Source of the DNA: Saprospira grandis DSM 2844
GTDB lineage: Bacteria > Bacteroidota > Bacteroidia > Chitinophagales > Saprospiraceae
Assembly (NCBI GenBank): GCA_945888475.1
Contig: CAMDAB010000021.1
Location: 1 to 37,370, forward strand
DNA length: 37,370 nucleotides
Direction: 5' to 3'
The notes under the pieces: generated by a model
What the model was told of the DNA's origin: nothing
Database searches by the model: none
Seen by the model: only the letters and a program-made list of their open reading frames with translations
Shown: positions 1-37,370 of the stretch, piece after piece
Layout: each line of letters opens with the position of its first letter
How positions within the stretch are numbered: position 1 is the first letter of the stretch
Program-made: the position numbers and the translations under genes

Positions 1-978
1 GCAATAAGCAACAATGGGCCGCTTTGTGAAGGAGAGAATCTTACTTTGACAGCACCCACAACAGCAGGATTAACTTATGAATGGACTGGCCCGAATGGTT
101 ACAATTCAACTCAGGCAGTTTCTACAGTTAATAATGTAAATGAATTCGACCAACAAGGCTTCTATACTTTGATAGTCACTGATGCCAATGGTTGCAGCTC
201 TTTACCTTTATCAACCTTAGTTGAAATAAGTTCCTTGCCTCAGGCTGGCATGGCCATCAGCAATGGCCCGCTTTGTACCGGATCGACATTAAATCTAAGT
301 GTTGCCGAGGTTTTTGGAGCTACGTATAGTTGGTCTGGTCCAAATGGATTTGCTTCTACCGACCGTACGCCTTCTGTTACACCTGTATCAGCTGCCGAAG
401 CTGGAATTTATACAGTTACAGTAAGCCGTAATAACTGCCAGACTGAACTAGATGTAAATGTTGTGATTGACACTGTGCCAAATATTAGTGTAATTGCTGA
501 TACAACAATTGAATCGTCAAATGAACTGATGCTGTACGCATCGGGAGGCATCATTTATCAATGGTCTCCTGCTACTTTCCTTTCCAGTCCATTTTCTCCG
601 ACAACAATTTTTGCAGGTGCTCCTGCCGGAACATACACCCTAACAGTCTTTATTCAGGATGCCAAAGGTTGTTCGGCGGAAGAAGAGGTTAATATTACAG
701 TAGAAGCTTCAGACGATATTGTTGTGACAGATCTTTTTACGCCAAATGGGGATGGTGTGAATGAAACCTGGGTGATCGAATTTTTAAATAATGTCGGCCC
801 ATATACCTTACAAGTATTCTCTCGAGGAGGTCTGGAGGTTTTAAATTCACAGAACTATACAAATGATTGGGATGGTACTCATTATAAGTCTGGTAAAAAA
901 TTACCCGATGGTACCTATTATTACATAATTCGTACCGATGCAAATGAGTATTCAGGTGCTGTAACCATCAAACGTTAA
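1..978 (+). CDS. Secreted Ig-like repeat protein with T9SS type B C-terminal sorting domain (5' partial)
   Basis: The reading frame is open from base 1, so the gene begins upstream; 325 residues are visible. Two Ig-like modules follow each other with a period of about 252 nt: the first begins at base 1 (AISNNGPLCEG) and the second at base 253 (AISNGPLCTG). Each carries a Y-x-W-(T/S)-GPNG core and a downstream YT(L/V)xV strand. The C-terminal ~85 residues start with LFTPNGDGVNETW and end with a basic residue. This is the gliding-motility-associated type B sorting domain that directs export across the outer membrane by T9SS. The next gene, 44 nt downstream, is a PorP/SprF protein, the usual partner of type B cargo (as with SprB and SprF in Flavobacterium). 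The ligand or surface role cannot be read from the sequence. An ATG at 46 is inside the first repeat and is not the true start. Confidence 0.9.
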   Translation, partial: AISNNGPLCEGENLTLTAPTTAGLTYEWTGPNGYNSTQAVSTVNNVNEFDQQGFYTLIVTDANGCSSLPLSTLVEISSLPQAGMAISNGPLCTGSTLNLSVAEVFGATYSWSGPNGFASTDRTPSVTPVSAAEAGIYTVTVSRNNCQTELDVNVVIDTVPNISVIADTTIESSNELMLYASGGIIYQWSPATFLSSPFSPTTIFAGAPAGTYTLTVFIQDAKGCSAEEEVNITVEASDDIVVTDLFTPNGDGVNETWVIEFLNNVGPYTLQVFSRGGLEVLNSQNYTNDWDGTHYKSGKKLPDGTYYYIIRTDANEYSGAVTIKR

Positions 979-1022
979 CAGCTGAGTTTTTTATTCCTAT
1001 CATAAACTATAATCGCATTACT

Positions 1023-2618
1023 ATGAAATCCATATATAAATTTTTAATAGCAGCTGCACTTGGAACAACATTTTCTGTGAATGCTCAGCAGCTTCCTGTA
1101 ATAAGTCAATATCTTTACAATCCATATCTATACAATCCTGCACGTACAGGAGACAACGGAATGGGTTCCATTAATCTTAACTTCAAAAGACAATGGACGG
1201 CTATGCCATATGCACCAGTAACCGGAATGTTGAGCATGGAAACACCTATAAATAATAACGACATGGGAATCGGAGCGATGCTTTATTCCGACCGGACACA
1301 CATTATAAGCAGAATTGGAGGAATGGGCACCTATGCATACCATATCCCATTCAGTAAAGACTATTTACACAGGTTGTCTTCCGGTATTTCAATGGGCTTT
1401 ATACACCAAAGCTTCGATTTTGAAGCAGCAACTGTAGAAAATCCAAATGATGCCCAGCTTCTGGCATCTACTGCCAGAGGAACCTCATTTGATTTTAGTA
1501 TGGGGCTTAATTACCGTTGGAAAGCGCTTAATGTAGGGCTTTCAATGCTACAGGGACTCAACAATCAGATTCGATTTTTATCTGCCTTTGGCCAGGAAGT
1601 TAAATATATCAACACAAGGCATTTTATGAGCAATGTGAGTTATGATTTTAATTTCGGCACTCAAAAAGAATGGCTGGTCAGGCCGGTTGTTATGACCAGA
1701 ATTGTTCCTGGTCTACCCGTACAGGCTGAAGTTAGCGTTGTGGGAAATTGGAAAAAACTCTTATGGGCAAGTTTAGGTTACAGATCGAGCAATTGGCAAA
1801 CTGCTACCTCCGCTTTGACATCGTCTTTGGGTGTTGAACTAAAAAACAGAATTTTTATCGCCTACAATTTCGAAATTACCCCCAGCGCAAGTCTCTTAAG
1901 TGCCTTGGGTACCCAGCACGAATTTATGATGGCTTACCGATTTGGCAAAGATGACAAAAAGGAAAATGAACTGATCTCGATGCGTAAAGAAATTGAAAAA
2001 CTCAAAGAAAATGACCGAATGCTTTTAGATAGAATTGACAAAACAAATACTGTACTTGATACCCTTGTGGGTAATACGAAGCGAATTGAAGAGGACAATA
2101 AAAAAATGAATGAGAAGTTGAATGAGGTCGAGAAAGCTGCTAATAGCGGCAATCAGGCATCAGAAGAGCTTAAAAAGAAAATGGAGGAGCAGGAAGATCT
2201 TATTAAGGCGCAACAAAATGCGATCGATAAAAACACCAAAGACATTGAAGCACTGCGCGAGGCAATCAAAAGCCAGCCAATGAAATATAAAAAGATGGGT
2301 GAAATTGGCTTTGGAATCGGTTCCTCTGATTTGAGTGCTGTTGAAAAATCAAAACTCGATGCTTTACGCCCATCGCTGAGTACAAACCCCAACGCAACAA
2401 TTTATTTATACGGCAATGCCAGTACCGACGGAGATCAGAACAGAAATATGGAGCTTTCATCCAAGCGTTGTATTGCAGTTCGTAAATACCTGATTGAAAA
2501 GGGTGTGCCTCAAGATAAATTAATTGTACTTCCAATGGGGCAGGAGAACACAAAATCGGGAACAACTGCAATTAACCCATCAGATAGAAGAGTTGATATA
2601 ATGCTTTCAGAAAAATAA
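1023..2618 (+). CDS. PorP/SprF-family outer-membrane protein fused to coiled coil and OmpA domain
   Basis: The 531 residues form four parts. A signal peptide covers about residues 1-21 (cleavage near NAQQ). A PorP/SprF beta-barrel spans about 22-310, with the family's N-terminal repeat QYLYNPYLYNPARTG. A highly charged heptad-rich coiled coil runs about 318-420. An OmpA-like peptidoglycan-binding domain occupies about 430-531, containing the conserved pattern N-x3-LSSKRCIAVRKYL and a late NPSDRRVDI. Typical PorP/SprF proteins stop after the barrel at about 300-350 residues. In known T9SS the peptidoglycan-binding function is supplied by a separate lipoprotein, PorE; here barrel and anchor are one chain. 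It follows the type B cargo gene by 44 nt in the same direction, so the pair is probably co-transcribed and this protein probably handles that cargo. The family call is secure; the specific pairing is inferred. Confidence 0.9.
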   Translation: MKSIYKFLIAAALGTTFSVNAQQLPVISQYLYNPYLYNPARTGDNGMGSINLNFKRQWTAMPYAPVTGMLSMETPINNNDMGIGAMLYSDRTHIISRIGGMGTYAYHIPFSKDYLHRLSSGISMGFIHQSFDFEAATVENPNDAQLLASTARGTSFDFSMGLNYRWKALNVGLSMLQGLNNQIRFLSAFGQEVKYINTRHFMSNVSYDFNFGTQKEWLVRPVVMTRIVPGLPVQAEVSVVGNWKKLLWASLGYRSSNWQTATSALTSSLGVELKNRIFIAYNFEITPSASLLSALGTQHEFMMAYRFGKDDKKENELISMRKEIEKLKENDRMLLDRIDKTNTVLDTLVGNTKRIEEDNKKMNEKLNEVEKAANSGNQASEELKKKMEEQEDLIKAQQNAIDKNTKDIEALREAIKSQPMKYKKMGEIGFGIGSSDLSAVEKSKLDALRPSLSTNPNATIYLYGNASTDGDQNRNMELSSKRCIAVRKYLIEKGVPQDKLIVLPMGQENTKSGTTAINPSDRRVDIMLSEK

Positions 2619-2798
2619 TGTCTTAAGTCTTTTTTAAAAGAAGCGTTCCGATTCAGTATTTGTTTCGGGACTATTCTTCGTAATGATATTTCTTTTAAAC
2701 TTTAACTAAGAGCTCAAAATAAATCAATCACTAAGTTCGTTAAAATCTATATAACCAAAAAATAACACTTATAAATTCCTATTTTTGACTGCTAAAGT

Positions 2799-2806
2799 TA
2801 ACTTTG
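2799..2806 (+). promoter_or_regulatory. Candidate Bacteroidota -7 element TAACTTTG
   Basis: TAACTTTG matches the TAnnTTTG -7 consensus and lies 22 nt before the ATG at 2829. A second match, TATTTTTG, is at 2780-2787. Neither has a good TTTG at the expected -33 distance, so this is a sequence match only. Confidence 0.4.
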
Positions 2807-2828
2807 CATCAATTACTATTTTGGTTTT

Positions 2829-3782
2829 ATGAGGCAAAAAATTCTACATCCGGGGCTTCTCCTTCAATTATTTGGGATATCAATTCCTCTGTTGGTATAT
2901 TATCAGTGTACTTCGCCTGCCGACAATGCAATATGCCGTATTTTTGCTGAGCATGCAGCGTATGTCATGCTTTTCTTTTTTGTGTCTGGTTTTATTGCCC
3001 TGGTTTTAAAAAGGCCATATTTAATGCTTTTTTCATGGATAAGCACTATTATGCTGTGTCAATTTCTAAAAGGAAATACGGAGGGATCATTTTATTATAC
3101 AAAACTGCAGGATAAGGAAAATGCAATAAGTGTTGCGCATTTCAAAATAAGCAATACTGAAGAAGATTTACTCATTTTGAATAAAATTAAAGCACTAAGC
3201 GTTGATTTAATTTCGCTTTCCTTTGATGCTGAATTTAATTCAAATGTTAAGGATGATATAGTTCAAATTTATCCGCATACGATTGATTTGGGTATATCCC
3301 CAATTGGTCAGCATAATTACCTATATTCAAAATTTAAAATCAGTTATTTTAAGAACATAGCCGATAATAATATTCACTGCGCTAGTGTTCAAATAATTCT
3401 TGACAGCATTGAAGGTAAAAAAATTAGCATTTTAAGTTTTTCCATTGATGATGAGATTGCGGATAATCCCAAAAAGCTTAATAAGTCCTTGGTTTCTATA
3501 TCCGACCTGAAAAAAACGGCCAAATCAAACGAGCCGCTCATGGTTCTGGGTAATGTATCTTCCTATGCTTGGGAAAATGAGTTGAGAACTTTCAGAACCA
3601 AGATGTTGGTCAATGATAGTCGATTGGATCTCGATTTTGGAAAAAGCGGCAGACATATATTTTTCTCCAATCAAATGAGGTGTGTGCACTATGAATCATA
3701 TGAAAATGGCGTGATAGGCACCTATGAGATAAGAAAGCCCCGAAAATCTCAAAACCCAAGAGATTTTATCAGCGTCAGATAG
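2829..3782 (+). CDS. Membrane-anchored degenerate endonuclease/exonuclease/phosphatase-like protein
   Basis: The 317-residue protein starts with two or three hydrophobic segments (about 10-26, 41-62 and possibly 66-80). A domain of about 220 residues follows that reads like a worn EEP (DNase I-like) fold. The segment DLISLSFDAEF sits where EEP proteins have D-(V/I)-(I/V)-x-LQE. LMVLGNVSSYAWENELRTF sits where they have (V/L)-GDFN-x-(T/S)-PW-(S/D). The final strand HIFFSNQMRCVHYE corresponds to the D-H-x-(F/L)-V-S region. In each place the catalytic residue is lost: the Asn and Glu of the N-terminal half, the Asp and Asn of GDFN, and the late D-H pair. It therefore looks like a pseudoenzyme of the membrane-anchored EEP proteins common in this phylum. 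This fold assignment is pattern recognition by eye. The gene converges on bshB1, with 6 nt between the stop codons. Confidence 0.55.
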   Translation: MRQKILHPGLLLQLFGISIPLLVYYQCTSPADNAICRIFAEHAAYVMLFFFVSGFIALVLKRPYLMLFSWISTIMLCQFLKGNTEGSFYYTKLQDKENAISVAHFKISNTEEDLLILNKIKALSVDLISLSFDAEFNSNVKDDIVQIYPHTIDLGISPIGQHNYLYSKFKISYFKNIADNNIHCASVQIILDSIEGKKISILSFSIDDEIADNPKKLNKSLVSISDLKKTAKSNEPLMVLGNVSSYAWENELRTFRTKMLVNDSRLDLDFGKSGRHIFFSNQMRCVHYESYENGVIGTYEIRKPRKSQNPRDFISVR

Positions 3783-3788
3783 TTTTCA

Positions 3789-4505
3789 CTACAGTAAATC
3801 AAAAAGATTTTTTACGCCGATGTATCGACTGACATTGAATGCTTCTGCATAATGAAATCCAGCAGCTCTGCCATAAGTACAGCTTTTCGATTTTAAAAAT
3901 TCAATGAACTCCCTAGATGAAATGGGCGTTTCTGGCTCATTGGAATTTGGATTGTAAAACTGCGATTTATAGGCCATCAGAATTTCAAATTTACGTTCTA
4001 TGTAGTTACTGATGTCGAAGACAAAGTCGGGTTCCAGGTTATAATCCTGAATGTAATGGTAGATGGCTTTTGGTCGCCAGGCTTCCTGAAACTTGCCCTC
4101 CGATTCAGTTTCGATTTTTACCAGACCACTGTAAAAACAGGCATCGGCAATTAGTTTTGCTGCTCGGCCATGATCGGGATGTCTGTCAGACAATGAATTG
4201 GCCAAAACAATTTCAGGTTTGTACTGCCTAATTTTTCGTATGATTTCAAGCATGTTTTCTTTGCTCTGTTCAAAAAATCCGTCAGGCATCATCAGGTTTT
4301 CTCTTATTTCGGCAGCAATCATTTTTGCTGCTGCTCCGGCCTCTTTTAATCGGGTTTCAGCATCGCCGCGCGTACCCAGCTCTCCGGCAGTAAGATCGAG
4401 CAGACCAACTTTATGTCCTAAAGCAATATGATGCAGGATGGTACCGCAACAGGAGATTTCAATATCGTCGGGATGAGCGCCTATGGCCAGAATTTCGAGT
4501 TTCAT
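3789..4505 (-). CDS. bshB1: Bacillithiol biosynthesis deacetylase BshB1
   Basis: This 238-residue protein belongs to the PIG-L/LmbE zinc deacetylase family. It removes the acetyl group from GlcNAc-malate in bacillithiol synthesis, giving GlcN-malate for cysteine addition by BshC. The zinc motif AHPDD is at residues 14-18, and the second zinc-binding site HPDH is at about 108-111 (DRHPDHGRAA). LTAGELGTRGDAETR is strongly typical of BshB1. The length matches the family. It stands alone here, with no bshA or bshC in the window, which is usual in this phylum. It is cytoplasmic and diverges from the small gene at 4654. Confidence 0.93.
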   Translation of the reverse strand: MKLEILAIGAHPDDIEISCCGTILHHIALGHKVGLLDLTAGELGTRGDAETRLKEAGAAAKMIAAEIRENLMMPDGFFEQSKENMLEIIRKIRQYKPEIVLANSLSDRHPDHGRAAKLIADACFYSGLVKIETESEGKFQEAWRPKAIYHYIQDYNLEPDFVFDISNYIERKFEILMAYKSQFYNPNSNEPETPISSREFIEFLKSKSCTYGRAAGFHYAEAFNVSRYIGVKNLFDLL

Positions 4506-4533
4506 AAATTGATTATTTTTGGAAAACGGAATG

Positions 4534-4541
4534 CAAATATA
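4534..4541 (-). promoter_or_regulatory. Candidate -7 element for bshB1
   Basis: On the minus strand this reads TATATTTG, a match to TAnnTTTG, 28 nt upstream of the bshB1 start. No convincing -33 TTTG lies at 19-20 nt further upstream. Confidence 0.4.
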
Positions 4542-4653
4542 TAATTTACTCAGCTAGTAACCTTTTTCACTACTAATATTAAACAGAATAAAAAATAATT
4601 TATTATTTTGTTCAGACATTTAGCTTATTGTTTAGTTTCAAATATCTTGTAAA

Positions 4654-4977
4654 ATGGCAATATTTAGCGTTTTAATCAGATCAAATCATCAGGATGGTGA
4701 TTGTATCGACCATCTTATCCAGTTTGAATATCCTTTCGACCATGCCCCAAGGGGTGGGCAGCAAGAGATTGACTGGCCTTCGTTGAATAGTATGCTCCTA
4801 ATCGAATCTTTTGTCAGTAAGCTGAAAGATGCTATGTCAGAGCGTAAAATTGAAGTGCCCGACCCCGATTACTGGACTACAGAGGCCTATGTTACAGCTA
4901 TTGATAACGAAAAAATGCCCGATGATTATGACCTGTTTCTAATTGAGGACAGGATTATGACTGGTGATTTGGTGTAA
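4654..4977 (+). CDS. Small acidic protein of unknown function
   Basis: The 107-residue soluble protein has no signal peptide or membrane segment and is acidic (many D and E, ending DRIMTGDLV). It has regular hydrophobic spacing and a plausible start following an AT-rich upstream region shared with the divergent bshB1. I do not recognise the family. Nothing nearby suggests a function: bshB1 is on the other strand and the tRNA-Arg unit follows 150 nt later. The coding call rests on length, codon pattern and absence of a competing frame. Confidence 0.65.
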   Translation: MAIFSVLIRSNHQDGDCIDHLIQFEYPFDHAPRGGQQEIDWPSLNSMLLIESFVSKLKDAMSERKIEVPDPDYWTTEAYVTAIDNEKMPDDYDLFLIEDRIMTGDLV

Positions 4978-5072
4978 ATAAAATAAAATTGGATCAAAAA
5001 ATATCAAGCTATCCAACATTAAAGTTGGGAGATCATTAACTTTCAAAAATTAATAAAAAAAAGTAATTAATA

Positions 5073-5103
5073 TTTGCAGTTCAGAAAAATAGGCATATAT
5101 TTG
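5073..5103 (+). promoter_or_regulatory. Bacteroidota housekeeping promoter of tRNA-Arg
   Basis: TTTG at 5073-5076 is followed by a 19-nt spacer and TATATTTG at 5096-5103. This fits the Bacteroidota primary sigma-factor consensus TTTG-N19-20-TAnnTTTG in both elements and in spacing. Transcription would start at about 5109-5112, some 20 nt before the tRNA. It is the best promoter match in the window. Confidence 0.75.
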
Positions 5104-5129
5104 CACTCGCTTTTGAATAAAAGTTATCG

Positions 5130-5203
5130 GGTTCTGTAGCTCAATTGGATAGAGCATCTGACTACGGATCAGAAGGTTAGGGGTTCGAATCCCTTCAGAA
5201 TCA
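5130..5203 (+). tRNA. tRNA-Arg (ACG anticodon)
   Basis: A full cloverleaf can be folded by hand. The acceptor stem GGTTCTG (5130-5136) pairs with CAGAATC (5196-5202), with one G-U. The D stem is GCTC/GAGC. The anticodon stem is TCTGA/TCAGA around loop CTACGGA, with anticodon ACG at 5164-5166. The T stem and loop are AGGGG-TTCGAAT-CCCTT. The discriminator is A5203. The 3' CCA is not encoded, as is usual in this phylum. ACG is normally edited to ICG by TadA and reads CGU, CGC and CGA. Confidence 0.96.
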
Positions 5204-5239
5204 CAGTTTACATTAATTTTTTGAATCATTGTGAGAGCT

Positions 5240-5263
5240 GGTTCCACCTGTTGGAACTTTTTT
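5240..5263 (+). terminator. Hairpin plus T run between tRNA-Arg and rpmB
   Basis: GTTCCA (5241-5246) pairs with TGGAAC (5252-5257) around a 5-nt loop, and TTTTTT follows (5258-5263). It has the form of an intrinsic terminator for the tRNA. It lies only 16 nt before the rpmB start and no separate rpmB promoter is evident, so it could also act as an attenuator or processing site in a tRNA-rpmB transcript. Confidence 0.65.
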
Positions 5264-5278
5264 AAATTATAACAAGTC

Positions 5279-5680
5279 ATGTCGAGAATTTGTCAGTTGA
5301 CCGGTAAAAAATCTTTGGTTGGTAATTATGTGTCTCACTCCAACCGTAAGACCAAACGTCGTTTTAATGCAAACCTTAAAACAAAACGTTTTTTTGTTCC
5401 TGAAGCTGGTCTTTGGGTAACCCTTAAAGTGAGCACTCAGGCTATACGTACCATGAATAAACTTGGTATTTATGAATTCCTAAAGGAACAACTCGGTAAA
5501 GGATTTGATCCTTTCGTATGGGTTGAAGATCCAAACACTATCAAAACTAAAAGTACTGAGCGTAAGTACAGAAGAGTAGAGACTGTTGATGCGAATGGTC
5601 ACAAAACCTACAGTATTACTTACACTGCAGAAGCTTTCGAAAATAACCGTAAGGTTAAACTTTCATCTGTTATTAAATAA
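5279..5680 (+). CDS. rpmB: 50S ribosomal protein L28 with long C-terminal tail
   Basis: The N-terminal ~80 residues are a clear bacterial L28 of the large ribosomal subunit: MSRICQLTGKK, then VSHSNRKTKRRFNANL, then a strand-rich segment with WVTLKVSTQAIRTMNK. The protein is 133 residues, whereas Bacteroidota L28 is usually about 75-90. The extra ~50 residues (from about residue 82, after the GFDPFVW segment) are basic and Thr/Lys-rich and end KVKLSSVIK. The gene heads the conserved rpmB-rpmG-DUF4295-ftsY group, and rpmG begins 27 nt downstream. The start ATG at 5279 gives the standard N-terminus. Confidence 0.95.
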   Translation: MSRICQLTGKKSLVGNYVSHSNRKTKRRFNANLKTKRFFVPEAGLWVTLKVSTQAIRTMNKLGIYEFLKEQLGKGFDPFVWVEDPNTIKTKSTERKYRRVETVDANGHKTYSITYTAEAFENNRKVKLSSVIK

Positions 5681-5707
5681 TTTTGAACCAAGCTAAACAA
5701 TATTGTC

Positions 5708-5896
5708 ATGGCTAAGAAAGGAAAAGGCAACAGAGTACAGGTTATTCTGGAATGTACTGAACATAAAACTTCAGGTATGCCCGGTGTGTCTCGTTACATT
5801 ACCGTAAAAAATCGCAAAAATACTCCTGAGCGTATGGAATTGAAAAAGTTCAATCCGGTGCTCAAAAAATACACAATCCACAAAGAAATCAAATAA
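5708..5896 (+). CDS. rpmG: 50S ribosomal protein L33
   Basis: This 62-residue basic protein starts [20 protein letters not shown] and has the family pattern R-Y[17 protein letters not shown](F/Y)-NP, ending KYTIHKEIK. Only one cysteine is present, so the paired CxxC zinc ligands of the C+ type are absent and this is the zinc-free (C-) form. It sits between rpmB and the DUF4295 gene on one transcript. Confidence 0.95.
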
Positions 5897-5918
5897 TCTC
5901 TAAACCGGAGGAAAAACA

Positions 5919-6095
5919 ATGGCAAAAAAAGTATCAAAAAACGCAAAAGTTGCGCAACGTGCAACCAACGCCGGTTCAGGTAAAGATCATGTTCGCGTAG
6001 TCAAAAGTATTAAAGACCCGATTACCGGCAAATACTCTTACAAAGAAGTGATCATCCACAAAGATAAAGTCGAAGAATTTTTCAAGACTAAGTAA
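5919..6095 (+). CDS. DUF4295 family protein (58 residues)
   Basis: This short basic protein of 58 residues (MAKKVSKNAKVAQRATNAG... ending EEFFKTK) is 22 nt after rpmG. A real Shine-Dalgarno, GGAGG at 5908-5912, precedes the ATG at 5919, which is uncommon in this phylum. DUF4295 proteins are Bacteroidota-specific and almost always sit right after rpmG and before ftsY. The composition and location suggest a ribosome-associated role, but none is demonstrated here. Confidence 0.9.
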   Translation: MAKKVSKNAKVAQRATNAGSGKDHVRVVKSIKDPITGKYSYKEVIIHKDKVEEFFKTK

Positions 6096-6121
6096 CAGGT
6101 AATCAAGGTAAATATTTTTTC

Positions 6122-6151
6122 GGCTTCTTCTGAAAGGGAGAGGCCTTTTTT
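6122..6151 (+). terminator. Intrinsic terminator after the ribosomal protein genes
   Basis: GGCTTCTTC (6122-6130) pairs with GGAGAGGCC (6137-6145), with three G-U pairs, around a 6-nt loop; six T follow (6146-6151). It separates the DUF4295 gene from ftsY, which appears to have its own promoter. Confidence 0.7.
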
Positions 6152-6203
6152 CATTAATCTTTACCTAGCTAAAAAAGAAATGCTTAGTTATTGAGTACTT
6201 CAT

Positions 6204-6211
6204 TATTTTTG
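6204..6211 (+). promoter_or_regulatory. Candidate -7 element for ftsY
   Basis: TATTTTTG matches TAnnTTTG and lies 23 nt before the ftsY ATG, just after a terminator. The -33 region has no exact TTTG at 19-20 nt, so the call rests on the -7 element and position. Confidence 0.5.
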
Positions 6212-6234
6212 CATAAATAAAGATTCAAATATAA

Positions 6235-7194
6235 ATGGGATTTTTTGATAAACTTTTCGGAAAAAAAGAAAAGGAAGATTTAAATAAAGGTCTTGAAAAA
6301 ACAAAACAGAGTTTTTTTGGAAAGATTGGACGTGCTATTGCTGGAAAAACCAAAATCGATGAGGAAGTTCTTGACGAGTTGGAAGATATTTTGGTACAAT
6401 CTGATGTAGGAGTTAAAACTACGGTTAAAATTATTAAACGCATCGAAGAGCGGGTCGCCAAAGATAAATATATGTCGACCAATGAATTGAATGAAATTTT
6501 ACGAGACGAAATCGTTCAACTTCTTTCTGAAAACACAACACCCGAGACCATCTTTTTCGATATTCCGAAGAATGCCCAAAAACCCTACATCATACTCATA
6601 GTAGGTGTAAATGGGGCCGGTAAAACAACGACTATTGGTAAACTTGCGCACCGTCTAAAATCGAACGGCCATAAAATTGTACTTGGCGCTGCCGATACTT
6701 TTAGAGCAGCTGCTGTTGACCAGTTAAAAATTTGGGCTGACAGAGTGGGTTGCGATTTTTACTCAAAAGGGATGAATGCCGATCCCGCAGCGGTGGCTTA
6801 CGAAACTGTAAAATATGCCGTTCAGAACAATTGTGATGTTGCAATTATCGACACAGCTGGCCGTTTGCACAATAATAAACAGCTAATGGCTGAATTGTCT
6901 AAAATCAGAAATTCCATTACCAAACAGATTCCCGACGCTCCGAGTGAAGTAATGCTTATTTTAGACGGATCGGTAGGTCAAAATGCCTTTCATCAGGCTG
7001 AAGAGTTTACCAAAGCAACAAATGTTACCTGTCTTGCAATTACAAAACTTGATGGGACAGCAAAGGGCGGTGTCGTAATTGGTATAAGTGATCAATTCAA
7101 AGTTCCTATCAAATACATTGGGGTAGGTGAGGGCATAGAGCACCTGCAGGCCTTTAATAAAAGAGAATTTGTAGATTCTTTCTTTAAGGAATAG
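6235..7194 (+). CDS. ftsY: Signal recognition particle receptor FtsY
   Basis: This 319-residue SRP-type GTPase docks ribosome-SRP complexes at the inner membrane for co-translational insertion. A short basic N-terminal segment (MGFFDKLFGKKEK) replaces the long acidic A domain of E. coli FtsY. The four-helix N domain covers about 20-105. The G domain has P-loop GVNGAGKTT (about 124-132), DTFRAAA (about 158-164), DTAGR (about 206-210) and TKLDGTAKGG (about 270-279). The length is typical of FtsY proteins without an A domain. It ends the conserved rpmB-rpmG-DUF4295-ftsY block; rimO, a frequent next gene in the phylum, is absent. Confidence 0.97.
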   Translation: MGFFDKLFGKKEKEDLNKGLEKTKQSFFGKIGRAIAGKTKIDEEVLDELEDILVQSDVGVKTTVKIIKRIEERVAKDKYMSTNELNEILRDEIVQLLSENTTPETIFFDIPKNAQKPYIILIVGVNGAGKTTTIGKLAHRLKSNGHKIVLGAADTFRAAAVDQLKIWADRVGCDFYSKGMNADPAAVAYETVKYAVQNNCDVAIIDTAGRLHNNKQLMAELSKIRNSITKQIPDAPSEVMLILDGSVGQNAFHQAEEFTKATNVTCLAITKLDGTAKGGVVIGISDQFKVPIKYIGVGEGIEHLQAFNKREFVDSFFKE

Positions 7195-7310
7195 AATAAT
7201 TATCTAGATGGTTCTTAGTGATTATTTTGATCTATATATGTTGAATCAAGAAACTAATACAATTTTTCATAGTAGTTTTTTAGTTTGTAATTGTCTCACT
7301 GAGACTATGA

Positions 7311-7339
7311 GCATCGGTTCTTAGGGCCGGTGCTTTTTT
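7311..7339 (+). terminator. Intrinsic terminator after ftsY
   Basis: GCATCGG (7311-7317) pairs with CCGGTGC (7327-7333), with one T-G pair, and six T follow. A second small hairpin, GTCTC-ACT-GAGAC (7293-7305), lies just upstream. The next gene starts 14 nt after the T run, so some read-through or attenuation is possible. Confidence 0.75.
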
Positions 7340-7352
7340 ACATAATAATGCC

Positions 7353-7802
7353 ATGACAATAAAAGATCAATTGCTTCAAAAATGCACCGAATTTGTCTCT
7401 CAAAAAATAAATACTATTGAAGAAAGTATTTTTGAATTGAGACTTTCAGCGAACAACGAAACAAAAAGTTCGGTAGGAGATAAGTATGAAACAGGAAGAG
7501 CAATGATTCAGTTGGAAATTGAAAAAAATGCTGCGCAACTTAAAGTTTGGCAAACTCAATTAGCTGAACTAAAACCAATGAGCACAGAAAAAAAATCGAA
7601 TAAGGTGGAGTTTACCGCAATCGTAAAATGTACAAATGCCAATTATTTCATAGCTCAGGCCTGCGGAAAGTTTATCGTTGACAATGAAAGCTATTTTGCT
7701 GTTTCTGTTAATTCACCAATATTCAAGGCAATGTCAGGCAAAATAGCTGGGGATCATTTTGATTTTAATGGACAACAAGCTAAAATTTTAGAAATCCTTT
7801 AA
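7353..7802 (+). CDS. GreA/GreB-like factor
   Basis: The 149-residue protein resembles a small transcription-elongation-factor-like family of Bacteroidota. The N-terminal half (about 1-75) is a helical hairpin of coiled-coil type with the pattern SSVGDKYETGRAMIQLEIEK. The C-terminal half (about 85-149) is strand-rich, as in the FKBP-like domain of GreA/GreB, ending in a buried-looking segment FNGQQAKILEIL. Homologues are often mislabelled 3-oxoacyl-ACP synthase in databases; nothing here supports a thiolase fold. Binding to the RNA polymerase secondary channel is inferred from the family resemblance. The acidic tip residues of GreA are not clearly conserved, so transcript-cleavage activity is uncertain. 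It is monocistronic and converges on nnr. Confidence 0.6.
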   Translation: MTIKDQLLQKCTEFVSQKINTIEESIFELRLSANNETKSSVGDKYETGRAMIQLEIEKNAAQLKVWQTQLAELKPMSTEKKSNKVEFTAIVKCTNANYFIAQACGKFIVDNESYFAVSVNSPIFKAMSGKIAGDHFDFNGQQAKILEIL

Positions 7803-7805
7803 TTC

Positions 7806-9359
7806 CTAGCTAATTTTTACGGTGCCAACCTGCCGATGAACCTTTTTGTCGCTTGGTCGCAATTTCATAAATGCTTTGCCAAGATATTCTATCAGATCAC
7901 CAGCCATTAGTGCTTCTTGGCTCAGCTCCTCTGCGGCAATATCTCCGGCAAGACCATGTAGATAGACGCCCAAAATACTGGCTTCGAGCGGCGTGTATTC
8001 CTGTGCGAGCAAACCTGAGATGATTCCTGTCAACACATCGCCACTGCCAGCAGTTCCCATGCCCGGATTACCTGTCGAATTAAAATAGCAATCTCCATTT
8101 GGTGTGGCAATGCAACTATTTGCACCTTTCAAAATGATATAAACACCCAGTTCAATTGCTTTTGCACGCAACAATTCGTATCGGTCGTAACCATTTTCAG
8201 TTCGTCCGAACATGCGTTCAAATTCTTTTGGATGCGGTGTTAAAATGCTGTTTTTTGGAATGAATTCCATCCAGTCGGGACTTTGAGCCAAAATATTAAG
8301 AGCGTCGGCATCTAAAACAGCTGGGTTTTCCATGTTCTTCAGGATGTAACAAAGCGCATTCCTGGTTTTGTTTTTGGTACTAAGTCCACAACCTACAGCA
8401 ACGGTGTTATATTTCTGTAATTCGTAAACTCTGGTAAAAATGTACTGATCCTCATCGAGGGTAACCATAGCCTCAGGGATTGACATTTGCATGACATCGT
8501 ATCCGCAGCCAGGCACATGTACAGTTACCAAACCTGCACCCGATCTTAGACAGGCTCTTGTAGCTAAAATAGCTGCTCCCATCTTTCCGTGCGATCCCAT
8601 TACAAGCAATGCGTGTCCAAAAAGGCCCTTGTGTGCAAATTTTGGTCTGATTTTGTAAATTCTTTTCACAGTTTCCTCAGTTACATAGTAGTTGTGACTG
8701 GGTAGGCTGTTAATGAATTTTTTATCAAGGCCGATAGAATCGTATACAAATTCTCCTACGCGAACAAAATTGTCGGGTAAGAGAAAACTAAATTTAGGAC
8801 CTTCGAAAGTAAATGTATAATCTGCCTGAATACTTGTTCCAAAACTTTGATCATCGGCAAACATACCGCTTGGGATATCCATCGACACTACAATATTGTT
8901 ACACTCATTGACAAAACTAACAATTCGTTCCAGTTCACCGTCGAGGTTTCGTGCTAGCCCACTGCCAAGAATTGCATCAATCAAAATTTCATTTTCATCA
9001 AAAATTGGCAGGTCTTCTGCTTTGGCTATATGCGTAATTTTAACCTCATTATCTTGTTTAAGCCTGATTAGGTTTGCACTAAAATCATCGCTGGACACAG
9101 GAAAAACATCCAGAATGAAAACCTCAGTTTCGTAGCCCAATTTTTTTAGGATCCGGGCAGTTGCCAAACCGTCTCCACCGTTATTACCTTTTCCGCAAAT
9201 TATACTTACAACCGGATTTTCATCTTTGCTGAATTCCAGGGTAAACCATTTACAAAAAGTTTCAGAGGCTCTCTCCATTAAATCCAGTGAACTTATATTA
9301 TCATTGGTTATCGTATGTTTATCACATAGTTTTACCTGAGCTGCTGTTAAAATTTTCAT
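7806..9359 (-). CDS. nnr: Bifunctional NAD(P)H-hydrate repair enzyme
   Basis: The 517-residue protein has both halves of the metabolite-repair enzyme. The N-terminal YjeF domain (about 1-215) is the NAD(P)HX epimerase; it includes GKGNNGGDGLATAR and the D-x-(I/L)-x-G-(S/T)-G motif as DAILGSGL. The C-terminal ribokinase-like domain (about 235-500) is the ADP-dependent (S)-NAD(P)HX dehydratase, with HPKEFERMFG and the nucleotide site GNPGMGTAGSGDVLTG. Together they restore hydrated NADH and NADPH. I chose the ATG at 9359 (MKILTAAQVKLCDKHTI). The longer frame up to 9527 would add 56 residues unlike the family and would run into the next gene. It lies 41 nt downstream of the lipoprotein gene and may share its transcript. 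Confidence 0.95.
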   Translation of the reverse strand: MKILTAAQVKLCDKHTITNDNISSLDLMERASETFCKWFTLEFSKDENPVVSIICGKGNNGGDGLATARILKKLGYETEVFILDVFPVSSDDFSANLIRLKQDNEVKITHIAKAEDLPIFDENEILIDAILGSGLARNLDGELERIVSFVNECNNIVVSMDIPSGMFADDQSFGTSIQADYTFTFEGPKFSFLLPDNFVRVGEFVYDSIGLDKKFINSLPSHNYYVTEETVKRIYKIRPKFAHKGLFGHALLVMGSHGKMGAAILATRACLRSGAGLVTVHVPGCGYDVMQMSIPEAMVTLDEDQYIFTRVYELQKYNTVAVGCGLSTKNKTRNALCYILKNMENPAVLDADALNILAQSPDWMEFIPKNSILTPHPKEFERMFGRTENGYDRYELLRAKAIELGVYIILKGANSCIATPNGDCYFNSTGNPGMGTAGSGDVLTGIISGLLAQEYTPLEASILGVYLHGLAGDIAAEELSQEALMAGDLIEYLGKAFMKLRPSDKKVHRQVGTVKIS

Positions 9360-9400
9360 TTTTTTCCTGTTTTTTTTCTTAATGGGAATTATTACTAAAA

Positions 9401-10066
9401 CTATTTTATTTGTAAATCTTTGCCGAATGATTTGAAAAATCGATCCTTTATCTGGAGTATGGCAGGCGTTTCGTCCTCCCAGATTAGAAAGGACATTGTA
9501 TAAAGCATTCTGCCAATCAGGACGCATTCTACATAAATATGAACGTCTTTGGCTTTCAGCTCAGCCCGGATTGCATCGTATAGGTCGAGGCACTGAAATG
9601 ATTCTCTTTTGATGATTTTAGGTTTCATTCCGGCGTCTTCCGATTCGCTCATATCTTTTATGAGGTCATTCAGCACCACTTCGTAGAATAGCTGCTTTTG
9701 TGCCTTTGTGTCATTATATGAACGCTCTTTCGAAAGATCTGTAATCGAGGCATAGGTGTCGTAATTCTTTTTAGGATAGTGAAATTCTATCCTGTTCTTA
9801 CTGTAGATTATTTTTTTCCAAGGTTTTTTTGGAAAAGATATAAAATAGCCATCTTCCCAAAGCTTAACTTTTTCCCAACCCGGAGGAATATCGCCTTGTT
9901 TTAGTTTTAAAGTATCAACATATGCTAAATCTGCACTACTGTCAATCACTACTTTTTCAGTTTTTTTATCTACCGTTTTTTTTTCCGGTTTTTTTTTGTT
10001 GCAGGCTGTTATTGTCAGCAAAATCATCAAGGGCAGGATGATTAAGAGCGGATATTTTTTATTCAT
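9401..10066 (-). CDS. Lipoprotein of unknown function
   Basis: The predicted 221-residue protein starts MNKKYPLLIILPLMILL, followed by a lipobox-like LTITAC, so it should be cut and lipidated at Cys22. A Lys-rich linker follows (KKKPEKKTVDKKTEK). The body from about residue 50 (PPGWEKVKLWEDGYFISFP...) has an alternating strand/helix pattern reminiscent of PsbP/Mog1-like small domains. That resemblance is weak and is not offered as a function. An upstream ATG at 10099 would add MRSQKKEKEKE before the signal peptide; I prefer 10066, which gives a normal lipoprotein signal. It lies between aspS and nnr on the same strand. Confidence 0.75.
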   Translation of the reverse strand: MNKKYPLLIILPLMILLTITACNKKKPEKKTVDKKTEKVVIDSSADLAYVDTLKLKQGDIPPGWEKVKLWEDGYFISFPKKPWKKIIYSKNRIEFHYPKKNYDTYASITDLSKERSYNDTKAQKQLFYEVVLNDLIKDMSESEDAGMKPKIIKRESFQCLDLYDAIRAELKAKDVHIYVECVLIGRMLYTMSFLIWEDETPAILQIKDRFFKSFGKDLQIK

Positions 10067-10105
10067 TTCTTTTTCTTTTTCTTTTTTTTGGCTGCGCAAA
10101 AATAC

Positions 10106-10132
10106 AAAAAGCCCGGCGAAAATCCGGGCTTT
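10106..10132 (-). terminator. Intrinsic terminator after aspS
   Basis: GCCCGG (10111-10116) and CCGGGC (10124-10129), extended by A-T pairs, form a strong stem with a 7-nt loop. On the minus strand the stem is followed by TTTTT (10110-10106). It separates aspS from the lipoprotein gene. Confidence 0.8.
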
Positions 10133-10160
10133 CTAGTAGAATTTACAATGTATTTTTAAA

Positions 10161-11945
10161 TTATTTTTTTTCCGGCTGTAGCATCAGTCCCAGTTCATTC
10201 CATTGTACATCAGTAATTTCGCTTGGTGAACCCATCATCAGGTCTTTTGCCTGCTGATTGAGCGGGAAGGCAATAACCTCTCGGATATTTTCCTTATCGG
10301 AGAATACCATCAACATACGATCTAGGCCTGGTGCAATTCCACCATGCGGAGGGGCACCGAATTTAAATGCATTAATCATATGGCCAAAACGGCGGTCAAC
10401 CTCTTCCTTGGGATAACCTACAATCTCGAATGCTTTGTACATAATATCGGGGCGATGGTTACGGATAGCGCCCGATGATAACTCAATGCCATTGCAAACA
10501 ATATCGTACTGATAAGCTGAAACTGCAGCATAATCACCGCTTTCGATTGCTTTATCAAGTGCTGCCATTTCGCCCTGTGGCATGGAGAATGGATTGTGCG
10601 AAAAGTCCCATGCCTGTTTTTCGTCGTCAAATTCATACATAGGAAAATCGACAATCCAGCAGAATGCAAGGGTATCAGTATCGGCAAGTTTCAGTTCGCT
10701 TGCTACCCAGCTGCGCACTTTACCCAATGCAAGATTCACCATTTTACGTTCGCCAGCTATCAGCAGCACAGCATCACCTGTTTCTGCATTCAAGCTCGAT
10801 TTGATGCTGCTCAGTTCATTTTCCGACAGTGCCTTTACAACAGAGCCTTTTGTTTCCTCTTCACCAAATTGTAAGTAGCCAATACCGAAAGCACCGTTCT
10901 CTTTTGCTACAGCCTGCGCATTGTCAAAAAATTTGCGGGCCATATTAGCAGCACCTTTTACCAGTATTGCTTTTACACATTTTCCGGTAGTATCGTGCAT
11001 TTCTTTATAAACTTTAAATTCTGAATTTCCAAAAAGCTGAGTCAAATCCTGCATTTTCATATCATATCGAATGTCGGGCTTATCATTGCCATACCATTCC
11101 ATAGCGTCGTGGAATTTGATTCTAGGGAAAGGAAACTGTTGCATTTTTTTGCTGCAAACCTTTGGAACCAAGTATTGATACATTTCTTCCAAAAGTGCAA
11201 AAAGTTCATCCTGCGTTATGAAGGCCATTTCCATATCGAGTTGGTAAAACTCGCCAGGAGAACGGTCGGCACGGGCATTTTCATCGCGAAAACATGGTGC
11301 AATCTGAAAGTAACGGTCAAATCCCGAACACATCAATAACTGTTTGTACTGTTGTGGTGCCTGTGGCAAGGCATAAAATTTACCAGGATAGAGTCGGCTC
11401 GGTACAACATAGTCGCGGGCACCCTCGGGTGAGCTGGCCGTAAGGATAGGCGTCTGAATCTCGAGGAAGTTTTTACCTGCGAGGAAATTTCGGATTTCCA
11501 TCATCATTTTAAAACGCATTTTGATGGCTTCCTGCAATTCGCTTCGACGCAAATCAATAAAGCGATATTTTAATCTAAGGTCCTCGCCCGGATTTTCATG
11601 CAGCTGGAAAGGAAGGTTTTCAACCAGTGAATCGATAGTGAGTTTGTTGACAATCACTTCTATTTCCCCCGTTGCCATATTGGGATTGATATCCTTACCT
11701 CTAGATTTCACAACGCCTTCAATGATAATAATACTTTCAGGCTTTAGGGTTTTTGCCAATTCAAAGGCCTCGGCAATCTCTTCTGAGAAAACCAATTGGG
11801 TTTTACCGTAATGGTCGCGTACAGTTATGAACATTAGGCTTTTACTAACATTCCTGATGTCGGCTGCCCATCCAGCAAGTCTAACGGTTTCCCCTTCATT
11901 AGCTGCTCTGAGGGCATTGCAATTGTGTGATCTGTATTTTGACAT
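10161..11945 (-). CDS. aspS: Aspartyl-tRNA synthetase
   Basis: The 594-residue class II synthetase charges tRNA-Asp (and tRNA-Asn in organisms that use the indirect route). The N-terminal OB-fold anticodon-binding domain covers about 1-110. The class II core follows, with motif 2 around FRDENARADRSPGEF and motif 3 around GIAPGLDRM near the C-terminus. The bacterial GAD insertion domain lies between, at about 290-410. Its length matches bacterial AspS. Transcription probably starts near 12131, giving a leader of about 185 nt that holds short tandem repeats. Confidence 0.97.
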   Translation of the reverse strand: MSKYRSHNCNALRAANEGETVRLAGWAADIRNVSKSLMFITVRDHYGKTQLVFSEEIAEAFELAKTLKPESIIIIEGVVKSRGKDINPNMATGEIEVIVNKLTIDSLVENLPFQLHENPGEDLRLKYRFIDLRRSELQEAIKMRFKMMMEIRNFLAGKNFLEIQTPILTASSPEGARDYVVPSRLYPGKFYALPQAPQQYKQLLMCSGFDRYFQIAPCFRDENARADRSPGEFYQLDMEMAFITQDELFALLEEMYQYLVPKVCSKKMQQFPFPRIKFHDAMEWYGNDKPDIRYDMKMQDLTQLFGNSEFKVYKEMHDTTGKCVKAILVKGAANMARKFFDNAQAVAKENGAFGIGYLQFGEEETKGSVVKALSENELSSIKSSLNAETGDAVLLIAGERKMVNLALGKVRSWVASELKLADTDTLAFCWIVDFPMYEFDDEKQAWDFSHNPFSMPQGEMAALDKAIESGDYAAVSAYQYDIVCNGIELSSGAIRNHRPDIMYKAFEIVGYPKEEVDRRFGHMINAFKFGAPPHGGIAPGLDRMLMVFSDKENIREVIAFPLNQQAKDLMMGSPSEITDVQWNELGLMLQPEKK

Positions 11946-12303
11946 TTTTAAGATGAAAGGATGAAAGGATGAAAGGATGAAAGTTTAGAACTTGAGAGGA
12001 AATAAGAAAGAAAATTTGAGAAACGAAGTTCCGTGAACAAAAGCTCCGCGAAGCGAAACGAATTAGTTAATTTGATAATTTGAAAATAATTCTGACTTCT
12101 AATTTCTAATTTCTAATTTCTGACTTGTTAAAGAGCCGCAAAGTTAGCAGTTTTGTAAATATTTTTAAAGTTTTGACAGCTTCGCTTAAAAAAAATACAA
12201 ATGAATAGGAAAAATAAAGTCATTTTGTAATTTTACAACCCAATTCAAATAATGTAAGGCTTTCAAATTCAGTTTTTGAGCATAAGATTAAATTTACAAA
12301 ATC
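11946..12303. repeat. Intergenic leader region with short tandem repeats
   Basis: No gene is visible in these 358 nt. Four perfect copies of the octamer GATGAAAG lie at 11952-11983. Five 7-nt units lie at 12090-12124: TTCTGAC, three TTCTAAT, TTCTGAC. Between them is GC-richer text (CTCCGCGAAGCGAAACGAA, about 12041-12061) that resembles a piece of the region near 18604-18620. The aspS promoter candidate sits at 12139-12169 on the minus strand, so most of these repeats would be transcribed in the aspS leader. Confidence 0.7.
12139..12169 (-). promoter_or_regulatory. Candidate aspS promoter
   Basis: On the minus strand, TTTA (12169-12166) is followed by a 19-nt spacer and TAACTTTG (12146-12139). 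The -7 element and spacing fit the Bacteroidota consensus, and the -33 element has one mismatch to TTTG. It implies an aspS leader of about 185 nt. Confidence 0.6.
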
Positions 12304-12732
12304 ATGAACTTAGAAAAATTAGTAGCCATCAGTGGCAAAAGCGGTCTTTTTAGTATGGTAAGCAACCGTTCAAACGGACTTATAGTTGAAGATCTCGATA
12401 ATAAACAACGTTTTTTCGTTTCGGCTAGGACTAATCAGTTTACGCCATTAGCTTCCATATCCATTTACACCAATGATGAGGAGGAAACAGTAGAATTGAA
12501 AGATGTTTTCAAAAGAATGAAAGCTGGTTTGGATCAATATCCTCTCGCAGATATGAAAGCAGACAGTTCTGCTTTCAGAACTTATTTTGAAAATATAATG
12601 CCCGAGCACGATCGCGAAAGAGTGCTGATCAGCGATATTAAGAAATTGACCAAATGGTTTGGCTTCCTGCACGAAAGAAACCTTCTGACAGAAGAAGAAA
12701 ATGCGGAGAATGCTGATTCGACAGAATTATAA
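12304..12732 (+). CDS. DUF5606 family protein
   Basis: The 142-residue protein starts MNLEKLVAISGKSGLFSMVS, which is the characteristic N-terminus of the Bacteroidota DUF5606 family. A small beta-rich domain (about 1-50, GLIVEDLDNKQRFFVSA) is followed by a helical region with LKDVFKRMK and an acidic C-terminal tail (EEENAENADSTEL). It is cytoplasmic and has no known biochemical role. It is monocistronic, followed directly by a strong terminator. Confidence 0.85.
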   Translation: MNLEKLVAISGKSGLFSMVSNRSNGLIVEDLDNKQRFFVSARTNQFTPLASISIYTNDEEETVELKDVFKRMKAGLDQYPLADMKADSSAFRTYFENIMPEHDRERVLISDIKKLTKWFGFLHERNLLTEEENAENADSTEL

Positions 12733-12739
12733 AATTTAA

Positions 12740-12766
12740 CCCGGAGTTTTACTTCGGGTTTTTTTT
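12740..12766 (+). terminator. Intrinsic terminator after the DUF5606 gene
   Basis: CCCGGAG (12740-12746) pairs with CTTCGGG (12752-12758), with G-T and A-T at the loop end, around TTTTA; eight T follow. Confidence 0.85.
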
Positions 12767-12806
12767 GCCGCTAATTTTTTTAGCAACCAAATATATTAAA
12801 AACTGT

Positions 12807-12814
12807 TAGCTTTG
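12807..12814 (+). promoter_or_regulatory. Candidate -7 element for the RND efflux operon
   Basis: TAGCTTTG matches TAnnTTTG and lies 38 nt before the adaptor ATG, just after a terminator. The -33 region has no good TTTG. Confidence 0.45.
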
Positions 12815-12852
12815 TGTAAAAGAAGCTCAGTGTAGATATTTATATAATTTAT

Positions 12853-13971
12853 ATGTTAAGACAGATAATAGTTTCATTGATCGCCCTTGTCATTCTGCTG
12901 CTGGCTTTTACGTGGGCTTTCAAAATAGGTAAACCTAAAGAATTGCCCAAAAAAGGTGACATGAAAGCTCCTGCAAGAACTGTTCAAACCTTTATTGCAG
13001 AAAATAAAGAAATTCAGACTAAAGTTGCTGTTTACGGCCGCCTGCTTTCTTTCGAAAAAACGGAACTATTTGCAGAGGTGGGCGGTATGCTCAAAACCTT
13101 GGGAAAACCATTTAAAGAGGGAACTGCATTTTCAAAAGGAGATTTGATTATTTCGATTGATGATACAGAACTACAACTTTCGATACGTGCTCAAAAAGCA
13201 GCTTTGTTGAGTACGCTTACGCAAATTATGCCCGACCTGAAAATCGACTTTCCCGAATCGGTAAATGCCTGGGATAATTATCGTAAAAATTTTGATCTTG
13301 AAAAAAATCTGAATGAATTGCCTGCCACTAAGTCTGACAGAGAGCGAGATTTTATTGCTTTGAAAAATATCAGTAATCAATTTTATAATATTAAGGCACA
13401 GGAAGAAAAACTGCTGAAGTACAAAATTTATGCGCCATTCAGCGGGGAACTTACAGAGGCACTTATCAGCACCGGTTCTGTGATTCGTGCAGGTCAAAAA
13501 ATCGGAACACTGATGAATAGTGCCCAACACGAACTTCAGACAGCAGTTGCCGTTTCCGATCTCAAATTTGTGAGGGTAGGAGATTTGGTCAATTTAAAAT
13601 GTACCGATGTAGAAGGAAACTGGACAGGTCGCATTGCCAGAATCTCCGGAACCATCGATACCAAAACACAGACAGTAAAAGTCTTTGTTCAGGTTAGTGG
13701 ACCAAATCTTCGTGAAAATATGTTTATGACAGGCGAAATAAATGCAAATATCGTAGCAAATGTAATTGAGGTGCCCCGCAAACTCCTGATTGATGATTCA
13801 AAGCTATATGCTATTTTGGGCGATTCAATACTCAGCCTTATTCCGGTACAAATAGCGAAAATTTCGGAACAGACTGTAATGCTGCGTGGGGTTCCCGAAT
13901 CGACCCTGCTGATGAATGAAAGCATAACAACAGCTTTTGATGGAATGAAGGTTAAACCCGTAAAAAAGTAG
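12853..13971 (+). CDS. RND efflux periplasmic adaptor (membrane fusion protein)
   Basis: The 372-residue protein has an N-terminal membrane anchor (about 4-24, with no lipobox). Split barrel-sandwich (lipoyl-like) strands follow, with GRLLSFEKTELFAEVGGML on one side and YKIYAPFSGELTEALISTG on the other. A helical hairpin lies between them (about 110-190), then a beta-barrel domain (about 220-300, VGDLVNLKCTDVEGNWTG). This is the HlyD/AcrA-type adaptor that bridges an RND pump to an outer-membrane channel. The pump gene follows after 43 nt. The hairpin is short and polar. The substrate cannot be inferred. Confidence 0.88.
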   Translation: MLRQIIVSLIALVILLLAFTWAFKIGKPKELPKKGDMKAPARTVQTFIAENKEIQTKVAVYGRLLSFEKTELFAEVGGMLKTLGKPFKEGTAFSKGDLIISIDDTELQLSIRAQKAALLSTLTQIMPDLKIDFPESVNAWDNYRKNFDLEKNLNELPATKSDRERDFIALKNISNQFYNIKAQEEKLLKYKIYAPFSGELTEALISTGSVIRAGQKIGTLMNSAQHELQTAVAVSDLKFVRVGDLVNLKCTDVEGNWTGRIARISGTIDTKTQTVKVFVQVSGPNLRENMFMTGEINANIVANVIEVPRKLLIDDSKLYAILGDSILSLIPVQIAKISEQTVMLRGVPESTLLMNESITTAFDGMKVKPVKK

Positions 13972-14014
13972 CAGTTTTAATTGCTGTAATGAACTAAGCG
14001 TTTTTTGATCCAAG

Positions 14015-17000
14015 ATGGAAAAAATAATATCCTATTTTATAAAGAATTCTCTGGTTGCCAATCTTTTGATGGTGATTATCTTATTGTTCGGTGCTTACAG
14101 TATGCTCAATATGAAATCGACATTTTTTCCGGCTGCCCCTGAAAAAATTATTTTGATTGAAGCTACACTTCTAGGGTCTTCCCCCGAGGAGATTGAACAA
14201 GGGGTTGTGCTTAAAATTGAAGAAAATCTTAAGGGACTAACCGGAATTGAAAGAGTATCTTCAGTCTCTTCGGAAAATGCTGCTAGAATCGAAGTGGAAA
14301 TCATCAGCGGTTATGATATCAATCTGATTAAACAGGATGTTGAAAATGCTGTAAATCAAATTAGCTCATTTCCAGCCGATATGGAAGCCCTGCGTATTTA
14401 TAAACAGGAGAACCGAAATTTTGCCTACAGTTTTGCCCTGAGTGGAGACGTGCCGCTCAAAACTCTAAAGGAAGAGGCCCGAAAAGTAGAAGATGAACTG
14501 AGGGCTACTGGCTTCATATCAAAAATTGCAGTTTCGGGTTTCCCGAATGAGGAGATTGAAATCTCTTTCAGAGAGGATGATTTAATAAAATACCAGATCA
14601 GTTTCACCGAAGCTGCTGCGGCTGTTCGTAACGCTAACCTCGAAATCACAGGAGGCCGCGTAAAAGGGGAGAAGGAGGAGCTTTTGCTGCGTGCACGCTC
14701 TAAAGGATATTATGCCGAAGATTTAAAAAATGTTCCCGTAAAAACCACTGTCGACGGCTCAGTAATTTACCTTTATCAGCTCGCTGATGTCAAGGACCAG
14801 TGGCAGGATAACCCAGCCCGTAGCTTTATAAACTCAAAGCCATCTGTTGTAGTTAATATTTTAAATACCGATGCTGAGGACCTGCTCACAATTGCAGGAT
14901 ATATGGGTGAATACCTGGAAAAGTACAATAAGAAAGGGGGCCAGATAAAAGCTACCATGATACGCGACGGTTCTACTACTCTTAGACAACGTATCGATTT
15001 GTTGGTCGAAAATGGAATCATTGGTTTCTTTTTGGTACTTATCTGTCTTGGATTTTTCCTCCACTGGAGTATTGCTTTTTGGGTAGCATCTTCCATTCCA
15101 TTAGCCTTTGCCGGCATGTTTATTTTTGGATTTACCACAGATTTGACCATCAATGTGGTATCCCTATTTGGGATGATTCTGGTGGTAGGTATTCTGGTAG
15201 ATGACGGTATTGTAATCAGTGAAAATGTATATGCCTATCACGAAAAAGGTATGTCGAAACACGATGCCGCGGTCAAAGGGACCCTTGATGTTTTGCCTTC
15301 GGTGGTTTCCGCTGTGCTTACTACCGTTATAGCCTTTGCACTATTCTTCTTTGTTGAAGGTCGAATTGGTGATATTTTTAGCGATCTGGCAATAGTTGTT
15401 ATTGTAACCCTACTGATATCATTGGTAGAAGGTATGCTGATTCTGCCAGGACATCTTTATCATTCAAAGGCTTTACAGCGGGATGCAAAGTTAAATTTCA
15501 TTGAACGTTTTCTTGAATTTCTTCGTAAGTGGATGGATTATCTGCTTATGTTACTTAGAGATAAAATTTATGCACCAATCCTTAAAATTACTGTAAAAGG
15601 ATACCAGAAAGCACTACCTGTATCAGTAATGTTGGGTTTTTTGATTATCTGTTTTGCAGGCATTGCAGGCGGACATGTAAAAACAACTTTTTTCCCATTT
15701 ATCGAACGCGACAATGTAGAAGTAACCCTCAACATGCCTGCGGGCACACGCGAAGATATCACTGGTAAATGGCTCGATCTGATTGAAGCAAAAGCTTGGG
15801 AAGTTAATGCAATCTATAAAGCCAAAAGAAAAGATGGCAAAGACATTATCGAAAAAATAGAGCGTAACATCGGTCCTGCTAGCTATAGTGGCAAAGTAGG
15901 CATTACTTTGATGGACGGCGAAAATCGAAACATTCCTGTACTCGAGATTCAGGATTCTATCCGGAAAAGGGTAGGACCTGTGCCTGGTGCAGAAAATCTT
16001 TCCTTCGGAATTTCTTCTTTCTTCGGAAAGCCAATTTCAATTTCTGTTTTGGGTAATGATTATGTCGAATTGGAAGCTGCTGTAAATGCCGTTAAAAAAG
16101 AATTGGAAAGTCTGGCTGAGCTGAAAGATGTACTCGATAACAATCAGGCTGGCCTTCGTGAGGTAAATATCACGCTCAACAATAAAGGCAAACAGCTGGG
16201 TTTGAATCTTACCGAGGTCATTGCCCAGGTGCGTCAGGGCTTTTTCGGATCGGAGGTACAGCGTTTGCAGCGTGGACGCGATGAGGTACGCGTATGGGTG
16301 CGTTACAAAGTCGAAGATCGTTCCAATTTAGGACAATTGGAAAATATGCGCATTCGTTTTGCCGATGGCAGAGAGTTTCCTTTGATAGAAATTGCCAATT
16401 TTAGGATCAAAAGAGGCGTGGTCAATATCAACCACCTCGATGGCAAAAGAGAGATCAAGGTCGATGCCGATATTGCCAATAAAAAAGTATCTGTTACAGA
16501 TATTACGTCAAAACTGAAATCTGAAATCATTCCCCAGATTCAAGCCCAATACCCATCGGTCAATTTCCGTTTCGAAGGTCAGAACAAAGAAAATGAAAAA
16601 AGCGCAAAGTCGATTCAGGCCTATGCACCACTTATTTTATTTATTATGTTTCTGGTAATTGCCCTTACTTTTGGTTCAATTGGTCAGGCTGCAGTTGTTT
16701 TTGCTACGATTCCTTTCGGATTTATTGGCGTAGTTTGGGGACATTGGTGGCTCGATGCACCCATCAGTTTCTTCTCTGTGCTTGGAATTATCGCCCTCAT
16801 TGGAATTATGGTTAATGATTCACTGGTATTGGTTGCCGCCTACAATGATAATGTCAAAGAGGGAATGAATACAAACGATGCAGTTTATCATGCTGGCATC
16901 TCGCGATTTAGGGCCATCTGGCTAACCTCGGTTACAACTGTATTAGGTTTGGGACCATTGATTCTGGAAAAAAGCATTCAGGCCCAGTTCCTTATACCTA

Positions 17001-17239
17001 TGGCAATTTCAGTGGCATTTGGGTTAATCGTGGCAACACTTATCACACTTTTGCTCTTGCCTTCGCTCATTCTGCTTCACAACCGTTACAAGTGGCTTTT
17101 GGCATCGGCCTGGGAGGGTAAGTGGTTGCAGCCAGAAGAAGTGGAATCTGCATTGCCGGGCAGGAAGAATTATTTCTGGCTTTGGATAATTCCCTTCAGT
17201 CCAATATTGTTTATGTTGCTAAAATCGATACTTTCTTAA
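14015..17239 (+). CDS. RND-family efflux pump (AcrB/MMPL-type permease)
   Basis: This 1074-residue inner-membrane proton antiporter has the standard plan: one N-terminal TM helix, a large periplasmic domain (about 40-335), TM2-6 (about 336-470), a second TM group with a periplasmic domain (about 525-870), and TM8-12 (about 875-1070). TM4 carries the paired acidic residues of the proton relay in GILVDDGIVISENVYAYHEK. The matching half of the C-terminal repeat reads GIMVNDSLVLVAAYND. No TolC-like outer-membrane factor is encoded nearby, so it must share a channel encoded elsewhere. This is more HAE1-like than metal-specific, but the substrate is unknown. Confidence 0.93.
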   Translation: MEKIISYFIKNSLVANLLMVIILLFGAYSMLNMKSTFFPAAPEKIILIEATLLGSSPEEIEQGVVLKIEENLKGLTGIERVSSVSSENAARIEVEIISGYDINLIKQDVENAVNQISSFPADMEALRIYKQENRNFAYSFALSGDVPLKTLKEEARKVEDELRATGFISKIAVSGFPNEEIEISFREDDLIKYQISFTEAAAAVRNANLEITGGRVKGEKEELLLRARSKGYYAEDLKNVPVKTTVDGSVIYLYQLADVKDQWQDNPARSFINSKPSVVVNILNTDAEDLLTIAGYMGEYLEKYNKKGGQIKATMIRDGSTTLRQRIDLLVENGIIGFFLVLICLGFFLHWSIAFWVASSIPLAFAGMFIFGFTTDLTINVVSLFGMILVVGILVDDGIVISENVYAYHEKGMSKHDAAVKGTLDVLPSVVSAVLTTVIAFALFFFVEGRIGDIFSDLAIVVIVTLLISLVEGMLILPGHLYHSKALQRDAKLNFIERFLEFLRKWMDYLLMLLRDKIYAPILKITVKGYQKALPVSVMLGFLIICFAGIAGGHVKTTFFPFIERDNVEVTLNMPAGTREDITGKWLDLIEAKAWEVNAIYKAKRKDGKDIIEKIERNIGPASYSGKVGITLMDGENRNIPVLEIQDSIRKRVGPVPGAENLSFGISSFFGKPISISVLGNDYVELEAAVNAVKKELESLAELKDVLDNNQAGLREVNITLNNKGKQLGLNLTEVIAQVRQGFFGSEVQRLQRGRDEVRVWVRYKVEDRSNLGQLENMRIRFADGREFPLIEIANFRIKRGVVNINHLDGKREIKVDADIANKKVSVTDITSKLKSEIIPQIQAQYPSVNFRFEGQNKENEKSAKSIQAYAPLILFIMFLVIALTFGSIGQAAVVFATIPFGFIGVVWGHWWLDAPISFFSVLGIIALIGIMVNDSLVLVAAYNDNVKEGMNTNDAVYHAGISRFRAIWLTSVTTVLGLGPLILEKSIQAQFLIPMAISVAFGLIVATLITLLLLPSLILLHNRYKWLLASAWEGKWLQPEEVESALPGRKNYFWLWIIPFSPILFMLLKSILS

Positions 17240-17303
17240 CTTAACATTTATTTCATAATATCGGCAGTCAGCCTCCTTCCATTGTTAAGGGCTACTTCTG
17301 CCT

Positions 17304-17335
17304 CTTGTATATTCTTTTGGTTTTGGGTAAATTTG
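17304..17335 (+). promoter_or_regulatory. Candidate promoter for the 130-residue unknown gene
   Basis: CTTG (17304-17307), a 20-nt spacer and TAAATTTG (17328-17335) fit the consensus with one mismatch at -33. The expected start site, near 17342, falls after the ATG at 17337. This argues that translation begins at the next ATG, 17370. Confidence 0.55.
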
Positions 17336-17369
17336 TATGAAATTATTACAGCAATACCCCAAATTCAAA

Positions 17370-17762
17370 ATGAAAAACATAGCACCCGAAGAATTAAAAT
17401 CGGTTTTATCTAAAGTTATACCCTCTATATATCCATACTGGGTCATGTTGTCGAACGGCACCTTTATAGTTTTAGAGACGGAAATTGCCAGCAAGCGCAA
17501 CGATCTGAGGAAGTGGATAAATGAGCTGCTGAGCGAGTTTGAACGTTACAAACTCACTGTATTTGCTTTTATTGAGGATGTTGTCCATCTGGGTGGTATA
17601 GGTTGGATAGTGACCAACCGCTATGGTGCTTATACCTTTGTTCATTCCAGTGAATTTAATGAATCAGACCCCTCTGAACTGGCCATTTCGGTAAAAGGCT
17701 GCCTCAATTTTTTCAGAGACTGTTCCGAAAAGGAGATTATTCACATTGAGGCCCCTCTTTAA
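17370..17762 (+). CDS. Protein of unknown function (130 residues)
   Basis: I do not recognise this soluble protein. It starts MKNIAPEELKSVLSKVIPSI and shows alternating strands and helices: YWVMLSNGTFIVLE, a helix RNDLRKWINELLSEFERYK, then YKLTVFAFIEDVVHLGGIGWIV and a C-terminal ISVKGCLNFFRDC. It has no signal peptide. A frame from 17337 would add 11 residues, but a good promoter match just upstream makes that ATG unlikely to be on the transcript. It follows the RND pump by about 130 nt and ends before a strong convergent terminator. Confidence 0.65.
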   Translation: MKNIAPEELKSVLSKVIPSIYPYWVMLSNGTFIVLETEIASKRNDLRKWINELLSEFERYKLTVFAFIEDVVHLGGIGWIVTNRYGAYTFVHSSEFNESDPSELAISVKGCLNFFRDCSEKEIIHIEAPL

Positions 17763-17790
17763 ATTGTCAAAATAGATCTTCATCATAAAG

Positions 17791-17824
17791 AAGGCATTAA
17801 AACTTGTTTAAGTTTTAATGCCTT
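17791..17824. terminator. Bidirectional terminator between convergent genes
   Basis: A perfect 15-nt inverted repeat, AAGGCATTAAAACTT (17791-17805) and its complement (17810-17824), encloses the loop GTTT. A/T ends on both sides let it serve the unknown gene on the plus strand and the small gene at 17846-18142 on the minus strand. Confidence 0.85.
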
Positions 17825-17845
17825 TTGTTAATTTAGGGTTACTTT

Positions 17846-18142
17846 TTAATTTAACGACATAGCCATAACATTCTCATTTGAGAAATGAAACATCAATGGT
17901 ACAATATGATTGCTCATCATCTTGTTCAAGGGCATCTCTTTCAGAATTTCCAATACATCATCTTCCGTTTCTGCAACTACTATCATCCAGAGTCTGCTGC
18001 GGTCTTCAGACAAAGAATAGGAGCGTACTTTTCCCAATGCCATCAGCTCATCTATTTTATTCCGTTGTTGTGGAATTTTAGATAAAAACTTGGGATTCAA
18101 TACCTCAGGCAAATCAAACTCAACCATATAAAACTGACTCAT
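17846..18142 (-). CDS. Muconolactone delta-isomerase-like small protein
   Basis: The 98-residue protein has the beta-alpha-beta pattern of a dimeric alpha/beta barrel. The segment MSQFYMVEFDLPE, a helix IPQQRNKIDELMALGKV, a strand pair RLWMIVVAETEDDVLEIL and the closing PLNKMMSNHIVPLMFH recall muconolactone delta-isomerase, in which the late P-(L/F)-x3-M-x3-V-x-P-L is typical. No other aromatic-degradation gene is present, so a catabolic role is unlikely; related small proteins in this phylum are of unknown function. It is monocistronic. Confidence 0.6.
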   Translation of the reverse strand: MSQFYMVEFDLPEVLNPKFLSKIPQQRNKIDELMALGKVRSYSLSEDRSRLWMIVVAETEDDVLEILKEMPLNKMMSNHIVPLMFHFSNENVMAMSLN

Positions 18143-19059
18143 AGATTCCTTTTTTATTTCATAACTCTAAGTTAAACAATCTTGTTAATTTTTTATACTG
18201 TAACTGGTTTTTTATTTTCATTACTGTTCCGCTATCGGCTGTCCGATTCAGGCATAAACCGCTATATTTTAAACTTGATTTTAGCTGCTGAATTTACAAT
18301 AGCTGCGTTATTTACCCTAAAGCTATTAATTTAGGAATTTTTGGCTAGGATTAAAATACATGTCTTGTAATTTTAAAATATTAATTTATATATAATTGAT
18401 TATCAATTTTATAATTTTAAGTTGCTTTGTCTTACAATCTGTTTTAGTCTCTTAAAATTTATGCAAATCTGGTAATCGACTACCAGATTTGTATGAAATA
18501 AATGATGAAAGTATGAAAGATGAAAGGGTGAAATCCCGATAGCCCCGATAGCTATCGGGGGGAGAAAGGGTGAAAGATTTTTAGCGCAGAAGAGGAAAGA
18601 AATGAAGTTTCGCGTAGCGAATTTTTCCAAACGGCCCTCGAAAGCTTTCGGGGCCTTTGAGAAAAACAATAGCAGCGGAGCGCGGTATTTTAATGCCGCT
18701 GCACAGCGTTAAATTTTACCACAGAGCGCACAAACCCTCGAAAGCTTTCGGGGTTACACAGCGCAACACAAAGTACGAATTTCGTAAACTTATAATTTCT
18801 TCTCGTCCGATAGACGAGATCATAATTCATACTTGGCTAATCTCTGCGCCTCTGCGTAAATGTAGATCAGGTACGTTCTCCGCGCCTTTGCGTGAAAAAT
18901 AGCCTAGATGAGCGGAAAGGATGAAAGAGCAAGTGCATCGTAGTTTTACCACAAAACCCACAAAGTTTTTTACAGCGTGTAAAAGTCTCAAGTCTAGTAT
19001 CTTCTAGTATCAAGTCTGGTATCTTTTACTCTCAAGTCTAGTATCTTTTACTCTCAAGT
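18143..19059. repeat. Non-coding region of palindromes and decayed repeats
   Basis: No credible gene lies in these 917 nt; the two short open frames here have unnatural composition. Visible structure: an 11-bp perfect stem with 6-nt loop at 18464-18491; GATGAAAG-like words at about 18503-18535; a perfect 18-nt palindrome CCCCGATAGCTATCGGGG at 18543-18560, preceded by a partial copy CCCGATAG at 18535-18542; two copies of CCTCGAAAGCTTTCGGGG exactly 100 nt apart at 18636-18653 and 18736-18753; a 7-bp hairpin at 18801-18819; and CTCTGCGCCTCTGCG (from about 18841) and CTCCGCGCCTTTGCG (from about 18879), with partial inverted partners such as ACCACAGAGCGCAC (about 18718). A 22-nt tandem repeat closes the region. 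Confidence 0.75.
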
Positions 19060-19062
19060 CTA
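18988..19062. repeat. 22-nt tandem repeat (3.4 copies) running into the FkbM stop codon
   Basis: Units start at 18988, 19010, 19032 and 19054 (partial), each beginning TCAAGTCTA or TCAAGTCTG. Units 2 and 3 differ at one base; unit 1 is more diverged in its second half. The last partial unit ends at 19062, so the bases CTA of the repeat form the TAG stop of the minus-strand FkbM gene. Confidence 0.85.
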
Positions 19063-19860
19063 CAGTTCACCAATCTTCCTACTCACTGCCAAAATATTCT
19101 GAAAAGCAAAAATTTCCTTAAAGATAATTTCTTCATTTTCAAGCGGGAGCAGACCCTTGGGCAGTAGTCGATAGAGACGATATTCGCTTAGTACGCTTTC
19201 AAATTCTCTGAAGAAAACCTTGCGCACTGTGTTCATGCTGTTGAATTCAAAAAGTATAACCTTTATTTTTCCGGCAGCAAGGCTTTTTTCGGCGCCCTGC
19301 AATACATCGATTTCAAATCCTTCGGTATCAATTTTCAGAAAGTCGATTTCGGAAATCTGATTAATTGCCACAAAATTGTCAAGACTTTCAACCTTTATTT
19401 CAATTCTGTGTACATCCGAGTGATGAATATCGGTGATGACCTCCTTGATAAGTGAAGCATGTTCAGAGGCTTCTCCGCTTGAATAATCGAAGATTTCAGC
19501 AGTCTCTGTTTTACTACCCAACGCCATTTCAACGCAGTTTATTTTATCCTTCAGTGCCAGTAATTTTTGGAAATTTTGCGGATGCGGCTCAAAACTGTAA
19601 ATATCGGCATCGGGAAATTTTTCAGTCAATGTTCTTGAAAAGTTACCCACATTGGCACCAACATCAAAAATTACAGATTTCGATTTGATAATCTTTGACA
19701 AAAGCTGTTTTATCAGATAATCTTCACCGCTTGCCTTGTCGCTTTCATAGTTCAGAATTCCCATTCCGCGGTAAGCAAGACGAATGAGCATTTTATTGAA
19801 ACCATAAAACATCTTTCGGGCAAAAATGCCTCTGTATAGGCTGAAAATGAGCTTTTTCAT
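19060..19860 (-). CDS. FkbM family methyltransferase
   Basis: The 266-residue SAM-dependent enzyme has motif I as VIFDVGANVGNFSRTL (about 63-78), an acidic ribose-binding end in YSFEPHPQNF, and the FkbM signature IDFLKIDTEGFEIDVLQGAE in the C-terminal half. FkbM-type enzymes O-methylate sugars or small molecules; in a glycosyltransferase cluster it most likely methylates a surface glycan. It is the last gene of the minus-strand cluster, 7 nt after the GT4 gene. Its stop codon lies inside a tandem repeat unit, so the C-terminus may have been reshaped by repeat growth. Confidence 0.9.
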   Translation of the reverse strand: MKKLIFSLYRGIFARKMFYGFNKMLIRLAYRGMGILNYESDKASGEDYLIKQLLSKIIKSKSVIFDVGANVGNFSRTLTEKFPDADIYSFEPHPQNFQKLLALKDKINCVEMALGSKTETAEIFDYSSGEASEHASLIKEVITDIHHSDVHRIEIKVESLDNFVAINQISEIDFLKIDTEGFEIDVLQGAEKSLAAGKIKVILFEFNSMNTVRKVFFREFESVLSEYRLYRLLPKGLLPLENEEIIFKEIFAFQNILAVSRKIGEL

Positions 19861-19867
19861 AGCAGAT

Positions 19868-21052
19868 TTATTTATTTGTCAGTTCTTGGTAAAGTTCAAT
19901 AAATTGACTGCAAATGATAGTTTCATCACAGTTTGCGTCAATAAAGGCTTTGGTGTTTTCCGAAAGTTCTCTGCGATGGCTGATACAATAATCGATGCCG
20001 TTTAGAATTTCTTCAGTATTAAATGCGGATGCAAGATAGCCTGTTTTTTGGTGCTGAATCATCTCGGCAATGCCCGAATTATCGAAACCTACCACAGGCG
20101 TTGCGCAGGCGAGTGATTCCAGCACGGTATTGGGGTAGTTATCCTCCCGAGAGGTAATGACAAAAACATCGGAAATACTGTACATAGCCGCCAAAGTTTC
20201 ATCAGCAGATATTTTACCCATTGTTACGATGTTCGGATCTTTTTTCTCGAAATCTCCCGAACCGATGAGCAGGATTTTATATTTTTTTGCTAAAAGTCTG
20301 TCTGTAAGAGCCAGAAAGAGATCGATTCCTTTTCTTTTATCGTTGATATCCTCGGCAACATAGAGCAGAATTTTATCATTGGTACTGAACCCGAATTTTG
20401 CCCTGAGTGCAGCCAGGTCGGGCCTTGGATAAAATACAGCGCGGTCGAGCAGGTTTCTGATAACCCTGTGGGGATACTTTGAAAAGAGCTCCGATTTAGC
20501 CGATAAATTGAGTAGCCATTGCGTGGGAGCAACTATGCTCAGTTGATCGAAATCTTTCAAAGCAGCTTTTTTAATTGTAAGATTCGCATTCAGTTTATGT
20601 TCGAATTTAGCTAAATCGAAACCAAACAAATAGTGATAGCCTGCAGAAAAGGGCAGCATATCGTGCAGGGTCCAGACAACAGGCTTGCCAATCTTTTTAA
20701 AAAAGCTTTTGTAATCCAAAAACTTTGTAACCCAATGCAGGTGAATGACATCAGCTTCTCTTACAATCGGCACCTTTAAGAGATCAAAAGGTGTTTTTGC
20801 TAGTGAAAAGGCCTGATATTTATCGAAACCGGAGGCTATTTTTGATTGAAGTCTGTGAAAAGAATCTTTGAATTTAAAAAACAGTTTATTTTCATGATCG
20901 GCATAGCAATGCGCATTTTGTATTCCCTCAACTTTATCTTTCAAAAAAAGAATATGCGACTCAATACCTTTTTTTAGCAGTGATTGGTGCAGTCTGAGTG
21001 CAGCTCTACCGGCACCGCCGCCGGCATTTGTAGTGATGTGAAGAATTTTCAT
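19868..21052 (-). CDS. Glycosyltransferase family 4 (GT-B fold)
   Basis: The 394-residue protein starts MKILHITTNAGGGAGRAALRL, the usual GT4 N-terminus with its glycine-rich loop. The C-terminal donor-binding Rossmann half has VLLYVAED-like and DVFVITSREDNYPNTVLESL motifs, with the E-x7-E type pair and CATPVVGFDNSGIAEMI. It transfers a sugar from an NDP- or lipid-linked donor; the specificity is unknown. I chose 21052 because this ATG overlaps the previous gene's TGA as ATGA, implying translational coupling; a frame from 21079 adds nine residues unlike the family. Confidence 0.9.
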   Translation of the reverse strand: MKILHITTNAGGGAGRAALRLHQSLLKKGIESHILFLKDKVEGIQNAHCYADHENKLFFKFKDSFHRLQSKIASGFDKYQAFSLAKTPFDLLKVPIVREADVIHLHWVTKFLDYKSFFKKIGKPVVWTLHDMLPFSAGYHYLFGFDLAKFEHKLNANLTIKKAALKDFDQLSIVAPTQWLLNLSAKSELFSKYPHRVIRNLLDRAVFYPRPDLAALRAKFGFSTNDKILLYVAEDINDKRKGIDLFLALTDRLLAKKYKILLIGSGDFEKKDPNIVTMGKISADETLAAMYSISDVFVITSREDNYPNTVLESLACATPVVGFDNSGIAEMIQHQKTGYLASAFNTEEILNGIDYCISHRRELSENTKAFIDANCDETIICSQFIELYQELTNK

Positions 21053-21765
21053 GCAGCTTTCTCCGAAACGATGATGCAATTGCTATAAAAACGACCGCGA
21101 TTTGGCAAAATAGAGGAAAGTATAATGCCTAAAATATTAAAAGGTGCGATGAATATAAAATTGAGCAGCAGTTTGAGGTATTTATTTTGATTCAGATAAA
21201 ATGAATAAATATTGAAAGCAATCACCTGAAAAAGCGTTTCGATGTCTTTGGTCGATTTGTGCTGTTCCAAAACTGCGAATCCGTTATTTTTAAGAAAAGA
21301 CGAAAGCCCGTTAATTGAAAATCTTCTGAAATCGTAGGGCATTTCATGCTCCATATACACAAAGGGTACTGTGACCAGCAATTTTCCTCCGGGTTTTAAC
21401 ACACGATGCAACTCTTTGATCATTTCGTCCAGATTTTCTACATGCTCAAAAACCTCACTCGAGAAGACCACATCAAAACGTTCCGATTCAAATGGCAGAC
21501 TTTTTCCATCGTAGAAAACATCGATGTCTTCATTCTCATGTGGATGGCCTTCGTTTTCATAATCTACCCCAATGTATTCTGAAACATTGTTAAATAAGTC
21601 TCTGTATGGTTTTCTGCCGCAGCCAAAATCCAGTACCGAGCCATTGATGGTCGGACAGATTTTTTTTAATTTACGATGCAGCCCCTTTCTTGAAAAATAA
21701 AAAGAGTTGATAAAGATGCTGAGAAAATTTGGCGCAAAAAGCTGCTTATGATAGAATTTGAACAT
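21049..21765 (-). CDS. Class I SAM-dependent methyltransferase
   Basis: The 238-residue protein has motif I as VLDFGCGRKPYRDLF (about 45-59). Motif II/III follows as FDVVFSSEVFEHVENLDEMI, then the post-motif ELHRVLKPGGKLLVTVPF. The C-terminal ~50 residues are hydrophobic (KYLKLLLNFIFIAPFNILGI), which suggests membrane association. This is a Methyltransf_11-type enzyme; its place in the cluster suggests a glycan or glycolipid acceptor. It overlaps the GT4 gene by 4 nt and follows the other methyltransferase gene by 10 nt. Confidence 0.88.
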   Translation of the reverse strand: MFKFYHKQLFAPNFLSIFINSFYFSRKGLHRKLKKICPTINGSVLDFGCGRKPYRDLFNNVSEYIGVDYENEGHPHENEDIDVFYDGKSLPFESERFDVVFSSEVFEHVENLDEMIKELHRVLKPGGKLLVTVPFVYMEHEMPYDFRRFSINGLSSFLKNNGFAVLEQHKSTKDIETLFQVIAFNIYSFYLNQNKYLKLLLNFIFIAPFNILGIILSSILPNRGRFYSNCIIVSEKAA

Positions 21766-21775
21766 AAAAACAGAC

Positions 21776-22678
21776 TTATTTTTTAATCAGAATGCCAATG
21801 ATGTGCATGGAAATATTTTTGGAGTCGGCACTGAGTCCTTTGAAAAGATTCAATGGCAGGGAAAGAAAAAATCCGGCCGATTTGGAAGCATGCTTTTCTT
21901 TTGAATAAAACACACCCGATTTGATTCTTTTATTCAGGTCGATAGGCTCATAATGTACCCCTTCAAGTGTATAATCTGGAAAAAGCACAGGAATTTTCTG
22001 AAAAAACTCCTCACTCCAGAGCCCTGCATGATGTGGCGGCAAATTCAAGGTGTTAGACTTATAACTCAGTAAAATGCTTTTATTATTGGGTACGCCAATG
22101 ATTAGCTTTCCACCTGGCTTGAGATGTTTAGCATACAAACTTAAAAAATCGCCAACATTTGGTATGTGCTCCATCAGCTGGAATGCGCAGATGTAATCGT
22201 ATTTTTTGTCGGGATTAGCAGCAGAAAAGTCTTCGAAAGCTGTGCAGTGGACAGTAAATCCCTGTTCTTCGAGTTTTTTGGCTGCACTTTGGTTCAATTC
22301 AACTGATTCAGTAATACAGTTTTTGGCACGTAGTTTTTTGAGAAAAAATCCAAAACCGGAGCCGATTTCCAAAACTTCAGAACCAACTTTGATGTATTTT
22401 TCCGAAAAGTCATAGTCCCATTTTTCGGTTTTGTAGTACCAGTCGAACTTTTCCAGATCTTCATAAAATGCGCTGTCACCAACCACAAAAGGGTAGTAGA
22501 AAATATAGTTGGAGTCGAGACACTGATAAACCCCAATTTTTTTATGTTCAGAAAAAAATCTTGTAACGTTGAGGCCGTATTTCTGCTGATAATTTTTTAC
22601 AAAAAAATCTTCGTTCAGTTCGTCTATTTTTTTAACATTGGCAGAACCTGTGATTGGACTTTTGACAGTATCGCTCAT
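21776..22678 (-). CDS. Class I SAM-dependent methyltransferase
   Basis: The 300-residue protein carries motif I EVLEIGSGFGFFLKKL (about 98-113), the acidic loop in SVELN, and YICAFQLMEHIPNVGDFL followed by LKPGGKLIIGVPNNK, the layout of Methyltransf_23-type enzymes. The N-terminal ~90 residues (with YQQKYGLNVTRFF) are typical of surface-polysaccharide methyltransferases. It has no signal peptide. It belongs to the same tight minus-strand transcript, 33 nt after the GT2 gene. Confidence 0.88.
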   Translation of the reverse strand: MSDTVKSPITGSANVKKIDELNEDFFVKNYQQKYGLNVTRFFSEHKKIGVYQCLDSNYIFYYPFVVGDSAFYEDLEKFDWYYKTEKWDYDFSEKYIKVGSEVLEIGSGFGFFLKKLRAKNCITESVELNQSAAKKLEEQGFTVHCTAFEDFSAANPDKKYDYICAFQLMEHIPNVGDFLSLYAKHLKPGGKLIIGVPNNKSILLSYKSNTLNLPPHHAGLWSEEFFQKIPVLFPDYTLEGVHYEPIDLNKRIKSGVFYSKEKHASKSAGFFLSLPLNLFKGLSADSKNISMHIIGILIKK

Positions 22679-22711
22679 TGTAATTTATTCTTTATAAAAT
22701 TTTTTAAAACA

Positions 22712-23593
22712 TTAAAGACCAAAAAGATACCTCAAACGGGTAAGCAGGCCCGATGATTTTAGAAAAACATTTTTGAAAGCATATTCATCTGCATCCCGGT
22801 TTTGAATTATTTCATCCGGAAATTTTGAGAGCTTGAGTACAGAAATTTTATACCTCGATAAAAAACTGTCGGCTTTGGTATGCGTAGCATTGCTATCGAA
22901 ACCGATATTTTCTACAAGATTGACATTAGGCAGGGCAGCAAGGCCTTTGTTTTGCCACATACAATAAAGCCACTGATAGTCCCAGGTATTCATTTTACCC
23001 GATGCCACCTGTTTTTGTCTGTGCTTGAAATACCTGAACTGCATTTTGTTTTTGGTGTAAAATGGCAAAGCATTGTCGAGGTTATAATGATTTACATCTA
23101 CCTGATATTTTTGCCAACGATCGCGCCAGCTCGCCCAGCCCCAGATATGACTGTACATAGAGAAAAAGTAATCGGCATCGCCTCTTTTAATGCCATCCTG
23201 AAAATTATTTGCGGCAATATGCCAGATGTTTTGATCGTCTTTGTATTTTTCTAGCAAGACCTCGCAGAAAGTAAAAAAGCTTTCATTAGGAAGACAGTCA
23301 TCTTCGAGTATAATACCACGTTCTACCTGTTCGAAAAACCAGCTGATACCTGAAGAAACTGCCATTTTGCAGCCCATATTTTTTTCACGGAAAAGTGTTT
23401 TTAGTTCACAGTCCCAGTCGATTTGAGATAGGATATGCTTTCTTAGTGCATTACATGCTTCGATTTCTGCTTCATTCCTGCCTCCGTCGGCCGAAATAAA
23501 CAACTGTCTGGGCTGCGCTTTTTTAATAGCCTCAAAAACCCTTTGTGTTGTATCGGGCCGTTTAAAAATTAGGAACAGAACAGGGACATTCAT
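22712..23593 (-). CDS. GT-A glycosyltransferase, HlpA-like
   Basis: The 293-residue protein begins MNVPVLFLIFKRPDTTQRVF and has the nucleotide-binding half with LFISADGGRN, then a D-x-D-type site GIILEDDCLPNESFF (about residues 93-107). YSHIWGWASWRDRWQKYQ follows, characteristic of the HlpA-like GT2 subgroup. It likely transfers a sugar to a surface glycan. The ATG at 23593 is preferred to one at 23623, which would add ten residues before the conserved beta-1 strand. It is the first gene of the glycan cluster; a 120-nt gap precedes it, and I see no clear promoter there. Confidence 0.85.
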   Translation of the reverse strand: MNVPVLFLIFKRPDTTQRVFEAIKKAQPRQLFISADGGRNEAEIEACNALRKHILSQIDWDCELKTLFREKNMGCKMAVSSGISWFFEQVERGIILEDDCLPNESFFTFCEVLLEKYKDDQNIWHIAANNFQDGIKRGDADYFFSMYSHIWGWASWRDRWQKYQVDVNHYNLDNALPFYTKNKMQFRYFKHRQKQVASGKMNTWDYQWLYCMWQNKGLAALPNVNLVENIGFDSNATHTKADSFLSRYKISVLKLSKFPDEIIQNRDADEYAFKNVFLKSSGLLTRLRYLFGL

Positions 23594-23713
23594 TTTAATA
23601 TATTTTTTGTAAAATACCGACAAAGAGGTAAATATCAGTATTAAATCGCCGTAAATATATTATACTTTCCCCACTTTTTTCAGCAATGCAGTTAATTTGG
23701 AAAAATTATAGGG

Positions 23714-24739
23714 TTAAAGCAGCGGAATTTCGTTGCCGATAGCCCTGTCACTAAATCTTAGATTATTTACCAATAATTCCATTTGTGCAATATTATTTGC
23801 AAAAATAATAAAACCATGGTTGATAAGATTGACGATGCCATTATCTTGTAAGAGGGGGCGGAGTTCTTCAAATTCGCGCAGATCGCCACAGGGATAGTAT
23901 CGTTTTGTAAAGGGCATCCCATCGATATAACCATGCCCATGAATGATAAAATTAATATTGGGAAAGTTTTTATAAATGTTTACCTGAATTGCAGTATCAA
24001 CACTAGGTTTTTCCAAACCGAGATATTCAATGTTGTTTTGATACCTGACTTTGACAAAATCGTCGCTGCTGAGTCTTTTCTTATCGCTGTTTCTTCTCGA
24101 TACCAGCATGTAGAGTGAATCGAGCCGGACGGAAGGAAACATTTTCATACAACGAGTTGAAACATTACCAAAATAACGGCTGCCAATAGCTTCGAAATTA
24201 TCGGCCACAATTTTATTCAGTTCCACCAGTTTTTCCAATTCATCAGGGTATTCCGGAAACTCAAATTCGGCAGCTTTTGTAGCTGTTCTGATCGATGAAT
24301 TTGTCCATGCAGTTAATTCAAGCATTTTTTCTGCAAGCAAGTTTAGTTCACTTGTTTTAATCCAGCAATTGCCCAATGCATCTATAAGCTTAAAAGAGAA
24401 AAGATTATCTTCTTTTGAAATTGCTAAAACTGCATTTCCGTTCATACGGAAAATTCGGGCAATGGCATCAACTTCGCTTCGGTTTTCTCTCAGCACCTTA
24501 GAACAAAAAAGTAGGGCGCCTCTTCCTTTTTGGGGATATATTTTTTCTATATCATTCGAAATGTTGGGCATCCAAATGACTACATCATAATCGGAACAAT
24601 GCTTAGCAGCATGTGATATTTCTGATATATTGCCACCATTCAGGGCTGTTGCATTTTCGAAAAACTTCGCCAATTTTGTAATGATAGAGGAGCTTTTTGG
24701 AGTTTCACCAAAATCACCACCTACGATTAATGCTTTCAT
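23714..24739 (-). CDS. Two-domain protein: Rossmann-like N-terminus plus class II aldolase/adducin-like domain
   Basis: The 341-residue protein has a C-terminal half (about 165-335) that follows the class II aldolase/adducin plan: a KPSVDTAIQVNIYKNFPNIN helix-strand, the metal-binding HGHG, and a later NHGFIIFANN with the third His. At the catalytic Glu position of L-fuculose-phosphate aldolase (S-S-E) this protein has S-V-D. The N-terminal ~150 residues start MKALIVGGDFGETPKSSSII, contain DYDVVIWMPNISNDI and end around LIDALGNCWIKT. They look like a nucleotide- or flavin-binding Rossmann domain of the kind seen in phosphopantothenoylcysteine synthases, but I cannot name it. The substrate is unknown. 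It lies 18 nt after the PKD protein gene and before the glycan cluster. Confidence 0.6.
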   Translation of the reverse strand: MKALIVGGDFGETPKSSSIITKLAKFFENATALNGGNISEISHAAKHCSDYDVVIWMPNISNDIEKIYPQKGRGALLFCSKVLRENRSEVDAIARIFRMNGNAVLAISKEDNLFSFKLIDALGNCWIKTSELNLLAEKMLELTAWTNSSIRTATKAAEFEFPEYPDELEKLVELNKIVADNFEAIGSRYFGNVSTRCMKMFPSVRLDSLYMLVSRRNSDKKRLSSDDFVKVRYQNNIEYLGLEKPSVDTAIQVNIYKNFPNINFIIHGHGYIDGMPFTKRYYPCGDLREFEELRPLLQDNGIVNLINHGFIIFANNIAQMELLVNNLRFSDRAIGNEIPLL

Positions 24740-24757
24740 AAGCTTTGTATTAAATTG

Positions 24758-27700
24758 TCAGTATACAATCGTAGCAAAACCCTTTATTTCTTCAATTTCA
24801 CCCCTTGGCCCTTTAAATCGTACGACAACCACATAAACACCTGCCTGACAATACTCACCGCTATTGAATTTTCGACCATTCCAGGCTTCATAAGGACTAT
24901 TGTTTTCATAAATTCTTTCTCCCCAACGGTTGTAAATACTCATGTTAAAATCCTGAATGTACTGGAAATAACCGGCACCCATATAGTCGTCATTTTTGCC
25001 ATCATTGTTTGGTGTGAAAGCATTGGGTAGAAAATAACTGAATTTTGGAATGATGTCGAGCACTGCCTGAGCAGTATCGGTACAGCCGTTTTGATGAAAA
25101 ACTACCTGAGTGACAGTAATTTGACCTGTATCTCTGTAGACATGTCGTGGGTTTCTCTGACTTGAGCTATTCCCATCTCCAAAATTCCAGATCCATAGTC
25201 CGGCCCTTTGAGAGGAATCGCTAAATTGAACTGTGGAATTATAAATGTTTAAATCGGTACCATTAGGACTAAAAGAGAAACCAGCAACAGGAACTTCCAA
25301 AGCGGTATGCGTACTACTGAAAGTGTCGATACAGCCTATTGGCGAGCGTACAATTACTTGCAGATTGTAAATGCCAGGATTTTCATAAACTACTTGAGGA
25401 GCAGCCTCTGTACTAGTTCTACCATCACCAAATGTCCAGTTAGTACTGTAGCCATTACCTGGATAAGGATTCGGATCGGCAGCGGGCACAATATGCGGCA
25501 CGCAGCCTCTGCTATTGGCCAAACCGATTGGAAAAACAGGCTGCGGGCGCCAATATAGGTTGGCAGTAGAATCATCCGTACAACCATTGTCATCAACAAT
25601 AGAAAGTGTAATGGTATAATTTCCCGTATCGGGCCAATTGTAGCTATGAAAGGCAAGGGGAGCAGTGCTGCTGTCGCCATCGCCAAAGGTCCACAAAGTC
25701 CCGTTCAAAACTCCTTGTGCTGATGGAATAGACAGATTTCTGAAACGTACAGGATCAAGTGCACAGGGGTCAAAAGTCGCATCGAAAACGGCTCTGGGAA
25801 TACCATTGGCAATAATAGTATCTCTGAAAGTTTCGGTACAACCCGAAGCTGTAACAACAGTTAAAGTAGGATAGAAGATACCTTCTGAATTATAAACATA
25901 ACTTGTATCAAAAACAGTGGAGGTCTGTCCGTTGCCAAAATTCCAGAAGAAATTATATCCCGGAAAATTATTCAGCTGATTATTATTGAAGTTGATACTG
26001 ACAGGAATACAGGCTTCTTCATTGTGTGATTGAACCGGGAAAACAGGAGCGGGGAAATAGGGGATGGTTCTTCTGATGGTATCGCGACAACCGTTAATAT
26101 CAACAATATCCAAATTCACAGTGTAATTTTGTCTCGGTGTATAGGCTATGAGCGAATCTGTTATTGAGTAGCCAAGACTAGCTGTCCCGATGTCGAAATC
26201 CCAATTCCACTGCGTAATAGAATCTCCTGCCAGATTTTCGAGCGAACGGTCATTGATAAATACCCCACTGAAACTGCAGGAATCATATCTGAAATCGAAA
26301 TTAGCTGTAGGATTTTGATGAACTATAATGGTATCGAAAAAATCTCCGGTACAACCAGTTGGTGATAGAATGAAAAGTTGTACTCGGAATGTTCCAAATT
26401 GTTGGTAAGTATAAGTAGGACTTGCTGCCGTGGAACTGCCGCCATCGCCAAAATTCCAAGTAGTTGTATAGCCATTGAGCGGATAGGAATTATTTGTAAA
26501 ATTAACAGTCAACGGTTGGCAGCCTACACTGTCGCTGACGTCCACCGCAACTATTGGAGCAGGAAACCAGGCTACATTTTGAGTGAGCGTGTCGGTACAG
26601 CCATTAGCATCTGTAACTACCAGGGATACATTAAAATTTCCGGAGTTTGTATACAAATGTGAAGTATCCTGAGCATTTAAAGCTGTTCCGTCGCCAAAAT
26701 TCCATTGCCAGTTAGTAAGCGGAATTCCAGCTCCATTTGGCGTGGATATTTCGTTAAAACTTACAGCACCAATTACACAGGGATCGAAACTAAAGTTAAA
26801 ATTAGCATTCGGTAGCTGAAAAACTTCAATCGTATCCCGGAAGGTATCGGTACAACCTAAAGGTGAGGTAATTACAAGGGATACAAAATAAATGCCCGGG
26901 CTGGTATAGCTATGTGTTGGACTTGCCTGTAAGGAGCCATTTCCATCCCCAAAATTCCAGACAGTACTATAACCGTTGATAGGGTAGGATTGGTTATCAA
27001 AAAACACTGTAAAAGGAGAACAGCCTTGCGGGGCAGTAATACTTACATCTATAACAGGTTTGGGGTACCAATAGATGCTGTCGGCAACGGTATTGGTACA
27101 ACCGTTTGCATCTGTAACGGTTAGATTTACAGGATAAGTACCAGCAAACTGATACAAATGTGATGGATTTTGTAATGTAGATGTAGTTCCGTCCTCAAAA
27201 TCCCAAAACCAGCTTACAATAGCTGTGCCAAGGGTATTAGGCGTGGAGGTATCAATAAAATCGACTGCTTCATACACACAACTGTCATAAGTGTAAGTAA
27301 AATCAGCTGTGGGTCCTTCAAAAACGCTGATCAGGTTTATACTGTCAAGCCTCGATATACAGCCCCAGGGAGATACATGCTGCAGACTGACCGTATAATT
27401 TCCAGGATTGGGATAGGTATGCGTAACTGTTGGACTTTGAATAGATATGTTCCCATCACCAAATGACCAAAGTGTAGAATATATTGGTAAGAATGGAAAT
27501 GAGCTATGCGTAAAAGTGGCTGTGTGTGGCTCGCAACCATCAGGATCATTAACTGAGAAAATTGGCCTTGCTGGCGGGAACCAATCGACGGGTAAGGTAA
27601 AGCTATGAACGCAGTCGTTTGTATCGGTCATTGTTAGACTTACAGTGTATGAACCTGCATTAGGGAATAGATGTGTAGGATTCTGAAGGTTTGAAAAACT

Positions 27701-29020
27701 GCCATCTCCAAAATCCCATAGCCATTCTACAATTGGTGCAGATGGGTCGGTGATTGTCAAATCAGTAAACTGAATTGGAGGCAGTGCTGGATTACAGGAA
27801 TCGATTGTAACTAAAAATCGTGGTACAGCAGGTGGATACACATTAAGCGTAATATCTGCGGTATCGGTACAGCCTACCTGTCCCGGATTTACAACCAGAA
27901 ATCCATTATAAGTACCGGCACCCGGAAATGTAATAGTCGGATTGGTATTGTTAGATGTTGCAAAACTACCATTATTTAAGTCGAAAGTCCATTCGTAAGC
28001 AGTGATTAGCGACTGTGGCTGCGCTGTACTCTGGTTAATAAAAGTGATGACATTATTGTTACAAGTATTGACAATAAAAGCCTGGCCGCTGACATCGATC
28101 GAATCGGATTGAATGGCTGCCTCTAATGTCGAAAAACAGTTCACAACGTTAAACTGAAAATCACGCATGGTGGTACTCAGTAAAACTCCATTTGAATTAA
28201 ATTCACGAACACAAACACCTACAACGTACTGGCCTGTTTGAGTTGGTGTTCCCGTCAATAAACCTGTACTTGAATTGATACTGACGGCAGGATTTGCCGG
28301 CATAGGAAAAGCTGAGCTGAATCCCGGCGAAAAAGGAATTGGCGTGTAGGGCGGTGCAGAGGGCGGATTTGGCGCAGGTACTGCCTGAGAACCACCATTT
28401 ACAGGGTCACAAAGTGAGTAAACCAATGTATTTCCATTAGCATCGGTTGCGGCATGGTTAAAATTTATTGGCTGATTGCGGCAAATTACAATTGGCGGAT
28501 AGTTTATAAAAACCGGGCTACTATTGCAAGCCTGCTGTGCCGTACCTGTTAAAGTAATGGAATAGGTTGCACCTACAGCACCGGGATTGATGAGGTTATT
28601 GATGGTTTGGTTGCGACAGCAGCGCTGATAAGCAAAGGTATATCCTGCAGCATCGAAAGGAAGTGTTACAACTGTGGTGTAAACAGCTTCTTCCACTCCA
28701 ACTGTTCCTGGTGTCACAGTTAAACATGGATTGCTGAGGTCTATTGGGGCATTTGTAATGACCGGATTATTGAGCTGCAATGTCTGAAAAACTGTTGTTG
28801 AAGCTCCTGCATAAACCCCAACAATTGCTGGATTATCGAAAGGAGCCTGACCGTTGATGGCATCGCGATAAACTCTAAGGGTTATGCGCAGCGTTATCGT
28901 ATTATTGATCGCATTGAATCCCTGGCATTGATAACTCAAAACACCCCCTACAATATGCGTAGCATTAGCAGTGCAAGCTGTCAGAATTATCAAAAGCAAT
29001 ATATTGTAGAAGTTTTTCAT
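24758..29020 (-). CDS. Giant secreted PKD-repeat protein with T9SS type B sorting domain
   Basis: The 1420-residue protein has a signal peptide (about 1-20, TANA/THIVGG). An N-terminal domain (about 21-300) common to such Bacteroidota proteins (THIVGGVLSYQCQG, YQRCCRN) follows. About 12 PKD domains fill about 330-1330, each with W-x-FGDG or a variant; the first and eighth are degenerate. The C-terminal type B sorting domain starts near 1335 (LPNAFTPNNDGKNDD, FNMSIYNRWGERIYEN). The PKD units alternate between two types; the pair repeats about every 510 nt. Paired cysteines occur in each unit (NGC/SPxGC). It should be exported by T9SS and sit on the surface or be released, probably in adhesion or motility. 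It starts 4 nt after the glcD-like gene. Confidence 0.93.
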   Translation of the reverse strand: MKNFYNILLLIILTACTANATHIVGGVLSYQCQGFNAINNTITLRITLRVYRDAINGQAPFDNPAIVGVYAGASTTVFQTLQLNNPVITNAPIDLSNPCLTVTPGTVGVEEAVYTTVVTLPFDAAGYTFAYQRCCRNQTINNLINPGAVGATYSITLTGTAQQACNSSPVFINYPPIVICRNQPINFNHAATDANGNTLVYSLCDPVNGGSQAVPAPNPPSAPPYTPIPFSPGFSSAFPMPANPAVSINSSTGLLTGTPTQTGQYVVGVCVREFNSNGVLLSTTMRDFQFNVVNCFSTLEAAIQSDSIDVSGQAFIVNTCNNNVITFINQSTAQPQSLITAYEWTFDLNNGSFATSNNTNPTITFPGAGTYNGFLVVNPGQVGCTDTADITLNVYPPAVPRFLVTIDSCNPALPPIQFTDLTITDPSAPIVEWLWDFGDGSFSNLQNPTHLFPNAGSYTVSLTMTDTNDCVHSFTLPVDWFPPARPIFSVNDPDGCEPHTATFTHSSFPFLPIYSTLWSFGDGNISIQSPTVTHTYPNPGNYTVSLQHVSPWGCISRLDSINLISVFEGPTADFTYTYDSCVYEAVDFIDTSTPNTLGTAIVSWFWDFEDGTTSTLQNPSHLYQFAGTYPVNLTVTDANGCTNTVADSIYWYPKPVIDVSITAPQGCSPFTVFFDNQSYPINGYSTVWNFGDGNGSLQASPTHSYTSPGIYFVSLVITSPLGCTDTFRDTIEVFQLPNANFNFSFDPCVIGAVSFNEISTPNGAGIPLTNWQWNFGDGTALNAQDTSHLYTNSGNFNVSLVVTDANGCTDTLTQNVAWFPAPIVAVDVSDSVGCQPLTVNFTNNSYPLNGYTTTWNFGDGGSSTAASPTYTYQQFGTFRVQLFILSPTGCTGDFFDTIIVHQNPTANFDFRYDSCSFSGVFINDRSLENLAGDSITQWNWDFDIGTASLGYSITDSLIAYTPRQNYTVNLDIVDINGCRDTIRRTIPYFPAPVFPVQSHNEEACIPVSINFNNNQLNNFPGYNFFWNFGNGQTSTVFDTSYVYNSEGIFYPTLTVVTASGCTETFRDTIIANGIPRAVFDATFDPCALDPVRFRNLSIPSAQGVLNGTLWTFGDGDSSTAPLAFHSYNWPDTGNYTITLSIVDDNGCTDDSTANLYWRPQPVFPIGLANSRGCVPHIVPAADPNPYPGNGYSTNWTFGDGRTSTEAAPQVVYENPGIYNLQVIVRSPIGCIDTFSSTHTALEVPVAGFSFSPNGTDLNIYNSTVQFSDSSQRAGLWIWNFGDGNSSSQRNPRHVYRDTGQITVTQVVFHQNGCTDTAQAVLDIIPKFSYFLPNAFTPNNDGKNDDYMGAGYFQYIQDFNMSIYNRWGERIYENNSPYEAWNGRKFNSGEYCQAGVYVVVVRFKGPRGEIEEIKGFATIVY

Positions 29021-29024
29021 TTAT

Positions 29025-30422
29025 TTATAAATCAATAATCTTTCCTGGATTCAGGATAGCGTTTGGATCAAATACTTTTTTTATAGAACGTATTAAATTC
29101 AATTCTGTTTTTGAAAAAACAATGTCAAGATAAGACTTTTGTACCAAACCTATTCCATGTTCGCCAGATATTGTTCCTCCAAGTGATTTTACAACCGTAA
29201 AAATTTCTCGTATTCCCTTCGTAAGTTCTGTATTCCATTCATTATCAGTCATATTGCCTTTCAGAATGTTTACATGTAAATTTCCGTCGCCCGCATGTCC
29301 ATAGCAGACGGACTCAAAGCCATATTTTAATCCAATTGCTTTTATTGATGTTAATAATTGAGGCAATTCTGCCCTGGGAACGACGGTATCTTCTTCTTTA
29401 TAAACAGATGTTTTCTTGACAGCATGGCCAACATTTCTTCTCAATTTCCAAAGCTCGTTTTTCTGACTTTCGGTATCGGCATATAATAGCTCTGTGCAAT
29501 CAAATTTTTCGAGTACATCGTTTATTTTTTCGCAATCAGCCTGCAATGTTTCAAGGTAATTTCCATCCACTTCAATAAGAAGTTGCGCGGCTGTTTCATC
29601 TTTTATCTTAATGTGATAAGCCTCCAGAAAAGCTATTGCTTTGTCAATTGCTGATCGTTCCATAAATTCAAGTGCCGAGGGTGTAATACCTGCTCTGAAA
29701 ATAGCAGAAACAGCTTCACAGGCTGCTTCACTGCTTTTGAATGAGGCCAGCATCAGAAGATTATGTTTGGGATGAGGTATGAGCCTTAGTTGTATTTTTG
29801 TAATGATTCCTAATGTGCCCTCCGAACCAACAAAAAGTTGGGTAAGGTTATAGCCGGTTGAGTTTTTTAGCGTATTGGCACCAGTATTAATAATTTCGCC
29901 ATTGGCAAGTACAACTTCAAGATTCAGCACATAGTCCTTTACAACCCCATATTTTACTGCTCTTGGTCCACCCGAATTAGTGCTAACATTACCTCCAATA
30001 AAGCAAAAAGCCCTGCTTGCAGGATCGGGAGGGTAGAAAAGCCCCATTTCTTTTACTACATTCTGTAAATATTCAGTGATTACGCCTGGTTCTACTGTGG
30101 CTTGCAAATTTCTTTCATCAATAGAAACGATTTTATCGAATCGTTCCATCGATACAACTACTGAATCTTTCAAAGGGATAGCTCCCCCTGCTAGGCCGCT
30201 TCCTGCTCCCCTTGCTGTAATTGCAATTAGGTTTTCGTTACAATATTTAAGAATTTGAGCAATTTCAGCAGTGTTTGAGGGCTTCAGCACAATGCCTGGC
30301 ATGGACTTTATATCTTCAGTTTCATCGTGACCATAATCCTGTAGATGCTCCAAGATACAATGTTCGACTCCAAGGATGGCTTTGAAAAAGTCAATATCTT
30401 TTTGGTCAATGCTTTTGTACAT
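29025..30422 (-). CDS. FAD-binding oxidase, GlcD-like (glycolate/lactate oxidase family)
   Basis: The 465-residue flavoenzyme has the PCMH-type FAD-binding N-terminal half with ITARGAGSGLAGGAIPL (about 69-85) and PGVITEYL. CFIGGNVSTNSGGPRAVKYG follows. The C-terminal cap ends with CYGHAGDGNLHVNIL and GTISGEHGIG, the vanillyl-alcohol-oxidase-type metal/FAD site signature. It oxidises a 2-hydroxy acid such as D-lactate or glycolate; no glcE or glcF partner is nearby, so the substrate is open. It is upstream of, and 4 nt from, the PKD protein gene. Confidence 0.9.
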   Translation of the reverse strand: MYKSIDQKDIDFFKAILGVEHCILEHLQDYGHDETEDIKSMPGIVLKPSNTAEIAQILKYCNENLIAITARGAGSGLAGGAIPLKDSVVVSMERFDKIVSIDERNLQATVEPGVITEYLQNVVKEMGLFYPPDPASRAFCFIGGNVSTNSGGPRAVKYGVVKDYVLNLEVVLANGEIINTGANTLKNSTGYNLTQLFVGSEGTLGIITKIQLRLIPHPKHNLLMLASFKSSEAACEAVSAIFRAGITPSALEFMERSAIDKAIAFLEAYHIKIKDETAAQLLIEVDGNYLETLQADCEKINDVLEKFDCTELLYADTESQKNELWKLRRNVGHAVKKTSVYKEEDTVVPRAELPQLLTSIKAIGLKYGFESVCYGHAGDGNLHVNILKGNMTDNEWNTELTKGIREIFTVVKSLGGTISGEHGIGLVQKSYLDIVFSKTELNLIRSIKKVFDPNAILNPGKIIDL

Positions 30423-30442
30423 GTCTGTTTGTTTTGAATCTA

Positions 30443-30450
30443 CAAAAATA
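30443..30450 (-). promoter_or_regulatory. Candidate -7 element for the glcD-like gene
   Basis: The minus strand reads TATTTTTG, 20 nt upstream of the ATG and immediately after the terminator stem of the preceding gene. No -33 TTTG lies at the right distance, so the evidence is the -7 element only. Confidence 0.35.
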
Positions 30451-30484
30451 AAAAAGTCCCCAAACTTTTGGTTTGAGGACTTTC
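30451..30484 (-). terminator. Intrinsic terminator after the DUF1573 frame
   Basis: AAAGTCC-C-CAAAC pairs with GTTTG-A-GGACTTT (one mismatch) around TTTTG. On the minus strand the stem is followed by a T-rich run TTTTTTATTTTT (30455 to 30444). It closes the PorP-PorE-DUF1573 unit. Confidence 0.75.
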
Positions 30485-30500
30485 GAAAATATTTTATGAT

Positions 30501-30896
30501 TTATTTTACGATGTCGGCAGAAAGAAAATAAAGTTCCATGTCATTTTTTACGTTACCGTAGATTTCAACTGCTGAACTGTATCCTTTTTTTAGCTCGGCA
30601 AAGTTGCTGTCGAATTTAATTTTAACAAACCCTTTTTTGCCAGGTTGAACAGGTTTTCTCGACCAATCGAGCGGCTCTGTACAAGTGCATCCACCCTGAA
30701 CAAAATCAATTTTAAAGTCTTCCTTTCCTGTATTCGTAAATTCAAAAGTCAATTCTCTTGATTCACCAAATTTGATAGCTCCGAAATTGTGTTCCTTTTT
30801 ATCAAATTTAATACTGGTTAGGACTCTTTTTTTAGTTTCGGGTTCAGTTATTTTTTTTTTCGGTGGAAACAACTGTATTTTCAGTATTGCTTCCAT
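30501..30896 (-). CDS. DUF1573 domain protein without a visible secretion signal
   Basis: The open frame encodes a DUF1573 domain, a single Ig/MSP-like beta domain: FDKKEHNFGAIKFGES, FEFTNTGKEDFKID, GGCTCTEPLDW, VQPGKKGFVKIKFD. Such proteins are normally exported with a signal peptide or lipobox. Here only ATGs at 30896 or 30911 are available, and neither gives a signal peptide. Both lie inside the preceding PorE-like gene, which ends at 30844. The overlap contains an A10 run on the coding strand (30851-30860). A loss of one A, or gain of two, would fuse this domain in frame to the OmpA protein. It may thus be a separate gene, a slippage-made fusion or the result of a sequence error. The start is unresolved. 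Confidence 0.6.
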   Translation of the reverse strand: MEAILKIQLFPPKKKITEPETKKRVLTSIKFDKKEHNFGAIKFGESRELTFEFTNTGKEDFKIDFVQGGCTCTEPLDWSRKPVQPGKKGFVKIKFDSNFAELKKGYSSAVEIYGNVKNDMELYFLSADIVK

Positions 30897-33168
30897 TGTC
30901 GCCCAGAGCACCTTCTCCTTTGATAATCTTGAATTCGACGCGGCGATTTAGCTGGCGTCCTTCAGGGTTATCTTTTCCATCAGGATTTTCGTTTGGAGCA
31001 ACCGGCTCGTTTTCACCAAATCCTTTTGGAATCATTCTCGACTTTTCAATACCTTTATTAGTCAGGTAATCCATAGCAGAATTAGATCGATTTTGAGAAA
31101 GCTGATCATTGTATGTGTTTGAACCATGCGCATCTGTATGTCCGCGTACTTCAACCACCATGTCAGGATGATCCTTCAGGATAGTTGCAATCATATCCAA
31201 GGTGTCGGCTGCACCCTGACGGATATTAAATTTGTCATAATCGAAGAGTATATTAACAAAGATTGGAGGTGGAGTGAGGTAAAGCTTTTGGACATTTTTC
31301 AAGTCGGCTTTAGCAACTGTTTTGCTCTCACCTACAAAACCCTGAAGACGTGCTTGAATACGAACATCATTGCTACGACCGATTTTAAATTCGTGACGGT
31401 TGCTGCCAACGGTTGATTCTTTTAGGATTTCATTATTAGCGCCGTAAACAATTACACTAACACCACCGAGTGGCTCATTTGTTTTTTTGTTGTAAGTTTC
31501 AACAATTAGGCCCATTTCTTTTAGGGTAGTTTTATCTTCCCAAGCCATAGGGTTATCAATTGTACCGAAACGTTTTTCAAGTGCAGGACGGCGTGCATCG
31601 ATGTTAGTTTTGGCACCACTTTCCCAGCCATCTTTTTTGGCTACAACTTCATATTCTTTACCTTGTTCAAGCATAAAAGTATAGTTGTTTCCGTTGGCAT
31701 TGCTTTGTTCATCTACAACTTTACCAGTAGATTTTTCGATGAGTTGAACAACTGCACCATTCACAGGAGCATTACCTTTTTCCTGATCGTATACTTTGAT
31801 AGCAAGTTCAACATCGCATCTTTCAGGCATCAATACAGAGAAAATATCATCGGTAGAAGTTTTCTTGCCGGGTACAGAGGTTGTTCCTTCGCGGTTAGAA
31901 ATGAAATAACCGTAACAGTCGTCTTTGCCTTCGCGGTTGATGATAAATGCAAACTCGTCAAGACTAGTGTTGAAACCGGGGCCCATGTTGGTTACTTCTC
32001 CCCAACTGCCTGTTTTTGAGCGCTTGCTGGTGAACATATCAATACCTCCGAAGCCAGGGTGGCCGCTGGATGCAAAGTAAAGATTGTTATCGCGGCTGTC
32101 ATAGAAAGGATATGAATCGTCACCTACTGAGTTTACAGCTTCGAGGTTGAGCGGTTGGCGGGTAGTTCCATCGGCATTGATTTCAGCGTACCAGATATCA
32201 AAACCACCTTTACCACCAGGCATGTTTGAAGAGAAGAAAAGTACTTCTTTGCCATCAATTTTACCAACTGCTGGGTTCTTACAAGTGTATGAATCATTGT
32301 TAAAGTCTAGTTGAACAGGCTCACCTACAGTAGTGCCATCAAAAGATGCAAAATAAATTTTACTGTTCTCAAGTACATTACCTATGAGTTTTGCACGAAC
32401 AAAATAGAATTTACTCATGTCGGCACTGAAAGTAGGATTAACACTGTGCGACCCTTCTTTGTACAGTACATTTGGATTGAACTCAGTTGCTTTACCCCAT
32501 TCTTTGGCATTGCCGTCATAATCGGAAGAGAAAATTCTTACATATTTTACTCTTGGATCTGCCTTTTCTACAAAGATGATGGTATCGCTGCGAAGTGAAG
32601 AGAAAATCATTTTGCTTCTGCCAACCGGGTAAGCAAAATTTTCCATCAGTGCAGAGTTAATTTCTTTACCGGCATTTTTGATTTTCAATTCTTCTTTCGA
32701 TTTTGTTCCTGCAGACTGAGCCATTTTGGCACCGTCAATTTCTATGCGGGCAAGAGCTTTGTATCTGTCGGCCTCTGTTCCATCGTACTCATTTCTGAAT
32801 TGTTCATAAACAGGAATACATTCTGCATATTTGGCATTCAATTTCATTGAATAGGCATAGTACCAACGCGCAAGCTTAAAGATACCTTCTTTGTCTGCAT
32901 CTAAAACTTTTTTAAACCAGACTTCTGCATCCGTATAGTCACGAAGCATTAAATAGGTGTAAGCAACATCGTATGTAGCTTTGGCATCGTTTGGTTTTTT
33001 GTCATACACTTTCATGTAAAGGTCTAACGCATTCCAAGTATCGTTTTTGCCAAGATTTTCATCGGCCAGGGTTTCCAATTTTTCAACCGGTTGTCCGACA
33101 GGTGGTTGTGCCCAGTTGTGTGTTAAGGCCAACATGAAAGCAAATGCAATTAAAATACAATTTTTCAT
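30844..33168 (-). CDS. PorE-like OmpA-family protein (TPR, beta-propeller, regulatory-like domains, OmpA)
   Basis: The 774-residue protein has a signal peptide (about 1-20, NWAQ). TPR-like helices follow (about 25-135), then a PD40/WD40-like beta-propeller (about 165-430), carboxypeptidase-regulatory-like beta domains (about 450-630), and an OmpA peptidoglycan-binding domain (about 643-755). The OmpA domain contains MVVEVRGHTDAHGSNTYNDQ and LNRRVEFKI. This is the domain order of PorE, which binds peptidoglycan and the PorP barrel and is part of T9SS. The PorP/SprF gene lies 62 nt upstream on the same strand, consistent with that pair. No lipobox is seen. After the OmpA domain a short tail leads to an A10 run and the stop. 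Confidence 0.9.
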   Translation of the reverse strand: MKNCILIAFAFMLALTHNWAQPPVGQPVEKLETLADENLGKNDTWNALDLYMKVYDKKPNDAKATYDVAYTYLMLRDYTDAEVWFKKVLDADKEGIFKLARWYYAYSMKLNAKYAECIPVYEQFRNEYDGTEADRYKALARIEIDGAKMAQSAGTKSKEELKIKNAGKEINSALMENFAYPVGRSKMIFSSLRSDTIIFVEKADPRVKYVRIFSSDYDGNAKEWGKATEFNPNVLYKEGSHSVNPTFSADMSKFYFVRAKLIGNVLENSKIYFASFDGTTVGEPVQLDFNNDSYTCKNPAVGKIDGKEVLFFSSNMPGGKGGFDIWYAEINADGTTRQPLNLEAVNSVGDDSYPFYDSRDNNLYFASSGHPGFGGIDMFTSKRSKTGSWGEVTNMGPGFNTSLDEFAFIINREGKDDCYGYFISNREGTTSVPGKKTSTDDIFSVLMPERCDVELAIKVYDQEKGNAPVNGAVVQLIEKSTGKVVDEQSNANGNNYTFMLEQGKEYEVVAKKDGWESGAKTNIDARRPALEKRFGTIDNPMAWEDKTTLKEMGLIVETYNKKTNEPLGGVSVIVYGANNEILKESTVGSNRHEFKIGRSNDVRIQARLQGFVGESKTVAKADLKNVQKLYLTPPPIFVNILFDYDKFNIRQGAADTLDMIATILKDHPDMVVEVRGHTDAHGSNTYNDQLSQNRSNSAMDYLTNKGIEKSRMIPKGFGENEPVAPNENPDGKDNPEGRQLNRRVEFKIIKGEGALGDNGSNTENTVVSTEKKNN

Positions 33169-33230
33169 TGTTTTTAAAATTATTGTGATTTATAATAATT
33201 TCATTGAATAACAAGCTTTTACAGCAAGAA

Positions 33231-34289
33231 TTAGAAGCGAGGGTTGTAAAGAATTTCTTTTACAGCCATTTCTTTGTAAATTTTGGCAATATAAGAAAGT
33301 CCGAATTCGAAGCCCATTGCTCTTGGATTTGTTCCGTTGTAATTGTTGTTTCCGCTAAGGCTAAGACTAGATAGGTTGAAATCGTAAGCTACACCCAATG
33401 TAAGACCTTTGAACTCGAATCCTACACGGCCAAATGCAGCATCACCAATTCTGTAACCACCACCAAATAATAGATTTACATCTTTAGTGTTGGTAAAGTG
33501 GTATACTGCCAAAGCCTGAGCATTCATTTCAAAGACTTTAGCCATTATTTGCATAAACATCATTGGACGAATACTGAACTGATTGCCTAAAGAGAAGTTG
33601 GTTTTAACAGAACCTATAATATTTGTAGGCAGTCTGTATTCAGTGCCAAAGGTTAATTTAGGACGCGTAAAGTGATTTGCTGCTGCGGCTACTTCAATTC
33701 CCCAACCTGTACCACGATGGGCAAGCATCAATCCTCCTGAAAAATCTGGTGCGCTTACTGTTGGTGAGCTAGAGTTGTAGGTTATATCATCCTGGTCGAT
33801 ATTGCCTTCCAGTTCTTCACCCCAAAGGTAATCACCCTTAGAAGAAACCTGATAAATACCTCCTTTCAAACCAAAAGATAATCTGGTTCTTCCGCGTTGT
33901 CCGAGGCCTAAGTGGTAAGCCAAAGCTAATTCAGCACGCATTGTATTCAAATTACCAACTTTGTCATTGTAGAAATTAAGACCGGCACCCAACCAGCTTT
34001 TCATTTCACGTCCGCTTTTGGGCGGAATGCCCAATGCAACATCTGCATAGGCATTAGGTGTTTGGAAACCACCAAATTTTGGATCAAGACCTGTGCCATT
34101 TAAACCCAAACCTTGCCATTGGCTTCTGTAAATACCGCCAATGCGGAATGTCCCGGAATAATAACCTGTATAAACCGGATTGAGGTTAATGGGTGACATA
34201 TCAAACATAGTGAAGTGAATGTCCTGAGCAAAAGTAACTGTTGCTGACCCCATTAAAAACATGAGCATTAAACCCTTGAAGATTCTCAT
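33231..34289 (-). CDS. PorP/SprF family T9SS outer-membrane protein
   Basis: The 352-residue protein has a signal peptide (about 1-21, TFAQDIHF) and the PorP start HFTMFDMSPINLNPVYTGYYSGTFRIGGIYRSQW. The family N-terminal NPxxxG and beta-barrel strands run to the end, with repeated glycine/aromatic patterns. PorP/SprF proteins act with T9SS in handling type B cargo and bind PorE. The PorE-like gene follows on the same strand. Unlike the fused version at 1023-2618, it has no OmpA extension. Confidence 0.93.
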   Translation of the reverse strand: MRIFKGLMLMFLMGSATVTFAQDIHFTMFDMSPINLNPVYTGYYSGTFRIGGIYRSQWQGLGLNGTGLDPKFGGFQTPNAYADVALGIPPKSGREMKSWLGAGLNFYNDKVGNLNTMRAELALAYHLGLGQRGRTRLSFGLKGGIYQVSSKGDYLWGEELEGNIDQDDITYNSSSPTVSAPDFSGGLMLAHRGTGWGIEVAAAANHFTRPKLTFGTEYRLPTNIIGSVKTNFSLGNQFSIRPMMFMQIMAKVFEMNAQALAVYHFTNTKDVNLLFGGGYRIGDAAFGRVGFEFKGLTLGVAYDFNLSSLSLSGNNNYNGTNPRAMGFEFGLSYIAKIYKEMAVKEILYNPRF

Positions 34290-34752
34290 TGTTGCTTTAG
34301 TTTTTTAGTAAAAAATCTCTTATAAAACTTTGAATTTGTGAATTTTATGCAAAAAATTAAATAGCAAAATACAATCCTGGCATTCAATTTTCATGTAGCA
34401 TCGTGGTAAATATAAGTAAGTTTTTTTTAATTAGAATAAAATTGAATAAACTTTTAAAGAATTTATTTGTAAGTTTTTGGTAATACTGATGTTAAACCCA
34501 ATTATTTCGTTAAAACTTCGTAATAGTGATATAAAATATGTTAAAAAGTAAATATATTGAAAGCGTTTTAGTCACAACTATGGTGATCGAAAAAAGTTGA
34601 CTGAGTTGCATTATCTTGTATAGTGCATACAATGTGATTGAGCTTTAACAGAATTTCCGATGCAATAATTGTGATTATATCTGTGTTTGTAAAGCAAAAA
34701 AAAAGGACTATCTTATAGTAAGACAGTCCTTTTTTATGTTAAGTTGTTTCTT
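34290..34752. other. AT-rich intergenic region upstream of porP
   Basis: These 463 nt contain no credible gene. Apart from the terminator at 34697-34735, I see no repeat and no full TTTG-N19-TAnnTTTG match for porP on the minus strand. The porP promoter is probably here but not identified. Confidence 0.6.
34697..34735 (-). terminator. Terminator after the DUF5689 lipoprotein gene
   Basis: AAAAGGACT-A-TCTTA pairs with TAAGA-C-AGTCCTTTT (one A/C mismatch) around TAG. Runs of A on the left and T on the right allow termination in both directions; the minus-strand gene ending at 34753 is the obvious user. Confidence 0.8.
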
Positions 34753-36783
34753 TTATGGAATCAAATCAGAGGCGTTCCTCATCGTAACTTGTTTTGTTGT
34801 ATTAAACTGTCCTATTATACCTATTACATCGAAAGGAGTGGCAGGAACAGTACTTCCCGAGAAAGTAGCAGCTGTACGCGTGTACAATGTGATTGAACCC
34901 GAACCGTCACTAATGACAAGATTTCCACCTGCAGCGCCAAAAGTTGGTCCGCCAGATGTTATTGAACTAATATTGTCGATTCTTACCAAAGTCGATTCCC
35001 AGATTTCAGAATTGGTGTTTATTTGTGCCAATGTTGCAACTCTTGGGCTAACACTATTGCCCGTAGAAACCGTGGTAGCAGTTGTAAGGGCAAGACCGCT
35101 TACTTGTAAAAGCCCGTTAAATTCCTCTAGTGTTGCTCCGCTAATATTGATTTCAACTTTGTCTCCAAGATTCAGTGTATGATTTGATGTAAAACGAACT
35201 GTAACGCCAAAACCTAAAGAGTCTTGGATTACAGCATTTTGAGAGACAACGTTTCCATTAGCTCTGTCAGAAATTACAACCCCCCTGATTTTAAGATTTC
35301 CACTAACATTACCTGTGGCTCCGGTAAACTGCGCGCGAACATCTTCGATATTTTCTAAAGTTGCTCCACTTCCACAAGGTGTTCCTCCTGTTACGTCAAC
35401 AGCTGGATCTCTCAGCTGAACCTGATAAGTGGTAAATTGACCCATGATACCAACAACCTCTAGTGTTCCGCATGGTACGGGATTAGCAGCAAAACTTGCT
35501 GTAAAACGTGTGAATAAATCAATAGTACCTGTGCCGTCTGTTAAATCAAGACCACCGGAATAAGTAGTAGATCCGCTGATGCCAGCATTCACAATTTTCA
35601 CCAATGAAGATTCGTAGGTCTCAGGATTTGCCAAAAGGTTAGCTACGGTTACGGTTGTCGGTGGAACCACATTGCCGGTTGATACAACAGTTACAGATCC
35701 GCTTGGGATATCTTCCAACTGCATTAGACCACTGAATTCTCCGAGTGTAGCTCCATCTAAAGGAATTTCTACCTGGTCTCCTTCATTAAATGTATGTGCC
35801 GATGTAAAGCGCATCGTAATACCGCCGCTTGCATCCATCACAACCATATTTTGACCAACAATATTTCCTGTTGTGCGGTCTGAAATAACATAGGCATTGA
35901 TTTTTGAATTTGTCGGCACCGAACCGCCAAAAGCTGCACGAAGGGTAGAAATAGAAATAAGGTTACCACCTACAGATATGGTGCAACGATTTCCGTTCAA
36001 TGCATTAACATCATCTGTATCGCGTATGTAAAGTTGAGCATCTGTACCAAAATTGGTGTGAATGCCTACTGCTTTGCCATTACCACCAGGCGTTAGGTCT
36101 GATGCAAAAGTTGCATAACCTGAACTTCTGAGAATGATAGCATTTCCATTACAATCCTGTATACTGCGATTCAATGAAGAAGAAGTGACAGCATCTGCAT
36201 AGGTTTGTCCGCTATCCGCCGCGGCAAATTGTACATCGTTGAGTTCAACCAGCATGTTGCGGTACCTTGTGCTATTTTTAATGTCAAGTATACTTACTGA
36301 TTGTGGTGTTACTGTTTGATCTTTTGGACCACCAACAAGAAATTTCGAAAGCATTCCCTCTGGAATTCTGTCACCGGCATCATTAATAGTAAGCTGATGA
36401 TTTCCTTCATAATCGCCAACAAATAAATCTTTACATTTTACCCATACTTTTCTGCCAACAGGATATTCGGCGTAAAGATTACTTAATTCTATACGAATTT
36501 CAATGCCAGCACTATCGTCCTGAATAATAAGCTGTTTGAAAAAATTACCTGCTTCATCGGAGGATACGACAATGCCCTCAACAACAAGAGAATCTGTTAT
36601 TAATGTTGCTGTATTTCCAATTGTATGCAATGCTTTGATTTGGGAAATTGTTGCATTTGGAATAATAGTAGGATATTCCTCTACTGGTGGTTCGTCGAAA
36701 CGTTTTTTACAGCTCTGAATGCTACTGCCCAATAAAAGTGCTGAAAGGAGTACAGCTGTGAAGCGAATGATGTTCTTTTTCAT
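34753..36783 (-). CDS. DUF5689 lipoprotein with two OB-fold-like repeats
   Basis: The 676-residue protein has a lipoprotein signal (MKKNIIRFTAVLLSALLLGSSIQSC, Cys at about 25). A DUF5689 domain covers about 35-265 (ISQIKALH, VVEGIVVSSDEAGNFFKQLIIQD). Two homologous ~200-residue units follow at about 267-465 and 475-676. Each has a VISDR-x-GN-(I/V)-V-x-QN beta hairpin, RFTSxHT, a GATLxEF(S/N)GL loop and VVGIxGQF near its end. These resemble OB-fold/DUF5689-type strands and probably arose by duplication. It should be a surface or periplasmic lipoprotein. It is 41 nt after a TonB-dependent receptor, a pairing common in this phylum. The function is unknown; ligand capture for the receptor is inferred. 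Confidence 0.88.
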   Translation of the reverse strand: MKKNIIRFTAVLLSALLLGSSIQSCKKRFDEPPVEEYPTIIPNATISQIKALHTIGNTATLITDSLVVEGIVVSSDEAGNFFKQLIIQDDSAGIEIRIELSNLYAEYPVGRKVWVKCKDLFVGDYEGNHQLTINDAGDRIPEGMLSKFLVGGPKDQTVTPQSVSILDIKNSTRYRNMLVELNDVQFAAADSGQTYADAVTSSSLNRSIQDCNGNAIILRSSGYATFASDLTPGGNGKAVGIHTNFGTDAQLYIRDTDDVNALNGNRCTISVGGNLISISTLRAAFGGSVPTNSKINAYVISDRTTGNIVGQNMVVMDASGGITMRFTSAHTFNEGDQVEIPLDGATLGEFSGLMQLEDIPSGSVTVVSTGNVVPPTTVTVANLLANPETYESSLVKIVNAGISGSTTYSGGLDLTDGTGTIDLFTRFTASFAANPVPCGTLEVVGIMGQFTTYQVQLRDPAVDVTGGTPCGSGATLENIEDVRAQFTGATGNVSGNLKIRGVVISDRANGNVVSQNAVIQDSLGFGVTVRFTSNHTLNLGDKVEINISGATLEEFNGLLQVSGLALTTATTVSTGNSVSPRVATLAQINTNSEIWESTLVRIDNISSITSGGPTFGAAGGNLVISDGSGSITLYTRTAATFSGSTVPATPFDVIGIIGQFNTTKQVTMRNASDLIP

Positions 36784-36824
36784 AATATGTGTTTGATTGA
36801 TATTATTTTAATATTTGTATCCAA

Positions 36825-37370
36825 TTAAATAGGTAAACGATAAACTATACTTGCGAAATAATTGATTCCTAAACCATAGTTATATCGAGTAGGGAAGCTT
36901 GAAGGGTCGTTGTTCTCAAAATTGAAACGTAACTGTTCAAATCCACCAGTGAGGATATTTCTATTGTTCAGGATGTTATTAACACCAATGTTGACATAAA
37001 TAAAAGATGTTTTTTCTCCGACTTTGACTCTGAATGATTTTCCGCCAAAAATATCAATGGTAAATGCATTAGGCAATTGCTCCTGAGCAAGAATAGCATC
37101 CCATTGAGCGGATCCTGGCTCAACAAATTGCTGCTGGTATTGTGGATTATTAACTGTAGATACAGCTTCTATGGTTCTTCTGTCTGGATTTACATCAACA
37201 AAATTGCGCATCGTGTAGTTAAAGTTGACATTCAGGAACCAATATTTTGGCGAGCTGTAATTTACACCAAAGTTGTAAGCCATCTGTGGTGAGCCTGCTA
37301 CATAGGCATTTTTCATATAGGCTGTTTTGGAATTTACAACTGTATTGGGGTCATTGTCGAGATAAACCTT
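36825..37370 (-). CDS. TonB-dependent receptor, C-terminal end (partial)
   Basis: The frame is open to the right edge of the window; the first visible codons (KVYLDNDPN) continue upstream of the ATG at 37316, so that ATG is internal. The 181 residues visible show the last strands of an outer-membrane beta-barrel: YNFGVNYSSPKYWFLNVNFNYTM, VGEKTSFIYVNIGVNNILNNR, and the final strand YFASIVYRLPI. The GVNNILNNRN pattern is typical of TonB-dependent receptors. The missing N-terminal part should hold the plug and possibly a carboxypeptidase-like domain. It is the first gene of a pair with the DUF5689 lipoprotein. Confidence 0.85.
   Translation of the reverse strand, partial: KVYLDNDPNTVVNSKTAYMKNAYVAGSPQMAYNFGVNYSSPKYWFLNVNFNYTMRNFVDVNPDRRTIEAVSTVNNPQYQQQFVEPGSAQWDAILAQEQLPNAFTIDIFGGKSFRVKVGEKTSFIYVNIGVNNILNNRNILTGGFEQLRFNFENNDPSSFPTRYNYGLGINYFASIVYRLPI

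Follow-up and report, generated by a model that had tools for sequence, protein, structure and literature searches.

The window analysed here is the 37,370-nucleotide contig CAMDAB010000021.1 of assembly GCA_945888475.1. On its reverse strand, an open reading frame (ORF) for an OmpA protein ends at a run of ten adenosines (A10), and a DUF1573 domain is encoded directly behind it in a different frame. The features of this locus are as follows:

30844..33168, reverse strand: PorE/CHU_0125-like OmpA protein of 774 amino acids, the zero-frame (short) product, with an N-terminal signal peptide recognized by eye
30973..31248, reverse strand: OmpA domain, residues 641-732 (PF00691, E 9.1e-21; coordinates derived from the residues)
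30851..30860, reverse strand: A10 run, the proposed slippery site (a run of 9-11 in 34/34 loci with the same layout, one of them of T)
30844..30846, reverse strand: zero-frame stop codon TGA, 4 bases past the A10 run
30501..30850, reverse strand: alternative frame encoding a linker and DUF1573, +1 relative to the OmpA frame here and -1 in 32/34 same-layout genomes
30525..30812, reverse strand: DUF1573 domain (profile match), predicted to form an ASH/PapD-like beta sandwich
30452..30484, reverse strand: intrinsic-terminator-like hairpin with a T tail, directly past the DUF1573 stop codon
33231..34289, reverse strand: PorP/SprF family protein, the neighbour upstream of the OmpA gene (PF11751 and TIGR03519, both above cut-off)

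The 3' end of the 774-residue ORF reads GAA AAA AAA AAT AAC TGA, and the second frame continues as ...KKKITEPETKKRV... through the DUF1573 domain to a stop codon at 30501-30503. The domain match is well above the Pfam gathering cut-off (PF07610, E 8.3e-22, 77.5 bits versus 26.1). A shift of +1, produced by the loss of one A or the gain of two, opens this frame from the OmpA ORF, just as a preliminary description made from the letters alone had read it. That description also held that the DUF1573 frame lacks a signal peptide, and none is found by a hydrophobicity rule. Its further statement that the only ATG codons of this frame lie within the upstream gene is correct for the one ATG that precedes the run, which is situated inside the OmpA gene together with one GTG and one TTG. 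However, another ATG is located within the DUF1573 domain, as is one additional TTG.

The hairpin at 30452..30484 has a predicted folding energy of -18.2 kcal/mol (z -4.97), and two terminator-like sites were found in the 621 bases scanned compared with 0.5 expected. Because this terminator-like hairpin lies past the DUF1573 stop codon, the OmpA and DUF1573 frames are probably carried on one transcript. The OmpA protein is a relative of the CHU_0125 and PorE families rather than a member, since its scores are well under both curated cut-offs: the CHU_0125_OmpA profile (NF053607) aligns to residues 42-521 with 307.1 bits (cut-off 620), and T9SS_PorE (NF052230) aligns to residues 34-515 with 214.7 bits (cut-off 600). 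The second gene upstream of the OmpA gene, at 34753-36783 on the reverse strand, encodes a 676-residue protein with three DUF5689 matches. Elsewhere in the window (24758-29020, reverse strand) is a gene for a 1420-residue protein that carries 11 PKD_4 matches and a type B T9SS C-terminal signal (CHU_C, TIGR04131).

A profile search of named genomes placed the closest relatives of this locus in Saprospira grandis strains Lewin and DSM 2844, in Aureispira and in metagenome-assembled genomes of Saprospiraceae. In all 16 close orthologues (L002, L032-L046), the OmpA ORF ends in A9-A11 with a DUF1573 frame behind it, and the ORF typically terminates as G A10 C TAA/TAG. The window is the single +1 locus among them, the other fifteen being at -1, and it is also the sole +1 representative among six genomes of its genus. 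Its sister species shares 89% protein identity with it across residues 327-773. Both sequences contain TAACTGA, and the stretch separating the run from this motif is one base longer in the sister species. The window's contig comes from a 318-contig assembly, and its +1 phase may reflect either a real one-base change or an assembly that is one base off. With the frame at +1, a ribosome shifting by -1 could not reach DUF1573 here; unless the assembly is indeed one base off, a fusion would require polymerase slippage that drops one A or inserts two.

To place this arrangement in context, we surveyed 165 Saprospiraceae genomes from 87 genera, with one locus each. These loci are the best matches to the window protein from two family searches, for which 120 further stretches were fetched, and therefore are not a random sample. 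In one of the searches, 247 of 398 genomes lacked a match at 1e-100; these entered the survey only if the other search had returned a weaker match. For genomes with several loci, one was kept with preference for those bearing DUF1573; paralogues may be present among the loci that lack the domain, and the search for DUF1573 was confined to the stretch fetched for each locus. An order-wide search returned matches at E<=1e-140 in 11 of 396 genomes, all of them in the window's family.

This survey also supplies the search for OmpA-DUF1573 fusions and the comparison of run lengths that the preliminary description had proposed. The two domains are encoded by one ORF in 85 of the 165 genomes, and the window-type layout, with DUF1573 out of frame at the run, occurs in 34 genomes from 15 genera. 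A separate DUF1573 gene is present in 19, DUF1573 was not found in 23, and the locus is cut off at a contig end in the remaining four. Every one of the 34 window-type loci carries a run of 9-11 (A10 in 24, A9 in six, A11 in three and T9 in one). The second frame is at -1 in 32 of these and at +1 in two (the window and L049), and the zero-frame stop codon begins 0-2 bases past the run in 24. No run above seven was found in the 23 loci without DUF1573. On the gene tree, a quick protein tree (LG+G4) that carries a long-branch warning, the window-type layout requires at least ten changes, a minimum that also holds when counting is restricted to well-supported branches.

Runs of this length are not expected at this position by chance. 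The 4.4-Mb S. grandis genome has 19 A10 windows on both strands together, from which a sense-strand A10 in the 40-base junction is expected at a frequency of about 1e-4 by simple arithmetic, versus a run of at least nine observed at the junction in 34/34 signal-less orthologous frames. The presence of the run and the absence of a signal peptide are also perfectly associated among the 53 non-fused DUF1573 loci: 34 have a run of at least nine and no signal, 19 have a signal and no run, and none falls off this diagonal (signals were called by a simple hydrophobicity rule with the best start taken). All five phylogenetically independent pairs agree (p 0.0625), although this is too few pairs to reach p 0.05. 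Two of the 19 separate DUF1573 genes overlap the OmpA ORF, yet have their own start codon and signal. A separate, signal-bearing DUF1573 gene without a run was named in advance as the arrangement that would speak against slippage; it does exist, in those 19 genomes of other genera, but is absent from the window's clade.

Five of the 85 fused genes (L022, L096, L092, L095 and L185, from genera g13, g27 and g64) carry A9-A10 at the junction, and their other frames soon stop. By analogy, slippage in these genes would produce the short form, in a layout resembling that of Thermus dnaX. Two other fused genes, L009 (A10 at residue 741) and L019 (A9 at residue 704), have their run inside DUF1573 and were excluded from this count, and L203 has A8 at the junction. 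A 988-residue fused ORF with two DUF1573 matches was observed in L199 (G018).

The second frame is under purifying selection similar to that on the OmpA ORF, with dN/dS values of 0.04-0.11 in eight of 11 pairs with measurable dS (some genomes are shared between pairs), compared with 0.04-0.12 in nine of 11 pairs for the OmpA ORF. The linker from the run to the domain, which would be untranslated if translation were to begin at the DUF1573 domain, has a pooled pN/pS of 0.32 over nine pairs; the most diverged linker pair (G016 and G197) shows little constraint, with a pN of 0.52 and a pS of 0.76. At least one ATG, GTG or TTG precedes the FxNxG motif in 28 of the 34 same-layout frames. No such codon occurs in the remaining six, among them three of the four S. 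grandis-group genomes and the sister of the window. In all 34 frames, no start codon yields a signal peptide by the hydrophobicity rule. The earlier expectation that DUF1573 proteins are normally exported is borne out in the window's genome and S. grandis: of their 15 DUF1573 matches, an N-terminal hydrophobic signal is present in 13 (12 by a lenient score and L234 by eye) and lacking only at the window locus and at the orthologous S. grandis locus.

From these comparisons we conclude that the locus is very probably subject to conserved recoding, through RNA polymerase slippage, -1 ribosomal frameshifting or both, that would generate a short OmpA isoform and a long OmpA-DUF1573 isoform. A normal transcript would give an exported OmpA protein that ends just past the A run. 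After a change of frame there, whether because RNA polymerase adds or drops A residues, because the ribosome shifts by -1 on A_AAA_AAN, or for both reasons, the polypeptide would run on into the linker and the Ig/ASH-like DUF1573 domain to form a longer periplasmic isoform. The DUF1573 portion would need no signal peptide of its own because the OmpA portion carries it across the membrane. This reading draws on the conserved run, the open and selected second frame, the in-frame fusion in relatives, and a signal that is present at the 53 non-fused loci if and only if the run is absent. Slippage that creates a PorE-DUF1573 fusion was among the explanations originally offered, and it is strongly supported by the in-frame fusions in 85 of 165 genomes and by A9-A11 or T9 in 34/34 split, signal-less loci. 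Both isoforms are presumably made and used, with the tail adding a periplasmic module beside the peptidoglycan anchor.

Which machine slips is less evident, and the use of both is possible. We consider polymerase slippage somewhat the likeliest main cause, with a ribosomal -1 shift as a tentative second candidate whose case is stronger where a hairpin follows, and some other cause as improbable. The absence of any run below nine, the single T9 and the two +1 loci among the 34 same-layout loci all favour the polymerase. Programmed transcriptional slippage is recognized by a run of about nine or more at the frame junction and by a conserved layout with a selected downstream frame, both of which are found here. 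Programmed -1 frameshifting is recognized by a heptamer leading into the -1 frame, and in the window the downstream frame is instead +1. An upstream RNA structure that might stimulate polymerase slippage gave no clear signal in the 60 nucleotides upstream of the run (mean z -0.32, 4/34 under -2) or in 52-nucleotide windows.

Downstream of the run, RNA folding was scored in ten lineages that we grouped from the gene tree, because scores within one genus are not independent. The mean z over these lineages is -0.87 at +0, -1.63 at +10 and -1.35 at +20, and lies between -0.6 and +0.5 at all other offsets. Controls from the OmpA ORF (102 windows, mean z -0.22, 2% under -2) and from the linkers of fused genes (85 windows, mean z -0.15, 4% under -2; 734 windows, mean z -0.02, 5.7%) remain near zero. 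The window itself scores -0.6, -0.2 and 0.6 at +0, +10 and +20, and -2.1 and -2.3 at +30 and +40; most Aureispira loci likewise show structure only at +30 to +40. Covariation in the S. grandis hairpin is not significant (one compensatory pair, two broken cells, 134/500 shuffles as high). Genus g81 has a strong downstream hairpin in 3/3 genomes (-24 to -32 kcal/mol), and G081 appears to pair in another register, so this genus provides no clean covariation. The sole T9 junction, in L155 (G208), is followed by a 14-bp hairpin with z down to -7.2.

If the polymerase were faithful and the slip were made by the ribosome alone, on A_AAA_AAN followed by a stem-loop as in E. coli dnaX, the -1 phase of 32/34 loci and the stop codon 0-2 bases past the run in 24/34 would be readily understood. 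The structure peak 10-20 nucleotides downstream also fits, with ten of 34 loci scoring z under -2 at +10 and strong structure in three of the four S. grandis-group genomes, g81, g41, g6, g97 and G079. However, a run of about seven is enough for a ribosomal slip and none of the 34 is below nine, only four of the ten lineages have a mean z under -1.5 at +10, and the two +1 loci, including the window, cannot work in this manner. We therefore view ribosomal frameshifting alone as rather unlikely, bearing in mind that it is a sub-case of the preferred reading and that its probability overlaps with that of the whole. Replication slippage in the A tract could alternatively toggle the fusion between cells at the DNA level. 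Tracts of A9-A11 are mutable, the window and L049 are out of phase with their congeners, and the five fused genes with A9-A10 at the junction look as the 'on' phase would; because these genes fit, phase variation retains some weight. Even so, a phase-variable contingency locus is recognized by phase differences among close relatives. In the seven genera with at least two same-layout members, 24 of 26 genomes are at -1, when a random phase would divide them into about thirds, and no sampled genus mixes in-frame with out-of-frame runs. We judge this explanation to be decidedly improbable.

The two remaining proposals both stem from the preliminary description. Translational coupling or internal initiation in an overlapping gene would release a free, cytoplasmic DUF1573 protein, and the start codons ahead of the FxNxG motif in 28/34 frames, together with the ATG upstream of the run in the window, would permit it. 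This proposal is nevertheless disfavoured, and we hold it to be very improbable: six of the 34 frames have no such start, the linker codons are selected (the pooled pN/pS of 0.32 given above), and no start gives a signal peptide, versus 13/13 paralogues and 19/19 separate genes that have one. It also leaves the run unexplained. A homopolymer error of sequencing or assembly that masks an in-frame fusion might be suspected from the 318 contigs of the assembly and from the one-base departure from the sister species' phase. For the family-wide pattern such an error is scarcely credible, given that the same run and the -1 phase recur in separately sequenced genomes that include S. grandis Lewin and DSM 2844, and that the layout requires its ten or more tree changes and has a stop codon close to the run. 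The same error could still account for the window's own +1 phase.

Examples of recoding at A runs have been described in dnaX, type III and type VI secretion genes, IS elements and endosymbionts, in our impression largely as single cases. The E. coli dnaX gene uses A_AAA_AAG and a stem-loop for a ribosomal -1 shift. In Thermus thermophilus dnaX, polymerase slippage occurs at A9 (PMC1088944, PMC5009743). Homologous dnaX genes thus employ either mechanism to yield isoforms of two lengths, as we propose here, whereas slippage in the OmpA-DUF1573 gene would mostly add a domain rather than remove one. In Citrobacter rodentium tssM1, polymerase slippage at an A11 located 28 nucleotides upstream of an early stop codon adds A residues and gives short and full-length forms of an envelope protein (PMC4256274). 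The likeness is an A run and two lengths of an envelope protein. The difference is that tssM1, a type VI secretion gene with a Yersinia relative, has been demonstrated to slip, whereas our case is comparative and concerns an OmpA-DUF1573 module whose fused, recoded and split states are distributed family-wide. Slippage sites of 9A or 9T occur in IS elements and other genes, where A runs likewise join two ORFs. According to Baranov and others, selection against slippage is evident in a large fraction of genomes at a run length of nine (PMC1088944). The OmpA-DUF1573 gene is a chromosomal envelope gene and not a mobile element.

Thus, A-run slippage that gives two protein lengths is already known, and what appears to be new is one module in three interchangeable states across a family. 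Among the titles and abstract openings returned by searches of open PMC full text, none described recoding in an OmpA-DUF1573 gene, which leaves room for a report in a subscription journal, and the main text of a frameshift survey (PMC3711429) contains no occurrence of OmpA, DUF1573 or Saprospira. It is an evenly balanced proposition that slippage here is an evolved device, gained repeatedly across the family, that sets the ratio of short to DUF1573-tailed anchors. The recoded state would then be an interchangeable intermediate, with a hard-wired fusion on one side and a split gene whose product is exported separately on the other. The slipping machine would differ by lineage, with the polymerase acting on bare runs and the ribosome where a hairpin follows, so that one gene family would hold both mechanisms as dnaX does between phyla. 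At least ten state changes within one bacterial family offer matched comparisons of fused, recoded and split genes with a signal, which make testable why a cell might want two isoforms, how gene fusion and division might proceed by way of recoding, and which machine slips. If recoding does occur, automatic gene calls would be expected either to drop the domain or to call a spurious, unexported DUF1573 gene.

The possible role of the tail was approached through its predicted structure. For the window's DUF1573 frame, aligned with ten named relatives, a beta sandwich is predicted at high confidence (pLDDT 92.9). Its sequence matches none of the solved structures at E<=0.01. Foldseek ranks the Vibrio protease VesC first (E 2.0e-6); below it come ASH/PapD-like domains, among them HYDIN (6.1e-6) and CEP192 SPD-2 (8.6e-5), and the Porphyromonas gingivalis protein 2qsv (5.9e-5), which leads a second structural alignment (Z 12.7, rmsd 4.0, 112 aligned). 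This common fold alone proves no function, but the tail may act as a module for binding or scaffolding in the periplasm, beside the peptidoglycan anchor. The PorE OmpA protein (PMC7192894) and CHU_0125, a protein of 656 residues with TPR, PD40 and OmpA domains (PMC5891637), provide comparison systems; the NCBIfam profiles of both families align to the window protein, which shares their OmpA domain. When the relative chu_0125 is deleted in Cytophaga hutchinsonii, outer membrane integrity is impaired, according to a report whose main text has no occurrence of DUF1573 (PMC5891637).

A further candidate for slippage was encountered in S. grandis. Five of its seven GA10C sites (L209, L211, L212, L214 and L215 of G057, position 1501) belong to copies of one ORF of about 568 residues. 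The run sits in the open frame of this ORF, and a stop follows after a few codons at most in each of the two other frames. The ORF perhaps encodes a transposase with a slippage-made short form.
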